NCBI GenBank assembly: GCA_036493895.1
Contig: DASXOZ010000033.1
Coordinates: 1 to 64,000 of the forward strand
Direction of reading: 5' to 3'
DNA length: 64,000 nucleotides
Source: Candidatus Binatia bacterium
Lineage (GTDB): Bacteria > Desulfobacterota > Binatia > UBA1149 > CAITLU01
In this document: piece after piece, positions 1 to 64,000 of the stretch
Position numbering within the stretch: position 1 is the stretch's first letter
How the letters are laid out: each line of letters begins with the position of its first letter
Notes under the pieces: model-generated
Seen by the model: only the letters and a program-made list of their open reading frames with translations
Told to the model about the DNA's origin: nothing
The model's database searches: none
Made by a program: the position numbers and the translations under genes

Positions 1-2
1 GC

Positions 3-836
3 GAACTAGTGATGGGGAAGTTCCTACACCACGTCGAAGCTCTTCAAGAACAACTCGAAGCGCTGGGCTACGACGTTTCGATGCGCACGCACTTTCTTAC
101 CTCCTTCGGTCTCCCTCAGTTCCGCGAGCGAGCGGTGGTGGTGGCTGTCGAGCGCCCGCTCGTCCTCCGAACTTTGGAAGATCTTTGGGAAGCACACGCC
201 GTCAAGGCGGAGGCGCTCACCGTTCGCCGGGCCATCGGACACCTCCGTCCGATTGAAGCTGGAAGGAGATGCCCGGACGACCCGGCACACACGTGCACCC
301 ATTCCGATGGTGTTCAGCTCCGACGACTCTTGGCGACTCCCGCTGACGGCGGGTCGTGGTTCGATTGGACACGTCATCCCGACTCCAACGAACTCCTGAT
401 TCCGTCGATGCAACGGTCGATCGAGGCAGGTACCCTCAATCACTTCTGCGACGTGTACGGGAGGATGGCGTGGGACAAGCCGGCACCAACCATCAAGCGC
501 GAGTGCTCCCACATTGGGAACGGTCGCTATGCTCACCCCGAACAACACAGGCTGTGTTCAGTGCGAGAAATGGCGATCTTGCAGGGATTCCCCAACCACT
601 ATCGCTTCGTCGGCAGGAGCCGAAAGAACCTGTACAGGATGGTCGGTGACGCGGTCCCGCCGCTGGTGAGCTTTCAACTCGCGCACGTCGCAAACTGGAT
701 TTTGACCGGTGAGCGTCCGGCACTCGCAGACTTGGTGCTGCCCGATACGCACCTCCGGCCGGGCGACATTGTGCGGAAGCCAATGGTCTCATTGAAGCCA
801 TCGCACGTTCCGTCGGCCCAAATCTCCCTGTTCTGA
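3..836 (+). CDS. C5-cytosine DNA methyltransferase, C-terminal part (5' end outside window)
   Basis: The frame is open to the window edge, so motifs I-VI (SAM binding and the PCQ cysteine loop) lie upstream and cannot be checked. What remains has the later landmarks of the family: a motif VIII region (GLPQFRERAVVVA), a target-recognition stretch, then the SVREMAILQGFP and MVGDAVPPLVSFQLA segments typical of motifs IX-X. It should add a methyl group to C5 of cytosine at a specific site. It converges on the endonuclease gene with only three bases between the two stop codons, which supports membership of the same restriction-modification system. A second complete C5 methyltransferase sits at 2373-3518. 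Confidence 0.85.
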   Translation, partial: ELVMGKFLHHVEALQEQLEALGYDVSMRTHFLTSFGLPQFRERAVVVAVERPLVLRTLEDLWEAHAVKAEALTVRRAIGHLRPIEAGRRCPDDPAHTCTHSDGVQLRRLLATPADGGSWFDWTRHPDSNELLIPSMQRSIEAGTLNHFCDVYGRMAWDKPAPTIKRECSHIGNGRYAHPEQHRLCSVREMAILQGFPNHYRFVGRSRKNLYRMVGDAVPPLVSFQLAHVANWILTGERPALADLVLPDTHLRPGDIVRKPMVSLKPSHVPSAQISLF

Positions 837-839
837 CGC

Positions 840-1622
840 TTATTCTTCGTCGCTCTTGCCAGGGACGACCAGCCGCGGGATGTGCCATTCGCCGTGAATG
901 ATGCAGCGATCGATGCGAAGGTTAAATACACGAACCTTCTCCACGCTTCCGTCGAGGAGCACGCGGAAGGCTACTCCGCCGTGATCGCCCACGTCCGCTC
1001 CGCTGCTTCCCGCCTTGTTCTTCCCCGGGAACGCGCCGTCAGGTAGCGACGATACTAGGCGAAGTACGGGGAGAGGCACCTCAACTAACTCATAGCGGTA
1101 GCCATTGCCGGGCACGTCGAATGCGCGGAGAACGAGCATGCGCTCGTACTGAGCGAGGTGCGTTCCGATCCTCTGTCGAGCTTCCGCCGTCAGCTCCTCA
1201 GACGTAGAAAAGTCCCGAATCCAACGTGCTTCCATTAACTTCTGCACGTAGACCGAAGCTGCTTTTATGCCCTTATCCGCCTGCGTCTTCAGAGAGAAAC
1301 TCGTTCCATTGATGTTCAAGTCTTCAGCGGGGAACGTGGGGTTCGCATTGAGAGTAACGCGATGACCGACCGCTTCGCACCCGTACTTCAGAATGTACTC
1401 GAAAGTTTTCTTGTTGAGCTTTTCCTCATGCGTAGCGTGGTGGAGCAGGAGCTGGGATCCAAGCGCGGACCCTAAGCTAGGTGTGAGGAAATCGCTTGAC
1501 GGGTTTAAAGTGGAGCGCACTTCGGTCGCAAGTGCTTCGGCCATCCTGACGAGAATGCGGAGTCGAACCGGATCAAGCCGGCCAGCCAAAGCGGCGAACG
1601 CTTTGTGATCCTCCTGACTCAC
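840..1622 (-). CDS. type II restriction endonuclease, SmaI-like PD-(D/E)xK fold
   Basis: A 260-residue protein with a GTG start that overlaps the stop of the controller gene (GTGA), as R genes commonly do with C genes. A plausible PD-(D/E)xK core is AED at residues 99-101 followed by SLKT at 110-113. Surrounding blocks (HHATHEEKLNKKTFEY, QYERMLVLRAF, YELVEVP) match the order of landmarks I remember from SmaI, which has similar length. It should cut unmethylated target DNA. The recognition site cannot be read from sequence. Position next to C, vsr and two C5 methyltransferases makes the endonuclease role likely; the SmaI resemblance is from memory and unverified. Confidence 0.7.
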   Translation of the reverse strand: MSQEDHKAFAALAGRLDPVRLRILVRMAEALATEVRSTLNPSSDFLTPSLGSALGSQLLLHHATHEEKLNKKTFEYILKYGCEAVGHRVTLNANPTFPAEDLNINGTSFSLKTQADKGIKAASVYVQKLMEARWIRDFSTSEELTAEARQRIGTHLAQYERMLVLRAFDVPGNGYRYELVEVPLPVLRLVSSLPDGAFPGKNKAGSSGADVGDHGGVAFRVLLDGSVEKVRVFNLRIDRCIIHGEWHIPRLVVPGKSDEE

Positions 1623-1864
1623 CGTTTGCTCTTCGCAACGGCCTTCTCCGCGTCGGAGAGTATTTCGGTGAGAGTGGCGCCGAGTGCTTTAGCGATGCGG
1701 TCCATGTTGGTGAGCGTCACATTTCTCTCACCGCGCTCGACCGATCCTACGTAAGTTCGATGAAGGCCACATCGTTCCGCGAATGTCTCCTGGCTCAGCC
1801 CCAGAGACTGACGACGGTCCCGAACAATCTGGCCTAGTGCGCGTTGTATTGCGGGAAAATTCAC
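1619..1864 (-). CDS. restriction-modification controller (C) protein, XRE-type HTH
   Basis: An 81-residue helix-turn-helix protein, the typical size of C proteins. The HTH spans about residues 10-65: RDRRQSLGLSQETFAERCG, then the recognition helix HRTYVGSVERGERN. The start is GTG. C proteins bind upstream boxes as dimers and delay endonuclease expression until methylation is established. Here the gene overlaps the endonuclease start by four bases (GTGA), and a C-box-like operator lies 22 bp upstream of its start. That arrangement matches PvuII/BamHI-type circuits. Confidence 0.85.
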   Translation of the reverse strand: MNFPAIQRALGQIVRDRRQSLGLSQETFAERCGLHRTYVGSVERGERNVTLTNMDRIAKALGATLTEILSDAEKAVAKSKR

Positions 1865-1886
1865 GCAACTCAGCTATCCGTATGAT

Positions 1887-1912
1887 GACTTTGCGTCTAC
1901 AGACTATGGGTA
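1887..1912 (-). promoter_or_regulatory. C-box operator pair upstream of the C-R genes
   Basis: Read on the minus strand, ACCCATAGTC, then TGTA, then GACGCAAAGTC. This resembles the paired C-boxes of PvuII/Esp1396I-type systems (CATAGTC, a short spacer, then GAC...AGTC). The proximal edge is 22 bp from the GTG of the C gene and lies between vsr and C, so C-R probably has its own autoregulated promoter separate from the upstream operon. Confidence 0.65.
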
Positions 1913-1959
1913 GCGTAATAGCTCAGGCGCGAGTCGAGGGCGCCGAGTGGCCGTTGCCG

Positions 1960-2376
1960 TCAACGGGCTCGCACGAATCTCCGAAGTTGGTTGGCGACAC
2001 GTGCTGTCGTACTAAGCTCGCACTGCCAGACAACCAGCACCCGAAACCCTCTGTTCTGTAGGGAAGCGAGCACCCGCAAATCCCTCTGCCGGTTGAGGCG
2101 CAGTTTCCTATTCCAGTAAGCCTTGTTGGACTTAGGCCGCGTGGCTCTTGGGCAGCCGTCATGCGCGTGCCAGAAGCAGCCGTGGACGAAGATCGCCCAG
2201 CCTCGAGCGGCATTGGCTAGATCGGGAGAACCGGGGAGTTTTCGGTTGTTCAGTCGATAGCGCGCTCCGAGGCTGCTCACCAAGGAGCGGACTACTCTCT
2301 CCGGGCCAGTGTTGCGGCTACGAACTGCAGCCATTCTGCGGGAGATAGTTTCTGGGGATTGCGTTCTTCTACTCAC
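1960..2376 (-). CDS. vsr: very-short-patch mismatch endonuclease Vsr
   Basis: Vsr nicks next to T in T:G mismatches that arise when 5-methylcytosine deaminates. The GTG start at 2376 is chosen because it overlaps the upstream methyltransferase stop (GTGA) and gives 138 residues, the family length; the longer frame upstream is inside that gene. Diagnostic blocks are present: MAAVRSRNTGPE near the N terminus, FVHGCFWHAHDGC with the zinc-ligand/active-site His and Cys residues, a SNKAYWNRK block and VLVVWQCEL near the end (usually WEC). Co-occurrence with C5 methyltransferases is the expected context. Confidence 0.92.
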   Translation of the reverse strand: MSRRTQSPETISRRMAAVRSRNTGPERVVRSLVSSLGARYRLNNRKLPGSPDLANAARGWAIFVHGCFWHAHDGCPRATRPKSNKAYWNRKLRLNRQRDLRVLASLQNRGFRVLVVWQCELSTTARVANQLRRFVRAR

Positions 2377-3518
2377 TTTCCTTTTCGGATGGCGCGCCGA
2401 ATTTCGGTGGCGACAGCATGAGCGAGCAGGGGCGGCACAGAGTTGCCGATCTGCATAAACCCATGCCACTTGGTATCGTGGAACACGAAGGAGTCAGGAA
2501 ATGAGTGAAGCCTTGCGGCTTCACGAAGACATATGCAGCGGGGAAGATCTGGGTGAATCGGGCGTGGCGCCATGAACCGACCGTTCTCGAATCCGGTCCC
2601 GGCGCGAAGTGTCGGTGCGACCCCGGACGATTTCAACCGTATGAAGCGACTAACTTTGTCTGCATCGCCCGCTTCAACACGACCGAACCTTCGAACTGTT
2701 TTGGCCGAGTGCTCAGTCCTCGCGAAGCCAGTAATGACTCCGTTGGATTTCCCAACTCTGATCGCTCTCAGTCGGCGGACATACGGATTGGGTTTTCTGA
2801 GCTTGCCACTATAGCCATCCCCATCCACGAGTTTGGACTTCTCCACTCGCTTTAGATCTGCGATCGCCATCGCTACCGACACGTGCTGGCTCCGGATCTT
2901 AGGGTACTTGGGCGGAACTTCACCCACGCGATAGCCGAGAATGAACACGCGCTTTCGCCGTTGTGGAACCCCGAAGTCTGCCGCGTTTAACAGTCGTATG
3001 GGTTCCACGATCGCGTAGCCCTCGGCTTTTACGGCCAGCTTAAAGCTCGAGATCAATCGGCGATACTTTTTTTGCAGAAGCCCCGCCACATTCTCCATAA
3101 CGAAGTATCGCGGGCGCAACTCGCCTACGATGCGCGCGAACTCTAGAACTAGTTGGTTCCGCGGGTCCCCTTTGCGTCGCTTACCTCCAACCGAGAATCC
3201 TTGACATGGGGGTCCTCCGACAACGAGAGAGATCGATTTCCCAGCCAACTTTGCTTTTCTTCGGATCTTTCCGCCGGTGAGGTCCTCAAGATCGGCACAG
3301 ATTGAGACGGAATCAGGAAAATTGCGTTCGTGAATCTCTGCGGCGATCTCGCTCGAATCTACGCCGGCGGCCAACTGAAACCCCGCGTGTTGAAACCCTA
3401 ACGACATTCCGCCGGCCCCGCAGAACAGATCTACGAAGACATCGCGAGCCGTTCCGGGTGAGCGCGGGGTTCGAGACGCACGTTGTGAGCGACGAGTAGC
3501 AACAGCCGCTTTGGTCAC
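2373..3518 (-). CDS. C5-cytosine DNA methyltransferase (complete)
   Basis: A 381-residue enzyme with the full C5 methyltransferase set: motif I DLFCGAGGMSLGF (about 30-42), motif IV GGPPCQGFS with catalytic Cys105, motif VI ENV (142-144), motif VIII QRRKR, a target-recognition region from about 230 to 310, and IQIGNSVPPLLAHAVA as motif X. The start is GTG and overlaps the upstream gene's stop (GTGA); the stop overlaps vsr in the same way. With the partial methyltransferase at the window start, the island has two C5 enzymes. They may serve the two strands of an asymmetric site, or one may be specific to the GHKL module. Confidence 0.95.
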   Translation of the reverse strand: MTKAAVATRRSQRASRTPRSPGTARDVFVDLFCGAGGMSLGFQHAGFQLAAGVDSSEIAAEIHERNFPDSVSICADLEDLTGGKIRRKAKLAGKSISLVVGGPPCQGFSVGGKRRKGDPRNQLVLEFARIVGELRPRYFVMENVAGLLQKKYRRLISSFKLAVKAEGYAIVEPIRLLNAADFGVPQRRKRVFILGYRVGEVPPKYPKIRSQHVSVAMAIADLKRVEKSKLVDGDGYSGKLRKPNPYVRRLRAIRVGKSNGVITGFARTEHSAKTVRRFGRVEAGDADKVSRFIRLKSSGVAPTLRAGTGFENGRFMAPRPIHPDLPRCICLREAARLHSFPDSFVFHDTKWHGFMQIGNSVPPLLAHAVATEIRRAIRKGK

Positions 3519-4477
3519 AGATCGACCTCGGCCAGCAAAGGATAGTACTGATACAAATTGGCGTACGCTCGAATCTGTTCGGCATCGAGCGGGAACGAAG
3601 GGCGAGGTGTTCGGCTCGGGAGGCAGAGATCCAGCGCCGCACGCTCTTTTGGCGTTAGAGGGGGAACGGCTATCGGGAATAGGGTCTCGCCCGTCAGAAA
3701 ATGAAATTCCGACTGCAAGGGAGCGCTATCGAGCGTCGCTCTGTCCTTCGCGTCGACTAGAGCAAGCCCCAACGTCACCATGGGCGCTCCGTCTTTGTAG
3801 TAGAACGAAAATAGAGGATAGCACGCCAACCCTTCGGCTGCGGCCCTACCGTTCTGAATGAGCAAATCCTTGCAGAACATCCAGAGTAGGTGCACGAGCA
3901 AGTAAGGGAAGAGGTCGGCGATGTCCGACGTCGCACCGTACCGCTTGGCGATCTTTGATCTGTTTCGCCAAACCGAACGTGCCGGCTCGCCGAACGTTTT
4001 TACCAAGCTCGCAGTTTTCTCCTCCGATCCAGCGGCCTGTCCCCACGGTGGCCTCGCGTCGTAAGTCACCATCAGAACACTCCCGGAGACGAGATTGCCC
4101 GCCAGAAACGAAACGTCGCCGAGTGAGTCGAGCTCTGGCTGGAAGTCGTAGTCCAGCCAGACAATCGTGGCGTTCTTCCATTTCAGCTTGGGCAAGACTT
4201 CGGACGAGTCGCCTTCAACAACCCTGACGCAGCGGAAAGGCCGATTGAATACCGCGCGGCGATAGCCTTCCGAGCGCTCGATGGATGTCAACGACGTCAA
4301 ACGCAGTCGGCGGTGCGCGTAGAGGAAATCGGAGAACCACATCGACCCAAAGCCGACGTAGCCATACTTCTTCGAGGAGAACCGCCCAATCACGTGAGAG
4401 AGCGCCTCGAAAATCATCTTTCGCTGCGTCCTCTTGTTGGGCCGGACGGCGTAGTTGATCTTCTCGTAAGATTGCAT
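3515..4477 (-). CDS. SAM-dependent methyltransferase-like protein of a defence island
   Basis: A 320-residue protein of unclear function. Its N-terminal half reads as a Rossmann-type methyltransferase: VGFGSMWFSDF resembles a glycine-rich motif I, TSIERSEGY fits the acidic end of strand 2, and ATIVWLDYDF fits strand 4. The C-terminal half has no motif I recognise. It lies 5 bp after the GHKL ATPase stop and overlaps the start of the C5 methyltransferase (GTGA), so the three are probably made together. It could modify DNA, RNA, a small molecule or protein, or be an inactive SAM sensor. Confidence 0.55.
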   Translation of the reverse strand: MQSYEKINYAVRPNKRTQRKMIFEALSHVIGRFSSKKYGYVGFGSMWFSDFLYAHRRLRLTSLTSIERSEGYRRAVFNRPFRCVRVVEGDSSEVLPKLKWKNATIVWLDYDFQPELDSLGDVSFLAGNLVSGSVLMVTYDARPPWGQAAGSEEKTASLVKTFGEPARSVWRNRSKIAKRYGATSDIADLFPYLLVHLLWMFCKDLLIQNGRAAAEGLACYPLFSFYYKDGAPMVTLGLALVDAKDRATLDSAPLQSEFHFLTGETLFPIAVPPLTPKERAALDLCLPSRTPRPSFPLDAEQIRAYANLYQYYPLLAEVDL

Positions 4478-4482
4478 TCGCG

Positions 4483-5892
4483 TCAGTCGACGTTGTTTGA
4501 GTAGTAGTAGTCGAACGTCTTACTGCCTACCTGTGTCGCTGACATAGTCGACTTGCCGAGGGCGGCGGCGACTTTTGCAACTTCGCGTTTCGGCTTTTGG
4601 TAGATGATGTTGACCCACGTCTGGCTGGCGCGTGGAACTTGAGGGGTTTTCATGGATTGGGTGACAGAGACCTCCGCCGGCTTGACAGGGCCAGCCGCGC
4701 GCTCGAACTCCTTTGCCTTCTCCGGGTTCGCTTTTCTCGCTCGCGAGTATCGAATGTAATCCCGCGATGCCTCCTGCATCTTCGCTCGAGCTCGTCTGTA
4801 GATGACGCTGTCTACATCCACATCGTTCTTCGTTGTTGTCCAAGGAACTACATACGGCTCATCGGAACGGAAGGAGACAATCCCGATGAAACCATTGTAC
4901 TGAGGATGCCACTGCGGAAACGCTGCCATTCCCCAGCCAGTTCGATCGGACTTGTCCGCGGCGAGGACAACGCGGTTGTTGCAGAGCACGTACCATCCCC
5001 AAGCCGAAGCGTCTTCATCATCATCGGAATCCGGGCGCGTATTGTCCGCGGCGCTCGCAGCTCCGGCCCAGAGTTCGACATCAACGTCGACTTTCTTCGA
5101 TCGCGGTGACGGGCTCGCGACTGACTCTTTCCACTTTTTGTGCGACGGCTGAAAGAGCTTGCTTTTGAGGAAGGTGATGTCGATCGGACGAACGCTTTCC
5201 GACTGAATTACGATTCGAAGGCCTTGGTTCAAAAACGCTGCGTAGGTTCGTGCAGTGGCACTGATCAGGCGGTGCTTGAACGCATCATTCTCGAATTCGT
5301 GTGCGACACCTGGATTTAGGTGAGTTACCTCGATCGTCGTTCCCGCCTTCGAACTCCCAGTCTTGGCGGGAGTGAGCTCGAGGTCCCACGTTTCCTCAGT
5401 GGCCCAGTCGTCCACGTCAACATTCATGGAGAATGAATCGGAATCAGTGGCCGACTTAATTCCAATGATGCGTCCTAACTTGAATAGTGCACGCTTCATT
5501 CCAATGCCGTAGATGCCGATTCCCTCCTCCGTATCGGCGTTCGTGTGCTTTCGAGGATCGCGACCGAAGTGAAATGCGTACTCGCAAGCGATATCGACAG
5601 GTATCCCGCCGCAGTTGTCGTGAATGCGGAAGTGAGTTTTGGAGAACGATATGGTGATCTTGTAGCCCTTGTAGCGGCTGCTCCCTGAACTAAGGGGGTG
5701 GGGCTTAGGCGCTTTGGAACGTCGTTGAGGGGAGGGATCGACGGCGCGAGTTGCACCGTCGACGCAGTTATCGATCAGATCGAGCACGCATGCGACGAGC
5801 GATATGTCGCGGGTGATCATGTCGATGAAGAATCGCTTATGTGGAGTCGCTTGGACCGTTCGGACCTGAGGTTTGGCAGAACTCGTCATCAC
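4483..5892 (-). CDS. GHKL (HSP90/MORC-like) ATPase of a restriction-type island
   Basis: A 469-residue GHKL ATPase. The N box is LDLIDNCVDGA (about 37-47), the G1 box is HDNCGGI (91-97) and the G2/lid is GIGIYGIGMK (124-133). The middle (about 190-370) looks like an S5/transducer region and the C terminus is basic, without a MutL endonuclease motif. Such ATPases work as nucleotide-gated clamps. MORC/MutL-like members in restriction operons were described by Iyer, Abhiman and Aravind (2008). The frame allows GTG 5892 or ATG 5889; a GGGAGG-like ribosome site sits just upstream. It is the first gene of the minus-strand run. Confidence 0.85.
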   Translation of the reverse strand: MMTSSAKPQVRTVQATPHKRFFIDMITRDISLVACVLDLIDNCVDGATRAVDPSPQRRSKAPKPHPLSSGSSRYKGYKITISFSKTHFRIHDNCGGIPVDIACEYAFHFGRDPRKHTNADTEEGIGIYGIGMKRALFKLGRIIGIKSATDSDSFSMNVDVDDWATEETWDLELTPAKTGSSKAGTTIEVTHLNPGVAHEFENDAFKHRLISATARTYAAFLNQGLRIVIQSESVRPIDITFLKSKLFQPSHKKWKESVASPSPRSKKVDVDVELWAGAASAADNTRPDSDDDEDASAWGWYVLCNNRVVLAADKSDRTGWGMAAFPQWHPQYNGFIGIVSFRSDEPYVVPWTTTKNDVDVDSVIYRRARAKMQEASRDYIRYSRARKANPEKAKEFERAAGPVKPAEVSVTQSMKTPQVPRASQTWVNIIYQKPKREVAKVAAALGKSTMSATQVGSKTFDYYYSNNVD

Positions 5893-6223
5893 CCCTCCCT
5901 CGGCCCTTACCGCAACATAAGCAAGACGGGCCGGTTCATTTGGAGGCGTTTGTCGAGGAGCGCCGCAGATAGGTCAAATCCGCCGTACTTTCGCGGACTT
6001 CAACGACACGGAGCCTAGGTCCGACTCAACCCGACAGCAGGTGGGCGATTCCTCGCTGTCCGGCGGCAGGGTTAGCGCGTCATCGCCTGGCAGGCGGGGC
6101 GCAGACCTCGAAGCCTCAGTTCAGATCTTTGGTACTTGTCCGCGGCGCGCCAGCTCGGCTTGGATCAGTTCACGGGCGACTGCTGTGCTGCAATCGTCCG
6201 ACGCTGGTCACGCTCTCCCCCTG
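5893..6223. other. gene-free stretch between defence island and insertion sequence
   Basis: No convincing gene in either strand. It must hold the promoter for the minus-strand GHKL operon. The right part abuts the left inverted repeat of the IS3 element. I see no clear remnant of another gene. Confidence 0.5.
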
Positions 6224-6245
6224 TGTCAGGGAAGTTGCCGCCTGA
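6224..6245 (+). repeat. left terminal inverted repeat of the IS3 element
   Basis: TGTCA, then GGGA, then AGTTGCCGCCTGA. It pairs with 7863-7884 with mismatches only in the central four bases. Confidence 0.8.
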
Positions 6246-6308
6246 TCTGATCCGCCGGAACGGCCGGATCATTTACAAACAGGATCGGGGCGGAAACGAG
6301 CATCGAGT

Positions 6309-6805
6309 TTGAAATACTCCGAGAAGTTCCGATCGAAAATGGTGGGCAGAATGACGACGCCGGCGGCCGGAGTGCGAATGCACTCTCGGCCGAAGTCGGA
6401 GTGGCGCAAGGGACGCTGTCGCGCTGGCTGCGTGACGCGAGTAGCGTCGGTGGCATGAAGTCCAAGCCCTCGCCGTCGGCCAAGCCGCATTCAAAGCAAC
6501 GCAGCCCGCAAGACAAGCTGCGTCTTATCATCGAGGCTGCGGCTCTCAGTGGCGACGAGCTCGGCGAGTTCCTGCGCCGCGAAGGGATCCACGAAGCCGA
6601 CCTTACGCGGTGGCGCGAGAGCTCGCTCGAAGGGCTGTCCGGCAAGGTTACGGTTGCAGCGACTGCGAACGCTACCGACAAGCGCGTGCGCGATCTCGAG
6701 AAGGAGCTGCGTCGCAAGGACAAGGCCCTGGCAGAAACTGCGGCGCTACTGGTGCTCCAAAAAAAAGTCCGCGCGATCTGGGGGGACGGGGGCGACGACA
6801 CGTGA
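6309..6805 (+). pseudogene. IS3-type transposase OrfA, frameshifted near the N terminus
   Basis: From a TTG at 6309 the frame reads KYSEKFRSKMVGRMTTPAAG, the usual OrfA opening. Near 6370 homology jumps to another frame (RSANALSAEVGVAQGTLSRW), the HTH of OrfA, and continues to the stop at 6803-6805. One base lost or two gained would explain this. The C-terminal part has the expected coiled-coil/leucine region (RVRDLEKELRRKDKALAET). A downstream GTG at 6401 could start a truncated product. Confidence 0.75.
6759..6767 (+). other. A8G slippery heptamer region for programmed -1 frameshifting
   Basis: Eight A residues followed by G near the end of orfA, just after the LLVLQ codons. IS3 elements make OrfAB by a -1 shift at A6G-type sites, and here the -1 frame is open into orfB. 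The site is preserved although the element is otherwise broken. Confidence 0.6.
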
Positions 6806-7855
6806 GCGCGGATCGCGAGGACGTCATGGTGATCGTCGCAGAGGCCGTGGGCGATGGCGCGCGGCAGCGTCGTGCATGCGAGATCGTTTGTCTGGACGTG
6901 CGAACCTATCAGCGCTGGTCTGTTCAAGGACCGGGCGGAGACCGCCGCATGGGACCGAAGACAGAGCCTGCCAACAAGCTGAATGCGCTCGAGCGTCAGA
7001 GAATCATCGAGGTGGCCACGAGCATGCAGTTTCGCGACATGTCGCCGAAGCAGATCGTGCCGCACCTGGCCGACTTCGGCGAGTACTTTGGCAGCGAGTC
7101 GAGTTTCTACCGCGTGCTGCGCGACTTCGGTGCGATGGCGCATCGGTCGCCGGCCAGGCGACCGACTGCGACTGCGCCGCGCGAGCACGCCGCCACCGGA
7201 CCAGGGCAGGTGTGGAGCTGGGACATCACGTACCTGCGCAGCGCGGTGCGCGGCGCATTCCACTACCTGTACCTGATCGAAGACGTATGGAGCCGCAAGA
7301 TCGTCGGCTGGGCTGTGCACGACGAGGAGGACATGGAACATGCAGCCGCGCTGATCACCGCGGCGACGGCGTCAATGCGGGTCGATGCCAGGAACCTCGT
7401 GCTGCATTCGGACAACGGCGGGCCGATGAAGGGCTCGACGATGCTGGCGACGCTGCAGCGGCTCGGGATCGTGGCGTCATTCAGCAGACCGAAGCGTGAG
7501 CGACGACAATCCGTATTCCGAATCGCTGTTTCGGACGCTCAAGTACCGGCCCGAGTACCCGCAGAGGCCATTCGCTTCGATCGACGAAGCGCGTGCCTGG
7601 GTGATCTGGTTCGTCGGCTGGTACAACGACGAGCACCTGCACAGCGCGATCGGCTTCGTCACCCCGGCGCAGCGTCACGCCGGCGACGACGTATCGATCC
7701 TCGAACGCCGCACAGCGGTCTACGAGAAGGCACGTCGGCGTCACCCTGGGCGATGGAGCGGTGAAGTGCGAAACTGGGAGCGGGTTACGGTGGTGAAGCT
7801 CAATCCACGGGACGCGCCCGTGGCGACGAATCCGGTTCAGGACATGGCGGCGTAA
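6802..7855 (+). pseudogene. IS3-type transposase OrfB (DDE), frameshifted
   Basis: OrfB starts at GTG 6802, overlapping the OrfA stop (GTGA). It carries the DDE core: WSWDIT (first Asp), LHSDNGGPMKG (second Asp), then NPYSESLFR (Glu). An extra A at about 7492 breaks the frame between the second Asp and the Glu, right after FSRP, and the protein resumes in the +1 frame as SVSDDNPYSE to 7855. Without recoding the product lacks the catalytic Glu. The C-terminal block WYNDEHLHSAIGFVTPAQRH is otherwise intact, so the insertion looks recent. Confidence 0.88.
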
Positions 7856-7862
7856 TTCGAAC

Positions 7863-7884
7863 TCAGGCGGCAACTACTTTGACA
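7863..7884 (-). repeat. right terminal inverted repeat of the IS3 element
   Basis: TCAGGCGGCAACT, then ACTT, then TGACA. It is the inverse of the left end at 6224-6245. Confidence 0.8.
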
Positions 7885-7900
7885 CCGACCGCTCGCCAGT

Positions 7901-8578
7901 TCATCCCCCGAGCAGCCGCACCCGAACAAAGTCCTTGACCGGCTGCGGTACGACCTGCTTGAGCAGTTGCTCGACCGGATAGCGCAGTCGGAACAACAGG
8001 ACGTCGAGCCCGGTAATTCGCAGGCAGCGTCGGGCAGCGACGATCGACCAGAGCCGCATGCCGCCGGTAGGGACTTCGTGGAACTCCGCCGGCCGGCGTG
8101 CCTTGACGAAGATGCCCGGCATGTAAGTGTCGGACTCTACGACCTCGATGTCGAGGTCGGCGAAGATGAGGCGCATGTCCTCGGCTTCGAACCGCCAGTA
8201 GTCGTACGGATACTCGTGGTAAGGGAAACCGCGCGACCTCGTCGTCACGAGCAGGACGCCGGCAGGCCGAAGCAGGTTCTTCAGGTTGCTGACCACCGTG
8301 CGCCAGTCGCGCGCGTGCTCGAGCATCTCGGTGCAGACCACGAGGTCGAAGGCCTCGCGACCAAAACGCGAGACCAGGTCCTCTGCACGGCAGATTTCGT
8401 CCACTCCGGGGCCTTCGGAAAGATCGACGCCGAGGTAGGACCGCGGCTGCATCCGCTCGATGTCGGCACGCAGCGAGCCGTTGACGTTCATCGAGCCGAC
8501 CTCGATCACGTCCTTACCGGCGACGTCCGGCGCAAGTAGTGCGCGGCGGCCGAAATCGACGCAGGCCGGATTGCACAT
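7901..8578 (-). CDS. class I SAM-dependent methyltransferase
   Basis: A 225-residue enzyme of the Methyltransf_11/25 type. Motif I is VIEVGSMNVNG (about 24-34), the acidic strand-2 end is YLGVDLSEG, and the strand-4/post-I region is FDLVVCTEMLEHARDW, followed by LLRPAGVLLVTT. The substrate is not evident. Methyltransferases with the SRGFPYHEYPYDYWRF segment are often in polysaccharide or glycan-modifying loci, but no such neighbours are visible here. The IS3 end lies 17 bp past its stop, so the downstream part of its original operon may have been displaced. Confidence 0.8.
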   Translation of the reverse strand: MCNPACVDFGRRALLAPDVAGKDVIEVGSMNVNGSLRADIERMQPRSYLGVDLSEGPGVDEICRAEDLVSRFGREAFDLVVCTEMLEHARDWRTVVSNLKNLLRPAGVLLVTTRSRGFPYHEYPYDYWRFEAEDMRLIFADLDIEVVESDTYMPGIFVKARRPAEFHEVPTGGMRLWSIVAARRCLRITGLDVLLFRLRYPVEQLLKQVVPQPVKDFVRVRLLGG

Positions 8579-8660
8579 TGCGGCGAGACTTTCACGGATC
8601 CGGCCGCTGCGCTACCGGGGCTCGCGGCGAAACGGGACGTTGCTGGAGTCGCAGGTGCCT

Positions 8661-9581
8661 TCAGATCCTGGCGACGATCTCTTCGGTCGCCTGCCAGAGT
8701 TTTTCAGCCATCGCGAGATCGCGGCCGTTTCGCGACGAGCGCTGAACGTTGCAGTCGTAGAAATACTCGCCGCTGACGCCGGCCAGCGAAGGGTGCGTGG
8801 CCACGTAACACTGCGTTGCTGCGCCCTCGGGAATGGTCTTGAGCGCAATGGAATTGGCCGCCGAAAGGGCAGTGCGCGCAATGACGTTCATGTGCCGTCC
8901 GAGGTTTGTCACGATGACGCCGGGATGCAGCGCGTTGGCCGTGCGTGCGCTGCCATCGAATCGTCGCGCCAGCGAGCGGGCAAACAGGAGGTTGGCGAGC
9001 TTCGACTGCCCGTAGGCCTTCCACGGCCGATAGCCCTTCTCGAGCGTGAGGTCGTCGAACTGGATGCCGGCTTTCGGCGCCATCGTGTGAGCATCGCTCG
9101 ACAGCATCACCACCCGGCCGTCGGCACTCAGGCTGTCGACGAGGCCGGTGACGAGAAGGAAGTGCCCGATGTGGTTGGTCAGGAACTGAAGCTCCTGTCC
9201 GTGCTTCAGCTCCCTTTGCGGCAGCGCCATGATGCCTGCGTTGCAAAGAATGACATCGAGCGCGATACGGAGTGACGTGGTTTTCTCGACGCAGGCGCGC
9301 ACCGATGCCGGATCGGACAGATCGCAGGCAAGCGGTACCGCATCCGCGCCGAACATCCGGCACGCGGCCGCTGCACTTTGCTCGCTGCGCGCCACGCCGA
9401 GGATGCGCGCGCCGCGCATCGCAAGCACTCGCGCGCTCTCGCGGCCGAGCCCGGAGCCGACCCCGGTGACGAGCATCGTGCGGCCGCGAAGGTCGAGGCC
9501 CGCGGTGACTTCCTCCGCCGTCGAAGCGTAGCCGAAGCCGCTCGGGCCGCGGCGGCCCTTGATGATGGAGACGAGGGACAT
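8661..9581 (-). CDS. short-chain dehydrogenase/reductase, retinol-dehydrogenase-like
   Basis: A 306-residue SDR; ATG 9581 is chosen because homology begins there. The Rossmann motif is TGVGSGLGRE (about 39-48), NAG occurs at ILCNAGIMALP, the catalytic Ser lies in VVMLSSDAHT and the YxxxK in YGQSKLANLL. It should oxidise or reduce an alcohol/ketone with NAD(P). The length and C-terminal region fit the WWOX/retinol-dehydrogenase-like SDRs found widely in actinobacteria and environmental Proteobacteria, whose substrates are mostly unknown. It is divergent from the membrane protein at 9721. Confidence 0.85.
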   Translation of the reverse strand: MSLVSIIKGRRGPSGFGYASTAEEVTAGLDLRGRTMLVTGVGSGLGRESARVLAMRGARILGVARSEQSAAAACRMFGADAVPLACDLSDPASVRACVEKTTSLRIALDVILCNAGIMALPQRELKHGQELQFLTNHIGHFLLVTGLVDSLSADGRVVMLSSDAHTMAPKAGIQFDDLTLEKGYRPWKAYGQSKLANLLFARSLARRFDGSARTANALHPGVIVTNLGRHMNVIARTALSAANSIALKTIPEGAATQCYVATHPSLAGVSGEYFYDCNVQRSSRNGRDLAMAEKLWQATEEIVARI

Positions 9582-9657
9582 GGCGGCGGGTGCCAAAACT
9601 ATCACCTTGCGCGAGGCCCGTTCAACGCCCCCTGCAACGGCGCTTTTGCGGGCGGCC

Positions 9658-9673
9658 GTTGCATCAGTGCAAC
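9658..9673. promoter_or_regulatory. palindrome in a divergent promoter region
   Basis: GTTGCA-TCAG-TGCAAC, a perfect 6+6 inverted repeat between the divergent SDR and membrane-protein genes, 48 bp before the latter's ATG. Its position suggests an operator, but no regulator is encoded nearby. Confidence 0.3.
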
Positions 9674-9720
9674 CGGTAGCATTAGTCTGGCCCGCGGCCG
9701 CTGCCCCGCCGCCACGTTCC

Positions 9721-10455
9721 ATGCATCCCATCGACGTTCGCTCGTGCCTTCGCTATGGACGCCAGACGTTCCGGCAGCGTCGCGGCTGGCTGATGGGAAT
9801 CGCCGCCGTCCCCATCATCCTCGGCGTCGCGCCGCGTCTCATCCTCCAGCATGGTGGCCTGTCGTCGCCGGCGATCGCCGTCGGCGCGATCGTCAACGGC
9901 CTGGTGTCGGTCCTGGTCTCGCTCGGGACGGTGTCGTGTTTTCTCAAGGTTCACGAAGATGTGCAGGCGGCGCGCATTGCCGACCTCTGGCATCCGCGAG
10001 GCTTTGTCAGCTACCTGTGTGTGCAGATCCTCATCTGGACGATGCTCGTCATCGTGGCGATGCCCCTGCTGGCCGTGATGTTCGTCACGCACATGCAGGG
10101 CGGCGTCGCTGCCGCCATCGTGATCACAGCCCTCGCTCTCTCGGCGACTTTTGTCATCCGTTACAATTTCGCGTCGATCCTCGTGGTCGAGCGCGGCTGC
10201 GGTGCCATCGAGGCGCTGCAGGAGAGCGCAAAGATCCTGCGAGGGCAGACCGCCCGCATGCTGGCATTCAGCATGGCAGTCGCGGTCATCAACCTTCTCG
10301 GTGTCTTGTGCTTCGGGGTCGGAGTGCTGGTGACTGTTCCGATTTCCGTCATCGCGTGGATCCACGCTTTCCGCCAGGCCACCGGACGGCAACTGCCGGA
10401 GAATCCCACGGCTGCGCACGAATCGACGCCGACACTTTCGCAGGCGCAGGAGTAG
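9721..10455 (+). CDS. multi-pass membrane protein, DUF975/GPDP-membrane-like
   Basis: A 244-residue integral membrane protein with about five to six hydrophobic segments (for example GIAAVPIILGVAPRLIL, VQILIWTMLVIVAMPLLAV and VAVINLLGVLCFGVGVLV). The segment ALQESAKILRGQTARMLAF followed by a hairpin of two helices is characteristic of bacterial DUF975-type proteins. Function is unknown. ATG 9721 is preferred because the upstream extension of the frame is not hydrophobic and overlaps the divergent gene. Confidence 0.65.
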   Translation: MHPIDVRSCLRYGRQTFRQRRGWLMGIAAVPIILGVAPRLILQHGGLSSPAIAVGAIVNGLVSVLVSLGTVSCFLKVHEDVQAARIADLWHPRGFVSYLCVQILIWTMLVIVAMPLLAVMFVTHMQGGVAAAIVITALALSATFVIRYNFASILVVERGCGAIEALQESAKILRGQTARMLAFSMAVAVINLLGVLCFGVGVLVTVPISVIAWIHAFRQATGRQLPENPTAAHESTPTLSQAQE

Positions 10456-10558
10456 GAAGGGAACCGCGACTTTTCGAACACCGCGGGCTTCGGCCGCGCG
10501 CCCAGTAGGATACAATCGACGGGCCTGCCTCGGTCCTGCCGGCGGGCGGGAGACGTCG

Positions 10559-11350
10559 ATGAAGAATCCGATTCCACGCATTGCGCTCGCGCTGGTGCTC
10601 GTCTCGAGCGCGGCGCAGGCCCGAATGGGGCTGCCCGATGCGGCAGCAGCGCCGGACGCGGCCAGCCAATGCTCGCTCGTCAATCCCTGCGGCGACGTCA
10701 ACGCCTCCGGCAGCGTTACCTCGGGCGACGCGCTGCTCGTGCTGAAAAAGGCCGTCGGCCAGGGTGTCACCGTCCAGTGCCCGGTGACCGGATCGGGAGC
10801 AGCCGCGGGCATCATCAAGACGGGCCAGACCACGTGCTTCGATTCGGACGGCAATGCGGCCGGCTGCGCGGGCACGCGGCAGGACGGCGAGCTGCAGACG
10901 GGTCTGGCGCGCAGCTTCACCGACAACGGTGACGGCACCATCACCGACAACACGACCAGCCTGATGTGGGAGAAGCTCTCGCTCGATACGAGCGTCCACG
11001 ACGAAAGCGTCAGCTATACGTGGGACGATGCGTTCGGGAAGATCGCGTCGCTCAACTCCGCGAGCTTTGCAGGTCATGTCGACTGGCGCCTGCCGAGCAT
11101 TTCGGAGCTCGAATCGCTCAAGAACTTCGGCGCGAGCGATCCGGCCGTCTATCCGGTCTTCAACTCCGACTGCGCCGTTTCGTGCACGGTGCTGACGTGC
11201 AGCTGCGGGCAGGCCAACTTCTACTGGTCGTCGACGACGAACCTCGGCAGCACGCTCGAGAAGTGGGGCGTGCTGTTCAACGCCGGCGTCACGAGCTCGA
11301 TCCCGAAGACGTACAGCTACTACGTGCGCGCCGTGCGCAGCGGATCGTAG
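10559..11350 (+). CDS. secreted DUF1566 protein with dockerin-like N-terminal module
   Basis: A 263-residue exported protein. A signal peptide spans about 1-21 (ALALVLVSSAAQA). Residues 44-74 form a Cys-bounded dockerin-like half repeat beginning CGDVNASGSVTSGDALLVL. The rest is a DUF1566 (Lcl C-terminal) domain with DNGDGTITDNTT, WRLPSISELESL, YWSST and YYVRAVRSG. DUF1566 proteins are extracellular and of unknown role. The same 31-residue Cys-to-Cys module opens the collagen-like protein at 23273, and a second DUF1566 protein is cargo of the island at 44-53 kb. A TACAAT at 10511-10516 could be a -10 element. Confidence 0.8.
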   Translation: MKNPIPRIALALVLVSSAAQARMGLPDAAAAPDAASQCSLVNPCGDVNASGSVTSGDALLVLKKAVGQGVTVQCPVTGSGAAAGIIKTGQTTCFDSDGNAAGCAGTRQDGELQTGLARSFTDNGDGTITDNTTSLMWEKLSLDTSVHDESVSYTWDDAFGKIASLNSASFAGHVDWRLPSISELESLKNFGASDPAVYPVFNSDCAVSCTVLTCSCGQANFYWSSTTNLGSTLEKWGVLFNAGVTSSIPKTYSYYVRAVRSGS

Positions 11351-11384
11351 CGGGCAGGGGGACTGGAGTGCGGCACGACCGGCT

Positions 11385-12626
11385 TTAGTCCGTGCCTGTC
11401 CCCGGTATTCCAAGGTTGACGTTCGTCGCTTCGGGGCCGGCGGAGACGACGACGGCGAGAATGACGGAAACCACTGCGATCGTCGTCGCGAGCACCGTCG
11501 CGTAGTCGTTGCCGCGCGCTTCGGCCAGCGCAGCCTGGAACGGACCCATCCTTGCCATTGCGAGGTTGCCGAGCTGGTAGGCGAAGCCCGGCAGGATCGC
11601 GCGTACCGCAGCGGGCGACAGCTCGTTCAGGTGCGCCGGCACGATTCCCCACGCGCCCTGCACCATGAACTGCATCAGGAATGAGCCGATGCAGAAGAGC
11701 AGGGCGCTCGATGACCAGGCCCACAGCGGAATGACCGGAAGCGCGAGCACCGCAGCGAGCGCGATGGCGCGCCGGCGCCCGAGTTTTTCCGACAGGCCGC
11801 CGAAGAAGATTCCGCCGCACAGCGCGCCGAGGTTGTAGACGATCGCGATCGAACCCGTCGTCCGCGCGTCGAAACCGTGCTGGGTCTGCAGGAACGTCGG
11901 GTACAGGTCCTGGGAGCCGTGCGAGAAGGCATTGAAGCATCCCATCAGCAGCACCATGAACAGCAGCAGCGGCCACGACGCGCGTACGGCCTTCAGTGCG
12001 TCGCGCCCACGCAGCGCAGGCTGCCGTTGCCCCGCCAGCCATACCGGTGATTCTTCGACGCTGGCGCGGATGTACAGCACCAGCACTGCCGGCATCGCGC
12101 CGACGATGAACATTCCTCTCCATCCGAGCGCATCGAACGCGAACGCGAACAGTGCGGAGGCCAGCAGGTAACCGATCGCATAACCTTCCTGCAGGACGCC
12201 GGAAAAGAAGCCGCGGCCGGCCGCGGGCAGCGATTCGAGCGCCAGCGCGGCGCCGACTCCCCATTCGCCGCCCATCGCGAATCCGAACAGCGCGCGAAGC
12301 GCGAGCAGGGTGCGCAGATCCGGCGCGAACGCCGAGGCGAGCTCGCACACCGAGAAGCTGACGATGTTGATCATCAGCACGGGGCGGCGTCCGTAACGTT
12401 CGGCGAGCGCGCCGAACACGAGGGCGCCGAGCGGCCTCATCGCCAGCGTAAGGAAAATGCCTTCGGCGACGGCCTTGACGTCGCAGTGAAACTCACCGGC
12501 GATCGACTTGAGGCAAAAGACGAAGATGAAAAAGTCGAAGGCGTCGAGCGACCAGCCGGCTACCGCCGCAACGAAGGTATGACGCTCCGAAGGCGTCAGG
12601 CTCGAAAAAAGCCCGCGAAACGTCAT
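11385..12626 (-). CDS. MFS transporter, sugar/organic-acid:H+ symporter type
   Basis: About 413 residues with 12 predicted membrane segments. The loop 2-3 signature is GALAERYGRRPVL and its second-half counterpart is GGLSEKLGRRRAI. FGFAMGGEWGVGAALALE is the segment typical of the metabolite:H+ and sialate-like symporters. ATG 12626 is chosen over GTG 12641 without strong ribosome-site support. Oddly, the last residues PGTGTD are encoded by a copy of a GGGGACAGGCAC repeat that also occurs just upstream of the gene, so a repeat appears to have replaced the original C-terminal end. Confidence 0.8.
   Translation of the reverse strand: MTFRGLFSSLTPSERHTFVAAVAGWSLDAFDFFIFVFCLKSIAGEFHCDVKAVAEGIFLTLAMRPLGALVFGALAERYGRRPVLMINIVSFSVCELASAFAPDLRTLLALRALFGFAMGGEWGVGAALALESLPAAGRGFFSGVLQEGYAIGYLLASALFAFAFDALGWRGMFIVGAMPAVLVLYIRASVEESPVWLAGQRQPALRGRDALKAVRASWPLLLFMVLLMGCFNAFSHGSQDLYPTFLQTQHGFDARTTGSIAIVYNLGALCGGIFFGGLSEKLGRRRAIALAAVLALPVIPLWAWSSSALLFCIGSFLMQFMVQGAWGIVPAHLNELSPAAVRAILPGFAYQLGNLAMARMGPFQAALAEARGNDYATVLATTIAVVSVILAVVVSAGPEATNVNLGIPGTGTD
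11392..11403 (-). repeat. REP-like repeat at the 3' end of the MFS gene
   Basis: On the minus strand GGGGACAGGCAC, inside the last codons of the transporter. An inverse copy lies at 12661-12672, and a related GGGGTCAGGCACC occurs at 27604-27676. Confidence 0.5.
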
Positions 12627-12660
12627 CGATCGTATTTCCACGCTGCGGTCTGAAGCGGCT

Positions 12661-12673
12661 GGGGACAGGCACC
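12661..12673 (+). repeat. REP-like repeat upstream of the MFS gene
   Basis: GGGGACAGGCACC, inverted relative to the copy at 11392-11403. The two bracket the transporter gene. Confidence 0.5.
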
Positions 12674-12713
12674 GGCGACGAGGCGCACGCCGCGGGGGCC
12701 GGGCCCGGGCGTC

Positions 12714-13289
12714 TCAGCCGTCGAGCTCGGCGCGGGCCTTTTCTCCGAGCTTCCTGGTGAAGCTCGTCAGGTGCAGCAGCGCGGCCGCGCGCGATCCGAA
12801 GCGATAACCGAGCTTGGAGAGCGCGCTCTCTTCGGAGTCCGCATCGCGAGCGACCCAGCGAGACGACTGGTCCTTCAGGCTGTCGAGGCGTGCAACGTCG
12901 GCAGCCGACGGCGGCGGGTTTGGAAGATCGGCCGGCATCGCCTTGAAGTCGACGACGTGGAACCACAGGAACTGCTCATCGACGGCAACGTCGAGCGTGA
13001 CCGGATGAGCTCCGGAGCCGGTGTTGCCTTCGACTTCGTCGTCGTCGACGACAACCGTGACGGCCACCATCGGGTGCCCGAGAAGGGGCGAGGCGAGCGC
13101 CGATTTCGGCGCACCGGCGGCTGCCTTCCAGATCGCGTGGATTTCGTCTTCCTGCAGGTGCCCGTAGGCCTCGGTGAGAGTCAGGCCGACGCCATGTCCC
13201 TGGGTGCATTCCCACGTGTCGAAATCCCCGTTGCGCCTGGATGCCAGAGGCTGGCGGCACTGAGGACAGCGGTACTCGAGATCAGCCAT
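12714..13289 (-). CDS. zinc-ribbon protein of unknown function
   Basis: A 191-residue protein starting MADLEYRCPQC. A zinc ribbon is formed by CPQC (8-11) and a second Cys/His pair in WECTQGHG, as in zf-TFIIB-like proteins. The rest is acidic and soluble with no recognised domain (VVVDDDEVEGNTG, FLWFHVVDFKAMP). ATG 13289 is chosen because the ribbon starts there; the frame's longer upstream extension has no family features. Neighbouring genes give no functional hint. Confidence 0.6.
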   Translation of the reverse strand: MADLEYRCPQCRQPLASRRNGDFDTWECTQGHGVGLTLTEAYGHLQEDEIHAIWKAAAGAPKSALASPLLGHPMVAVTVVVDDDEVEGNTGSGAHPVTLDVAVDEQFLWFHVVDFKAMPADLPNPPPSAADVARLDSLKDQSSRWVARDADSEESALSKLGYRFGSRAAALLHLTSFTRKLGEKARAELDG

Positions 13290-13431
13290 CGAATTCCCCG
13301 AAAGCCTGCGACGCGTTTCGCGCCGGCGCTCTTGCGCCGGGCGCTCGAAGACATAGCACAGCACGGCGCGTGCGCCTACCCCGTGGGGAGCCGCGGCGGG
13401 AGCCTCGAAAACCGGAAATTCGTGGAAAGGG

Positions 13432-13477
13432 AAAAATCGGCACGGTGCGGGCACGCCGTCGCCGGCGTGCCCGCACC
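13432..13477 (-). terminator. rho-independent terminator for the small lipoprotein gene
   Basis: A perfect 14-bp stem (13444-13457 with 13464-13477, loop of six) followed on the minus strand by a five-T run at 13436-13432. It lies about 34 bp beyond the stop of the lipoprotein gene at 13511. Confidence 0.8.
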
Positions 13478-13510
13478 GCTCCCGATCATCACGACCCGCA
13501 GGCCGCAGGA

Positions 13511-13681
13511 TCAGTAGTGAGTCTCGGTATGGGTCGTCGTGCTGTGCTCGGTCACCGTCGGGTCGGCCGGGACAGTCACGGATTCGCGCGTCGTCTGCTG
13601 GCGAGTGACGTGCTCGCTGCTGCAGCCGCTGGCAACCCCGACAAAAGCGAGAAGGCTCAGAACGGTAATGGCTTTTCGCAT
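13511..13681 (-). CDS. small lipoprotein, 56 residues
   Basis: ATG 13681 is preceded by an AGGAG ribosome site. The protein has a short signal peptide ending in the lipobox-like VASGC, so it is probably lipid-anchored after cleavage to about 37 residues. The mature part is rich in Thr, Ser, Glu and Val (TVTEHSTTTHTETHY). It resembles the C-terminal style of the neighbouring secreted protein (TTHSETTTR), suggesting related or coordinately evolved products. Function is unknown. Confidence 0.65.
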   Translation of the reverse strand: MRKAITVLSLLAFVGVASGCSSEHVTRQQTTRESVTVPADPTVTEHSTTTHTETHY

Positions 13682-13756
13682 GGCTTTTCTCCTTCCGGCC
13701 GGGCACCTCGCGGCGCGGGGAACCCCGCGCACGAGGGCCGGACGTCTAACCGGACG

Positions 13757-14149
13757 CTATCGCGTCGTCGTCTCCGAGTGCGTGGTGCTCTCCTTGACGG
13801 TGCGCGCAGGGCCGGTCTGCACCACGCGCGTCACGACAGTGCGGCCGCCTTCATTGGAGTACTCCACCGTTACCGGGGAGTTCAGGATCGCCTCCGAAGA
13901 GACGGTCTTGCCGTTGGCGTCGACGAACGTGGTTTCCTTCGAGTAGTTGTACGTAACCGGTGCCGACGATTCGTCCGATTTCAGGATGATCGTCGACGTC
14001 GAGGGATTCATCTCGGAAACGACACCGGAGTAGGTGGTCGTTTTCGACGAGCTGGTCGTAACGGTCTGGGCGGAAGCGACGGCGACGCTGGCCAGGACGC
14101 CGAGGGCTACGCCAAGGGTAGTGGAAGTTAGCGATCTGTAGGACTTCAT
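13757..14149 (-). CDS. small secreted beta-rich protein
   Basis: A 130-residue exported protein; ATG 14149 has an AGGAG ribosome site 10 bases upstream. The signal peptide (about 1-28) ends AVASAQ. The mature part contains YSGVVSEMNPSTSTIILKSD and a Thr/Ser-rich tail. The SGVVSEMNPSTSTIILK arrangement looks like a short beta-barrel (OB-like) segment seen in small exported proteins, but I cannot name a family. It is followed by the 56-residue lipoprotein gene 75 bp downstream in the same direction, possibly one transcript. Confidence 0.6.
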   Translation of the reverse strand: MKSYRSLTSTTLGVALGVLASVAVASAQTVTTSSSKTTTYSGVVSEMNPSTSTIILKSDESSAPVTYNYSKETTFVDANGKTVSSEAILNSPVTVEYSNEGGRTVVTRVVQTGPARTVKESTTHSETTTR

Positions 14150-14568
14150 AGGGTATTCTCCTTCTGCGTGATCCTGACGGGCCAGATGGCGACACTGCAA
14201 TCCCGCGTCGCTGCCTGCAAGACGTTCCGCTCCACTCATTGTTCATCTTCGCCCACTCGCGAGGGCGGTGCGCAAGCGGGGCAACTTCCCGGTGCGCAAA
14301 TGCGTGTGGAGCGCATCCAGGGCGCGATGCCCGACGGATGCTCGAGTGATTCTCGAATGAACCGGCCACTCCATCGTCGCAGAGCGCGAATGACCGTCCG
14401 CGCAGCATGTGAGGCATGTCGCTTCTGCAAGTCCCGGTTGCGAGGGTTCTGTTTACCGGTGCAAACCCCGGTTAGAATGACGCGCAGGTGTAGTCATTCC
14501 AGCCCTGCCTGCAAGAAGGCGGCGCAGTTGCCATCAGCGGCAGCGGCCGCGCCGCCGGAGGAAGGTCG
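14150..14568. promoter_or_regulatory. divergent intergenic region, possible sigma-70 promoter for the small membrane protein
   Basis: No gene is seen in these 419 bases. TTTACC at 14452-14457 and TAGAAT at 14473-14478 (15-bp spacer, short of ideal) could form a plus-strand promoter for the gene at 14569. The promoter for the secreted protein on the minus strand must also lie here. Confidence 0.3.
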
Positions 14569-14784
14569 ATGAGCCCAGTGAAGATCCTCGCAATCCTGCT
14601 GATCGCCGGCGGTGCGGCCGCGTTGGCATACGGACAATTCAGCTACACGCAGGAAACCCACGAGGCCAAGCTCGGGCCGCTCGATCTTGCCGTCAAGGAA
14701 ACGCGCAACGTCGTGATTCCGCAGTGGATGAGCGCCGTCGCCGTCGGCGGCGGTGTGTTGATATTCATTCTCGATCGGCGCTGA
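14569..14784 (+). CDS. small two-TM membrane protein
   Basis: A 71-residue protein with two hydrophobic segments (ILAILLIAGGAAALAYG and AVAVGGGVLIFIL) around a charged loop FSYTQETHEAKLGPL. Short proteins with this FSYT..THEAKLGPL pattern are conserved in many Gram-negative bacteria as inner-membrane proteins of unknown role. ATG 14569 is preceded by a GGAAGG-type ribosome site. It begins a plus-strand series of envelope and stress genes. Confidence 0.65.
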   Translation: MSPVKILAILLIAGGAAALAYGQFSYTQETHEAKLGPLDLAVKETRNVVIPQWMSAVAVGGGVLIFILDRR

Positions 14785-14854
14785 GCGTGCGTCACCTCGA
14801 GACGAAGCCCTCTGCGGCGGCCATAATCCATCGGACCCATCGGAGGTTGTCATC

Positions 14855-16408
14855 ATGAGATTTCACCGACTCGCCTTTTGCGCGCCGCTGGCGATGGCGG
14901 GCTTCGTCGCGTGCAGCAGCGTCGCGATGCTGAGCGCCGATCTTGCGGCACCGTCCGTCGCCGCAGCCCAGGATATCGACGATGCGTACTTCTACTCTGC
15001 GCTCGCGCCGAACGGAGAGTGGTTCTACCAGGCCGATCTCGGGTGGGCGTGGCATCCGACTCACGTCGGTCCAGGCTGGCGCCCGTACACCGAAGGTCGC
15101 TGGGAATGGTCGGACGATTACGGCTGGACCTGGGTTTCCGACGAGCCGTGGGGCTGGGCCACGTACCACTACGGTCGCTGGTACTTCGATCCCTACTACG
15201 GCTGGTCGTGGATACCGGGCCACGTCTGGGCCCCGGCGTGGGTGAGCTGGCGATCCGAGGCCGGATACGTCGGATGGGCGCCGCTGTGGCCAGCTTTCTT
15301 CGATGAGCATCCGGAATACCGCTGGGACTCCTGGGACCACGACCGCGACTGGGACAGCCGCAATCACGACCGCGACTGGGACCGCTGGATCTTCACGCGC
15401 GACCGCGATTTCACGTCCGATCGCGTCGGTCGCCTTGCGGTTCGCGACATGGGCGAACGCGACGACATCTTCCGCCAGTCGCGTGACGTGACGCGTTTCG
15501 ACCAGAACCGGCCGGAGCAGATCGGGCACAGCATCGATCGCACGATGATCGAACGAGCGGTCGGTCATCCGGTGCGTACGGTGCACGTCGAGACGTCGGA
15601 CCGGCCGGTGACGAACCACGACGCCCACAGCGACCGGATCCAGATGTTCCGCCCTCACGTCCGCGAGACGCCGGACCGGACGCCGGATCGGCTGGGCCTT
15701 GCAAAACCGGCTTCGCAGCAGCCGCACGAGGCCGACACCATCCGCAAGGAAAAGCAGCGCATCGACGCGGTGCCGGAAAAGGACCGTACCGCCACCGGCC
15801 GCCAGCACCCGCGCGAGGGACACGACGAGCACGGCGCGGCGCCTTCCGCAGTCGAGCGCGAGAACGCGCGGCCGAATGCGGATGCGGGCCAGAACCGGGA
15901 GAACCAGCCGGGCGGCCGTGAACCGCAGCAGATGCAGCAGCGCGACCAGCAGCAACGGCAAAAGCAGCAGGAACAGCAACAGCGCCAGCAGGAGCAGGAT
16001 CAGCGACGCCAGCAGCAAGTGCAGCAGCGCGACCAGCAGCAACAGCAGAAGCAGCAGGAACAGCAGCAGCGCCAGCAGGAGCAGGATCAGCGACGCCAGC
16101 AGCAAGTGCAGCAGCGCGACCAGCAGCAACAGCAAAAGCAGCAGGAACAGCAACAGCGCCAGCAGGAGCAGGACCAGCGGCGCCAGCAGCAGATGCAGCA
16201 GCGCGAGCAGCAACAGCAAAGGCAGCCGCCGCCGCAACATCCGCAGCCGCAGGAGCATGGAACGAACGAGCAGCCGCCGCGCGGCGGCCCGGCGCCCGCG
16301 CCCCACAGCGGGGGCCCGCAGCAAGGAGGCCCGCACGGCGAAGGCGCACCCGGTCAGCCGCCGGCTCCCGCATCCGGAAACGAGGGAGAGCGCCAGCCGG
16401 CGCACTGA
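14855..16408 (+). CDS. DUF6600-type secreted protein with Gln-rich tandem repeats
   Basis: A 517-residue exported protein; ATG 14855 follows a GGAGG site. After a signal peptide (about 1-38, ending VAAAQ) comes a Trp/Tyr-rich domain with short repeated units (GRWEWSDDYGWTWVSDEPWG, HYGRWYFDPYYGWSWIPG), as in DUF6600 proteins. A charged region with DHDRDWD repeats follows, then from about residue 358 a Gln-rich tract of three near-identical 29-residue units, and a Pro/Gly-rich tail. The domain is probably periplasmic or surface-exposed; the Gln tract is low-complexity and may vary in copy number between strains. Confidence 0.75.
   Translation: MRFHRLAFCAPLAMAGFVACSSVAMLSADLAAPSVAAAQDIDDAYFYSALAPNGEWFYQADLGWAWHPTHVGPGWRPYTEGRWEWSDDYGWTWVSDEPWGWATYHYGRWYFDPYYGWSWIPGHVWAPAWVSWRSEAGYVGWAPLWPAFFDEHPEYRWDSWDHDRDWDSRNHDRDWDRWIFTRDRDFTSDRVGRLAVRDMGERDDIFRQSRDVTRFDQNRPEQIGHSIDRTMIERAVGHPVRTVHVETSDRPVTNHDAHSDRIQMFRPHVRETPDRTPDRLGLAKPASQQPHEADTIRKEKQRIDAVPEKDRTATGRQHPREGHDEHGAAPSAVERENARPNADAGQNRENQPGGREPQQMQQRDQQQRQKQQEQQQRQQEQDQRRQQQVQQRDQQQQQKQQEQQQRQQEQDQRRQQQVQQRDQQQQQKQQEQQQRQQEQDQRRQQQMQQREQQQQRQPPPQHPQPQEHGTNEQPPRGGPAPAPHSGGPQQGGPHGEGAPGQPPAPASGNEGERQPAH
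15926..16225 (+). repeat. 87-bp tandem repeat encoding Gln-rich 29-residue units
   Basis: Units at 15926-16009 (84 bp), 16010-16096 and 16097-16183 with a partial fourth. Each encodes QQQVQQRDQQQQQK then QQEQQQRQQEQDQRR. Near-identity at DNA level implies recent duplication or homogenisation. Confidence 0.85.
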
Positions 16409-16426
16409 TCGTCGAGCATGAGCAAC

Positions 16427-16463
16427 GAGCTCGCCTGCGATTGCATCGAGCGCAGGCGAGCTC
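16427..16463. terminator. hairpin after the DUF6600 gene
   Basis: A perfect 13-bp stem (GAGCTCGCCTGCG with its complement, 11-nt loop) starting 18 bases after the stop. There is no T-run, so it may be a processing or stability hairpin rather than a full terminator. The 16409-16816 interval holds no gene. Confidence 0.5.
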
Positions 16464-16749
16464 GCGTTCCATCGCGCAGGACGCCGGCTGCAAGAGTCGC
16501 AAGCGGCGACGTTCCCTTGTTGCCTCGTTGGTTCGACTCAACGGTCGTGCGCGATCACGCGCAGCATCATCACAAAGTGTGCATCTGCGTCTTCCCTCAA
16601 GCGCGGTTGCAAGCGCGGTTGTCGCTCGAATGAGGGATGATTGTGCGCAGATGCGTGCGCATCCGCCTGCGTGAAAAGAAAACCCTTCACGGACCCGCTT
16701 GCCCCATTTATGTTGAATTTCGAAGGACGGCGGGCATCGAAACGCTGAC

Positions 16750-16762
16750 TGTTCGACGAACA
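16750..16762. promoter_or_regulatory. palindrome upstream of the CsbD gene
   Basis: TGTTCG-A-CGAACA, a perfect 13-bp palindrome 54 bp before the csbD-like start. It is placed like an operator for a dimeric regulator; the regulator is unknown. Confidence 0.35.
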
Positions 16763-16816
16763 TGAGTGCTCCGCGCAGCGCTGCGGCGACGCGGAAAATC
16801 TCAAGGGAGAGCGCAA

Positions 16817-17059
16817 ATGAACTGGGATCAGATCGAAGGCAACTGGAAGCAATTCAAGGGCGGCGTCAAAGAGCGCTGGGGGAAACTGACCGATGACGAA
16901 CTGTCGACCATCGGCGGCAAGCGCGACAAGCTGGCCGGTCTGCTTCAGAAGAAGTACGGCATGGCCAAGCAGGCAGTCGAAGACGAAATCTCGAAGTACG
17001 AGACCAGCCTCGACGAGGACGTGGAGATGGAGCAGCGGGCTAAACGCAGCTCCCACTGA
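16817..17059 (+). CDS. CsbD-family stress protein
   Basis: An 80-residue, highly charged protein with the CsbD pattern: MNWDQIEGNWKQFKGGVKER, then WGKLTDDEL and a GKRDKLAGLLQKKYG segment. CsbD-like proteins are abundant under general stress in many bacteria but have no established biochemical role. ATG 16817 is preceded by AAGGGAGA. It is followed 56 bp later by a DUF1328 membrane peptide and then a BON-domain protein; this trio recurs in environmental bacteria as an envelope/stress group. Confidence 0.9.
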   Translation: MNWDQIEGNWKQFKGGVKERWGKLTDDELSTIGGKRDKLAGLLQKKYGMAKQAVEDEISKYETSLDEDVEMEQRAKRSSH

Positions 17060-17115
17060 CGGTAGCCGTCCACGACGGGGCCCTCAGACCGGGGTCGCCC
17101 GTCAAGGAGAAAGGC

Positions 17116-17295
17116 ATGTTACATTACGCGATCGTATTCTTCGTCATTGCACTGATTGCTGCAGTGCTCGGCTTCAATGGAGTGGCGGGAATGTCCGCCC
17201 AGATCGGCTGGCTCTTTGCCGTCCTCGCCTTGATCTTCCTGGTCGTGGCGCTGCTCGGCGGTGGTCGCGGCGGCAACATCACGACGATTCCTTGA
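17116..17295 (+). CDS. DUF1328 small membrane protein
   Basis: A 59-residue protein (MLHYAIVFFVIALIAAVLGF...) with two hydrophobic segments separated by GVAGMSAQIGW, ending GGGRGGNITTIP. This is the DUF1328/YtjA pattern. ATG 17116 follows AAGGAGAAAGG. DUF1328 peptides commonly accompany CsbD and BON proteins, as here. Function is unknown; an inner-membrane stress role is assumed from context. Confidence 0.85.
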   Translation: MLHYAIVFFVIALIAAVLGFNGVAGMSAQIGWLFAVLALIFLVVALLGGGRGGNITTIP

Positions 17296-17422
17296 CGACA
17301 CGGCGCTGCACGTTTGAAGCGGCAGCCGGGCACCCTTGCCCGGCTGCCGGCAGCAGCCGTCGAGGCGGCGACGCCAGGAACCGTTGGAAATCGAGTTGCG
17401 CCGCCGCCGAGGAGAAAAGCCC

Positions 17423-18598
17423 ATGAAGCCGCAATCCATTTCGAAACTGTTCAGGCTTGGCGCCTGCTGCGCGGTCCTTGCGCTTGCCGGCCCTGCCTGG
17501 GCGAAAACACCCGCTGATGCGTGGATCACTACCAAGGCCAAGCTCGCGCTGATGACCTCCGAGGGCGTGAGCTCCAATTCCGTCAACGTCGACACGGTGG
17601 ACCACCAGGTCACGCTGCACGGCACCGTGGCCAGCGCCGACGAAAAGCAGAAAGCGGAGACGGCCGTCCGTTCCATTGACGGCGTGAGCAATGTTCGTGA
17701 CCTCCTGCAGGTGGTCCCAGCGTCGCGCGAGAACGCGGTACAGCGCACCGATGCCGAGATTTCCAGGCAGGTGAGTGACGCGCTGACGAGCCAGCCTTCC
17801 CTCAAGAGCAGCAGCATCTCGGTCGCGTCGGTCAACAACGGCGTCGTCTTGCTCAAGGGAAATGCCAGGAGCCTGACCGACCACCTGACCGCGGTGCAGA
17901 CCGCTCGCGGCGTTCCGGGCGTGCGGCGGGTCGCCAGCGAAGTCCAGAGCAGCGACGCGCTGGCGGATTCGCAGATCTGGAACGAATCGCGCTACTCGGC
18001 CTCCAACGAGCCTCCGCCCGCGCCCGCTGCGAATGAACACCGCAGCCTGACGGGCGAAGCGAAAGATACGGCGCGAAAGACCGGACGCGAGGCGGAAGAC
18101 ATCGCGCGTGACACTGGCCATGCCGTTGCGGGCGCGGCCCGCACCACTGCCGATGCGGCCACCGACCTGTACGCCACTTCGATGATCAAGATGCGCCTGC
18201 TGGCGGACCGTGAAACTCCGGCGATGGACATCAACGTCGACACCACCGGCGGCGACGTCACGCTGTTCGGCATCGTCCCCAGCGAGCAGGCGCGTCACGA
18301 AGCGGAAAACGAAGCGCGCAAGGTTGCCGGCGTTCGCAGCGTCAAGAACGAGCTGCAGGTCGTTGCCGATGCGAAGAAGCCGGACGTGACGGCGAAGGAC
18401 GACCAGCTCGAGTCCGACGTCAAGCAGAGGCTGAAAGCGCGTGACGACTTGAAGGACGTCAATGCGGACGTGAAAAATTGCGTGGTTCGCCTGTCGGGTA
18501 CGGTGCCGTCGGGCGAGGAGAAGGTCGAGGCGAGCCAGGTGGCCCGGGCGACGCGTGGCGTCTGCTCGGTGCAGAACGACGTTCGCCTGCACGAATGA
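17423..18598 (+). CDS. secreted protein with four BON domains
   Basis: A 391-residue exported protein. ATG 17423 is chosen for the GAGGAGAA ribosome site and the signal peptide (about 1-27, ending PAWAK). Four BON-type repeats lie at roughly 30-100, 108-178, 235-305 and 320-390; each has the V.V....V.L.G.V.S....A......GV..V pattern. The linker at about 185-235 is charged and low-complexity. BON domains are thought to bind phospholipid or peptidoglycan in the periplasm (OsmY, BamE-neighbour proteins). Four copies is longer than OsmY, which has two. Confidence 0.85.
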   Translation: MKPQSISKLFRLGACCAVLALAGPAWAKTPADAWITTKAKLALMTSEGVSSNSVNVDTVDHQVTLHGTVASADEKQKAETAVRSIDGVSNVRDLLQVVPASRENAVQRTDAEISRQVSDALTSQPSLKSSSISVASVNNGVVLLKGNARSLTDHLTAVQTARGVPGVRRVASEVQSSDALADSQIWNESRYSASNEPPPAPAANEHRSLTGEAKDTARKTGREAEDIARDTGHAVAGAARTTADAATDLYATSMIKMRLLADRETPAMDINVDTTGGDVTLFGIVPSEQARHEAENEARKVAGVRSVKNELQVVADAKKPDVTAKDDQLESDVKQRLKARDDLKDVNADVKNCVVRLSGTVPSGEEKVEASQVARATRGVCSVQNDVRLHE

Positions 18599-18745
18599 CC
18601 GCACGCTGACAGAGGCGCACAGGCCGGATGCGTCCAGAGCAGCCGCATCCGGCCGAGTGGCCGCCCGGAACCGCGGATCCCGCAAGGAGAACCGGTTCCG
18701 AGGCGAGCCCCTCGCGGCCTTCGTGGAAGGAAACAGGGGCAGCGG

Positions 18746-19219
18746 ATGATGAAGGTGCAAAACATTCCGTCGCGGCGCGAAAGGCAATCTTCCCCGATGC
18801 CGCCGCCCGCCGATCCTGCCGGGGCCGCTGCGGCGCCGTCGGTGCCTGCAGCGCTCGAAAAACTTGCTTCGGCAACTCACAGGGTCATCGCCAAGCGGAT
18901 CGACTTGGTGATGCTCGAGAACGAAGAGCTGATCTCCCAGCTTCTCATCAAGGCGTCGTTCCTCGCATTCGGCGTGGTCGCCGGGCTCGCGGCCTGGTTC
19001 ACTGCGCTGCGCGCAGTCGTGCCGTACATGCTTCCGGGACGGGACTACCGGCTGCAGCTCCTGCTGTTCGCAGCGGTAAACCTCGTGCTCGCCTTGATCG
19101 TCATTCCAATCGTCGTGACGCGTCCTCGCCGCAAACTCGCCAGCGAGCACGAAGGAAATGTCACGCACCAACCAGTCTCCGGCGACAACGCCGCTTTCAC
19201 CGCGAGGGACACGCGATGA
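18746..19219 (+). CDS. phage-holin-superfamily / YqjE-like membrane protein
   Basis: A 157-residue protein with a long cytoplasmic N terminus including a helix (LASATHRVIAKRIDLVMLENEELIS), then two membrane helices (ASFLAFGVVAGLAAWFTALR and LLLFAAVNLVLALIVIPIVV). This is the layout of YqjE/actinobacterial holin-superfamily III proteins, which sit with YqjD-like proteins, as here. It opens a tightly packed five-gene operon (overlaps or gaps of a few bases) ending at the terminator at 20494. Confidence 0.7.
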   Translation: MMKVQNIPSRRERQSSPMPPPADPAGAAAAPSVPAALEKLASATHRVIAKRIDLVMLENEELISQLLIKASFLAFGVVAGLAAWFTALRAVVPYMLPGRDYRLQLLLFAAVNLVLALIVIPIVVTRPRRKLASEHEGNVTHQPVSGDNAAFTARDTR

Positions 19220-19491
19220 CCGAGGACCGGTCGCAGGTTTCGCACAGGCAGGTCTCGCACAGGCAGGTCTCGCACAGGGAGGATGAGCTTCTGCAGAGCA
19301 TCGAGCAGGACGAGGAGACCCTGCGCGAGGCCGTGCACGAACTCGCGCAGGCCACCGAGCAGAAGCTCGACGTGACCCGTTACATCGGTGACGCGCCGAT
19401 CCAGTGGCTGGCCGGCGCTTTCTGCCTCGGATTCTGGCTCGGCTTCGATCGCAGCGAGTCGGCGTTCCAGGCGCATCGCAGGAGAGGATGA
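19216..19491 (+). CDS. small protein with SHRQV repeats and one hydrophobic segment
   Basis: A 91-residue protein whose start overlaps the upstream stop (ATGA). Near the N terminus a 15-bp unit is repeated almost three times, encoding SHRQV SHRQV SHRE. An acidic helix follows (LLQSIEQDEETLREAVHELAQATEQKLD) and then a short hydrophobic stretch WLAGAFCLGFWLGF. It fits the YqjD/K-neighbour style of membrane-associated helical proteins but I cannot assign a named family. Confidence 0.65.
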   Translation: MTEDRSQVSHRQVSHRQVSHREDELLQSIEQDEETLREAVHELAQATEQKLDVTRYIGDAPIQWLAGAFCLGFWLGFDRSESAFQAHRRRG

Positions 19492-19703
19492 TGATCGGCG
19501 AAGAAGACTACTCGAGCAACGGCGAGGATCGACCCCTGCAACATCTTACATCGAGCGTCCGCAACGACGTGGCAGCCGTGCGCACGACGGCCACCGGCCT
19601 GGAGCAGCAGATCGAGGCTTTCGTGCGGGAGCGCCCGCTGGTGGCGGTGTTCGGCGCGCTCGGGCTCGGCTTCATCGTCGCACGCCTCGTGTCGAGGAGG
19701 TGA
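19488..19703 (+). CDS. YqjD/ElaB-like (DUF883-type) membrane-anchored protein
   Basis: A 71-residue protein beginning MMIGEEDYSSN, overlapping the previous stop. The helical part VRNDVAAVRTTATGLEQQIEAFVRERPLVAV leads into a C-terminal membrane helix FGALGLGFIVARLVSRR. The RERPL...G..G.G.. arrangement is the DUF883/ElaB signature. In E. coli such proteins anchor ribosomes at the membrane in stationary phase; the same role here is only inferred. Confidence 0.7.
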   Translation: MMIGEEDYSSNGEDRPLQHLTSSVRNDVAAVRTTATGLEQQIEAFVRERPLVAVFGALGLGFIVARLVSRR

Positions 19704-19707
19704 CGAG

Positions 19708-20088
19708 ATGACAGCAGAAACCGGAGTTCCCAACGGAATGAATGTCGGACCGCGAGGCAATCCTTCGACTTCCTCGCGCGCGACTTCGCGCACGTCGCTT
19801 CCCCAGTCCCTGACCGAAGCAGGCCGCCAGCTTCGCGGTGACGTCGAGAGCCTGGCGTCGCACGCGTCGTCGGCGCGCAGCGAGGTGGTCGATTTCATTT
19901 GCGACTACGCACGCGAACGCCCGATCGCCACCGTCGCGACGGCCGCGGGCGTTGGCTACCTGCTAGGCGGCGGACTCGGCTCCAGCATTACCCGCCTCGC
20001 GTTAGGGATCGGCTCGCGCCTGGCGGTGGCCGTGGTCGCACGCGAACTCGGTGCTTTGCCCTCGACGGCGCCGGCAGGGTCAAGATGA
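19708..20088 (+). CDS. second YqjD-like protein
   Basis: A 126-residue protein preceded by GAGGAGG. Its core SLTEAGRQLRGDVESLASHASSARSEVVDFICDYARERPIATV, followed by the glycine-rich hydrophobic segment AAGVGYLLGGGLGSSITRLALGIG, repeats the plan of the preceding gene with a longer N terminus and C terminus. Probably membrane-associated. It overlaps the next gene by four bases. Confidence 0.65.
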   Translation: MTAETGVPNGMNVGPRGNPSTSSRATSRTSLPQSLTEAGRQLRGDVESLASHASSARSEVVDFICDYARERPIATVATAAGVGYLLGGGLGSSITRLALGIGSRLAVAVVARELGALPSTAPAGSR

Positions 20089-20474
20089 TGATGCAGAACA
20101 TCCAGGAAAATGCCGCGCGAGCACTGCGCGCAGGAGGCCCCATGACCCTCGACAACATCCTCCAGTCTCTTCCGACTCGTGAAGACATCGCCAAGGCCGT
20201 CGGCATGGAAACCCGCAATCCGACTGCCGATGTGTTTTCTACGCTCGGGATCTTCGGCACCGGCGTGCTGATCGGCGCAGCACTGGCGCTGCTGTTCGCG
20301 CCGAAGCCTGGCAGCGAGATGCGCCGCGACCTGAGCGATGGAATGCAGCAGTTCGGCCGCCAGGCGCGAAACGCGGCCGACTCCGCGTCGGAAAGCATGG
20401 GCAGCGAATCGTCGCGACCGAGCGCGGAATCCCAGTCACGCTCGGCGTACATGTCGTCCGGCCGCAACGTCTAA
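20085..20474 (+). CDS. YtxH-like membrane protein
   Basis: A 129-residue protein with three possible ATGs (20085, 20088, 20091), the first overlapping the preceding stop. A central glycine/alanine-rich membrane helix (GIFGTGVLIGAALALLFAPKPGSEMRRDLSDGM) matches the YtxH/gas-vesicle-like G-L-LFAP-SG..R pattern, followed by an amphipathic Ser/Arg-rich tail. YtxH proteins are stress-linked and membrane-associated. This is the last gene before a strong terminator. Confidence 0.75.
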   Translation: MMMQNIQENAARALRAGGPMTLDNILQSLPTREDIAKAVGMETRNPTADVFSTLGIFGTGVLIGAALALLFAPKPGSEMRRDLSDGMQQFGRQARNAADSASESMGSESSRPSAESQSRSAYMSSGRNV

Positions 20475-20493
20475 GCAGCGTTCGTGCGGAATT

Positions 20494-20537
20494 GCCTGGG
20501 ATTGCGCGCGCATCCACGCGCGCAATCCCAGGCTTTT
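20494..20537 (+). terminator. strong rho-independent terminator of the YqjE-YtxH operon
   Basis: A perfect 17-bp stem (20494-20510 with 20517-20533), loop CATCCA, then TTTT. It ends the five-gene operon 20 bp after its last stop. Confidence 0.92.
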
Positions 20538-20567
20538 CAGCGCATCGCAAATCCCAGGAGTCTTTCG

Positions 20568-22181
20568 ATGACGGAACATCCGGGACAGAGCACCTCCATC
20601 TGGATGTCCAGCGCGACTCCCGGGTTCGGGCGCCTTGGCGGCGACGTCTCGGCTGACGTCTGCATCGTCGGAGCCGGCGTTGCGGGACTGACGACGGCGC
20701 TGCTGCTCGCGTACGAAGGAAGATCGGTGGTCGTACTCAACGACGGCCCGATCGGCGGCGGGCAGACCTGCCGCACCACAGCCCATCTGTCGACTGCGAT
20801 CGATGCGCGCTACCACGAGATCGAGCGGCTGCACGGCCGCGATGGCGCGCGCCTGGTGGCCGATAGCCATGGCGCCGCGATCGACTGCATCGAGCGGATC
20901 GTCGAGCGCGAAAGCATCGACTGCGGTTTCGAGCGCGTCGACGGTTATCTGTTCGCCAATGCCGGACGCGACGTGGACGAGCTGGACTACGAGCTCGACG
21001 CGGTCCGCCGCGCCGGCCTCACGGCGGTGGATCGCCTCGAGCGTGCACCGTTCGAGCAGCTCCACGTCGGCCCCTGCCTGCGCTTCCCGCGCCAGGCCCA
21101 GTTCCACCCGATGCAGTACCTGGCCGCTGTGGCTACGGCACTGCAGAGCTTCGGCGGGCGCATCTTCTGCGGAAGCCGCGCCCGCGAAATCAGCGGTGGG
21201 CGGCCTGCTCGTGTTCATACGGAGAATGGCGACGTCCTGGCGACCGACTCCGTCGTCGTCGCGACCAACACGCCGATCAACGATCGCGTGGCCATCCACA
21301 CGAAGCAGGCCGCCTACCGCACCTACGCGATCTCGATGAAGGTCGAGCCTGGTTCCGCACCGCACGCGTTGTTCTGGGATACGGCCGATCCTTACCACTA
21401 CGTGCGACTTTACACCGGCGCCGACGGCGAAGGCCGCGAGTCCCTGCGTGACACGCTGATCATCGGCGGCGAGGACCACAAGACCGGGCAGAGCGACGAT
21501 GCCGCCGACCGCTACCTGCGTCTGGAAGACTGGGCGCGCGGCCGTTTTCCGGTGGTGGGGCGTCCCATCGACTCGTGGTCCGGCCAGGTGCTGGAGACCA
21601 TCGACGGAATCGCGTTCATCGGTCACAACCCGCTGGACAGCGAGAACGTCTACGTCGCGACCGGCGATTGCGGCATGGGCATGACTCACGGAACGATCGC
21701 CGGCCTGCTTCTTACCGACCTCATCATGCAGCGCGAGAACGAGTGGGCGCGCCTCTACGACCCGTCGCGCAAATCGCTCAAGGCCGTCGTGCGCTACGCA
21801 GCGGAGAATACCAACACCGCCTGGCAGTACACGGACTGGCTGACGCCTGGGGCCACGACGCGCGTCGGCGAGCTCAGGCCCGGCTGCGGCGCGATTCTTC
21901 GCCGAGGCCTTTCCAAGGTCGCGGTTTATCGCGACGAAGAGAGCAACGTGCACGTGTTGTCGGCTGTCTGTCCGCATCTCGGCGGCGTCGTGCACTGGAA
22001 TTCGGCCGAGCATACCTGGGACTGCCCATGCCACGGCTCGCGCTTCGATGCGCTCGGCCGCGTGATCGAAGGGCCAGCCAACTCGGACCTGCAACCGGCA
22101 GAGACGGAACCGGAGGCCGAAATCGAGGCGCCGGGCGCCGGCCCTTCTGCCCACCAACCGCACCACGGGAGTCCGCGATGA
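20568..22181 (+). CDS. FAD-dependent oxidoreductase with C-terminal Rieske domain
   Basis: A 537-residue DAO-family flavoprotein. The dinucleotide-binding fold is near the N terminus ([21 protein letters not shown], read as [10 protein letters not shown]). The FAD-binding C-terminal strand is [16 protein letters not shown]. The last 90 residues are a Rieske [2Fe-2S] domain with ligands CPH and CPCH 15 residues apart (CPHLGG ... CPCHGSRFD). ATG 20568 follows AGGAG. Proteins with this DAO-Rieske layout are common next to stress genes, but the substrate is unknown. It overlaps the superoxide dismutase start by four bases, so the two are translationally coupled. Confidence 0.85.
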
Positions 22182-22831
22182 AAAAGTACACATTGCCCCA
22201 GCTTGCTTACGACTATTCGGCGCTGGAGCCGCACTACTCCGCAAAGCAGCTCGAGCTGCACCACGACAAGCATCACGCCGCCTACGTCGAAGGCGCGAAC
22301 GCGGTGCTCGAGAAGCTCGAAGCGGCGCGCGAGAAAAAAGATTTCAGCGCGATCAACCAGCTTCAGAAGAACCTTGCGTTCCATCTTTCCGGCCACGTGC
22401 TGCACTCGCTGCTGTGGAACAACATGTGCCCGAAAGGCGGCGGTGACCCCGACGGCGAGCTGAACGCCGCCGTGCGCGAGTACTTCGGCAGCGTCGACGC
22501 GATGCGCGCGCAGATGACCGAGGCGGCCATCGCGGTGCAGGGCTCGGGTTGGGCGACGCTGGCGTGGGAACCGGTCGGAAAGATGCTCGTCGTCGAGCAG
22601 ATCTACGACCATCAGGGCAACATCGGCAACGGCACCGTGCCGCTGCTCGTGCTCGACATGTGGGAGCACGCCTACTACCTGCAGTACCAGAACGGGAAAA
22701 AGAGCTGGGTCTCGGCGTTCTGGAAGCTCGTCAACTGGCAGGACGTCGCGTCGCGGTTCTCGCACGTGCGTGAGCTGGACCTCGACCTCGCGCCCGGCCG
22801 GCGCCAGATGCAGGCCCGGCGCTCGGCCTGA
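22178..22831 (+). CDS. Fe/Mn superoxide dismutase
   Basis: A 217-residue SodA/SodB-family enzyme converting superoxide to O2 and H2O2. The N-terminal metal His lies in [16 protein letters not shown], the second in [11 protein letters not shown], and the Asp and last His in [25 protein letters not shown] and [11 protein letters not shown] are standard. Metal preference (Fe or Mn) is not decided here. There is no signal peptide, so it acts in the cytoplasm. Co-translation with the Rieske flavoprotein suggests the latter generates or meets superoxide. Confidence 0.95.
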
Positions 22832-23272
22832 CTGCCCGCCGGCGTTCGAGCGTTGGAATCGGCGCCTGAGGCCCGACTCGTCCTGAATTATTGATAAGTC
22901 ACAGGGGCCCGGATCCCCGCTTGTCGCGAATTCGGCAAACTGAAACGCCTCGCGCCGGCGCGCCGGTCGCGCCGGGCCCTGAGGCGGACTCGCCGCACCC
23001 CCGCAACGACTTGCGATTTCGCGGGCTTGGCGGACGACCGCTTCGATGGCGACGATCGTCGCGCCGGTGAAAATCCCGTGTAGAAAAGGGCACGGAGAGT
23101 CGAGGCGGCGGAGCCCTGGTTCGCACTGTGTCGAAGAACACGGCGCCCGCGCCATTTCGCTTTACAGACGCACGCTTAGAGGGTACGAAACCAATGTGGA
23201 CGGGTGCCTAGGGACGGACGTCCATCGAACCCGGTAATTCCACCGGGGTCGCCACAGGGGAGAGTCAGGAAA
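22832..23272. other. 441-bp leader region of the collagen-like gene
   Basis: No gene found. It contains short inverted repeats near 23060 and a small CCGGT-ACCGG hairpin at about 23232-23246, shortly before the ribosome site of the collagen-like gene. The leader is long, but it does not match a riboswitch consensus I know. Confidence 0.4.
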
Positions 23273-24961
23273 ATGAGGAATACCACGGTCACTGCGGCGG
23301 CGTTCGCGACGTTGCTGTTCGCAGCGACGGGAGCACGGGCGCAGGTCTCGACGAACATCTGTGGCGATGTCGACGGCAGCGGCGCCGTCGTCGCATCCGA
23401 TGCGCTGAAACTCCTGCGTTTTGCGGTCGGGCAGAACGTTCAGATCGCATGTCCGGCAGCAATCGGCAGCGGCGGGGGCCTCTGCTGGGATGTCAACGGC
23501 AACGCGATCTGCGATGCCGCCGAAGACGTCAATAGCGACGGCAGCTGCGATGTTCTCGACTGCCAGGGGCCGGCGGGCCCCACCGGACCGCAAGGGCCGG
23601 CTGGTGCGGCCGGAACTCAGGGTACGGCAGGCGTCCAAGGCGACGCAGGCCCGAAGGGAGACAAGGGCGATTCCGGCGACATCGGACCGTCAGGTCCGGC
23701 CGGATCTGCGGGTGCGCAAGGTGTTGCTGGTCCCACCGGAGCAGCAGGAGCAGCAGGAGCACCCGGCTCGCAAGGTGCGCCGGGTTCCCAAGGCGCCAAA
23801 GGTGATACGGGAACCGCGGGATCCGTGGGACCGATTGGTCCCACCGGGCCTGCTGGCACTCCCGGTGAAGCAGGTCACGACGGAATTCCCGGACCTCCGG
23901 GATCGACGGGCCCTCCGGGGCAGAACGGCGGTCCCGGCCCCACCGGTCCGACCGGCTTCGAAGGACCTCCGGGACACGACGGCATTCCGGGACCTCCGGG
24001 CGCCACGGGTCCGCCAGGCTTGCAAGGCAAGGATGGAGTCCCCGGACCTCCGGGATCGACGGGACCTCCGGGACTGCAGGGTAATCCGGGCAAAGACGGA
24101 GTTGCCGGACCTCCGGGCTCGACGGGCCCTCCGGGACAGACCGGCGCGACCGGAGTTCCAGGATCGCCCGGCAAAGATGGAATTCCCGGACCTCCGGGAT
24201 CGACAGGCCCTCCGGGGCAGGTCGGCCCGTCTGGTGCGCTCGGACCCCCGGGCCAGGACGGAATTCCCGGACCTCCGGGATCGACGGGACCCCCGGGTCA
24301 GAACGGCAAGGACGGCGCCGCCGGACCGCCGGGATCGACAGGCCCTCCGGGATTGACCGGATCCACCGGCCCTGCCGGCAAGGACGGCGTCCAAGGACCT
24401 CCGGGATCAACCGGACCTCCGGGACAGACCGGCGCCGCCGGCCCTGCCGGAGCTCCTGGACAGGACGGCGTCCAGGGACCTCCAGGATCGACAGGCCCTC
24501 CGGGACAGGTTGGCGCGACCGGCCCGCAGGGAAATGCCGGCACCCAGGGTGCGCAGGGAACGGCAGGCCAGGACGGCCAGTCGCCCGGATGGACGCAGAA
24601 CTTCGCGACCGCAAACATCAGCTCGGTGACGACCGACGTGCTCTCGCAGCACGTCACCGGCGTCACTAACTACCTGATCGATGCCAAGGTGAACGCGCCT
24701 TTCGGGAACAATGCGAAGCAGGTCACCTGCACCTTGACGGCGGTCGAAAACGGCGTCGCCACGGTGATCGACTCTTCGGATACGCTGCTGATCGGCAGCT
24801 CGACGACGACGGCCAAGGGCGTGCTCTCGCTGAACGGTCGCTACGTTCCGACGGGTGGGTCGGCGGTCGGAATCGACCTGATCATGGGCTGCGCGACCGC
24901 AGGTGACACTCGCATCCTGACCAAGGGTGCGATGAACATCTACGGCGCAAAAGCGATGTAA
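23273..24961 (+). CDS. secreted collagen-like protein with dockerin-like module
   Basis: A 562-residue exported protein. Signal peptide 1-23 ([10 protein letters not shown]). Residues 30-60 are a Cys-bounded dockerin-like unit starting [19 protein letters not shown]; residues 71-97 contain two EF-hand-like Asp/Asn loops ([18 protein letters not shown]). Residues 99-437 are 113 uninterrupted Gly-X-Y triplets, many as [11 protein letters not shown]. The last 125 residues form a globular domain, possibly for trimerisation ([20 protein letters not shown]). It should form an extracellular triple helix, perhaps in adhesion or biofilm. ATG 23273 follows GGGGAGAG. A terminator follows at 24992. Confidence 0.85.
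23567..24580 (+). repeat. Gly-X-Y coding repeat tract
   Basis: 339 codons of Gly-X-Y, richest in GGACCTCCGGG blocks that recur with near-identical sequence. The internal similarity makes it prone to copy-number change and to assembly collapse. Confidence 0.85.
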
Positions 24962-24991
24962 GAACACGCAGGCCCGCCAGCCTGCAAGTGC

Positions 24992-25031
24992 ACGGGGGGT
25001 GTCCGGTTTTTCGGGCGCCCCCCGTTTTTTT
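24992..25031 (+). terminator. rho-independent terminator after the collagen-like gene
   Basis: Stem built on ACGGGGGG and CCCCCCGT plus inner TCCGG/CGGG pairs, loop of T residues, then a seven-T run. It lies about 30 bp beyond the stop. Confidence 0.88.
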
Positions 25032-25093
25032 GCGCCGCGTTGCCGCGCGTGGCAACGAGCCGGCAAAGAATCGCGACCGCCTGGAGAGAACCG

Positions 25094-25546
25094 ATGAATG
25101 GATACCTGTGCGCGGGCGGCGGCTTTCTCGTCGCCGTGATCTGGATGGACCTGATGTTCGATGTGCTCGCTCTCGGTCGCGGCAGCAGCGGCGAAGTCTC
25201 CCAAGACTCGCTCGCGAAGATCGAGACGTACTATCGACGAGTGACCACCGACGCCGCTCCGATGAACCTGCTCATCAGCGCGGTGATGACTTCGATCGTC
25301 GGGGTCCTGGCCGTCGAGCTGTTCGGCGGCAGTGGGCGCAGCATCGCCGCAGGATCGCTGTTGCTGTGCGGAGTGCCGATCGGCCTTGCGCTTGGCCGGG
25401 TGTTCCCGAACGCCGTGCGCCTCGGCGCCGCGGCCGATCCGCCGGCGGTGCGAGCGAGCCTGGCGCGCTCGATCGCGATCGATCACCTGGTCTGTTTGTC
25501 GGCGATGTTCGCGTTCGTCGCGCTGAGGATGTTCAAGGCTCCGTGA
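25094..25546 (+). CDS. four-TM membrane protein of unknown function
   Basis: A 150-residue integral membrane protein with four hydrophobic stretches (FLVAVIWMDLMFDVLAL, MNLLISAVMTSIVGVLAVELF, AAGSLLLCGVPIGLALG, LVCLSAMFAFVAL). The Asp residues in the first helix (WMDLMFDV) are distinctive. ATG 25094 is chosen because the first membrane helix follows directly. It resembles DUF1772-style small membrane proteins, without certainty. It converges with the glycosyltransferase gene, 18 bp apart. Confidence 0.55.
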   Translation: MNGYLCAGGGFLVAVIWMDLMFDVLALGRGSSGEVSQDSLAKIETYYRRVTTDAAPMNLLISAVMTSIVGVLAVELFGGSGRSIAAGSLLLCGVPIGLALGRVFPNAVRLGAAADPPAVRASLARSIAIDHLVCLSAMFAFVALRMFKAP

Positions 25547-25564
25547 AACTGCGTTGGCGGGTCG

Positions 25565-27094
25565 TCAGATCCGCGACGATCTCAGCCAGATCAGGCGGTC
25601 GGAGTCGAGCCCGCTCTGCTCCGGCGAAATCTCGGTGAAGTTCTTCTTCAGCCACGGCAGGATGCCGGCCAGCGTCAGCAGGCGTCCTTTCCTGTGAATC
25701 ACGACCATGTGCACGCCCGCACTCTGGACCACGACGTCGCGCAGGGTGAGGGAACCGGAGACGATGCGCGCTTCCGAAGTGTCGCAAAGACCCGGCGGCG
25801 TCTGTCTTCCCGCAAGATAAATGAGGATCGGATCGTCGGTCAGGATCTCGTCTTCGGGGCGAGTGTGATCGCGCACCCAGGCAGCGGTCGTCTCGACCCG
25901 GCTTGCCGCCGCGTGATTGCGCGGGTCGTGCAGCAGCGGAAACATCGCTTCTCCCTTGCCGACGTTGTTCGAGAGCATGGCAACCCATGCTCCGATCATG
26001 ACCAGCGCGGCGAGCAGCCGGCCGCCTCGCAGGGATGCCGGTATGACGAGCGCGGGCAACAGGCTCGCCGCCAGCGCCGCAGGCGGAGCGATCAGCACGA
26101 AATGGCGCCAGAAAAGCGGCGTCTGCTCCGCCAGGAATGCCAGCGACGCTGCAAGCCATGCAAAGATCCACGCTGCAACGAGGGGTCGTCGCCACGCGCC
26201 CACGAGCAGCGCCGCCGCGCCCGCAGCGCTGATGGCGCCGTCTCCGAGCGCCACGCCCCACGCACGTTCCATGTTCGCGAGCGAGTGCAGGTGGTAGGCC
26301 TCGTGCTTGGCGAAATGAAAAAGGACCGCCTGGTCGATGAGCGCGCCGCGGTCGAACGCCAACAGCGGAATGCAGACGACCACGATCGCTCCTGCCCCGA
26401 TCCAGGCGATCCGCAACGCGGACGCGCGCAGCAGCGCGATGCCGCGGCCGTCCACGCGCCACCGGTTTTCGTCGTCATCTGCTGCAGCGAGGAATGCCAC
26501 GAGCACCAGCGGCACGACCAGCGGAATCGCAAGCAGCTTGAACATCAACGCGACGCCGTAAAGCACCCCGGCCGCCAGCAGCAGTCGCCGATTCCAATCG
26601 CGACGCCTCGCGCTGAGCACCACGTCGATCGACAACAGCGCGAATGCCAGCGACGGAGTCTCGGCCTGCACGATATGGCCGAGGTCCACGAAGGTGAACG
26701 AGAGCGCCAGCGCGCAGGCCGCGACCGGACCGGCCGCGGCGCCGCCGATGCGTCGACCGATGTCGGCAATGGCGGCCAGCGCGGCCACCGCGAACGTGAT
26801 GCTCAACACACGTGCGTTCCACAGCGAATCCCCGGCCATTCGCATCGCCTGGGCGAGGGTCTCCAGAAAGGCCGGCGGCTGGGACGAGAACACCTGGGTG
26901 AACAGCGCGTGGCCGGTGAGCAGCGCGCGGGCCGACAGGAGGTAGACGCCCTCGTCGTATTCCCGCTCGGTCGGGAAGGCGGCGATCGAAAGGCGCGATG
27001 CGGCAAAAAGGACGAGGACTGCGGCCGTGCACACCGGCGCCCAGGCCGTCCAGTCCCGGGCGTAGGGCAGGGGAGTCTTTTGCGTGCTCGTCAT
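25565..27094 (-). CDS. GT-C family glycosyltransferase (ArnT/PMT-like)
   Basis: A 509-residue membrane enzyme with about ten to twelve hydrophobic segments. The first periplasmic loop has the GT-C acidic motif in TEREYDEGVYLLSARALL, followed by SSQPPAFLE, as in the PMT_2/ArnT group. A C-terminal soluble part (from about 400) includes VRDHTRPEDEILTDDPILIYLAGRQTPPG, typical of this group. It should move a sugar from a polyprenyl-phosphate donor on the periplasmic side. The acceptor (lipid A, protein or glycan) is not evident from neighbours. Confidence 0.8.
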   Translation of the reverse strand: MTSTQKTPLPYARDWTAWAPVCTAAVLVLFAASRLSIAAFPTEREYDEGVYLLSARALLTGHALFTQVFSSQPPAFLETLAQAMRMAGDSLWNARVLSITFAVAALAAIADIGRRIGGAAAGPVAACALALSFTFVDLGHIVQAETPSLAFALLSIDVVLSARRRDWNRRLLLAAGVLYGVALMFKLLAIPLVVPLVLVAFLAAADDDENRWRVDGRGIALLRASALRIAWIGAGAIVVVCIPLLAFDRGALIDQAVLFHFAKHEAYHLHSLANMERAWGVALGDGAISAAGAAALLVGAWRRPLVAAWIFAWLAASLAFLAEQTPLFWRHFVLIAPPAALAASLLPALVIPASLRGGRLLAALVMIGAWVAMLSNNVGKGEAMFPLLHDPRNHAAASRVETTAAWVRDHTRPEDEILTDDPILIYLAGRQTPPGLCDTSEARIVSGSLTLRDVVVQSAGVHMVVIHRKGRLLTLAGILPWLKKNFTEISPEQSGLDSDRLIWLRSSRI

Positions 27095-27217
27095 TACCGC
27101 TGCCGCTGGGCTTGCCTCGAGCCGGGCTTGTCATTGGCTTCAGGCGCCCCCAAGATGCCAGTTTTCGGCGCGCTCACCAGTGATGACAGGTGCGCGACGG
27201 GGGACGGAAGGAAAGGC

Positions 27218-27589
27218 ATGCCACCGGTGTTGCTCAGGCTCGACAAGCTGTTTTCGGACTCCAAGGTCATCGACCATTTCGAGGCCGGTGACGTGGTGTT
27301 CGCCGAGGGCAGCAGCGGCAATTACATGTACGTCGTCGTCGAAGGGACGATCGACATTTTCATCGGGGACCGTCTCATCGACATCTCCGGGCCGGGCGAC
27401 CTCGTCGGCGAGATGTCGCTGATCGACTCGAACCAGCGAAGCGCGTCAGCGGTGGCCCGCACGGAGGCGCGCCTGGCGCGGGTCGACGAGAACGAGTTCC
27501 TGAACATGGTCGTCGAGACGCCGTTCTTCGCGCTGCACGTGATGCGCGTCCTCGTCGCCCGCATGCGCCGCAGCAGCTCGCGCACATAG
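27218..27589 (+). CDS. single-domain cyclic-nucleotide-binding protein
   Basis: A 123-residue protein made of one cNMP-binding (Crp-type) domain and nothing else: IDHFEAGDVVFAEGSSGNYMYVVVEG, then the phosphate-binding-cassette-like region GPGDLVGEMSLIDSNQRSASAVARTEARL. There is no HTH or other effector domain, so it may be a cAMP/cGMP sensor acting through protein contacts. The E and R of the cassette (GEMSLIDSNQRSA) are present. ATG 27218 follows GGAAGGAAAGG. Confidence 0.85.
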   Translation: MPPVLLRLDKLFSDSKVIDHFEAGDVVFAEGSSGNYMYVVVEGTIDIFIGDRLIDISGPGDLVGEMSLIDSNQRSASAVARTEARLARVDENEFLNMVVETPFFALHVMRVLVARMRRSSSRT

Positions 27590-27603
27590 AAGCCGCTATT
27601 CCG

Positions 27604-27676
27604 ATATGTAATGGGGTCAGGCACCAGAAGAATGGGGTCAGGCACTATTCCCCTGGTGCCTGACCCCATTACATAT
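27604..27676. repeat. 24-bp perfect inverted repeat of REP-like type
   Basis: Arms 27604-27627 and 27653-27676 are exact inverse copies. Each contains AATGGGGTCAGGCACC or its complement. A further direct copy of AATGGGGTCAGGCAC lies in the loop at 27631-27645. It sits between the convergent cNMP-protein and PhyH genes and may also act as a bidirectional terminator. GGGGTCAGGCACC-type units are common near REP-associated (Y1) transposases, none of which is in this window. Confidence 0.75.
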
Positions 27677-27689
27677 ACGCATCCCGGGC

Positions 27690-28502
27690 CTAGCTTTCCC
27701 AGACCATCCCCGCGACGCGTTTTTCGCCGAAGAGGAACTGGGCCGGCGCCTTCTTGTCGATGTGGCCGATCAGGCCGCTGTAGATGCCGAAGCCGCAAAG
27801 CTCCTGCAGCCTCGGCTCGAACCCGCGCACCAGCTCCGGCGGGATGCCGAGCTGCTGGTTCTCCTGCTGGCGCATGTAGCCGGCGCAGTAGTTCATCGCG
27901 ATGCCGGTGCGGCGCTTGCCGCTGCGGTTGGCTCCGCCGCCGTGCCACAGGCTGCCGTGCCAGACGAGCACCGAGCCGCGCGGCATCTCGGCCGCGATCG
28001 AGTCGTAATGCTTCCCGAACATCGGCGAGTGGTCCTTGTGGTGAGTGCCGGGAATGATGCGCGTCGCGCCGTTTTCCTCGGTGAAATCGGTGATCGCCCA
28101 CATCGTGTTGCAGACGACCGCCACGTGCGGTTTCGCGAACGGAATGAGCTGGTCGTCGGCGTGGATCGGCTGCGCGCTCTCGCCCGGGTCGATCGCAATC
28201 GACGACAACGAGGAGACGAGGCAACCGGGATCGAGCACGCTCTCGACGATGGGCAGCACGGCCGCATGGGCAGGGATTTTTTCGAAGATCCGTTCGCGGG
28301 CCAGCAGGTTGTAGATCCGCACCGTGTTTGCGCCTTCGAACGGATTTCCCGCCGGGACTGCGCCGAGCTCCTTTTCCAGGCGCGCGAGCGACTCGGCGAT
28401 CGCGTCGACGAGGTCTGCCTCGATGGCGTTCTCGAGGATGGTGTAGCCCTTTTCGGAAATTTCCGCCGCGTGCTCGGCGACGGATCTGGAAGCGGTAGAC
28501 AT
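27690..28502 (-). CDS. phytanoyl-CoA dioxygenase (PhyH) family oxygenase
   Basis: A 270-residue Fe(II)/2-oxoglutarate-dependent oxygenase. The metal facial triad is readable as His and Asp in QPIHADDQ and a distal His in WHGSLWHGGG; the 2-oxoglutarate Arg is probably in NRSGKRRTG. It should hydroxylate a lipid- or natural-product-type substrate; bacterial members are very diverse. It is in the same direction as bioB upstream (40-bp gap), but no functional link is evident. Confidence 0.85.
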   Translation of the reverse strand: MSTASRSVAEHAAEISEKGYTILENAIEADLVDAIAESLARLEKELGAVPAGNPFEGANTVRIYNLLARERIFEKIPAHAAVLPIVESVLDPGCLVSSLSSIAIDPGESAQPIHADDQLIPFAKPHVAVVCNTMWAITDFTEENGATRIIPGTHHKDHSPMFGKHYDSIAAEMPRGSVLVWHGSLWHGGGANRSGKRRTGIAMNYCAGYMRQQENQQLGIPPELVRGFEPRLQELCGFGIYSGLIGHIDKKAPAQFLFGEKRVAGMVWES

Positions 28503-28542
28503 CGCGCGAATGCTCCTCGGAGTCGGCCTGACGTGTGCTGCG

Positions 28543-29532
28543 TCAGGCCGCCTGCTCGCGATCCTTCAGGTGGGCGGGAACCAGCGGCGTGATGCCGAGT
28601 TCCCCGAACAGTCCGCGGTCGTGCTCGCAGTCGGGGTTGCCGGTGGTCAGAAGCTTTTCCCCGAAGAAGATCGAGTTGGCGCCCGCGAGGAAACACAAGG
28701 CCTGGGCTTCGTCGCTGAGCTCGCTGCGACCGGCCGACAGCCGCACGATCGATGCCGGCATCAGGATGCGCGCCGTCGCGATCATCCGCACCAGCTCGAA
28801 CGCGGCAACCGGCTCGCGCTGCCCGAGAGGAGTGCCGGCAACGGCCGTCAGCGCGTTGACTGGAACGCTCTCGGGATGCGCTGGCAAATTGGCCAGCTCG
28901 ACGAGCATCGCGCAGCGATCGTCGACGGTCTCGCCCATGCCGATGATGCCGCCGCTGCAGACGGTGATGCCCGCGTCGCGCACGTGCTGCAGCGTCTCGA
29001 GCCTGTCGTCGTAGGTGCGCGTCGTGATGATGTTGCCGTAGAACTCGCGCGACGTGTCGAGGTTGTGGTTGTAGGCAACCAGGCCCGCGTCCTTCAATCG
29101 CAGCGCCTGCCCGGCCGTCAGCATTCCGAGCGTCACGCAGGCTTCCATGCCGAGACCCGTCACGCCGCGCACCATCTCGCAGACGCTGTCGAACTGGGCG
29201 CCGTCGCGCACTTCGCGCCACGCGGCGCCCATGCAGAATCGCGACGCGCCCGCATCGCGCGCCGTCCTGGCGGCGTCGAGCACGGCGGCCACATCCATCA
29301 ACGGCTCCTTGTCGACGCCGGTGGAGTAGTGGGCGCTCTGCGGGCAGTAGGAGCAGTCCTCGGGGCAGCCGCCGGTCTTGATCGACAGCAGGGAGCAGAG
29401 CTGAACCTGCGCGGCAGCATGGTGCTCGCGGTGCAGGCCCTGGGCCCGGTACAGCAGGTCGGACAGCGGCAGGTCGTGGATCGCGCGCGCCTCGGCGCAG
29501 GTCCAGTCGTGACGAAGGGCGGAGCTGTGCAT
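28543..29532 (-). CDS. bioB: biotin synthase
   Basis: A 329-residue radical SAM enzyme that inserts sulfur into dethiobiotin. The [4Fe-4S] motif is in [13 protein letters not shown] (CxxxCxxC); [20 protein letters not shown] and the arginine-containing [11 protein letters not shown] stretch match BioB. ATG 29532 gives the family length. A downstream PhyH gene follows in the same direction; other bio genes are not in the window, so biotin genes are dispersed. Confidence 0.95.
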
Positions 29533-29760
29533 CGCGCTCCTGTAGCGGGGCGGGGGCGGGGGTGCAAGGAAGCCCGACGGAGGTGCGGCGGCGTGACTCT
29601 GGGCACGAGGTCGCGTCTCGAGTCCGGCGCCGGTATTGGACGCGCCTCGGATGGGGCTGCGTTCCATCATGCTGCGGGCCAGCGACCGGCAGGGGCGGTC
29701 CGCCCGCGATCAGGCGTGATCGCCGCTCACGGCCTGCCGAAAGGAAAAGGGAGAATCGCG

Positions 29761-30702
29761 ATGATCTACGACAGCATTCTTGCAACGATCGGGCGCACGC
29801 CGGTGGTCCGGCTCAATCGTATCGCTCCGGACCACGTCACCGTCTACGCCAAGTGCGAGTTCTTCAACCCGCTCGGCTCGGTCAAGGACCGCCTCGCGAT
29901 CGGGATCATCGAAGACGCCGAGCGACGCGGCACGCTCACGCCCGGCCAGACAGTGGTCGAGGCAACCTCGGGAAATACCGGTATCGCGCTGGCGATGGTT
30001 TGTGCGGCCAAGGGGTATCCGTTCGTGGCCGTGATGGTCGAGACGTTTTCGATCGAGCGACGAAAAATCATGCGCGCGCTCGGTGCAAAGGTGATCCTCA
30101 CGCCGGCCGCCGGGCGCGGCAAGGGAATGGTCGCCAAGGCAGAGGAGCTTGCTGCAAAACACGGCTGGTTCCTCGCGCGTCAGTTCGAGAACCCTGCCAA
30201 CCCGGCCTACCACCGCAGCACGACGGGCCCCGAGATCGTCAGCGACTTCGTCGGCCGCCGTCTCGACTACTGGGTTACGGGATGGGGAACGGGAGGAACG
30301 CTGACCGGCGCCGGCGAAGTGATCCGCCTGGCGAGGCCGGACGTGAAAATCATTGCGGCCGAGCCGGCCAACGCACCGCTTCTTTCAGGAGGAGAGTTCA
30401 AGCCCCACGCTATCCAGGGTTGGACGCCGGATTTCGTGCCCGCCGTGCTCGACCGCGGCATTCCGGACGAAGTGCTGCCCGTCGCAGATGCCGATGCCGT
30501 GCAGTGGGCGCGCCGCCTGTCGCGCGAAGAAGGAATTTTTTGCGGGATTTCGGGCGGCGCGACGGTCGCCGCCGCGATGCAGGTCGCGGCGCGCGCCGAA
30601 GCGGGCTCGGTGCTGCTCGCGATGATTCCCGACACCGCCGAGCGCTATCTTTCGACGCCGCTGTTCGCGGGCATCGAAGAGGGCTCCGACCCCGAACCGT
30701 GA
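29761..30702 (+). CDS. cysK: cysteine synthase (O-acetylserine sulfhydrylase)
   Basis: A 313-residue fold-type II PLP enzyme making cysteine from O-acetylserine and sulfide. The PLP Lys is in NPLGSVKDR, the substrate loop is EATSGNTGIALA, and the phosphate loop is GWGTGGTLTGAG. The GISGGATVAAAM segment near the C terminus is typical. It starts at ATG 29761 after GGAAAAGGGAG. The gene is monocistronic by layout: divergent from bioB, convergent with yceI. Confidence 0.92.
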   Translation: MIYDSILATIGRTPVVRLNRIAPDHVTVYAKCEFFNPLGSVKDRLAIGIIEDAERRGTLTPGQTVVEATSGNTGIALAMVCAAKGYPFVAVMVETFSIERRKIMRALGAKVILTPAAGRGKGMVAKAEELAAKHGWFLARQFENPANPAYHRSTTGPEIVSDFVGRRLDYWVTGWGTGGTLTGAGEVIRLARPDVKIIAAEPANAPLLSGGEFKPHAIQGWTPDFVPAVLDRGIPDEVLPVADADAVQWARRLSREEGIFCGISGGATVAAAMQVAARAEAGSVLLAMIPDTAERYLSTPLFAGIEEGSDPEP

Positions 30703-30723
30703 TCGGGGCCGGGGCCGCGTAGA

Positions 30724-31347
30724 TTACTGCACCGGCTTCGGGATCTGCGCCTCGACGTTGATCTCGATCGAGACGTCGTCGCCGACCAGAAGCCCGCCGT
30801 TGTCCATCGTCTTGTTCCAGACGATGCCGAAGTCCTTGCGGTTGAGCGACGCCGTCGCCGTGCCCGCCGCCTTCAGGTTCTTCATCGGGTCGGTGGCCAT
30901 CCCGAGCCACTGCACGTCGAGCACGATGGGCTTGGTGACGTCGCGCATCGTCAGCATGCCTTCGAGCTTGGCCTTGGTGTGGTCGGCGTTGACGTCGGTC
31001 AGCTTGTTGCCGGTGAACTTGATCGTCGGGAACCTGGCGGCGTCGAAGAAGTCGGGCGAGCGCAGGTGGTCGTCGCGCTTGGTCTCGTCGGTGTCGATGC
31101 TGGCCGTGTCGATCGTCGCGTCCACCTGCACGGAATCGCGCTTGTCGGGATCGATCTTGATCGTACCCTTGAACGACTTGAACTTGCCCGGCACCGTCGA
31201 CAGCAGGTGGCGGATCTTGAACGTCACGCTCGAGTGGGCGTGGTCGATCTCGAAGGTCTGGACCTCGGCGCGCGCAGTTCCGCAGAAGCTGAAGGCGAGG
31301 GTGGCCGCCAGCGCAAGGCTGGCCGGGGCGAAGAAAAAACGGTTCAT
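30724..31347 (-). CDS. YceI-family periplasmic protein
   Basis: A 207-residue exported protein with signal peptide 1-27 (AFSFCGTARAE). The YceI lipocalin-like barrel shows FEIDHAHSSVTFKIRHLL, then FKGTIKIDPD, DFFDAARFPTIKFTG and DFGIVWNK. YceI proteins bind isoprenoid chains such as polyprenols or ubiquinone precursors. Its ATG overlaps the stop of the upstream metallophosphoesterase (ATGA), so it is the last gene of the run that begins with cofG. Confidence 0.92.
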   Translation of the reverse strand: MNRFFFAPASLALAATLAFSFCGTARAEVQTFEIDHAHSSVTFKIRHLLSTVPGKFKSFKGTIKIDPDKRDSVQVDATIDTASIDTDETKRDDHLRSPDFFDAARFPTIKFTGNKLTDVNADHTKAKLEGMLTMRDVTKPIVLDVQWLGMATDPMKNLKAAGTATASLNRKDFGIVWNKTMDNGGLLVGDDVSIEINVEAQIPKPVQ

Positions 31348-32585
31348 GAGCGTGCTCCTTCGTTGCCGGGCTGGGCTCTTCGTAAAGTAATCAGCGTGAT
31401 CTCGCGGGGAGAGAATAACCGAACCGGCTGTCCGGTCACCCCGAGTCCGAGGTTGACGTGCAGCACCGAGCCGTTGACGCGGTAGGTGCCGCGCGGGAAG
31501 TCGCTGATGAAGCGGGCCAGCGACGAAGGCCGGCGCAGCGGCCACGGCACCGCGATCTGGCCGCCGTGGGTGTGGCCGGAAAGCGTCAGCGAAATGCCGA
31601 AGCTGATGGCCTGGTGGAAAAGCTCGGGCCGGTGGGACAGCAGGATGCGCGTCTCACCGTCGGGAATCGCTTCGATCAGCGCGGGAAGGGCGCGGTGCTC
31701 GCGCACGCCTCGCGTCCAGTCCACGCCGGCGTCGTCGACGCCGAGGATGTGAAGACGCGAGTGTTCGCGCTCGAGCGCCACGCTTTCGTCGCGCAGCACC
31801 CGGATCGACGTCAGCTCGCACAGGGCCGCGGTCACAGCGTCCGCGCCGGTATAGAAATCGTGATTGCCGAGGATCGCGATCACGCCGTCGGGAGCGGCAA
31901 GGCGACCGAGAACGGGAAACGTCCGCGGCGCATGGTCGAGCCCGTCGGTGATGTCGCCGGTGATGCAGATGAGATCGGCGCCGAGCGAATTGACGTGTTC
32001 GATGTGGGCCGCCAGGCGTTCTTCGTCCATGAAGCCGCCGAGGTGGATGTCGCTGATCTGCGCGATGCGAAACCCGTCGAAAGCCGAGGGCAGCTCGTGC
32101 ACCGGGACTTCGACTTCCAGAACGCGCACGGCGCGCTGCCCGGGCCCGTACCCCCAGGCGAGCAGCGCAGAAACGACGAGAAGCGCCACCGATCCGGTTA
32201 CCTGCGCCGGCCAGAGTACGTCCGCCGGTGAAAGCGACGCGCCCATGTGGGAGACGACTGCGAACACGACAGCGACGGCGGCCCACAGCACCGCGTTCAC
32301 GAGCAGCGCGATCATCCCGAAAAGGCACGTGAAGACGACGCCGACGTAAGCTCGCACGAACGGAGTGCGCCGCGTCGCCGCAGGTCCGGGCCGGGAGCCG
32401 AGCACGCGGCGGTTGAGCAGGTGCAGCCCGACCGGCCCCAGGAGGTGGGCGAACCACGGAATGGGAACGGCGAGCATCACGCCTGCCACCCATGCAAGGC
32501 AGATCCACTCGGCAAGAGCCGCCGTGAAGATCACCAGCCGGAAGAAGGATCGCCAGAATGCGCGCTTGAAGCGGACAAGTGCCAT
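31344..32585 (-). CDS. membrane-anchored calcineurin-like metallophosphoesterase
   Basis: A 413-residue protein: about four N-terminal membrane helices (1-150), then a YkuE-like phosphoesterase with QISDIHLGG (DxH), GDITDGLDH (GD), LGNHDFYTG (GNHD), LSHRPELF and SGHTHGGQ (GHTH). All five metal-binding motifs are intact. YkuE-like enzymes are thought to act on phospholipid-linked or small phosphate substrates at the membrane. It starts 5 bp after cofE and overlaps yceI, so it is part of the F420 transcription unit by position. Confidence 0.88.
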   Translation of the reverse strand: MALVRFKRAFWRSFFRLVIFTAALAEWICLAWVAGVMLAVPIPWFAHLLGPVGLHLLNRRVLGSRPGPAATRRTPFVRAYVGVVFTCLFGMIALLVNAVLWAAVAVVFAVVSHMGASLSPADVLWPAQVTGSVALLVVSALLAWGYGPGQRAVRVLEVEVPVHELPSAFDGFRIAQISDIHLGGFMDEERLAAHIEHVNSLGADLICITGDITDGLDHAPRTFPVLGRLAAPDGVIAILGNHDFYTGADAVTAALCELTSIRVLRDESVALEREHSRLHILGVDDAGVDWTRGVREHRALPALIEAIPDGETRILLSHRPELFHQAISFGISLTLSGHTHGGQIAVPWPLRRPSSLARFISDFPRGTYRVNGSVLHVNLGLGVTGQPVRLFSPREITLITLRRAQPGNEGARS

Positions 32586-32590
32586 CGGGT

Positions 32591-33340
32591 TCAGCGGAAC
32601 AGGTCCTGGGCCCGGGGTCGTATCAGCGCCCCGGCATCGTCTTCGCCGGCCACGTAATCGAATCCCCGGACGAGTACCGCAGGAATTCCGCCTGCCTTGG
32701 CCATAACCAGTCCTGCGGCCGCCGCAACCTGGTCGGCAACCGCGATGATCGTATGCTCGAGGGTGCGTCCCGACCAGTCGGTTCTTCCGATGTGGTCGTC
32801 GAGCACCTTGAGTCCCGCCGTTCCGATCGCGAAATCGATCTGCCCGAGACGCCACGGCCTGCCGAACGTATCGGTGATGACGACGGCGACATCGAAGCCG
32901 AAACGCGCGGCGAGGCGGCTGCGAAGACCCGCCGCCGAGACATCCGAATCCAGAGGCAGCAGCGTCGCTTCGTCGTTCGACGCCTGGTTGGAGCGATCGA
33001 CACCGGAGTTGGCAGCGACGAATCCCTTGGCGGTCGCAGTGATCAGGTGCCCGTCGTTCATGCGGAGCACTTCGGTGGCCTCGCGCAGCGCGAGCTCGAT
33101 CAGCGCCGGGTCTTTCTCGTACTTCTTCGCGTACGCCTTGGCCTTGTCGCGAGGCTCGACGCTGTCCATGCGCACGATGCGGCCTTCGGACTTGGAGACG
33201 ACTTTCTGGCAGACGACGACGATGTCGCGCCAGGCCAGGCCGCCCGCACGCACAGCAGCATCGCCGATGAGCGCCGCAAGGTCGTCGCCGGGGAGGATCG
33301 CCGGCATTCCTTCGAGCCCGATGACCGAAACGGTTTTCAT
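32591..33340 (-). CDS. cofE: F420-0:gamma-glutamyl ligase
   Basis: A 249-residue CofE enzyme that adds glutamates to F420-0 with GTP. Recognisable stretches are VVVCQKVVSKSEGR, RDKAKAYAKKY, ITDTFGRPWRLGQIDFAIG and AAAAGLVMAKAGGIPAVLVRG. It is the single-domain form rather than the FbiB fusion of mycobacteria. Its ATG overlaps the cofD stop (ATGA). The substrate comes from the CofG/CofH/CofD steps encoded just upstream. Confidence 0.92.
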   Translation of the reverse strand: MKTVSVIGLEGMPAILPGDDLAALIGDAAVRAGGLAWRDIVVVCQKVVSKSEGRIVRMDSVEPRDKAKAYAKKYEKDPALIELALREATEVLRMNDGHLITATAKGFVAANSGVDRSNQASNDEATLLPLDSDVSAAGLRSRLAARFGFDVAVVITDTFGRPWRLGQIDFAIGTAGLKVLDDHIGRTDWSGRTLEHTIIAVADQVAAAAGLVMAKAGGIPAVLVRGFDYVAGEDDAGALIRPRAQDLFR

Positions 33341-34404
33341 CTCGCAGTGCCCCGGGCTTGCAAGGGCCTTGCCGCCCCTCGTGCAGCCCTGCGTCGCTGC
33401 GGAGTTGCACGAAGCGTCGCGGTCTTGGTACGCCCGCGCCGCGCTGGCGGGGAATCGGACTGCTGCGACAGCGGACCGACGAGAAAGCGCGCGAGTTTTT
33501 CCGCGCGACGTGGATCGACGATCAGGATGTCGTGTTCGACGAGCGCGATGCCGCTCGCAGCCTCGCCCGCATCTTTGCCCGCACCCTTGATGGAGCGGTC
33601 GCCCGGCGCGACGACGAGCGTGGCCGCAAACGGCCGCAACAGCGCAGCGATGCTTTCGATCCCGGCCCGTTTTCCCATCGATTTGAGCATCGCGGCAAGC
33701 GGTCCTTTGACGGCTCGTCCGGCGATCAGCGGACTGACGGCAACGACGCGATCTCTTGCCGCGGCAACCGCGCGGCGGATCCCCGGCACGGCCAGCACCG
33801 GCCCGAGGCTGACGAAAGGATTGCTCGGCGCGAGGATGACGCGGTCCGCGCGACGTATCGCGTCGATGACGCCGGGCGCAGGACGGGCCGTGCGCGCACC
33901 GCGGTAACGCACTGCGCGCACGTTCGGCTTTGCGCGTTGCCGCACCAGGTAGTCCTGGAACGCAAGGCTGCCATCGTCGGTGACGACGATGGTGCGGACG
34001 CGGTCGTCGCTCATCGGCAGCACGCGAACGTCGACCGAGCGGGCGCGCGCCAGCTCGGCTGTAACCTGGGAAAGCGAAGCCCCTTCGCGAAGCCTGCGGG
34101 TGCGCTGGATGTGGGTGGCAAGGTCGCGGTCGCCGAGCGCGAACCAGCCTGGGCCGGCCAGCCGATCCAGCTCGTCGCGGGTGCGGAACGTGTCGCCGTC
34201 GATTCCCCAGCCGCGCTCGAGCGGCGCCAGCCCTGCAAGGGTGTACACGATGGTGTCGATGTCGGGTGAGACGGCCAGGCCGTAGAATTCTTCGTCGTCG
34301 CCGGTGTTGACGACGACGGTCAGGTCGGCGGCCGGAACCAGGCGAACGAGTCCCCGCAACAGGCGAGCAGCCCCGACTCCCCCGGCCAGCAACGTGATTT
34401 TCAC
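33337..34404 (-). CDS. cofD: 2-phospho-L-lactate (or phosphoenolpyruvate) transferase
   Basis: A 355-residue CofD/FbiA enzyme joining FO to the phospholactyl or phosphoenolpyruvyl group from its GDP/GTP-activated donor. Hallmarks are TLLAGGVGAARLLRGL, VVVNTGDDEEFYGL, SPDIDTIVYTLAG and LAPSNPFVSLGP. The start is GTG. The final 50 residues form a basic tail (ARRGRTKTATLRATPQRRRA) beyond the usual end. The guanylyltransferase that makes the donor (CofC/FbiD) is not in the window. Confidence 0.93.
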   Translation of the reverse strand: MKITLLAGGVGAARLLRGLVRLVPAADLTVVVNTGDDEEFYGLAVSPDIDTIVYTLAGLAPLERGWGIDGDTFRTRDELDRLAGPGWFALGDRDLATHIQRTRRLREGASLSQVTAELARARSVDVRVLPMSDDRVRTIVVTDDGSLAFQDYLVRQRAKPNVRAVRYRGARTARPAPGVIDAIRRADRVILAPSNPFVSLGPVLAVPGIRRAVAAARDRVVAVSPLIAGRAVKGPLAAMLKSMGKRAGIESIAALLRPFAATLVVAPGDRSIKGAGKDAGEAASGIALVEHDILIVDPRRAEKLARFLVGPLSQQSDSPPARRGRTKTATLRATPQRRRAARGAARPLQARGTAR

Positions 34405-34453
34405 GATTTTCCGTGCCGGGCCGCGCCGACCGGGAGCGAGGCCGAAGCGGGAT

Positions 34454-35731
34454 TCAGGGTGTTGCCGCTGCGGCAGCGGCCGCAGGGCGGCGCATCACGT
34501 GGGAGAAGACATCTGCGGCCGTGACGTTTCGCGCAGCCGCGAGCGCCTCTTCGTCGTCGACGTCGCCGTAGACGGTGTTGCGCTGGCGCGGAACGCGCCC
34601 CATGCGCCGGATCATCGCCTCGAGTTCCTCGACCGACGTGAATTCGCCCGCATCGGCTCCGGCCTCGCGCGAGATGCTCTCCTCCATCAGCGTTCCGCCG
34701 AGATCGTTGCAGCCGGCTGCCAGCGACAGCGTGGCCAGCTCGTGGCCGAGCTTGACCCAGCTCGTCTGCAGGTTGTCGATGAGGCCGCGAAGCATCAGGC
34801 GGCTGGTCGCGTAGACCGCAAGATCGAGTTGTCCCTGCGGGATCGGCGCGACGAGGCCTTCTTCGAAGAGCCGGGTTTCCTGCCAGATGAAACGCAGCGG
34901 CACGAATTCGGTGAAGCCGCCGGTTTCCGCCTGGATGGAACGCAGCAGGTCGACGTGCCGCGCAAGGTGCATCGGCGTCTCGAGGTGACCGTACATGATC
35001 GTCGATGTGGTCGGCACGCCGAGCTCGTGGGCGGTGCGGATGATCTCGACCCAGCTGGCGACGTCGAGCTTCTTGTGGCTGAGAATCTCGCGCACGTCGT
35101 CGTCGAGGATCTCGGCCGCGGTGCCGGGGATCGTGTTGAGGCCGCAGGCCACGAGCTCGCGGATGTAGCTGCGGTAGTCCATTCCCGCGCGCCGCGATCC
35201 GTAGAAGATCTCCATCGGCGAATACGCGTGGATGTGCAGCGAAGGGAACGCTTCGCGGATCGAGCGCAGCAGCTTGAAATAGCCGTCGTGCGGCATTTCC
35301 GGATTGATGCCGCCCTGCATGCACACTTCGGTGGCGCCGCGGCGCACGCCGTCGCGGATGCGCTCGATGACGCTCTCGACGGGGTCGTCGTAAGCGAGCG
35401 GGCTCGATTTCAAGTGAGCGAACGCGCAGAACTTGCAGCCGACGAAGCAGATGTTGGTCCAGTTGACGTTGCGGTTGACGACGTAGGTGACGACGTCGCC
35501 GACGTCGTCGCGGCGGATGCGATCGGCAGTGGCAACAAGGGCGGCAAGATCGTTGCCGCGACGCGTGAACAGGTGGACGCCTTCATCGACGCTCGGCCGT
35601 GTGCCGGCAAGCGCACGCTCGAGGATCCCTGCCGTGTACGGGTCGACGCCTGCGATTCGCGCTTCGAGCGGACGGTCGTCGTCGAGCAGGAACTCGACGC
35701 GGTCCGCGTTCGCTTCGGTCTGGTAGCTCAT
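34454..35731 (-). CDS. cofH: FO synthase subunit 2 (radical SAM)
   Basis: A 425-residue radical SAM enzyme making, with CofG, the 7,8-didemethyl-8-hydroxy-5-deazariboflavin (FO) core from tyrosine and a flavin precursor. The iron-sulfur motif is CFVGCKFCAF (CxxxCxxC). MQGGINPEMPHDGYFKLL and PGTAAEILDD are typical of CofH. ATG 35731 overlaps the cofG stop (ATGA). The C-terminal poly-Ala stretch is low-complexity and outside the catalytic core. Confidence 0.94.
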   Translation of the reverse strand: MSYQTEANADRVEFLLDDDRPLEARIAGVDPYTAGILERALAGTRPSVDEGVHLFTRRGNDLAALVATADRIRRDDVGDVVTYVVNRNVNWTNICFVGCKFCAFAHLKSSPLAYDDPVESVIERIRDGVRRGATEVCMQGGINPEMPHDGYFKLLRSIREAFPSLHIHAYSPMEIFYGSRRAGMDYRSYIRELVACGLNTIPGTAAEILDDDVREILSHKKLDVASWVEIIRTAHELGVPTTSTIMYGHLETPMHLARHVDLLRSIQAETGGFTEFVPLRFIWQETRLFEEGLVAPIPQGQLDLAVYATSRLMLRGLIDNLQTSWVKLGHELATLSLAAGCNDLGGTLMEESISREAGADAGEFTSVEELEAMIRRMGRVPRQRNTVYGDVDDEEALAAARNVTAADVFSHVMRRPAAAAAAATP

Positions 35732-36927
35732 TGGAGAAGCTCTCCGGGTGCAGGCATCGATGCGGCGGGGCGGGCGGTGATGCCGCGCTCCGACTGCACG
35801 CGCGCTGCGGCATCGATCATCGCCGGCTCCATCCAGTGCTCGTCCATCCACGCGTCGTAGACGGGCAGGCGCGGCTCCAGCGTAAAGCCGGACTCGCGGC
35901 AAAGCGACGAAAGCTTGGTGACCGCCGGCCACGCGGCCTCGGGATTGACGTAGTCGCGAGTGAGCGGCGAGATTCCGCCCCAGTCGTTGATGCCGGCGCG
36001 GATCAGGCGGTGGAGGTTGTCGGGACTGAGGTTCGGCGGAGCCTGCAGGTTCATCTCGGCGCCGAGCACGATGCGCGCGAGCGCAACGGTCCGCACCATT
36101 TCCGAATCCGTCATCTCGGGAGCGCCGGCCATCGCCGTGCATTCCTTGGCGCGGAAGTTCTGCACGATCACTTCCTGGATGTGACCGTAGCGCTCGTGCA
36201 GGCGGCGCAGCGCGAGAAGGCTCGAAATGCGCTCGGCTTCGTTCTCGCCGATGCCGACGAGGATTCCCGACGTGAAGGGAATCGCCAGCTCGCCGGCTTC
36301 GCGGATCATGCGAAGACGCTTTTCCGGATCCTTGTCGGGCGCGTGGTGATGCGGCATGCCGCGGTCGCGAAGGCGCGGGCTGACGTTCTCGAGCATCAGG
36401 CCCATGCTGACGTTGAAGGGACGCAGCATCTGCATCTCGGCCTTGGTGAGCAGGCCGGCGTTCGTGTGCGGCAACAGCCCTTCGCAAAGCGAGACCCTGC
36501 AAGCGAGGGCGACGTACTCGGCCGTCGATCGGACCCCGTGGGAGGCAAGAAATTCGAGGAAGCCGCGAAAGGCGATTTCGGGCTTGTCGCCGAGGCACAT
36601 CAGCGCCTCGATGCAGCCGAGCTCGTGTCCGCGCCGCGACCAGTCGCCGATCTCGTCGGGCGACATCGTCCATTCACCGGCGTCTCCGGGATCGCGACGG
36701 AACGTGCAGTAGCTGCAGCGATCACGACAGAGGTTGGTGACGGGTAGAAAGACCTTCGGCGAATAAGTGAGCGTGTTGCCGTGCGCGCTGTCGCGCATCG
36801 ACGAGGCGACGTCGCAGAGCGTGTGGGTGTCGGAAGCCGGAAGCTGGAGCAGCGCGAATGCGTCGTCGTCGGAGAGCGGCTCGTGCCGCGCAGCTTTTTC
36901 CAGGGCTATGTCGGCCGGATTCGCCAT
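35728..36927 (-). CDS. cofG: FO synthase subunit 1 (radical SAM)
   Basis: A 399-residue radical SAM enzyme, partner of CofH in FO synthesis. The iron-sulfur motif is CRDRCSYCTF. LTYSPKVFLPVTN, PHTNAGLL, TSGILVGIGE and PNLSPDN are CofG hallmarks. Separate CofG and CofH is the archaeal and proteobacterial-style arrangement, in contrast to the fused FbiC of actinobacteria. It is the first gene of the cofG-cofH-cofD-cofE run. Confidence 0.94.
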   Translation of the reverse strand: MANPADIALEKAARHEPLSDDDAFALLQLPASDTHTLCDVASSMRDSAHGNTLTYSPKVFLPVTNLCRDRCSYCTFRRDPGDAGEWTMSPDEIGDWSRRGHELGCIEALMCLGDKPEIAFRGFLEFLASHGVRSTAEYVALACRVSLCEGLLPHTNAGLLTKAEMQMLRPFNVSMGLMLENVSPRLRDRGMPHHHAPDKDPEKRLRMIREAGELAIPFTSGILVGIGENEAERISSLLALRRLHERYGHIQEVIVQNFRAKECTAMAGAPEMTDSEMVRTVALARIVLGAEMNLQAPPNLSPDNLHRLIRAGINDWGGISPLTRDYVNPEAAWPAVTKLSSLCRESGFTLEPRLPVYDAWMDEHWMEPAMIDAAARVQSERGITARPAASMPAPGELLQ

Positions 36928-37065
36928 CGAAACTTCGCTGCTCCCTCGAGGCGCGCTGCCTCGTCAGGTTGCCGACGCGTCCACGGTCGGGCGGCGCGAT
37001 CGAGCCGAAAACCGCGGCCGCAGCGCGGGTTTAGGCAGCGGCCCAAGTGATGTCAACGGGCCATG

Positions 37066-38469
37066 TCAACGGGCCATGTCCGGACAGTCGATCCCGAGCT
37101 TGTCCATGCGGTACTTGAGGATCCTGCGCGTGGTTCCGAGCAGGTCGGCCGCGCGAGTCTGGTTGAAGTATGTCTGCTCGAGAGCCTCACCGATGATGTC
37201 GCGCTCGAACTCGTCGACCGCGTCCGACAGCGACTTGCTCCCGCTGAGCACGGCCGAGCGGGGGTCGCCGTTGCCGGCCGCCGCCGTCGAGTTGGCCTCG
37301 AAATCGTCGGCAAGCTGGTCCGCTCCGATCACCGCCGTGTTGCCGCTCAGCACCAGCAGGCGCTCGAGCACGTTTTCGAGCTCGCGAACGTTGCCCGGCC
37401 AGCGGTGCGCCAGCAGCCTGTCGACGAGCGCGGGTGCCAGTTCTTTGGGCGGCAGGCCGAGCTCGGTGCTCTTGCGTGTCAGCAGGTGGCGGATCAGGTG
37501 GGGAAGATCACCCTGGCGTGCCCGCAGCGGGGGAAGCTCCACCGAGACGACGTTGAGCCGGTAGAAGAGGTCCTTGCGGAAGCGTCCTTCGGCGATCGCC
37601 TCGGACAGGTTGCGGTTGGTGGCAGCCACCACGCGGACGTCCACGTGCTGGGGCCTTGCGGCACCGACTCTCTGGATTTCCCCCTCTTCGAGAACCCGCA
37701 GCAGTTTTGCCTGCAGCCCCGCGCTCATCTCGCCGATCTCGTCGAGGAAGATGGTACCGCCATCGGCGGTCTCGAAGCGGCCGACTTTCTTGTCGATGGC
37801 GTCGGTGAACGAGCCCTTCTCGTGGCCGAACAGCTCGCTTTCGAGAAGCTGGTCGGGAATCGCGGCGCAGTTGAGGGTTACCAGCGGCTTGGCGGCGCGC
37901 GGGCTCTGGTAGTGAATCGAGCGCGCGACCAGTTCCTTGCCCGTTCCGGACTCGCCGGTGACGAGCACGGTGGAGCGCGTGGCCGCCACCGCGGAGATGG
38001 TCTTGAACACCGCCTGCATCTGCGGCGACTCGCCGACGATGTTCTCGAGACGGTAGCGCTGGCCGACCGCTTCGCGCAGCTCTTCCACTTCGTGTTTCAG
38101 TCGCGAGTGCTCGGTGGCCCTCTGAGCCACCAGCCTCAGCTCGTCGATGTCGAACGGCTTGGTGAGATAGTCGAAGGCGCCGAGCTTCATCGCAGTGACG
38201 GCGGTCTTGATGGTCTTGGTCGCCGTCAGCATCACGACGGCGACTTTCGTGTCGCGTGCACGGATGCGCTCGAGCGTCTCCAGGCCGTCAATGCCCGGCA
38301 TCAGCACGTCCAGGCAGACGAGCTCGCAGCGGCCCGCCTGCATCCATTCGAGCGCGGCCTCTCCGGACTCGACCGCTACCGCGTCGAACGAGTCCTTGAG
38401 GACCATGCGGATGGATTCACGAACTCCGGGTTCGTCGTCGACGATCAGTACTACCGGCTTGGTCGCCAT
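37066..38469 (-). CDS. NtrC-type sigma-54 response regulator
   Basis: A 467-residue activator: receiver (Asp54 in VCLDVLMPG, Lys104), AAA+ domain (Walker A GESGTGKE at 172-179, Walker B GTIFLDEIG at about 238-246, sensor-like RFRKDLFYRL) and a Fis-type HTH at the end (FNQTRAADLLGTTRRIL). The loop that contacts sigma-54 reads GSFTDA (219-224) in place of GAFTGA. It is the last gene of a three-gene signalling operon; its start overlaps the upstream gene by 53 bp. Targets should have -24/-12 promoters. Confidence 0.95.
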   Translation of the reverse strand: MATKPVVLIVDDEPGVRESIRMVLKDSFDAVAVESGEAALEWMQAGRCELVCLDVLMPGIDGLETLERIRARDTKVAVVMLTATKTIKTAVTAMKLGAFDYLTKPFDIDELRLVAQRATEHSRLKHEVEELREAVGQRYRLENIVGESPQMQAVFKTISAVAATRSTVLVTGESGTGKELVARSIHYQSPRAAKPLVTLNCAAIPDQLLESELFGHEKGSFTDAIDKKVGRFETADGGTIFLDEIGEMSAGLQAKLLRVLEEGEIQRVGAARPQHVDVRVVAATNRNLSEAIAEGRFRKDLFYRLNVVSVELPPLRARQGDLPHLIRHLLTRKSTELGLPPKELAPALVDRLLAHRWPGNVRELENVLERLLVLSGNTAVIGADQLADDFEANSTAAAGNGDPRSAVLSGSKSLSDAVDEFERDIIGEALEQTYFNQTRAADLLGTTRRILKYRMDKLGIDCPDMAR

Positions 38470-40297
38470 CGTTGGGTTCCTCTGTCTCTTGCTTGTCGGT
38501 GCGGAACGCGGAGCCGGCCCGCCACTTCAGGCAAAGCTCCGCGTCCTCGATCTGGATCGAAAGGTCGCCTCCGGCCCGCCGCGCAACTTCGCGAGCGAGG
38601 GCCAGCCTCCACGGCAGGGCGGCCCCGGAGGTCCAGGTGTCGAGGTGGCTGGCCGCCGCGGCGCCCGCGGCGATACGAATCGTCACGGCACTTCGGTCCG
38701 GGCTCGTGTCGATGACGGCCTCGTCGCCGGCACGGCCCAGCCTGCGAGCTTCGGCTGCACGGCAGCAGCACTCGTCAACGATCGCAGCGGCGACGAAGCG
38801 CAGCAGCGAGGGGTTGCCGACGCCATGGACCGGCGCGCGGGCGTCGATACGGATTTGCGATTCTTCTACGGTCGCTTCGGCGGCTTCGGTGAAGAGTTCC
38901 ACGAGGTCTGCGGCCGTTGCAGCCATGTCGGGCGCGAGGTCGGAGTAGCGCTGCAGCAGGTTGAGCTGGTCGTCAACGCGGCGGCACGCTTCGACCGCCA
39001 GGGGGCCGAGCGCGCCCGAGATGCGCTCGTCGCCTGCGCTCAGCTCGGTAAACGTCCGTATCGTCGAGAGCGGGTTCCTCAGATCATGGGCGAAGCCGGC
39101 CAGAACGGACTCCACCTCGGCGGTCGTCGCCACGGTCGGCGCCGTCTCGGCAGTGGGCGAAATGCCGCCATCGCCCGGTCGAGCCACGCGTGAAGGTGGC
39201 TGACCCAGGGGGACGACGATGCCCTTGATGCGCGGCGGCGACGCTGCGACGTCGGGAATCGACGGCGCTTCGGTCTCGCCGGACAATGGAACCGGGCTTG
39301 CCGGTGCGGCGAGTTCGGCGAGGAAACGAAGATCGCCCGCATCGAGCACGGCGGCGCCTTCGAGCGCGAGCACGCTGCGCGTGATCACGGCCTCCAGTTC
39401 AATGACGTTGCCCGGCCACCCGTAGTCCGCGAGCATCCTGCTCGAAGCATCCGAGATCCTGAGCGACGCGCCGAATGCATCAGCCGCGACGCGAGAGCCG
39501 ATCGAAGAGGCGAGGGCGCCGACATCGGCGCTGCGCTCGCGAAGCGGCGCGAGGCGCACGGCCAGACGCGACAGCCGATCGAAGAGAGTGGCCGAAAGGC
39601 GTCCGCAGGCCACGGTCGAAGCCGGATCGTCCGAAGCCGTGACGATCACGCGACGTCGTCGCGCGGACGCGAGCCAGCGCTCGAACGCGATCTGATCGCG
39701 AGCGGGCCGCTCATCGATCGCCGGCACCCACAGCACGCGCTCGTCGTCGGCCAGACGCGCGGTGATGGACTCGAGGAGATCGGGCTCCTGCCAGATCAGG
39801 GGCTCGCGCTCGTCCCAAACGCGGCCCAGCGCCGCGGCGACGTCGTCGGTGCCCGTCCCGCGTTCACCGACGATGAAGACCGCACCCCGGAACCTGCCGG
39901 CCGAGGCCAGGGCCACGGCGGCAGGCTTGGCGATCCGGGGCGGGGCCAGCCACGAGGCCAGGTCGTCAGCCGCAAGTGTTGCGGCGGCCGACTGACCGGA
40001 AAGTTCCAACAAAAGTCGAATTTTCGAACGCAGAACAATGAGATCGCAGGGTTTTTCTACGATCGTGCACTTGCGGTCCTTGAGACGGACCTTGCGCACG
40101 GCGGCACGGTCCGCCAGCAGCAGGCAGGGCGTCGAAGCGACGATGCGACCTGCGACCTGCGGATCTTCGGTGACGACCAGCGCGGCATCGGAGCCGATGT
40201 CCGCTTCGCAAGCCTCCACGACCTCGTGTCCGTCCGCCGCTGCGCGTACCGCAACCACGGTGCCCGGCGATGCTGCGACGACGGCAATCCGGCTCAT
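38417..40297 (-). CDS. degenerate receiver/AAA+ fused to HisKA and pseudo-ATPase
   Basis: A 626-residue hybrid. Residues 1-100 look like a dead receiver: the acidic pocket is lost and no phospho-Asp is seen, but the IVEKPCDLIVLR end survives. Residues 130-320 look like an NtrC AAA+ module with Walker A altered to GERGTGTD (Lys lost), no GAFTGA loop, but DYGWPGNVIELE retained. Residues 400-460 are a HisKA dimerisation helix with GFAHDLRNPLS (His404). The last part is a GHKL fold lacking clear N, G1 and G2 boxes. It is probably a non-catalytic scaffold or phospho-relay partner of the neighbouring kinase and regulator. Confidence 0.7.
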   Translation of the reverse strand: MSRIAVVAASPGTVVAVRAAADGHEVVEACEADIGSDAALVVTEDPQVAGRIVASTPCLLLADRAAVRKVRLKDRKCTIVEKPCDLIVLRSKIRLLLELSGQSAAATLAADDLASWLAPPRIAKPAAVALASAGRFRGAVFIVGERGTGTDDVAAALGRVWDEREPLIWQEPDLLESITARLADDERVLWVPAIDERPARDQIAFERWLASARRRRVIVTASDDPASTVACGRLSATLFDRLSRLAVRLAPLRERSADVGALASSIGSRVAADAFGASLRISDASSRMLADYGWPGNVIELEAVITRSVLALEGAAVLDAGDLRFLAELAAPASPVPLSGETEAPSIPDVAASPPRIKGIVVPLGQPPSRVARPGDGGISPTAETAPTVATTAEVESVLAGFAHDLRNPLSTIRTFTELSAGDERISGALGPLAVEACRRVDDQLNLLQRYSDLAPDMAATAADLVELFTEAAEATVEESQIRIDARAPVHGVGNPSLLRFVAAAIVDECCCRAAEARRLGRAGDEAVIDTSPDRSAVTIRIAAGAAAASHLDTWTSGAALPWRLALAREVARRAGGDLSIQIEDAELCLKWRAGSAFRTDKQETEEPNDGDQAGSTDRRRRTRSS

Positions 40298-41655
40298 CAG
40301 GAGAGGGTCTCCGCGAGCACGAGCGACGGAAGCGCATCGTCGTCTTCGATGACGGCGGCGCGGTGTCGCAAGGCGGTCGCCGCATCGAGGCCCGTTGCGA
40401 CTTCGAGCGCGGGCGCCAGCACCACGCGAAATGCGGTACCGCTTCCGGGAGTGCTCGAAACGTCAATGCTCGCGCCCGCTTCGTCGAGGATTCTTCGAAC
40501 GAGGGCGAGGCCGAGGCCGGTGCCTTCTTCGCGCGTCGTGAAGAACGGCTCGAAAATGCGCGAGAGCACCGAAGGCTCGATGCCCGGCCCGTCGTCGCGT
40601 ACTTCGATCACGGTGCGCGACGGGTTCTGGTCGGCAGCGACGTGCACGCGTACGCGGCCGCGCCCGTTGCAGGCCTGGATGCCGTTGACGACGAGGTTGA
40701 TGACGACCTGCCTCAGCTTGTCCTCGTCGATCGCAGCGCGCGGGACCGACTCGCCCACTTCGACGAGAAGTGCGACGCCGGTGCTGCGGGCATGGCTGCG
40801 AAGGAGCTGGCAGGTGCGGTCGACGCATTCGGCCGCATCGACGCTCGCTGCTTCACCGTCGCCGCCGGCCGCGCCTTCGCCCGGCCGCGAGAAGCTGAGG
40901 ATTTCGCCGACCAGCGTCGTGATGCGATCGATTTCCGCCAGGGTGAGGTCGAGAAAACCGCTGCGGAATTCCTCGTCTGCATGCCGTTCCGGAAGGAGCT
41001 GCGTGAAGGTGCGGATCGAGACGAGAGGGTTGCGGATCTCGTGGGCGAGGCCGGCGGCCATGCGGCCTACCGAAGCGAGGCGCTCGGAGCTGACGGCAGC
41101 GGCCCTGAGGCCCGCTGCTTCGACGGCCAGCGCCTCGCGCGCGGCCACCTGAACGATGCGCGCGCCGATGCGATCGCAGAACTCGAGGTCGTCGCGGGAG
41201 TAGACGGTGCGGCCTGATTTCGGTCCGACGCCGATGACGCCGAGAAGCGCGCCGTCGTCGGCGATCGGGTAGACCAGGTCCAGCGCGGCGGCCGTCATGG
41301 CCCGTTCGAGAGACAGAAGTCCGACCTCGGCGGCTTCGCTTCGGCGGATGGTCTGGGGATGCGCCAGGATCGATCGCGGCGCTTTCGAGAGAATCTCGGC
41401 CACCGCATCGATATCGGCCGTCAAAGCCGCGTCGCCGCAGTGAAAAATCTTCTTGCCGCTGCGGCAGACGATGGCTGCGTAGCCGGGTCGCAGCGCGAGG
41501 CGCACGACGTCGAGGGCGGCACGCGCGAAGTCTTCGGAGGAGGCGGGATTCTTGACCGCGCGGTCGAGCAGATAGGCGCATTCGGCGTGACGCGGCCGCG
41601 AGGCCGACGAAACCCTCACGGCAGCCTCCGCAGCGGCCGCCGGCAGAGCCGACAC
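40297..41655 (-). CDS. cytoplasmic sensor histidine kinase with GAF domain
   Basis: A 452-residue kinase with no membrane helices. A GAF-like domain spans about 27-175, HisKA follows with GLAHEIRNPLVSIRTFTQ (His205), and a complete HATPase domain has the N box INLVVNGIQAC, G1 VRDDGPGIE, F box and G2 GTGLGLALVRRI. It should autophosphorylate and pass phosphate to the NtrC-type regulator two genes on. The stop overlaps the next start by one base (TGATG). Its HisKA helix and that of the hybrid (IRTFTQLL/IRTFTELS) are clearly related, so one may derive from the other. Confidence 0.92.
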   Translation of the reverse strand: MSALPAAAAEAAVRVSSASRPRHAECAYLLDRAVKNPASSEDFARAALDVVRLALRPGYAAIVCRSGKKIFHCGDAALTADIDAVAEILSKAPRSILAHPQTIRRSEAAEVGLLSLERAMTAAALDLVYPIADDGALLGVIGVGPKSGRTVYSRDDLEFCDRIGARIVQVAAREALAVEAAGLRAAAVSSERLASVGRMAAGLAHEIRNPLVSIRTFTQLLPERHADEEFRSGFLDLTLAEIDRITTLVGEILSFSRPGEGAAGGDGEAASVDAAECVDRTCQLLRSHARSTGVALLVEVGESVPRAAIDEDKLRQVVINLVVNGIQACNGRGRVRVHVAADQNPSRTVIEVRDDGPGIEPSVLSRIFEPFFTTREEGTGLGLALVRRILDEAGASIDVSSTPGSGTAFRVVLAPALEVATGLDAATALRHRAAVIEDDDALPSLVLAETLS

Positions 41656-41908
41656 CAGCGTTTTCGGATCGGGAAACCCCGATCGCAGCTACCGCACATC
41701 CCCATCCTCCACCGCCCACATCAGGAGCCGAGACGGCCCCGCGGCGATCAGTCCAAGCAGGATACAGTGCCGCTTCCCGGAGGGTCAACTCCGGCCAGGG
41801 CGCGAAACGCAGGATCGGTACATATTTGCGCGGATAATTTCGCGGCCGCTGCCGCGATGCCGGAAATCCGCGTCGTGCGGTGGATTTGCGAGCGACGCTC
41901 GCGCCGGA

Positions 41909-42253
41909 TCAGTGTTCCGTGCGCCGTGCTGCAAGAGATCGCGAAACGCGAAGCGCGCCGAGCATCGCTAATCCCGCCGCAATGAAGACGAAGCCGCCGG
42001 TGCGCACGACCTCGTAGTAGTCGTACTTCATCGCGGCCAGCTCGTAGAGGAGCTGGGCGTCGGTGGCTGGGTCGAGAATGGAGGGCGTGCCCGAGAACGG
42101 CAGCCGCGCCGGCTCGCCGCCCGCCGCGACCGCCTCATGCTTGTGGTCACGGTACTCATCCATCTTGATCCACCCGGCCGCGGCATTGGCGATGCCGAGG
42201 GCGATCAGCGACACCCCGATGATCGTCACCAGGTTGGAGCGGGGGCGAGCCAC
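41909..42253 (-). CDS. two-TM membrane protein of unknown function
   Basis: A 114-residue protein with a GTG start. Hydrophobic segments at about 8-27 (LVTIIGVSLIALGIANAAAG) and 86-104 (GGFVFIAAGLAMLGALRV) flank a hydrophilic loop of about 55 residues. No family recognised. It is divergent from lipB, with 81 bases between the starts. Confidence 0.5.
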   Translation of the reverse strand: MARPRSNLVTIIGVSLIALGIANAAAGWIKMDEYRDHKHEAVAAGGEPARLPFSGTPSILDPATDAQLLYELAAMKYDYYEVVRTGGFVFIAAGLAMLGALRVSRSLAARRTEH

Positions 42254-42334
42254 GCATCCGGTCTAGCAGCGGGGGAGGGGCGATGGGAGAGGAGGGCGGT
42301 TGAGCGAGGACGGCGGCCTTTCTATCGTCCGGCG

Positions 42335-43084
42335 ATGGCCCCGGTGTCGCAGCCAGTCGATCCGTCGTCCGATCGCCTCGACGACATCGCCGTGCAGGTC
42401 TGGGGCGTCGTCGAGTACCAAGCAGCGCTCGCCCGCCAGCTCGAGCTGCATGCCCGCCGCGTCGCCGGCCAGATCGGCGACGTGCTGGTCCTCGTCGCGC
42501 ATCCGCCGACGTTCACGCTCGGCCGCCACGCGCCCGAGGCCGACATCGTGCTGAACCGCGCCGAGCTCGAGCGCCGCGGCATCGTCGTCGCGCGCAGCGA
42601 CCGCGGCGGCCGCGCCACCTACCACGGACCCGGACAGGTCGTGCTCTATCCAATTGTCTCGATCGCCGATCTCGGCCTCGGCGTGAAGGATTGGGTGTGT
42701 CTTCTCGAAGGCGCGGTGCTCGCAACGCTGGCAGGATTCGGTGTCACCGGTCATCGCCGCGCTTCGACGGCCGGCATCTGGACTGCGCCCGAAGGCGGCA
42801 GCAAGATCGCATCGCTCGGCCTGCGGATTTCACGAGGGACGAGCTACCACGGCATCGCGATCAACACCGGTTTGGATGCGTCGGTGTTCGATTGTATCGT
42901 CACCTGCGGCGTGCGCGGCGAACGTGTGACGACGATCGCGGCAGAGACCGGTCGCGCGGTAGACGACGACGCCGTCGCAAGCATGCTCGTGCGTCACGTC
43001 GCGGCAAGCATCCGCCAGGTGCGCGAACGGCGCCCCGGCATCGCGCCTGCCACACGCCGAACGCCGACGAACGAACGATCCTGA
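42335..43084 (+). CDS. lipB: octanoyl-[acyl-carrier protein] transferase LipB
   Basis: A 249-residue LipB that moves octanoate from ACP to lipoyl domains. Motifs: PPTFTLGRHA, SDRGGRATYHGPGQ, the Lys-containing SKIASLGLRISRGTSYHGIAIN, and the catalytic Cys in IVTCGVRGERVTTI. ATG 42335 is preferred because homology starts shortly after it. It precedes meaB by 22 bp in the same direction. Confidence 0.92.
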   Translation: MAPVSQPVDPSSDRLDDIAVQVWGVVEYQAALARQLELHARRVAGQIGDVLVLVAHPPTFTLGRHAPEADIVLNRAELERRGIVVARSDRGGRATYHGPGQVVLYPIVSIADLGLGVKDWVCLLEGAVLATLAGFGVTGHRRASTAGIWTAPEGGSKIASLGLRISRGTSYHGIAINTGLDASVFDCIVTCGVRGERVTTIAAETGRAVDDDAVASMLVRHVAASIRQVRERRPGIAPATRRTPTNERS

Positions 43085-43106
43085 GCCGCGCGAGAATCGA
43101 GATACC

Positions 43107-44111
43107 ATGACCACGCGACCCCGCCGTGACCCCCACGCGCTTGCCGACGCCATGCTGGCCGGCGACGACCGCGTCTCTCTCGCCCGCCTGATCACTGTCG
43201 TCGAAAACCGCATGGCCGACACCGCCGCGGTGATGTCGAAGGTCTATCGCAAGTGCGGCCACGCGTTCACGCTCGGAATCACCGGGCCGCCGGGCGCCGG
43301 CAAGTCGACGATCACGAGCGAGCTGATCGGCTACTGCCGCCAGCGCGGCCTTTCGGTCGGCGTCATCGCCATCGACCCGTCCAGCCCGTTCTCGGGCGGC
43401 TCGGTGCTCGGCGACCGCATCCGCATGCAGAAGCATTTCCTCGACGAGGGCGTGTTCATCCGCAGCCTCTCCACGAGAGGCAGCCACGGCGGCCTGACGC
43501 GCGCCGGCCGAGACATCGTGCGCCTGATGGATGCAGCCGGCAAAGACATCATCATCATCGAGACCGTCGGGGTCGGGCAGACCGAGCTCGACATCATGGA
43601 AGTGGCCGATACGGTCGTCGTCGTGCTCGTGCCCGAGGCCGGCGACACGGTGCAGGTGATGAAGGCCGGTCTCCTGGAGATCGCCGACATCTTCGTCGTC
43701 AACAAGGCCGACCGCGACGGCGCCGTGCGCATGCGCACGGAGCTCGAGATGATGCTTTCGCTCAAATCGAGCGAGGACCAGAACGAGAACGGCTGGCGGA
43801 CGCCGGTGCTGATGACGAAGGCATCGCTCGGAGAAGGCGTCGACGAAGTGCTCGAAGCGGCGTTTCGCCACCGCGACTTCCGCCGCGAGCATCCGCAGCG
43901 CGACCGCACGGCAAGACGGCTTCGCGCGGAGGTGATGGAGATCTGCGAGGAAGAAGTGATGCGGCGGCTCGTCGCGGCAGCATCGAAGAACGTGGTGCGG
44001 GAGGTTCTGTCGCGCGTCTCGGACGGAAAGGAAGATCCGTACAACGCGGCGCTGGAGATTCTCGAGGATCGCGGGGAGTTGGCGACGATACTTTCGACGC
44101 GGGTCGAGTAG
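43107..44111 (+). CDS. meaB: methylmalonyl-CoA mutase-associated GTPase MeaB
   Basis: A 334-residue G3E GTPase protecting and repairing adenosylcobalamin-dependent acyl-CoA mutases. Walker A is GPPGAGKST, base and switch motifs include IDPSSPFSGG, DRIRMQ, ETVGVGQTE and VNKADRDG. It implies that a methylmalonyl-CoA or related mutase is encoded elsewhere in this genome. Spacing from lipB suggests co-transcription. Confidence 0.94.
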   Translation: MTTRPRRDPHALADAMLAGDDRVSLARLITVVENRMADTAAVMSKVYRKCGHAFTLGITGPPGAGKSTITSELIGYCRQRGLSVGVIAIDPSSPFSGGSVLGDRIRMQKHFLDEGVFIRSLSTRGSHGGLTRAGRDIVRLMDAAGKDIIIIETVGVGQTELDIMEVADTVVVVLVPEAGDTVQVMKAGLLEIADIFVVNKADRDGAVRMRTELEMMLSLKSSEDQNENGWRTPVLMTKASLGEGVDEVLEAAFRHRDFRREHPQRDRTARRLRAEVMEICEEEVMRRLVAAASKNVVREVLSRVSDGKEDPYNAALEILEDRGELATILSTRVE

Positions 44112-44236
44112 CGCGGCAGCGGTCAATTGTGCGGGCAGCGTCGATGCTTTCCGTATCCGGCATCGAGCCGCGGCCGCGCGGGTTTGACATCCGGGCGGGG
44201 GGCGGCAAAAAAGCCCGGTTCCACACTCCTGCGAAT

Positions 44237-44313
44237 GGCGATGTAGCTCAGGTGGTTAGAGCGAGGGCCTCATAATCCCTAGGTCGGTGGTTCGAGTCCA
44301 CCCATCGCCACCA
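44237..44313 (+). tRNA. tRNA-Met (CAT)
   Basis: A full cloverleaf with encoded CCA: acceptor GGCGATG/CATCGCC, D stem GCTC/GAGC, anticodon loop CTCATAA, T stem GGTGG/CCACC and T loop TTCGAGT. G1-C72 excludes the initiator. The anticodon stem has a C31-U39 mismatch (C44268, T44276) at the pair closing the loop. A tRNA-Ile2 (lysidine) identity is possible from the CAT anticodon, but the body looks like elongator Met. Its 3' end is the integration site of the island that follows. Confidence 0.93.
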
Positions 44314-44314
44314 C
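44299..44314 (+). repeat. left attachment repeat, inside tRNA-Met
   Basis: CACCCATCGCCACCAC, covering the 3' T-stem strand, acceptor 3' strand and CCA of the tRNA. An identical copy is at 53096-53111. Confidence 0.88.
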
Positions 44315-44425
44315 ATAGCACTCCATCCAAGTCCAACCCGATCCGCGCTTAGCATTAAGCCACCAGAAAGACTGCGCAATCTGTGCGGCCTAGGCCAATC
44401 TTGTCCATTGACAGCCGCCGTGCTC

Positions 44426-44508
44426 TGGGGGCACGATTGGGGGCATACCGAAATTTCCTGGGGCACCGCTTCCGAAAATGCCCCCGGAATCCCTGGAGGG
44501 TGCCCCCA
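44426..44508. repeat. cluster of TGGGGGCA sites at the left end of the island
   Basis: Forward copies at 44426-44433 and 44438-44445 (12 bp apart), a TGGGGCA variant at 44459-44465, and inverse copies at 44479-44485 and 44501-44508. A pair with the same 12-bp spacing is at the right end. They are good candidates for integrase/AlpA arm-type binding sites; the last also abuts the int start. Confidence 0.6.
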
Positions 44509-45704
44509 TGCCACTGACGGACCGCTCGGTTCGCAGCCTCAAACCCACTCAGAAGACATACCGTCGAGCCGATGGCCTCGGCCTCTACCTCGAAGTCTCG
44601 ACGACCGGGGGGCGACACTGGCGCTGGAAGTACCGGCACAAGGGCCTCGAGAAGCGGCTGGGCCTGGGCAGCTACCCCGAAGTCTCGATCCGCGAAGCCA
44701 GGACGCGCCGCGACGAGCTACGCGAGGAACTGCGGTCAGGGTCCGACCCTGCGGAGAAAAGGCGAGCCGCTAAGCAGGCCGCTTCCCAAGCGGTCGAGAA
44801 GGCTTCGGCTACCTTCGAGACCTTGGCGCGCGAATGGCATGGGACGCGGTCGAAGACCTGGGCGACGTCCCACAGTTCGCGTGTGTTGAGCCGCCTTGAA
44901 CGATTCGTTTTCCCGTACATCGGGGCGCGCCCCGTTGCCGACGTCGAGACCACGGAAGTGCTCGATTGCCTGCGCCGTATCGAAGCGCGCGACACGATCG
45001 AGACGGCCCACCGGGTACTGGCGAGCTGCCGGGGCGTGTTTCAGTACGCAATTGGAATCGGTCGTGCGGTCCGCGATCCGAGTCCCGATCCCCGCCATAC
45101 CCTGACCAAGAAGAAAGCTGCCCGGCACTTCGCCGCAGTAACGGAGCCGAAGGCGGTTGGCCAACTCCTGCGAACGCTTGAGCGGCATCGCGGAACACTG
45201 ACGGTCTCGTGCGCGCTGCGACTGGCTCCGCTCGTCTTCGTCAGACCTGGGGAGCTGCGTGCTTCTGAATGGGTCGGGATGGACCTTGACGCAGTCGAAT
45301 GGCGGTTCACGCTCTCGAAGACAAAAGGCGAGCACATTGTGCCGCTGTCACGGCAGGCGGTGGCGATTCTGCGCGAGTTGCAGCCGGTGACCGGCGGCCG
45401 TCGGTACGTCTTCCCGTCTGAGCGGACGCACAAGCGGCCGATGAGCGAAAACGCGCTCCTGTACGCGATGCGCGACCTTGGGGTCCCTGCAACCGAAATG
45501 ACACCCCACGGTTTCCGGGCAATGGCACGAACGATGCTCGACGAGCAACTCGGCTTTCGGCTGGACCTGATCGAGCACCAGCTCGGGCACGCCGTTCGCG
45601 ATCCGCTCGGGCGCGCCTACAATCGGACGACGTTTCTCGCCGAACGCCGCGACATGATGCAGCGGTGGGCCGACTACCTGGACACGATCAAGGAGGCGAA
45701 GTGA
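44508..45704 (+). CDS. int: P4-type tyrosine integrase
   Basis: A 398-residue integrase of the P4/DUF4102 group. The N-terminal arm-binding domain reads LTDRSVRSLKPTQKTYRRAD, GLYLEVS, then the GLGSYPEVSIREAR stretch. The catalytic domain shows Arg in FVRPGELR, HxxR in PHGFRAMAR, the second His in HQLGH and the nucleophile Tyr in AYNRTTFL. ATG 44508 has a TGGAGGG site; the frame extends upstream to 44478 without family features. It catalyses site-specific recombination at the tRNA end. Confidence 0.95.
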   Translation: MPLTDRSVRSLKPTQKTYRRADGLGLYLEVSTTGGRHWRWKYRHKGLEKRLGLGSYPEVSIREARTRRDELREELRSGSDPAEKRRAAKQAASQAVEKASATFETLAREWHGTRSKTWATSHSSRVLSRLERFVFPYIGARPVADVETTEVLDCLRRIEARDTIETAHRVLASCRGVFQYAIGIGRAVRDPSPDPRHTLTKKKAARHFAAVTEPKAVGQLLRTLERHRGTLTVSCALRLAPLVFVRPGELRASEWVGMDLDAVEWRFTLSKTKGEHIVPLSRQAVAILRELQPVTGGRRYVFPSERTHKRPMSENALLYAMRDLGVPATEMTPHGFRAMARTMLDEQLGFRLDLIEHQLGHAVRDPLGRAYNRTTFLAERRDMMQRWADYLDTIKEAK

Positions 45705-46363
45705 CGCGCCGCGATCAAAAGCGCGAACAGGATTCCGCCGTCACCATCGATTTCTCAACACAGAGCGAACGCTTGATTGCACAGGCCGGCCTACCTCCGC
45801 ACCTTCTGCCGAACGCGCGAAAGGCGGTCGCGGCGTCCAACGAGAGTATCGCCGTCGCGACCAACCTCGCGTGTGCGTATGCCTCGGCAGCTAGGGTGGC
45901 AGTCCTGCGGGAAGCCTTCGCTGCGGCGACAAAGTGGGCGCAGGGGAGCGGAGGCCTCCCCGCAAAAGAACGCGCCAAGTACGAGTCTGTACGTGGCAAG
46001 CTTGCCACACTTGCCGCGGGCGACGGCGAAGCGGCAAAGTACGCGGCCAACGCCCTGGGAGAGATCAACAAGGCGCTTCTCCTCGATGTGATCAGCGGGC
46101 TGAATCCCGTCCCCGATGCACGTCGAGGTGAGTACGCCGCCCGTGACGTGGCAAGGAGCTGGTGTCGGTGCACTGGTCATGAGGCCAAAGCTACCTGGGA
46201 CCAGTCCTCGAAGGCGGTCAAGAGCGGCCAGCTTCACCAGACTCCGCTGGTCCGGTTCGTTCAGAGCGTCCTTCGGACGTACTTCCCCGAGCTGACTGCG
46301 GGCGAGGTGAAGCGCGGAATCGAAGCCGCAGCTGCCGACCCTAACAAACGCGTCGGAAAATAG
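45701..46363 (+). CDS. unknown protein downstream of int
   Basis: A 220-residue soluble, Ala/Lys-rich and largely helical protein. It starts at GTG 45701, overlapping the integrase stop (GTGA), and so is translationally coupled to int. No domain recognised; a lone WCRCTG segment might bind metal. Coupling to int suggests a role in recombination or island maintenance, without further evidence. Confidence 0.55.
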   Translation: MTRRDQKREQDSAVTIDFSTQSERLIAQAGLPPHLLPNARKAVAASNESIAVATNLACAYASAARVAVLREAFAAATKWAQGSGGLPAKERAKYESVRGKLATLAAGDGEAAKYAANALGEINKALLLDVISGLNPVPDARRGEYAARDVARSWCRCTGHEAKATWDQSSKAVKSGQLHQTPLVRFVQSVLRTYFPELTAGEVKRGIEAAAADPNKRVGK

Positions 46364-46403
46364 ATCAAAGTACTAGGGCACGAACGGCGCCATCGCGCGC
46401 ACA

Positions 46404-46433
46404 TTCTCCTCGTCCGAAAACGCACGAGGAGAA
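46404..46433 (+). promoter_or_regulatory. RNA hairpin sequestering the alpA ribosome site
   Basis: TTCTCCTCGT pairs perfectly with ACGAGGAGAA (loop of ten). The 3' arm is the Shine-Dalgarno sequence of the AlpA-like gene that starts at 46440, so folding would hide it. Confidence 0.55.
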
Positions 46434-46439
46434 ATCGCG

Positions 46440-46739
46440 ATGCACAAGCTCCCTGAAACGGGCTTCTTCCGTCTTCGTCAGATTCTTGGCGACCGGAGGG
46501 CGAGTCCCAAAGTCGAACCCCTCATCCCGGTCTGCAAGAGTTCGTGGTGGGCGGGCGTGCGGTCGGGGCGCTACCCAGCTCCGGTGAAGCTCGGCCCGCG
46601 CACTACCGCGTGGCGTGTGGAAGACATCCGGGCGCTGATTGCGAGCCTTGCCGAGGCCGCGGGTTGCGCTCCGACGAAAACGGGCGACCAACCTACACCC
46701 GCAACTTCTCACAAAAACGACAACGCCGCCCTGGACTGA
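46440..46739 (+). CDS. AlpA-family regulator/excisionase
   Basis: A 99-residue protein with the AlpA layout: an N-terminal FFRLRQILGD start to the HTH, IPVCKSSWWAGVRSGRYPAPVKLGPRTTAWRVEDIRALIAS. The SSWW.GV..G.YP.PVKLG..T..WR..DI segment is diagnostic. AlpA proteins activate integrase or direct excision in P4-like elements. Its ribosome site lies in a hairpin (46404-46433). The stop lies inside another hairpin (46716-46755). Confidence 0.88.
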   Translation: MHKLPETGFFRLRQILGDRRASPKVEPLIPVCKSSWWAGVRSGRYPAPVKLGPRTTAWRVEDIRALIASLAEAAGCAPTKTGDQPTPATSHKNDNAALD

Positions 46740-46755
46740 GGGGCGGCGCGTCGTT
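46716..46755 (+). terminator. hairpin spanning the alpA stop codon
   Basis: AACGAC/GTCGTT plus CGCCGCCC/GGGCGGCG around a nine-base loop holding the stop. A T-run is missing, so termination strength is uncertain. Confidence 0.45.
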
Positions 46756-46866
46756 CCGTTCGGGATAATCCGACCGGTGTGCTGGTAAGCAGCCGCGAGA
46801 CTACCACGAACGACGTCCGCGCGTCACCGCTTTTGCCAGGGTCGCTCCTTCGATTTGGAGTTGACC

Positions 46867-47355
46867 ATGAAACATACAACGTTCGATCTCGCGCCGCTCA
46901 AGGCCAGGTCCATTGAACTGGCCGCGAGCCATTGCGGGATCGTCTTCGGACGCGACCGCAAGGCCTTGTGCCCGGCCCACGATGACAAGACCCCGTCGCT
47001 AAGCTACTGGCCGAAGGGGGAACTGTTCAAGTGCTGGTCTTGCGGCTGGTCTGGCGACATCGTCGCGCTCTACCGGCTCGTAACAGGGGCCACGTTCATT
47101 GTTGCCGCCAAGGCTCTCGGCGCGGCGCCATCCGGAGTGCTGCGACAACGCTCCCAGAAGCCCGCTGACGCGCGTCGCGAGGCTGGTGCGGTCGAGGGCA
47201 GCCTCTTCAGGCAGATCGCGTGCCTGCGAGACGTACTCGATCAGATCGCCGACGACGAAGAGCGGGACGTGACCACGCGCCTTGACGCGCTCATCTCCGC
47301 CCGGCAGTGCGACGAAACCCTCGACTCGATGCTCGCCATGGGAGCCGCCCAGTGA
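46867..47355 (+). CDS. CHC2 zinc-finger (DnaG-type) protein without TOPRIM domain
   Basis: A 162-residue protein. The first 70 residues are a primase-type zinc ribbon: CPAHDDKTPSL, then FKCWSCGWSGDIVAL (Cys, His, Cys, Cys). The remaining half is helical and lacks a TOPRIM catalytic core, so it is not a complete primase. It probably helps initiate replication of the island with the overlapping ATPase gene (GTGA). ATG 46867 is preferred for its fit to the domain start. Confidence 0.8.
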   Translation: MKHTTFDLAPLKARSIELAASHCGIVFGRDRKALCPAHDDKTPSLSYWPKGELFKCWSCGWSGDIVALYRLVTGATFIVAAKALGAAPSGVLRQRSQKPADARREAGAVEGSLFRQIACLRDVLDQIADDEERDVTTRLDALISARQCDETLDSMLAMGAAQ

Positions 47356-49289
47356 ACGCGGAGCAGGCACGCGAGGAGGCCGAGAAGGCTTTCAGGGAGG
47401 TTGCACCGAAGCCGCCAACGCTGGGCGAGGTGCGGTCCATGGCTGATCGGTGCGGCAAGACCGGGAGCGACGATGCCAAGAAGGCAGTCATGGTCGCATG
47501 GCGACAGCTCGACGACGATGACCGCGCGATCTCGTGCAAGAGTATTGCGACTGCCATCGACGTGCGCGTTGGGGGCCTGCGGCAGTGCGAAGCTCCGGCG
47601 GGTGACAGCGATGATGGTGGTGACGATCTTACGCAGGCGGACCGGCTGGTCGCCTACGCAGAAGACTTTGCGCTGTTTATCGATGCGCGCGGCGAAGCCG
47701 CGTTCGCCGACGTCGAGATCAATGGGCACCGGGAGACACACAAGGTCGATTCCAAGAGTTTCCGCGATGTCTTGCGGTCGCGGTACTATGCCGACAACGG
47801 CAAGGCAGCGCGCGGCGAAGTCATTGCCCAGGCTGTCGCCACCATCGAGGCCCGCGCGCTGTTCGCCAGCCCCGTGGTACGTCACGAGGTCCATCTTCGG
47901 AGTGCGAACGTCGGGTCGGCAATCTATATCGACAGTGGGAGGGAGGACTGGAGCGCGATCAAGGTGACAGCCGATGGGTTCGGCTACGACTTCAACCCCG
48001 ACGTCCGGTTCCGACGGACCAAGGAATCGCTGCCTATGCCAGAGTTCATGGACGGGGGCAGCGTCGGCGACCTGCTGCCGCTCATTAACGTGAAGTCCCC
48101 GGCTGATTTTATTCTGACTGTGGCGTTTCTGCTTCAGGTTCTTCGGGGAAAACCGAAGTACGTCCACCCGGTGCTGCGCGGCGAGCAGGGCTCCGGGAAG
48201 AGCGCCTATACCGTCATGGTCAGGTCGCTGGTCGATCCGGCAAACTCCGACCTGCGGTCACCGCCGCGCAACGAGGATGACCTGTTCTGCGCGGCGCAGG
48301 CTATGCTGGTTCTCGCCTTCGACAACTTGACGAGCGTCCCGCAGTGGTTGTCGGATGCATTCTGCCGCATGGGGGACGGCGGCAGTCTCGGCAAGCGGAC
48401 CCACTACGAGAATGACCTGGAGACCGTGCTGCGTGGCGGTCGGCCCATGATCTTCAATGGCATTTCCGAGGCCATTACGGCGGGCGACCTGGCCGACCGC
48501 GCAATGTTCATCAATCTTGAACCCATCCCGGAGGCGGCGCGCATCGACGACGACACCCTCGTCGAGATGCAAGACCGGGCGAGGCCGAGAATCTTTGGCG
48601 CACTGTTGCGCGCTTGTATGTGCGGCCTGCGGAACCTGCCGACGACGACGGTGAAGAACATGCCGAGAATGGCAACCTTTGCGCGATGGGTTGCAGCGTG
48701 CGAGCCCGCTCTGGTCGGGACCGTCATCGGCAAAGCACCCGACGGGACCGAGATTCGGTGGGAGGAGGGTAATTTTCTCGCGGCGTACCGCGGCAACCGG
48801 GCGGGTGCTGCCGAATCCGTTTTGGACGCCGATGTCGTGGCGTCTGAACTTCGGGCTTGGCTTCCGACTACCGCCGGATGGACAGGCGAGCCGAAGGAGT
48901 GGTCCGGCACTTCGACCGTGCTGTTCCAGGATTTGGGCCGCTACGCTGATCGCCCGGGCGGCCCGGCCAAGACGAAGGGATGGCCGACCAGCGCCACCGG
49001 CATGTCCGACCGCATTCGCCGGGCAGCACCGGCCCTTCGGCGCGTCGGTATCGACTTTTCGGAGAAGCGGAGAGCGACGACTCGTATCCTGACGCTTGCC
49101 AGCATCGCGCGACCCGAAACGGCCAGCGTTCGTCCCAGCGTGTCATCGGCGTCATCGACGTCACGAACCGAGTCGGCCGAGGGTCAGGATGACCTTCATG
49201 ACGGCGATGACGCGTCGATTCGAGGTTCGGACGCGATGATACCGAACGAAGGTCGGCCCGAACTGCCTGACAACGGCATCACGCTGTGA
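47352..49289 (+). CDS. P-loop ATPase/helicase-like replication protein
   Basis: A 645-residue protein with GTG start overlapping the zinc-finger gene. The P-loop is GEQGSGKSA (about residue 280), Walker B is MLVLAFDNL, and a sensor-like RPMIFNGI follows, an arrangement seen in phage and satellite replication ATPases paired with CHC2 proteins. The N-terminal 240 residues and the C-terminal region (AAYRGNRAGAAESVLDADVV, resembling a primase-helicase C-terminal part) have no clear catalytic motif. It is probably the island's replicative helicase. Confidence 0.75.
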   Translation: MNAEQAREEAEKAFREVAPKPPTLGEVRSMADRCGKTGSDDAKKAVMVAWRQLDDDDRAISCKSIATAIDVRVGGLRQCEAPAGDSDDGGDDLTQADRLVAYAEDFALFIDARGEAAFADVEINGHRETHKVDSKSFRDVLRSRYYADNGKAARGEVIAQAVATIEARALFASPVVRHEVHLRSANVGSAIYIDSGREDWSAIKVTADGFGYDFNPDVRFRRTKESLPMPEFMDGGSVGDLLPLINVKSPADFILTVAFLLQVLRGKPKYVHPVLRGEQGSGKSAYTVMVRSLVDPANSDLRSPPRNEDDLFCAAQAMLVLAFDNLTSVPQWLSDAFCRMGDGGSLGKRTHYENDLETVLRGGRPMIFNGISEAITAGDLADRAMFINLEPIPEAARIDDDTLVEMQDRARPRIFGALLRACMCGLRNLPTTTVKNMPRMATFARWVAACEPALVGTVIGKAPDGTEIRWEEGNFLAAYRGNRAGAAESVLDADVVASELRAWLPTTAGWTGEPKEWSGTSTVLFQDLGRYADRPGGPAKTKGWPTSATGMSDRIRRAAPALRRVGIDFSEKRRATTRILTLASIARPETASVRPSVSSASSTSRTESAEGQDDLHDGDDASIRGSDAMIPNEGRPELPDNGITL

Positions 49290-49813
49290 TCGCCGCCGCT
49301 CTGGTGACGGCCTGTGAGGCCGCCGGGATCGTACTATCGGTCACGACTGATGGAGGGCTCCACCTCCAGCCGACTCCCGATGCGGGGACGGTTGATCGGC
49401 TACGCGAGCACAAGGCGGAGATCCTTGCGCTCCTGCGCACGAAGACGCGCGAAGCTGGGGCGGGCATGTGCCGCCTCGATCCTGACTTCCCGGAGGTCGT
49501 GCCCGACCCAGAGGCCGAAGCAGCAGCCCTTGCCGATGGCTGGACGCGACGGCGCGACGGCCGCTGGGAATTTCCTGCCGGATGGTCGTCGCTCTACCCG
49601 CGCACGCCCGAGGGCGACGACATCGATTGGCCTGGCATCGACGCCCTGCGGGCCGCCAACGAGGTCCCCTTGCCCGACGACCGCCAGCCGGGCCCGGGCC
49701 TGCGTCCGCTGACCGAAGAGGAAAAGCGGCAGATCCGCACCGCGGGCGCGCCGCTCCCGCCGGGCGTCAGCTACGGCCGAACGCCGACCGGGCAGTGGAG
49801 GCGGCTGACGTGA
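49286..49813 (+). CDS. protein with TubC-N-like docking segment
   Basis: A 175-residue protein, GTG start overlapping the ATPase stop (GTGA). Residues 1-50 fit the TubC-N pattern: a short helix, VTTDGGLHLQPTPDAG, then LREHKAEILALLRT. The rest is Pro/Asp-rich (FPAGWSSLYPRTPEGDDIDW) and unknown. TubC-N-like segments often occur in small proteins next to island replication ATPases. It closes the replication operon. Confidence 0.6.
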   Translation: MIAAALVTACEAAGIVLSVTTDGGLHLQPTPDAGTVDRLREHKAEILALLRTKTREAGAGMCRLDPDFPEVVPDPEAEAAALADGWTRRRDGRWEFPAGWSSLYPRTPEGDDIDWPGIDALRAANEVPLPDDRQPGPGLRPLTEEEKRQIRTAGAPLPPGVSYGRTPTGQWRRLT

Positions 49814-50078
49814 ACACGTTCGCGCTTCCTCCGCGCACTAAAAGCCTACGCGGTCGTGATTCCGCTCTTTCGGACCGCATCACTGCCACCGGCCGCCCTC
49901 GCCGGTCAGGCTTCCCGGCCGGTCATTGCAGAAAGTAATCGGGATCACCGACCTGTAGCGAATTGACCCCCTGCCACTGATACCGCTTTGCGTGACCCCC
50001 GTCCGCGGGAGTAAAGGCCCGGACCAAGTAGGGCCGACGGCCGAGGCCGCCACACACGCCTGTTCCGGGAGGATTCAC

Positions 50079-51029
50079 ATGCGAAGCGTAGCGTCCGGCC
50101 TCATCGCCATCGGCATCCTTTTCTATTCAACCGCGGCGCTTGCGGGAGATGCGGCCCTTACTTGCGAGGCGAGCAAGCTCAAGCTGACGGCCAAGTACGG
50201 TTCGTGCCGACTGAACGCGGAATCCCAGGCGCTCAAGACGGGCGATCCGGTGAACTACTCGAAGTGCGACCTTTCGAAATTCACTGATGCGGAGACAAAG
50301 GCGGCCGGAGCGTGCCCGACGAACGGTGACGAGTCACCGATCCAAACCTACATGGACGACTGTGCCGGGCGCGTTGCAACCTCGCTCGGTGGTGGCGGCG
50401 GCATCCCCGACACTTGTCCGATCGACCTCGCGTCCTGCAACAGCGGCCTCGCGGTCTGCCACTCCGACTGCGTGGCGAGCGTAAGGCCGCCACTGCGCAC
50501 CGGCGAGACGACGTCTTACGGCACGGGGTCGGACGGTGATTTGCAGAAGGGCGCTGCGCGCTCGTTCACGGATAACGGAGACGGCACCATCACGGACAAC
50601 ACCACCGGCCTCATGTGGGAGAAGAAAGACAATTCAGGCGGTCTCCACGACCTGAACAACACCTACACTTGGTCAACCGGAACGAACAACATGGACGGCA
50701 CGATTACGACGGTGTTTCTCGCGAACATGAACAGCGCGGGCGGTTTCGCCGGTCATACCGACTGGAGAATTCCGAACCGTTTCGAACTGGAGACGCTTAT
50801 GGACTTGGGTGCCAGCATTCCGAGAACCTACCCGGCTTTCAACGCTGGCTGCACGGCCGGCTGCACCGTTGCGACGTGTAGCTGCACGCAGTCGGGCGGC
50901 TACTGGTCGTCCTCGACGTACCAGGACCTCCCGTCGTCCGCGTGGTTCGTGTACTTCGTCGTTGGGTACACGGACGCGGCCGGCAAGACGGACCTCGAAT
51001 ACGTCCGTGCTGTTCGCGCCGGCTCTTAG
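50079..51029 (+). CDS. island-borne secreted DUF1566 protein
   Basis: A 316-residue exported protein; ATG 50079 follows GGGAGGA, and a signal peptide spans 1-22 (STAALAG). A Cys-rich N-terminal region (about 25-140; CEASKLKLTAKYGSC, CPIDLASC) precedes a DUF1566 domain with DNGDGTITDNTTGLMWEK, WRIPNRFELETLMDLG, YWSSSTYQ and YVRAVRAG. The DUF1566 part is close to the chromosomal protein at 10559. The two Cys N-terminal regions differ. It has its own promoter region in the 265-bp gap before it and no link to replication genes, so it is cargo. Confidence 0.85.
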   Translation: MRSVASGLIAIGILFYSTAALAGDAALTCEASKLKLTAKYGSCRLNAESQALKTGDPVNYSKCDLSKFTDAETKAAGACPTNGDESPIQTYMDDCAGRVATSLGGGGGIPDTCPIDLASCNSGLAVCHSDCVASVRPPLRTGETTSYGTGSDGDLQKGAARSFTDNGDGTITDNTTGLMWEKKDNSGGLHDLNNTYTWSTGTNNMDGTITTVFLANMNSAGGFAGHTDWRIPNRFELETLMDLGASIPRTYPAFNAGCTAGCTVATCSCTQSGGYWSSSTYQDLPSSAWFVYFVVGYTDAAGKTDLEYVRAVRAGS

Positions 51030-51066
51030 CTCGATGATTCGATCATTTGTAATTTGACCATTGGGG

Positions 51067-51089
51067 GTCCGGGGGCGCAGCCCCCGGAC
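51067..51089. terminator. 10-bp hairpin after the DUF1566 cargo gene
   Basis: GTCCGGGGGC, loop GCA, GCCCCCGGAC: a perfect stem with a preceding GGG and following A. No T-run on either strand, yet compact and G+C-rich enough to act as a bidirectional transcription barrier or an RNA stabiliser. Confidence 0.55.
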
Positions 51090-51285
51090 ACTTCACAGGG
51101 CCGTGGTGCATATCGACACCGAGCGGTGACATCCGCACTCGCCTCGACGCTTCGCCGGCATTCCACGAAGCGTTTCCGGTAAACCGCAGGAAGCGCCGCC
51201 CAGACGCTAGGCGATACTTCCGCACCGACGACAGGGGGAGACGCGCCGCGTCGCGCTAGCGCGGCAAGCACAGCAGGGCGGCGCT

Positions 51286-51678
51286 CTACCGCCGCAGCAA
51301 CTCGCGAATCTGCGCATCCAGCTCCGCGCTCGACGCCAGCCGGTCCTCCGCCGCATCCAGCCCGTCCAGAATTCGCCGCAGCGCCGCGGGCTTTGCCAAA
51401 CCGCGGTACTCGCCAAGCGCCGTCGCAATGCACTTTTCCATGAGATCGGCGCGCAGCGCCTGCGCGTCACTGGCGAGCATCGAGCGGATTTCCTCGTAAC
51501 GCTCAGCGAACCAAGGGTCTGACTGCCACCGCAAGACGGTCCCGAGCGGTATACCCGAGGCTTCGACCGCTCGGACGCGCGAGCCGCTGCACTCCACCAA
51601 GGCGCGCAGGAAGGCCTGCTGGCGCTTGCGCAGCGCCGTGCGGCGGTCGAGCTGGCCGATATGGCGAGCTTTAGTCAT
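51286..51678 (-). CDS. TerS-like HTH protein (phBC6A51-type)
   Basis: A 130-residue protein. The segment RKRQQAFLRALVECSGSRVRAVEASGIPLGTVLRWQSDPWFAERYEEI follows the pattern of small-terminase and phBC6A51-type HTH domains (helix, AV.ASGI...TV.RW..DP.F...). ATG 51678 is chosen; two further ATGs upstream are possible. It is oriented against the rest of the island. In phage satellites a TerS-like protein redirects helper-phage packaging; that role here is inference. The 51030-51285 interval before it holds no gene. Confidence 0.55.
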   Translation of the reverse strand: MTKARHIGQLDRRTALRKRQQAFLRALVECSGSRVRAVEASGIPLGTVLRWQSDPWFAERYEEIRSMLASDAQALRADLMEKCIATALGEYRGLAKPAALRRILDGLDAAEDRLASSAELDAQIRELLRR

Positions 51679-51861
51679 CGGCAGCATTGTAGCGGCCACT
51701 GAGGCACTGGCAATGTCGCCGAGCGCGTCGAAATGGGCGGCTGCTGAGTCGGCTGTCACATAGCCGATGGTTTTGGACCGGCTACGAGTGATAGGTAAGG
51801 CGGCGTTCGTCGCAACGCGTATCACGCGCTCGGGAAGAACAGGCGGAGGCGGAGGGAACCA

Positions 51862-52629
51862 ATGGGAACGATGACCCCGGGGACTACCCGGCGTAGAAAG
51901 GGCCGAGCTTTGGCTCTTGCGGCTATTTTTGCCTTAGCGGCAGGCGCGGGCACAGCCGCGGCTCAGTGCGATTTCAATGTCGCGAACGCCAAGGGGATCA
52001 AAGGATCGATGGTGCGGGATTATGCGCCGTGCGCCGGAACCGAGCATCCGACTGCGCATGCGAATACGCACACAAGTGCCGGCACCAGCGCATGCACACC
52101 GGTAACGCCCGCCGTGCGCCGGCACCCTGACGGCGTTGGCGTCCCGACGGATTATACGTTTGGGGACAAAGGCCGATGCACGCTGTCCATGTCCTGGAAA
52201 CTTGTGGAGGACTGCTCGACGCTGACCGACTCCTCGGGCGCGCCGCTCGGCCTGTCGGCCAACCCCTGCCAGGTCACTTTCGTCAAGAGCAAGTGTACGG
52301 GCATCTATCAAGCTGACGGCGTAACTCCGATCAAGGGCGAAGACGGCGGCTGGTACCTTCACGCCGTCGTCCGCATGACTCTCGACGATGCAGCCGGCGG
52401 CGATATGACGGTCATGGATTACCCCGTGGACTTCTCCTACTCGACTCCCAAGGACGGGATGATCGCGATCAATAGCAGCACTGCCGAGGCGCTGATTCCT
52501 CGGGTGGGAGCGGGAAACGCAGGACTGCCTCCTTGCACGTCGATGGAAGTGGTTGGCATTTCGATCAGGGCTCCTAGCGGAATATACGGGAAGCCGTTCG
52601 CCAGGCTGGGCGGCGCGACGCGGCCGTAG
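51862..52629 (+). CDS. island-borne secreted protein of unknown function
   Basis: A 255-residue exported protein; GGAGGGAACCA precedes ATG 51862. Signal peptide about 1-34 (ALAAIFALAAGAGTAAAQ). The mature protein has six or more Cys residues and a repeated beta-like makeup (WYLHAVVRMTLDDAAGGDMTV, MDYPVDFSY) but no family I recognise. It is divergent from the TerS-like gene. With the DUF1566 protein, it is the second clear exported cargo. Confidence 0.65.
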   Translation: MGTMTPGTTRRRKGRALALAAIFALAAGAGTAAAQCDFNVANAKGIKGSMVRDYAPCAGTEHPTAHANTHTSAGTSACTPVTPAVRRHPDGVGVPTDYTFGDKGRCTLSMSWKLVEDCSTLTDSSGAPLGLSANPCQVTFVKSKCTGIYQADGVTPIKGEDGGWYLHAVVRMTLDDAAGGDMTVMDYPVDFSYSTPKDGMIAINSSTAEALIPRVGAGNAGLPPCTSMEVVGISIRAPSGIYGKPFARLGGATRP

Positions 52630-53087
52630 TGCCGGGGTGCACGTTCGGGCTATGCCAGCCCTATCCGCGTGCTACTTGACCTGCCATTGCCTCCCCAGAA
52701 CGCATTGGCTGGTACACCGCGCATTGACCGCAGCCGGAGTCGGACGCCGCTAGCGACCGCGCGAGCCGGGGGGCCGAGCGGCCCCTCCCCCGGCCTTGCG
52801 CGGTGCAGCGTTGGCGCGTTCGAATCGTGCTGGCTCCAGGCTTCGACGCGGTTCGCTCGGCATCACGCCTTGCGTCGTGGATCGGCGCGCACATGCGATG
52901 CTGCCCCGCAGCGAAATCGCAGAACGCGTGGCGGCATGCTTTGATATCGGTACTTCGAGCGATGCGCGTTCGCGCGGCAAGGTCGCGGGCAGGGCAGGGG
53001 CACTGAAATATTTGGGGGCATATCTGGGGGCATCGACACGCGTTCGATGCACGTAATCCTATACGGCGAGCCTACTTAGCGCGCTAT
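52630..53087. other. right end of the island, no gene
   Basis: No convincing coding sequence. It carries a pair of TGGGGGCA repeats at 53013-53032, and AGGGGCA a few bases before them. Confidence 0.5.
53013..53032 (+). repeat. pair of TGGGGGCA sites at the right end of the island
   Basis: Copies at 53013-53020 and 53025-53032, 12 bp apart, exactly as at 44426/44438. Probable arm-type integrase sites. Confidence 0.6.
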
Positions 53088-53111
53088 GTCGGTGGCACCC
53101 ATCGCCACCAC
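53088..53111 (+). repeat. right attachment repeat with an 8-base gap relative to the tRNA
   Basis: GTCGGTGG followed directly by CACCCATCGCCACCAC. Compared with the tRNA 3' half, the eight bases TTCGAGTC are missing between the two parts, so this copy cannot complete a tRNA. Confidence 0.85.
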
Positions 53112-53173
53112 CATCACACGGTCTATCCCGGTCACATAGGTCAATACGAAGCCGACGAACTCCGCACCCGGCA

Positions 53174-53773
53174 TCAGCCCTTCCAGCGCCCGACGAACTC
53201 CTCCTTCGTGTTGACGCGGGGAAATGGGTCCTTCGGCACCGCCACTCCGAGTGCACGGCACAGCGGCTCCCAGCCGTCCTTGGTCGTCCACTCCAGGAGC
53301 CGCGACGGGTCGGCCGTCGCGCGCACCTCGGCGTTGTGGCGCTCGTACGCGGCGATGCAGGCATCGCGATCGTCGAGCTTCGTTGTGAAGGTGTGCGCAA
53401 ACATCGCGTCGATCATCTCCCGCCACGGGCCCTCGGCCTCGCGGCTTCGCGGAAAAATCGTCGTGCTCGCGCTTTCCCACCATGACTGCGGATCGCGAAC
53501 CGACAGCAGGATGATCGAGCTCGGAAAAGCATCCGATATCGGCTTCCACAGCGCCGCCGCCGGCCAGTCGACTGCCGCGTCATAGCCGGCGAGGAATTTC
53601 GTCCAGTCCGGTGTGCGTCCGGAAAAGGCTTCCTTCCAGACAGGCGCGTGCTCGGGATGCGCCATGACTTCGGCCATGTGGTAGCACGGCGCGCCGAGAA
53701 GCTGCTCGAGCGCGAGCTTGAGCGACAGCGTTCCAGTGCGGCCGAGTCCTGCTCCGACGATTCGTAGTGACAT
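53174..53773 (-). CDS. sulfotransferase-family protein
   Basis: A 199-residue P-loop protein of the Sulfotransfer_4 type: VGAGLGRTGTLSLKLAL is the PAPS-binding loop and SSIILLSVRDPQSWWES the second substrate-binding region. The usual length is 200-230. It should transfer sulfuryl groups to an alcohol or act on a lipid, but members with this sequence style are uncharacterised. It is the first chromosomal gene past the island. Confidence 0.75.
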   Translation of the reverse strand: MSLRIVGAGLGRTGTLSLKLALEQLLGAPCYHMAEVMAHPEHAPVWKEAFSGRTPDWTKFLAGYDAAVDWPAAALWKPISDAFPSSIILLSVRDPQSWWESASTTIFPRSREAEGPWREMIDAMFAHTFTTKLDDRDACIAAYERHNAEVRATADPSRLLEWTTKDGWEPLCRALGVAVPKDPFPRVNTKEEFVGRWKG

Positions 53774-53927
53774 GTTTCCGTCCTCCGGGACGCGGCACCG
53801 GAAGCTGCGTCAGAGTTCCATCACGGTCCGGGCCTGGAGGCTGCGCCCTCGCGGTGCCGGAGGCATCCTTGCACTGCCCGTTCCCGGTCGCCGCTTCGTC
53901 GCGGCAGCTTGGGTAAGTTTCCCTCCA

Positions 53928-54359
53928 TTGGAGAGGATTGCAATTGAAATTCCCGGTCGGCCGGACAAGAAATTCAATGTGCCCGCTGAGGAGCTGCCCG
54001 CAGACGTCAGACTTCTGATCGCCGAATCCATTGATTCGGTCCCAGAGCTCGAAGCGATACTCCTCCTTCGCAAGGACGCTCACCGGCAGTGGACCGCAAC
54101 CGAGGCGGGTCAGAGACTATACGTCAGCGAGACGGTGGCCGAGTATCTCCTCGGCATCCTGGCCGATCGTGGGTTCTTTGCCCGTGAAGGCCAGGCGTAC
54201 CGATATGCGCCGAAGACGTCCGAGCTGGATTCGGTCGTAGGTAAACTGGCGGATAGCTATTCGCGCGCGCTGATCGCAGTTACCACGGCGATTCACTCCA
54301 AGCCCAGCCGAAGCGTCCGTCAGTTCGCGGATGCGTTCCGGCTGCGAAAGGAGAATTGA
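53928..54359 (+). CDS. winged-helix-like protein before DUF5985 genes
   Basis: About 143 residues. VSETVAEYLLGILADRGFFAREGQAYRYAP reads as a winged-helix wing and recognition region, preceded by helices (VPELEAILLLRKDAHRQWTA). The start is unclear: TTG 53928 is in frame, and a good GGAGAGG site at 53930-53936 would suit an unusual ATT at 53943. It is one base before the DUF5985 pair, probably their regulator. The 53774-53927 frame extension upstream is not family-like. Confidence 0.6.
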   Translation: MERIAIEIPGRPDKKFNVPAEELPADVRLLIAESIDSVPELEAILLLRKDAHRQWTATEAGQRLYVSETVAEYLLGILADRGFFAREGQAYRYAPKTSELDSVVGKLADSYSRALIAVTTAIHSKPSRSVRQFADAFRLRKEN

Positions 54360-54360
54360 G

Positions 54361-54618
54361 ATGGCCACACTGGCCTATACCGCGTGCGCCGCAACGGCGC
54401 TGGCCTGCGCCGGTCTTCTGCTTCGCGCCTACGCCCGTACCGGAACTCGCCTTCTGCTGTGGAGTGGTTTGTGCTTCGTGGTCTTGACCGTCAACAATAT
54501 ACTGCTGACGGTCGATCTCCTGGTTTTCCCGTCAGTCGACCTCTTCCTCCTTCGCAACCTGACCGCGCTCGCCGGGCTGTCCCTGCTGCTATACGGCCTG
54601 ATCTGGGAGTCGAGGTGA
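54361..54618 (+). CDS. DUF5985-type three-TM membrane protein (first copy)
   Basis: An 85-residue protein of three membrane helices: AYTACAATALACAGLLLRAY, LWSGLCFVVLTVNNILLTVD and FLLRNLTALAGLSLLLYGL. Tandem small three-helix proteins like this pair with a winged-helix gene, as in DUF5985 loci. Function is unknown. Confidence 0.65.
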   Translation: MATLAYTACAATALACAGLLLRAYARTGTRLLLWSGLCFVVLTVNNILLTVDLLVFPSVDLFLLRNLTALAGLSLLLYGLIWESR

Positions 54619-54619
54619 C

Positions 54620-54892
54620 ATGACGAGTGCGCTTAACGAAACGCTGATCGGCGCCATCGCGATGGCATCGCTCGTCATCGGCGTGTTCTTTCTGCGTTTC
54701 TGGCGGGACGGCGGAGATCGGTTCTTCCTTCTGTTCGCATTGTCTTTCTTCGTCGAGGGGGTCAACCGAGTGGCACAGGCACTCTCGGCCTCGCCGAACG
54801 AGGGAACCCTGTCACGCTATGGAATTCGCCTCGTCGCGTTTGGACTCATCCTGGCGGCGATCCTCGACAAGAATCGCTCCAAAAACCGATGA
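54620..54892 (+). CDS. DUF5985-type three-TM membrane protein (second copy)
   Basis: A 90-residue three-helix membrane protein (IGAIAMASLVIGVFFLRFW, FLLFALSFFVEGVNRVAQAL, IRLVAFGLILAAILDKN), one base after the first copy's stop. It shares the layout L.F/L.FW..G..R..L......F..E..NR... with the first copy, so the two probably arose by duplication and may form a heteromer. Confidence 0.65.
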   Translation: MTSALNETLIGAIAMASLVIGVFFLRFWRDGGDRFFLLFALSFFVEGVNRVAQALSASPNEGTLSRYGIRLVAFGLILAAILDKNRSKNR

Positions 54893-55334
54893 CAGGAGCG
54901 TCCGTTCACCCGCCGCATCGGCTACGCTCTTTTGAAAGGCGAAATCAGGGCCGCGCTCGGCTCGAAACTTCGCCAGATATAGGGGCCGGCGTGCATCCCA
55001 CGACCGAAGAAAGGCAAGTTCTACTCACCTTTCGATGAGGATCACGAAGTCGTCGGCGACCTCTTCACAGTCGGCTGGGACACGTACTTCTGGAATCCGC
55101 ACTCCGCCAAATTCGAGAGCCAGCGCAATGGAAAGCGAGGACGGCCGGCAATACGACTCTCGGCAGTAGCCCCGCGGCGCACCACTCGCTCGGCGATCCG
55201 GATTTTGACGCTCGACTGCGCTCAGGGCGAAGCCGCATCGCCATCGCAGCCCTCGCCACCACCAACCCCGCGATCCCCAGACCCGTGTCGCACGGCCCCT
55301 TGTGAAGTCGCCGCCCCACGACTAGGAAAACGCC
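54893..55334. other. gene-free stretch with a possible decayed coding remnant
   Basis: No intact gene. A frame from about 55000 to 55190 reads KGKFYSPFDEDHEVVGDLF, then TVGWDTYFWNPHSAKFES, which looks like real protein but starts after a stop and lacks a start. I cannot assign its family. It is probably a decayed gene between the DUF5985 pair and the GST. Confidence 0.3.
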
Positions 55335-55985
55335 ATGCACATCTACGGATCCTTCGGCCCCAACCCCCGCGCCTTGCGAATCTTCCTCTCAGAGAAACGA
55401 CTCGACATCGCGACGACGGAAGTGGACCTCGTCGGCGGCGAGAACCGCCGCCCGCCCTACACCGACCGAAATCCCGGCGGACAGCTTCCGTCGCTGCAAC
55501 TCGACGACGGCTCGGTGCTCGCCGAGACCGTCGCGATCTTTGAATACCTCGAAGAGCTTCATCGGACGCCGGCGCTCATCGGGACCAACGCGAAGGAGCG
55601 TGCCGAGACGCGCATGTGGCAGCGCCGCATCGAGCTGCGCATCACCGAGAACATCTACAACGGATTTCGCTTCTCCGAAGGTCTCGGTCTGTTCAGCGGT
55701 CGCATGCGCTGCCTGCCCGAAGCTGCCGCCGGACTGAAGGCCACAGCGCAGGACAGCCTGCGATGGCTCGACGCCCTGCTCGGCTCGAAGCATTTCGTCG
55801 TCGATGACCGCTTTACGATCGTGGACATCATCCTGTTCTGCGCGCTCGACTTCGGCATCAGCGTCGGTCAGCCGCTGCCGGCCGATTGCCCGAACCTCGT
55901 GCGATGGTTCGAAACGCTGGCGAAGCGACCCAGTATCGTCGCCAGTCTCCACCCGGCCTCGCAGGCGACGGGCATGCGCGGATAG
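55335..55985 (+). CDS. glutathione S-transferase-like protein
   Basis: A 216-residue GST-fold protein: thioredoxin-like N domain (MHIYGSFGPNPRALRIFLSEK, then NPGGQLPSLQLDDGSVLAETVAIFEYLEE with the SxE-type TxA variation ETVAI) and a helical C domain with FTIVDIILFCALDF. It should bind glutathione, conjugating or detoxifying small molecules. ATG 55335 follows AGGAAAA. Confidence 0.88.
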   Translation: MHIYGSFGPNPRALRIFLSEKRLDIATTEVDLVGGENRRPPYTDRNPGGQLPSLQLDDGSVLAETVAIFEYLEELHRTPALIGTNAKERAETRMWQRRIELRITENIYNGFRFSEGLGLFSGRMRCLPEAAAGLKATAQDSLRWLDALLGSKHFVVDDRFTIVDIILFCALDFGISVGQPLPADCPNLVRWFETLAKRPSIVASLHPASQATGMRG

Positions 55986-56007
55986 GCTCCGATACTGGAG
56001 CCTGGCG

Positions 56008-57321
56008 ATGCGATCTACCGGTAGGCGATTGGAGGTAAGACACCGCTTGCGTGCAGGAGCGACGCTCCTCGTCTGCGCAATTCTCGGCGCCGGCTGCTCG
56101 ACGATTCTCGCGGTCAACGAGCAGTCCGAGAAGCTCGACGCCAACGCAACGATCGGCGGCACCGTTTCCACCGCAGGGTACGAAGCGACGGGCCCTCTGA
56201 TCGTCGGTGTCGTTGCGGCAGGAACCCAGGGCCTTCACCTGGTCGATTACTTCGTCGCCGAGAAGCCCGGCGCCTGGATGATCCACCTCGCTCCGGGCAC
56301 CTACTGGGTCGCCGCGTTCGAAGACCGGGACCGCAACGGACGTTACAACGACGAGCCGGGCCTTCCGGTAAACGACAAACACCCGATCACGGTGGCCGCC
56401 GGCGAGCGGCGCACCGACATCGACGTTGCGATTCCGCGCGACGGACGTCTTCGCATCAACGACTTCTCGATGGCCGACCTCCACGCGCGTGGCGCCGACC
56501 AGCAGCAGACGATCAGCCTTTATGCGCTGAGCGTCGCCGGCCGCGTCGTGCCGCTCGACGACCCGCGCTTCGACCAGAAGGTGGCAAGCTCCGGCATGTG
56601 GAAGCCGTACGACTTCCTGATCCGCACCGAGCCCGGCATCTATTTTCTCGAGCCGTACGATCCCGCCCGCATTCCGGTTTTGTTCGTGCACGGGATCGGC
56701 GGCACGCCTGCCGATTTCCGCGCCCTGGTTGGCGCGCTGGATCATCGCCGTTTTCAGGCCTGGGTCGCGTACTATCCGTCGGGCGCGCGTCTCGACGGTC
56801 TCGGCGAGTGGTTGTCGCAGCTCTTCGTACGCCTTCGCACGTCGCTGCGGTTCGACAAGGCCGTCGTCGTGGCACACAGCATGGGAGGGCTGGTCGCACG
56901 CTCGTTCGTGCTCGACGATTTCGAACGCAGCGGCACCAAATGCGTGCGTACGTTCGTGACGATCTCGTCGCCGCTCGGTGGCATGGAGTCGGCGGGGAAG
57001 GGCGTGGAAAACTCGCCGGTCGTCATCCGGTCCTGGCACGGGCTGGCGCCGAAGAGCGAGTTCCTCGACGGACTCTTCTACAAGGACGTGCCGACGAACC
57101 GCGTTCGCCGGACCCTGCCGGCCCACATGGCCTACCACATGATCTTCGGTTACCACGGCGGCGATTCCAGCGACGGCGTCGTCGCGCTGTCGAGCCAGCT
57201 TCGCCTGGAAGCGCAGCAGGAAGCGCGCTCGATTCGCGGCTACGACGAGACGCACACCGGAATTCTCGAGTCGCCCGCTGTCGCGAACCGGCTCGCGGAA
57301 ATCCTCGGCCAGATCCAGTAA
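56008..57321 (+). CDS. alpha/beta-hydrolase lipoprotein
   Basis: A 437-residue protein with a lipobox after a short signal (CAILGAGC). The N-terminal 190 residues are a beta-sandwich-like domain with acidic loops (AFEDRDRNGRYNDEPGLP), the rest an alpha/beta hydrolase: oxyanion region LFVHGIGGTPADF, nucleophile Ser in VVAHSMGGLVAR, later DSSDGVVAL (acid) and DETHTG (His). It should be an outer-membrane or periplasmic lipase/esterase. ATG 56008 has GGAG upstream. Confidence 0.82.
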   Translation: MRSTGRRLEVRHRLRAGATLLVCAILGAGCSTILAVNEQSEKLDANATIGGTVSTAGYEATGPLIVGVVAAGTQGLHLVDYFVAEKPGAWMIHLAPGTYWVAAFEDRDRNGRYNDEPGLPVNDKHPITVAAGERRTDIDVAIPRDGRLRINDFSMADLHARGADQQQTISLYALSVAGRVVPLDDPRFDQKVASSGMWKPYDFLIRTEPGIYFLEPYDPARIPVLFVHGIGGTPADFRALVGALDHRRFQAWVAYYPSGARLDGLGEWLSQLFVRLRTSLRFDKAVVVAHSMGGLVARSFVLDDFERSGTKCVRTFVTISSPLGGMESAGKGVENSPVVIRSWHGLAPKSEFLDGLFYKDVPTNRVRRTLPAHMAYHMIFGYHGGDSSDGVVALSSQLRLEAQQEARSIRGYDETHTGILESPAVANRLAEILGQIQ

Positions 57322-57329
57322 CCCGGACG

Positions 57330-57659
57330 TTACGAACCGGTGGCGCTCCGCACCGTGCCGCCAAGGACTTCCGCTGCGTGGCGAAACGCCGACGGGCTCT
57401 CGTAGCGCCAGCCGTGCACGAGCCTGGTGACGCCCGCCTCGGCGAACGCGCGCGTGGTTGCGCCCGCAAGGAATGCGAGCGTCGCGAGCGGATCGAGATA
57501 GCGGCCGTCGGAACCTTCCGCGTCATCGGGCGGGATTGCGACGTGGTCGGCAACCCAGACGTCGTCGATGCCCGAATCTTCTGCTGCGCGAACGCACTCC
57601 AGCAGCGACTGGCGGGTGGACTGCGGACCCATGTTGCGAGGGTAAAGGCCGAGTTTCAT
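57330..57659 (-). pseudogene. LLM (F420-type) oxidoreductase with internal deletion
   Basis: The first 70 residues (MKLGLYPRNMGPQSTRQSLL to ATLAFLAGATTR) are the start of a luciferase-like monooxygenase, and the last 38 (FAEAGVTRLVHGWRYESPSAF) are its end; about 200 residues between are missing, in frame. Family members are usually 280-330 residues. It is a deletion derivative, probably inactive, though still an intact reading frame. It fits an organism that makes F420. Confidence 0.7.
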
Positions 57660-57713
57660 GACATGCCGGGCACGTTGGCCATCGCAAGCTGAAGGTCCCC
57701 CGCGGGAGGAGTC

Positions 57714-59351
57714 TCACGCACCTGTTTCCCCATATTCCCACGGGTTTCGCCGCTTGAGCTCGTCGAGCGAAACGTACCCGCGGTCAACGAGTCCCGTGGC
57801 GGCGTCGAAAATCCGCCATTCGAGCGTCGAGCCGAACAGCGGCTGCGATTCGACGGCCAGCACGCGCAGCTCTCCTTCCTCGAACCCGCACTGCGCCTGG
57901 ACGGCGGTGAGCAGCCCGTCGTCGCAAAGGTGCCCTTCGCCGAAATTCCAGCCGAGCACCGAGGCGGCGAGAATCTCGCCGTCGTAGTAACGGTACTCTT
58001 CGAACGGACGGCCGCCGAGCACGCGCGGAAGCAGCAGGCCGAGAGCCCGGCCCTGAAGGTGCAAGGAACGAAACGCCGTCCCGCGCGAGTCCATGCCGGC
58101 GGCATCGGCGGGCGAATAGCGCTCGAGCTGTTCCTTCAGAAGCGGTGCGGCGCGTTTCAGTGAGTCGAGCTTCTTCTGGCTGTCGCCGCGGAACATCCAG
58201 GCGTTCCAGGCCCAGTTGCCGGCGTAATAGCGCATCGCCAGGAGAAAGGAGACTCTTGACGGGACGAAGTTGCCGTACAGCGGCACGGCGATCAGCATCA
58301 CGACGAGATAGAAGGTGAGCGGCAACGATCCGATCTGCGCGATGCGGACATCCGGATGGCCGACGAACAGGAAGAACGCGGAAAAGATGCTGAGCAGGTT
58401 CCATTCGAAGACGGCGCCAGCCGGCATGTTGCTCAAGATGAAGCCGTGCAGCATCAACACGAAGAAGATGCCGACGACCTGGAGAGGGCCCGGTCCGGTG
58501 ACGAAGAAAAGCGTCAGCGGCGCGGCGAACTCCAGGAATGTCCCCCCGTGCGCCATCAGCTTGCCGAGCGGCGACGGTGTCAGGTCGGTCGGATACGACA
58601 CGAACATCCGGCGCCGAAGCGCGGGGCTTCCCAGCATCGGATTGTTCGCCGTCATGATCGGCACCACGTAACCGAACGCGACCGTCAGCTTGGAGACTCC
58701 GGCCCAGAACCACACCGAGAGCTGCACGGCCTTGCACGCCGCGATCCAGTTGCCCGCCAGCGCGAAGCAGACGATCATCGAAAAATGGTGCTCGAAGCGA
58801 GCCGCCAGCAGCACCGTCTTGTCGCCGAGCGCGCAAAGCGGCAGCAGCACGAGGATCGGCACCAGCACCGCGGTGTCGATCTGGGGCGAGACCAGCGCGC
58901 GCACCAGCGATGCGAGGAACGCGGCATAGAGCAGCACGTCGAGCCACGTGCGCGTGAACCCGCCGAACACGGGCAGATCGGGCCACGGTGCGAGCTTGGT
59001 GGTGCCGGGCCTGAGGAAATGCAGGAACGTGGTAAACGGCGGAACGACGCGAAAGCCGAGCGGCCCGCTCATGCAGCCGAAGCCCAGCACTTCGATGAGG
59101 CAGCCCCACACGAACGCCTTCTGGAAGGCGATGCCCTCGAACCACCACGAACCGATGTTGCGAAGCGAGCCGAGCCCAGGGGTGAAGCCGACGAAGAACG
59201 TCCAGCCGAGCACGAAGAGCGCGAGCTTGACGGCGTGAAACAGGTACGCCGCAAGCGGCAGTCCGATGCCCTGGAGCACGTACGCTTCGCAGCCTTCGCG
59301 TACCAGCTCGGAAAAGCCCGGCTTCGAACCGGAAGTGACAACTTCGCTCAT
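57714..59351 (-). CDS. DUF3556 multi-pass membrane protein
   Basis: A 545-residue protein with about eight to ten membrane segments over its first 400 residues and a soluble C-terminal 150. It matches my memory of DUF3556: FTPGLGSLRNIGSWWFEGIA, FGCMSGPLGFRVVPPFTTFL, and the soluble YRYYDGEILAASVLGWNFGEGH. Function is unknown; homologues are common in actinobacteria and environmental Proteobacteria. ATG 59351 is chosen where the family begins. It is divergent from the amidohydrolase remnant. Confidence 0.7.
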   Translation of the reverse strand: MSEVVTSGSKPGFSELVREGCEAYVLQGIGLPLAAYLFHAVKLALFVLGWTFFVGFTPGLGSLRNIGSWWFEGIAFQKAFVWGCLIEVLGFGCMSGPLGFRVVPPFTTFLHFLRPGTTKLAPWPDLPVFGGFTRTWLDVLLYAAFLASLVRALVSPQIDTAVLVPILVLLPLCALGDKTVLLAARFEHHFSMIVCFALAGNWIAACKAVQLSVWFWAGVSKLTVAFGYVVPIMTANNPMLGSPALRRRMFVSYPTDLTPSPLGKLMAHGGTFLEFAAPLTLFFVTGPGPLQVVGIFFVLMLHGFILSNMPAGAVFEWNLLSIFSAFFLFVGHPDVRIAQIGSLPLTFYLVVMLIAVPLYGNFVPSRVSFLLAMRYYAGNWAWNAWMFRGDSQKKLDSLKRAAPLLKEQLERYSPADAAGMDSRGTAFRSLHLQGRALGLLLPRVLGGRPFEEYRYYDGEILAASVLGWNFGEGHLCDDGLLTAVQAQCGFEEGELRVLAVESQPLFGSTLEWRIFDAATGLVDRGYVSLDELKRRNPWEYGETGA

Positions 59352-59406
59352 CTCCGATCCGCGCCCGCACGCACTTTGCCTCGCCGGTGACGGCCCGGCA
59401 AGGAAG

Positions 59407-59775
59407 ATGCCCGCGCTCGTGAGACTGGACTCGCTCGAGCTCGCGCGCGGCGCGGGCGTATCAAAGGGTTTCGGCACCGATCTTCTCGGCGAGCTTCACG
59501 ACCAGCAGAGCCGCGAGCTCTCGATCCGGCGACACGTGCTGTCGTCTGCCGAAATTCTCCGCTCGGCCACGGTCGTCAACGCGGAGATAGTGCGTGCCTC
59601 CGATGAAATCGGCACGATCAAGGTCGGCGCACGCGGCGACCTTTTCGTCATCGACGGCGACCCGCTGGCCGATATCGCCGTGCTCGAGAACGCCTACAAG
59701 ATGCACGCAGTGATCCAGGGCGGACGGGTGGCGGTCAGCCGCGGGTTCTGCCCCCGCGCTCTGACGCAGCCCTGA
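59407..59775 (+). pseudogene. amidohydrolase remnant (C-terminal part only)
   Basis: From about 59440 it reads ARGAGVSKGFGTDLLGELH, a SAEILRSATVVNAEIV block, then GTIKVGARGDLFVIDGDPL and HAVIQGGRVAVS: the last third of an imidazolonepropionase-like amidohydrolase. The N-terminal two thirds with the HxH metal site are missing, so it cannot be active. Confidence 0.75.
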
Positions 59776-59979
59776 ATGGAATGCAGCATGGCGATCGCCA
59801 AACGCAGCGCCGGCCGCTGCATTGGCTGGCGGGTAGAGCGCCTGCCAGCGCGGAAACCGGAGCAATGTGGGGGGACGGCGCTTTTTTCTTCCATCGGCGG
59901 CGTTCGCGGGTATCCTGTTGGCAACGTTCGCAAGAGGCCTCCCCGTCCGGGGCCGCTGCGGGCACGCGTGAGATCGCGA

Positions 59980-60753
59980 ATGCGCGTTGCTGCCCTGTTG
60001 CTGCTTCTGTCTGTCGCCGGTTGCGCGTCGATGCGACCGGACGCTCCGCCCAATTTCAAACAGGAGTTCGTGATCCACGGCAGCCGGCTCACGCTGCACC
60101 TGACGCCCGGGACGCGCGGCGACGGTCCGCTCATCGTTTATGCAACGGGCGACGGCGGCTTTCGGGATCACGACAAGCGGATTTTTCTCAGGCTTGCGAA
60201 ATGGGGCTACCCGATCGCGGGCATCGGTGCGCCGCAGTACGTAGACGGCCTCGCGGAAGGAGAGGTCGCGCCTAGTCCCGCCGACATCGCCGACGACTTC
60301 GCGACGATCGTCTCGAAGGCGGAAACCGTGCTCGGCCTGCCGCGGACTACTCCTGTCGTATTCGTCGGCGTTTCCCGCGGTGCCGGACTCGCGGTGGCTG
60401 CGGGCTACGCATCGCACCTCCACGGGCACCTGCTCGGCATCCTCGCCGTCGCGCTGACGCACGAGGAAGAGAACGCTGTTGCTCCGCCGCTGGACGCAGC
60501 TGCCGACGCACCTCCGGAGCCGCTCGACGTCTACGCAGCACTGTCGTCGCTTGGAGCCACCCGAGTTGCCGTCATCCAGTCCACTCACGACGAATACGTC
60601 CCGGCAGACCAGGCGCGCGAGCTTTTCGGTCCGGACACCGAATCGCGAAGGCTGCGGGCGATCGAAGCGGCCAATCACAGCTTCGACGGAGCCACATCCG
60701 AGCTGGACCGGGAGATGAAACGATCGTTTCAGTGGATCGTCCGGCGCCTGTAA
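59980..60753 (+). CDS. AcvB/VirJ-like lipoprotein hydrolase
   Basis: A 257-residue protein: lipobox LLLSVAGC after a short signal. The alpha/beta hydrolase-like part has VYATGDGGFRDHDKRIFLRL (as in the VirJ/AcvB domain), nucleophile-type GVSRGAG, and a late His in AIEAANHSFDG. The acid residue is probably Asp in STHDEYVP. AcvB-type enzymes hydrolyse lysyl-phosphatidylglycerol in the periplasm; this protein may do the same. ATG 59980 is preferred as the signal starts there. Confidence 0.75.
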   Translation: MRVAALLLLLSVAGCASMRPDAPPNFKQEFVIHGSRLTLHLTPGTRGDGPLIVYATGDGGFRDHDKRIFLRLAKWGYPIAGIGAPQYVDGLAEGEVAPSPADIADDFATIVSKAETVLGLPRTTPVVFVGVSRGAGLAVAAGYASHLHGHLLGILAVALTHEEENAVAPPLDAAADAPPEPLDVYAALSSLGATRVAVIQSTHDEYVPADQARELFGPDTESRRLRAIEAANHSFDGATSELDREMKRSFQWIVRRL

Positions 60754-60793
60754 AGCCGTGTGCCCCGGGTCGATCTCGACGACGCACATCCCG

Positions 60794-61381
60794 TCATTCG
60801 ATGCCGGTATTCCTGGCTCCAGGGGCCGCGCGGAGACAGTTGCGGGCAATCTCGCGCAGCATGATGCGCCGGATGAGCCCGCTGAACGGCCGGATCAGCA
60901 TCCAGTACGCGCGAAACTTGATGCGGCTTGCCGCATCACCGCAGACTACCCGCGTCTCGGTGGTTAGCAGCGTGCGCGATGGGCCTTTCGGCGTCACGGC
61001 AAAATTCCAGACCGCGCGCGCCGTTCCGGGCGCGACGGCGCCGCGGAAGTCCTGCTCGCGAAAAGGCAGCAGATTGTCCACCGGCCGCCAGAAACGTCCG
61101 CTCACTCCGAGCACGATTTCGCGCCCCGGATCTTCGGCGATCCTGCCGAAGCCCCGGTCGATCAGCGCCTGAAGATTGAACGCGGGCGATCCTGCGCGCG
61201 AATCGCGTTTGCCGGCAATTCTTGCCGGCAACGAGCGCAGCTCCGTCAAGGCGCGGATGATCGACGACGCGCCGATGTCGGTGGCCCAGAGCGCGTCGTA
61301 GACAACCGGCGGCGGCGCATGGATTTCGATGCGATGCGTTTCGACGGCGTCGGGATCGGGCGCGAACGCGTCGATCAGCAT
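60794..61381 (-). CDS. SRPBCC-like protein
   Basis: A 195-residue protein with HRIEIHAPPPVVYDALWATD at the start, a common SRPBCC opening, and RTLLTTETRVVCGD near the end. It is probably a lipid- or ligand-binding helix-grip fold. It is in line with the SnoaL-like gene 12 bp upstream; function unknown. Confidence 0.65.
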   Translation of the reverse strand: MLIDAFAPDPDAVETHRIEIHAPPPVVYDALWATDIGASSIIRALTELRSLPARIAGKRDSRAGSPAFNLQALIDRGFGRIAEDPGREIVLGVSGRFWRPVDNLLPFREQDFRGAVAPGTARAVWNFAVTPKGPSRTLLTTETRVVCGDAASRIKFRAYWMLIRPFSGLIRRIMLREIARNCLRAAPGARNTGIE

Positions 61382-61393
61382 CGCGTCACCGGA

Positions 61394-61852
61394 TCATGCC
61401 GCGTGCAGCAGCGCGTCGGCGTGCCTGCCCATGAAGGCCCACGCTTCTTCGATGTTGTGAATCCGTTCGCGGTGCAGCTCCAGCTTGCCGTCGCGGAAGA
61501 AGTCCCATTCTTCGCCGAGCAGCACGAACGGCGGCAGACCTTCGCGAACGTAAGTCACCGCCCACGTCATGTGAATGCCGCCCGGGATCTCGAGAGGGCC
61601 GTCGACGATGCGTGGCTCGCGCCGATCGAAGCGGCGATCGAAGTTGTCGGTGCTCGTCCGGATCGCGGCGATCGCGTCGCTGCGACCGACGTGCGTGCCG
61701 CCGACGGGCGCCGGAATGCCGGCCATCGACCAGACGATGTCGTCGGTCATCAACTGGTCGACGGGAAGCCAGTCCCTCGAGGCGAAGCCGCGCTCGAAGG
61801 CTTCGGCGTACTCGAGGAAGGCCGGGGTGGACGGTCGTTCGGCAGTCTGCAT
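61394..61852 (-). CDS. SnoaL-like (NTF2-fold) protein
   Basis: A 152-residue alpha+beta-barrel protein of SnoaL type: YAEAFERGFASRDWLPVDQL, MTDDIVWSMAG, then WAVTYVREGLPPFVLLGEEW and LHRERIHNIEEA. Such proteins are often isomerases or ligand binders. It is divergently transcribed from the HxlR regulator; the shared intergenic region holds two operator-like repeats, so it is the likely target. Confidence 0.8.
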   Translation of the reverse strand: MQTAERPSTPAFLEYAEAFERGFASRDWLPVDQLMTDDIVWSMAGIPAPVGGTHVGRSDAIAAIRTSTDNFDRRFDRREPRIVDGPLEIPGGIHMTWAVTYVREGLPPFVLLGEEWDFFRDGKLELHRERIHNIEEAWAFMGRHADALLHAA

Positions 61853-61891
61853 CGCTTTTTCTCCATGGGGCGCATGGCGGGCGCCAGTCAG

Positions 61892-61936
61892 TTCGTTAGC
61901 GAAACGGAGTCTGGCATAGTGCGTTCATTAGCGCAA
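61892..61936. promoter_or_regulatory. two HxlR-type operator-like repeats
   Basis: TTCGTTAGCGAAA at 61892-61904 and TTCATTAGCGCAA at 61924-61936, near-identical, 32 bp (three helical turns) apart. The first is a near palindrome (TTCG-TTAG-CGAA). They lie between the SnoaL-like gene and the regulator, as expected for divergent autoregulation. Confidence 0.6.
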
Positions 61937-61953
61937 CCTGCTAGTTTGGGCCG

Positions 61954-62553
61954 GTGAAAAGGACCCCATTTCGGGAATGGCCCTGTTCGGTGGCCAGGAC
62001 GGTCGACCTCCTCGGCGACTGGTGGACGCCGCTCGTGATTCGCGAGGCTTTTCTAGGAGCGACTCGCTTCGAGGAATTCCAGCACGCCCTGTCGATCGGC
62101 CGCAACGTCCTGACGCAGCGACTCGGCCGGCTGGTGGCCGAGGGTCTCTTCGAGCGCCGGCAGTACCAGACTCGCCCGCCGCGCTACGAGTATCTTCTCA
62201 CCGAGAAGGGAACGGATTTTTTCGATGTCATGCTCGCGCTGCTGCGCTGGGGCGACAGGTGGATGGATCGCGGTGACGGTCCTCCGCTGCTGCTTCGGCA
62301 TACACCGTGCGGCCACGTCGGCCCGGCCCAGGGCGCCTGCTCGAAATGCCGCAAGCCGCTTCGCTGGGGCGGGGTCGAGATCGTGCCCGGACCCGGGCTG
62401 ACGCCACAACTCGCCGCAGGTTTTGCCGAACGTGCGGCCGTGCGCGCGGCGCGCCGCTCTCCGCGCGACGCAGAACGAACGCCCGGAGATCCACAGGAGC
62501 TTTTCGCGCGCGAACCAAAGCAGCGTGGAATTGCCCGTGTCAGTCGAAAGTGA
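61954..62553 (+). CDS. HxlR-family transcriptional regulator
   Basis: A 199-residue regulator. The winged helix shows the family hallmark CSVARTVDLLGDWWTPLVIREAF, then FEEFQHALSIGRNVLTQRL, LVAEGLFER and YLLTEKG. GTG 61954 is the start by homology. The C-terminal half has a possible zinc site (TPCGHVGPAQGACSKC). HxlR proteins respond to redox or electrophiles. It probably controls the SnoaL/SRPBCC pair. Confidence 0.92.
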   Translation: MKRTPFREWPCSVARTVDLLGDWWTPLVIREAFLGATRFEEFQHALSIGRNVLTQRLGRLVAEGLFERRQYQTRPPRYEYLLTEKGTDFFDVMLALLRWGDRWMDRGDGPPLLLRHTPCGHVGPAQGACSKCRKPLRWGGVEIVPGPGLTPQLAAGFAERAAVRAARRSPRDAERTPGDPQELFAREPKQRGIARVSRK

Positions 62554-62622
62554 GGGTGCGACTACGAAGGAATGGAAGGTGGGATCGTGCGGCGGCTGTG
62601 ACGACGGCCGCCGTCGCTCGTG

Positions 62623-62919
62623 TCACGGTTGCTGCATGCCCGGCTCTGCCGGCTGGGGCGGGTCCTGTCCGGATGGGCGCGCCGGCAGCGGCGGCTGCGG
62701 AGGCAGAGGCGGCCGGGCAGGCTGCGCGGGGTGTTCCGGGCTGAGCGGCCACTGTTTTTCGGTTTGTTCCGTCGACGAAGTGATCGATTCGTGGGACGTG
62801 CTCGTCCTTCCGATCTCTTTGTGGCTCTCTTCGCCGGCGTCTTCGCGGTCGGGATCGCCGTCTCGCTTCGGGGCAGCCGAAGCGACCAGGCTGCATGCAA
62901 GAACGAGGGCAAGCGCCAT
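62623..62919 (-). CDS. small proline-rich secreted protein
   Basis: A 98-residue protein with a probable signal (MALALVLACSLVASAAPK) then a charged region (DGDPDREDAGEESHKEIG) and a Pro-rich tail (PLPPQPPLPARPSGQDPPQP). Composition, not homology, supports it; the ribosome site is poor. Alternatives in other frames are less protein-like. Confidence 0.4.
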   Translation of the reverse strand: MALALVLACSLVASAAPKRDGDPDREDAGEESHKEIGRTSTSHESITSSTEQTEKQWPLSPEHPAQPARPPLPPQPPLPARPSGQDPPQPAEPGMQQP

Positions 62920-63092
62920 GAAGGTGGCTGCTGCCCCCTCGTGAGCCCGTCTCGTCCCTGATCCAGCCTCTTTAACCACGCACCTTCGACGCAGCCGGTC
63001 GCGATTGTTTCGAAGCGAATCCACTGTTCGCTGAGGCACGCCTCCGGCGCGACCGCGCTCAGCGGCGAGGCTACCCAGCCGCTCGCGGCAGA

Positions 63093-63677
63093 TTACGGAA
63101 GGGAAGTCGTCGTGGTGTCGCCCCGGCACTGCGGGAAGTGCCGGCAATTCGGGTCTTCGCAATCGACCAGGCCGTTGCCGTCGTCGTCGATTCCGTTGTC
63201 GCAGATCTCGCAGGCGCCGGGCGAAGGATCCTGGTTCACGCACACTGGCGGCGTGCGGTCGCAGCCGTCCTGCTGGCACGTGCAGCTCGCAGCCGTCGCG
63301 GGGCCGATCTGATCGGCGTTCGCCGCAGTGAACCGGCACTCGAAGACGTCGGCGGAGTCCGGGATGCTGCATCCGGAAATGTTCGCCGCCAGAGTGTTGG
63401 CGCCTGCGACGACGGCAGACGTGAACGTCGCCTGGCAGCCCAGCGCGACCAGCGTCGCCGAAAGATCGCAGGACGGCGAGCCGTCGTTCTCGAGGGCCGT
63501 CACCGAAGAGGCCGCGTCGAGGTCGACGGACACGGTCAGAGCCGAGCAGGCGCCTGCGCCGTTGGTCCCGAAAAAGAATTTGACTGCCGGCAGGCCGCCG
63601 CTTCCGCTGCAGCTGGCGAGGCCAATCAACGCGACGGAGGCGAATCCGACAACGAGCGAGGCGGTTGTGACGCGCAT
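63093..63677 (-). CDS. Cys-rich lipoprotein
   Basis: A 194-residue lipoprotein: signal with lipobox LASC, a beta-rich domain with disulfide-forming Cys (SALTVSVDLDAASSVTALEN, GCQATFTSAVVAG), then a short motif CDNGIDDDGNGLVDCEDPNC common in secreted proteins of large-genome deltaproteobacteria, and a TTTTSLP end. Function is unknown; likely surface-exposed. Confidence 0.7.
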   Translation of the reverse strand: MRVTTASLVVGFASVALIGLASCSGSGGLPAVKFFFGTNGAGACSALTVSVDLDAASSVTALENDGSPSCDLSATLVALGCQATFTSAVVAGANTLAANISGCSIPDSADVFECRFTAANADQIGPATAASCTCQQDGCDRTPPVCVNQDPSPGACEICDNGIDDDGNGLVDCEDPNCRHFPQCRGDTTTTSLP

Positions 63678-63681
63678 CGCC

Positions 63682-63903
63682 GTGACCTCTAGCTCACTCG
63701 AGGTCGCCAGGAAAGCCGCGCAATGGAGCTACCGCCGCACGAATGACGGCGGTTTCTCGCACAGCAACATGATCACGGTGCTCGATCGCGAGAGCCGCAT
63801 CGTGCACCGGCGCATCGGTCTTGGCGGCGACGTCGCCGAAGCCGTCGCCGCTGTGCGCGCGCAGCTCCCGTCGAGCGGCAACCAGCCTGGAAAGAAACAG
63901 TGA
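63682..63903 (+). pseudogene. possible SCO-like (SCO1/SenC) C-terminal remnant
   Basis: From GTG 63682 the frame encodes a piece resembling the end of SCO1/SenC proteins (TNDGGFSHSNMITVLDRESR, then IGLGGDVAEAV). The N-terminal part with the CxxxC copper site is absent. There is a frame-open extension upstream without homology. This is probably a fragment; confidence is low. The last 97 bases of the window hold nothing I can support. Confidence 0.35.
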
Positions 63904-64000
63904 GCACGCCGGCGTTTTGCTACCGGGGGCGCGGTGTTACAGACTGACAACCGTCGGGAAAGTGGAGTCGGTCAATACGTCCGGCCCCGAGAAGATCGCC

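Follow-up and report, generated by a model that had tools for sequence, protein, structure and literature searches.

A phage-satellite-like integrative island at a tRNA-Met gene in an uncultured bacterial class

The island and its insertion site

The window (the whole stretch of 64,000 nucleotides that was analysed, from a Candidatus Binatia bacterium) contains an island of 8.8 kb bounded by two copies of a 16-bp repeat, the left of which forms the 3′ end of a tRNA-Met gene (Table 1). Read from that end, its genes encode an integrase, a protein whose gene overlaps that of the integrase by 4 nt, an AlpA-like protein, a CHC2 protein, a P-loop ATPase, a TubC_N-like protein, a cargo protein with an Lcl_C domain, a TerS-like protein and another secreted protein, with the TerS-like gene placed between the two cargo genes and on the opposite strand.

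Table 1. Coordinates of the island features in the window
Feature	Position	Strand	Basis
tRNA-Met (CAT), integration target	44237..44313	+	ARAGORN
Left att core CACCCATCGCCACCAC, tRNA-Met 3′ end	44299..44314	+	Repeat identity; empty site in G001
TGGGGGCAY pair, 12 bp apart, candidate integrase arm sites	44426..44446	+	Motif count
P4-type tyrosine integrase	44478..45704 (start could be 44508)	+	Family matches; L029 integrase 48% identical
Third left-end TGGGGGCAY, inverted	44500-44508		
Integrase-overlapping gene, 220 aa, no known protein family	45701..46363	+	4-nt overlap; position as PICMI iolg
AlpA-like excisionase/regulator, 99 aa	46440..46739	+	Pfam AlpA E=0.011; 42% to L029 gene
CHC2 zinc-finger primase-like protein, 166 aa	46855..47355	+	Zn_ribbon_DnaG E=4e-11
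P-loop ATPase, 660 aa, putative replication helicase	47307..49289	+	Phage/plasmid relatives; Prim-Pol-bearing relative
TubC_N-like protein, 175 aa	49286..49813	+	E=0.048; L029 likeness; same place in L072, L073, L192
Cargo: secreted protein with Lcl_C (DUF1566-type) domain	49992..51029	+	Lcl_C E=1e-23
TerS-like HTH protein, 179 aa (133 aa if start 51687)	51286..51825	-	phrog_4044; satellite TerS profile
Cargo: signal peptide by eye, no family	51862..52629	+	Family scans without match
TGGGGGCAT motif pair, 12 bp apart, right end	53013..53033	+	
Right att core, identical CACCCATCGCCACCAC copy	53096..53111	+	

The identical ends on which the original prediction had been built stand, with a repeat identity of exactly 16 bp. 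In a sister species of the same genus (G001) the tRNA-Met gene is joined directly to the right flank of the window, leaving the site uninterrupted, and a 22-bp flank marker (53120-53141) matches G001 save for one base and occurs only once in the genome of the window. The alignment to this empty site is short on the right-flank side because the two sequences part ways after about 30 bp, yet the empty site and the uniqueness of the marker together argue that the 16-bp repeat is not due to chance. The sequence shows an insertion at tRNA-Met made by site-specific recombination. The motif TGGGGGCAY occurs five times in the 64 kb against 0.63 expected, as two pairs and one single copy that all lie at the island ends, a placement that fits arm-type sites of the integrase and makes these repeats candidates for them. 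GC content was rejected as an island marker (0.644 versus 0.651), and promoter and terminator scans gave results at chance level. Elsewhere in the window, a 61-bp stretch (27610-27670) matches contig C30 of the same genome (L049:8415-8475) on both strands and is therefore a palindromic repeat shared within the genome. The candidate arm-type repeats, the integrase-overlapping gene, the Lcl_C cargo and the second secreted protein had all been omitted from the original prediction.

Genes for integration and putative regulation and replication

The integrase matches phrog_1 (E=2e-60) and comprises Arm-DNA-bind_3, Phage_int_M and Phage_integrase domains; the phrog_1 match and the first of these domains bear out its designation as P4-type. 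The next gene begins with a GTG start within the integrase stop (GTGA at 45701-45704), and such a 4-nt overlap recurs in two related islands described below, L029 (GTGA) and L072 (ATGA), and hence in three islands; since comparison of the window and L029 proteins revealed no sequence likeness, these two genes share position and overlap only. In the prototype PICMI, the int-overlapping gene is required for excision (PMC10803314). The AlpA regulator that had been proposed is upheld in part, for the Pfam match is weak when taken alone and falls below the cut-off, whereas L029, a sister island at tRNA-Val, has at the same place a gene whose product shares 42% identity with the window protein.

The CHC2 protein and the P-loop ATPase named earlier are confirmed, the former by its zinc finger (E=4e-11) and the latter by a Walker A sequence, GEQGSGKS, that is kept among its relatives, though no Pfam family was matched. 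Relatives of the ATPase occur on phages and plasmids, and one with 31% identity, encoded in the same genome (L020, contig C30), bears an N-terminal Prim-Pol domain ahead of the shared region, which supports a replication role for the window ATPase. L020 is a second integrative element, with an integrase, an excisionase-like gene and the Prim-Pol-ATPase protein, adjoining tmRNA. Another ATPase relative (L021, G019:C3:291513-297959) lies within a tRNA-Lys element that also has an integrase and a large-terminase gene, and G019 has a second TerL match, of equal score and length, at C3:249087. A seven-member ATPase alignment was rejected as a search profile for being too divergent, and comparison of the ATPase alignment with the PDB, where the sole matches were Walker A segments of ABC transporters and further P-loop proteins, was read as uninformative. 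As for the TubC-N-like protein, its family score is weak by itself (E=0.048), and what sustains the assignment is 47% identity over 47 aa to the TubC_N gene of L029. A TubC_N-like gene beside a replication ATPase is a repeated association in islands of distant hosts, for which no explanation was found in the literature.

Cargo and absent gene classes

Scans with Pfam, PHROGs, NCBIfam and PADLOC detected no structural or conjugation genes in the island, in agreement with the original prediction, and neither a relaxase nor a coupling protein was found in it; the same four scans matched no family to the second secreted protein. The Lcl_C domain occupies positions 50583-51017, and Lcl_C matches number 23 across the genome of the window, with C15, C16, C17 and C33 as the contigs of note. 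Four of the nine integrase genes in that genome have an Lcl_C match within 10 kb, where random positions on the same contigs would be expected to give a mean of 1.3 (P about 0.02), and in G002 (L077) an Lcl_C gene adjoins tRNA-Met itself. Tandem repeats of 108 bp in another related island (L192:7964-8503) are like those in the cargo gene of L029 (L029:5778-6425), which suggests that Sel1-type repeat proteins may be recurrent cargo.

The TerS-like gene and the search for a helper phage

The protein described earlier as a TerS-like HTH protein matches phrog_4044 (E=3e-5), mainly over the HTH. Its L072 counterpart matches five TerS families (best E=8e-7) and, among phage records, has eight matches, to six Streptococcus satellite phages and two unannotated fecal scaffolds of 6-7 kb, such that all of its named relatives in the phage database are Streptococcus satellite phages. 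A satellite TerS profile composed of L072 and five matching phage records, with the window gene left out, returned that gene as its sole match in 2,447 reading frames (E=3e-9), and with phrog_4044 this corroborates the description. The TerS-like protein of L029 matches a TerS family across 110 residues (E=4e-15), and BLASTP detected no homology between it and the window protein.

TerS-like genes of the same family also stand alone in a number of genomes from the class, where no integrase accompanies them, and the matches of some to TerS PHROGs are as good as those of the island copies. One of these is in the genome of the window (L189, G000:C75:9563-10033; phrog_4044 E=3e-9), with no integrase nearby, and a G050 match of the window TerS was rejected as an island for being such a stand-alone gene. 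Hence, a TerS domain is no proof of packaging, and a TerS-like packaging role for the window protein is one that we infer. Its structure model (mean pLDDT 63) gave weak fold matches only; the top-ranking ones include phage protein 2ao9 and small-terminase domains, with E>3, and the model was not used as evidence.

Viral contigs scanned with TerS, ATPase and the L029 TerS yielded no relatives, a scan with the TerS alignment gave two weak matches, and no close relative was found among these contigs. The helper prophage that the original prediction had proposed to look for was sought with models for TerL (phrog_2, phrog_9), portal (PF04860) and HK97 capsid (PF05065), all positive in control genomes and three of them also matching in relatives such as G011. 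None was recognised in the genome of the window, where nothing convincing was matched by the four models, a result limited to these phage types; phrog_2 gave two short matches (E=5e-4). With no recognisable resident prophage to serve as helper, a lytic phage or an absent temperate one is more likely to act in that capacity.

Related islands in the class

The search for related islands in the lineage that had been suggested as a check proved positive. A common core order (int, overlap gene, AlpA, CHC2, ATPase, TubC_N, optional cargo, TerS) recurs at three sites, unrelated to one another, within a single class (the window, L029 and L072), and in part in two further members (L192 and L199). L029, from the same bacterial family, occupies a tRNA-Val site between 16-bp repeats 8,831 bp apart; its integrase is 48%, its AlpA-like protein 42% and its TubC_N protein, over 47 aa, 47% identical to those of the window, CHC2 is kept, and TubC_N is followed by an ankyrin/Sel1-type repeat protein (by eye) and then TerS. 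Its middle ATPase is of the DUF3631 type and resembles the P-loop ATPase of the window over the first 94 residues only, so that ATPase types are swapped at the same position. L072, from another family, has an oxidoreductase gene as its target, at the 3′ end, and is flanked by 19-bp repeats spaced 6,311 bp apart; it consists of int, overlap gene, AlpA-like, CHC2, DUF3631, TubC_N-like, a 105-aa gene and TerS, with no evident cargo; the presence of a TerS-like gene in this cargo-free island marks that gene as core rather than cargo. L192 combines int, AlpA-like, AAA ATPase, TubC_N (E=2e-7) and TerS, and L199 is a 7.26-kb island whose TerS-like gene lies between tRNA-Arg and a partial tRNA-Arg copy, with the integrase at the far end. 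The TerS-like gene of every TerS-bearing island, five in all, is distal to the integrase, toward the opposite end. Two other loci (L025 and L078), located at contig ends, have the int-to-ATPase half alone, and Variovorax int-AlpA-TubC_N islands are similar, with no TerS by eye.

Interpretation and alternatives

The island is probably a small integrative phage satellite (satellites are parasites carried in the particles of another phage), a reading well supported by its anatomy because the core order recurs, the TerS relatives are satellites and structural genes are absent. The satellite inference of the original prediction is thereby strengthened as regards layout and the named phage members of the TerS family, and left without a recognised helper prophage. 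In such a satellite, the integrase, the overlapping gene and the AlpA-like protein would excise the island, the CHC2 protein and the P-loop ATPase would initiate its replication, possibly with the TubC_N-like protein docking replication parts, and the TerS-like protein would mark island DNA so that a helper phage, through its large terminase, would pack it; both secreted proteins, the Lcl_C one included, would be exchangeable cargo.

An island that excises itself and has its own replication module could instead forgo packaging and move by transformation or chance transduction, the TerS-like protein then being a host-type HTH regulator carried as cargo. The stand-alone TerS-like genes of the class, the largely HTH-confined match of the window protein and the existence of int-AlpA-primase-TubC_N islands with no evident TerS would all accord with this, but it is rendered unlikely by the constant placement of the TerS-like gene toward the non-integrase end (5/5 islands) and its retention in the cargo-free 6.3-kb one, by the L072 TerS, whose named relatives in the phage database are satellites, and by an L029 protein that matches TerS past the HTH. 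That the island is a decayed prophage, stripped of its late genes and left with int, regulator, replication genes and terS, is very improbable: temperate phages do carry int, AlpA-like, replication and TerS genes, and a relative of the ATPase occurs in a Microbacterium phage (two records), yet independent decay would not be expected to produce one compact order at different sites and in different families, the genes are intact and tightly packed, and two members are alike in size (8.80 and 8.83 kb between repeats). Least credible of all is a mobilisable element that exploits a conjugative plasmid via an oriT, for although plasmids of genera such as Methylobacterium and Streptomyces carry relatives of the ATPase, the gene-family scans found no relaxase or coupling protein in the island and a TerS-like gene would not be expected in such an element.

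Beyond the satellite reading itself, the islands may, more tentatively, form a separate satellite family of the class that lives on phages not yet known, defined by int, a 4-nt-overlapping gene, AlpA, CHC2 or another primase part, an ATPase, TubC_N and a TerS of the type found in Gram-positive satellites. Characterised satellites come mostly from a few well-studied hosts, and a family with a TerS core in an uncultured class would, if real, widen their known range, with the island TerS providing a handle for finding helper phages. Should packaging fail, what the data describe would remain a recurring family of tRNA islands in which replication ATPases are swapped.

Comparison with known satellites

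The PICMIs of Vibrionaceae, recognised by int, alpA and primase together, with an int-overlapping gene in most members, resemble the window island in being small (6.1 kb in the prototype), in having direct repeats, theirs of about 17 bp, and in the order int, 4-nt-overlapping gene, alpA (a weakly matched AlpA-like gene in the window), primase, accessory gene, with no capsid remodelling gene recognised (PMC10803314). They differ in inserting next to fis, as opposed to tRNA-Met in the window and tRNA or protein-gene sites in its relatives, in having a DUF3987/DUF5906 primase in place of CHC2 and a separate ATPase, and in a six-gene prototype without terS, whereas the window has TubC_N-like and TerS-like genes (PMC10803314). 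With Gram-negative PICIs such as EcCICFT073, some members of which have terS, the island shares int, an alpA-like gene, a putative replication module, a terS-like gene, an att site of its own and the lack of structural and lytic genes (PMC6092414). PICIs are also characterised by induction through a helper phage, interference with it and packaging in its particles. Trait by trait, an integrase with its own att site and flanking direct repeats is present in the window, no structural or lytic genes were found, as in PICIs, and a terS-like gene with a putative packaging role is present; the AlpA-/Stl-type regulator is represented by the AlpA-like gene with its sub-threshold Pfam score and L029 likeness, and the replication trait, in PICIs a primase/replication-initiator module with an ori after it, by the putative replication genes for CHC2 and the P-loop ATPase. 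The island is also smaller, at about 8.8 kb, than PICIs of typically about 15 kb (PMC6092414). Streptococcus satellite phages (Javan series), of 8-15 kb, include relatives of the L072/window TerS-like protein and likewise have an integrase at one end and a TerS-like gene toward the other, but their integrase, regulators and replication genes are unlike those of the island and their hosts are Gram-positive (PMC6813308).

Satellites of the P4 type, with which the original prediction had linked the island, share a P4-type integrase, a tRNA target and an AlpA-like regulator, whereas primase and helicase are separate proteins in the window; Pfam and PHROGs scans of the window found neither the P4 helper-hijacking genes (psu, delta, sid, epsilon) nor capsid-size or polarity genes, and P4 membership is not supported, the integrase alone being P4-type. 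Nor did Pfam and PHROGs reveal in the window capsid and packaging genes like those that cf-PICIs have of their own. In plan, the island is nearer to PICIs and PICMIs than to P4; it is a phage-satellite-like integrative element that is close to both and, by the tests done, a full member of neither.
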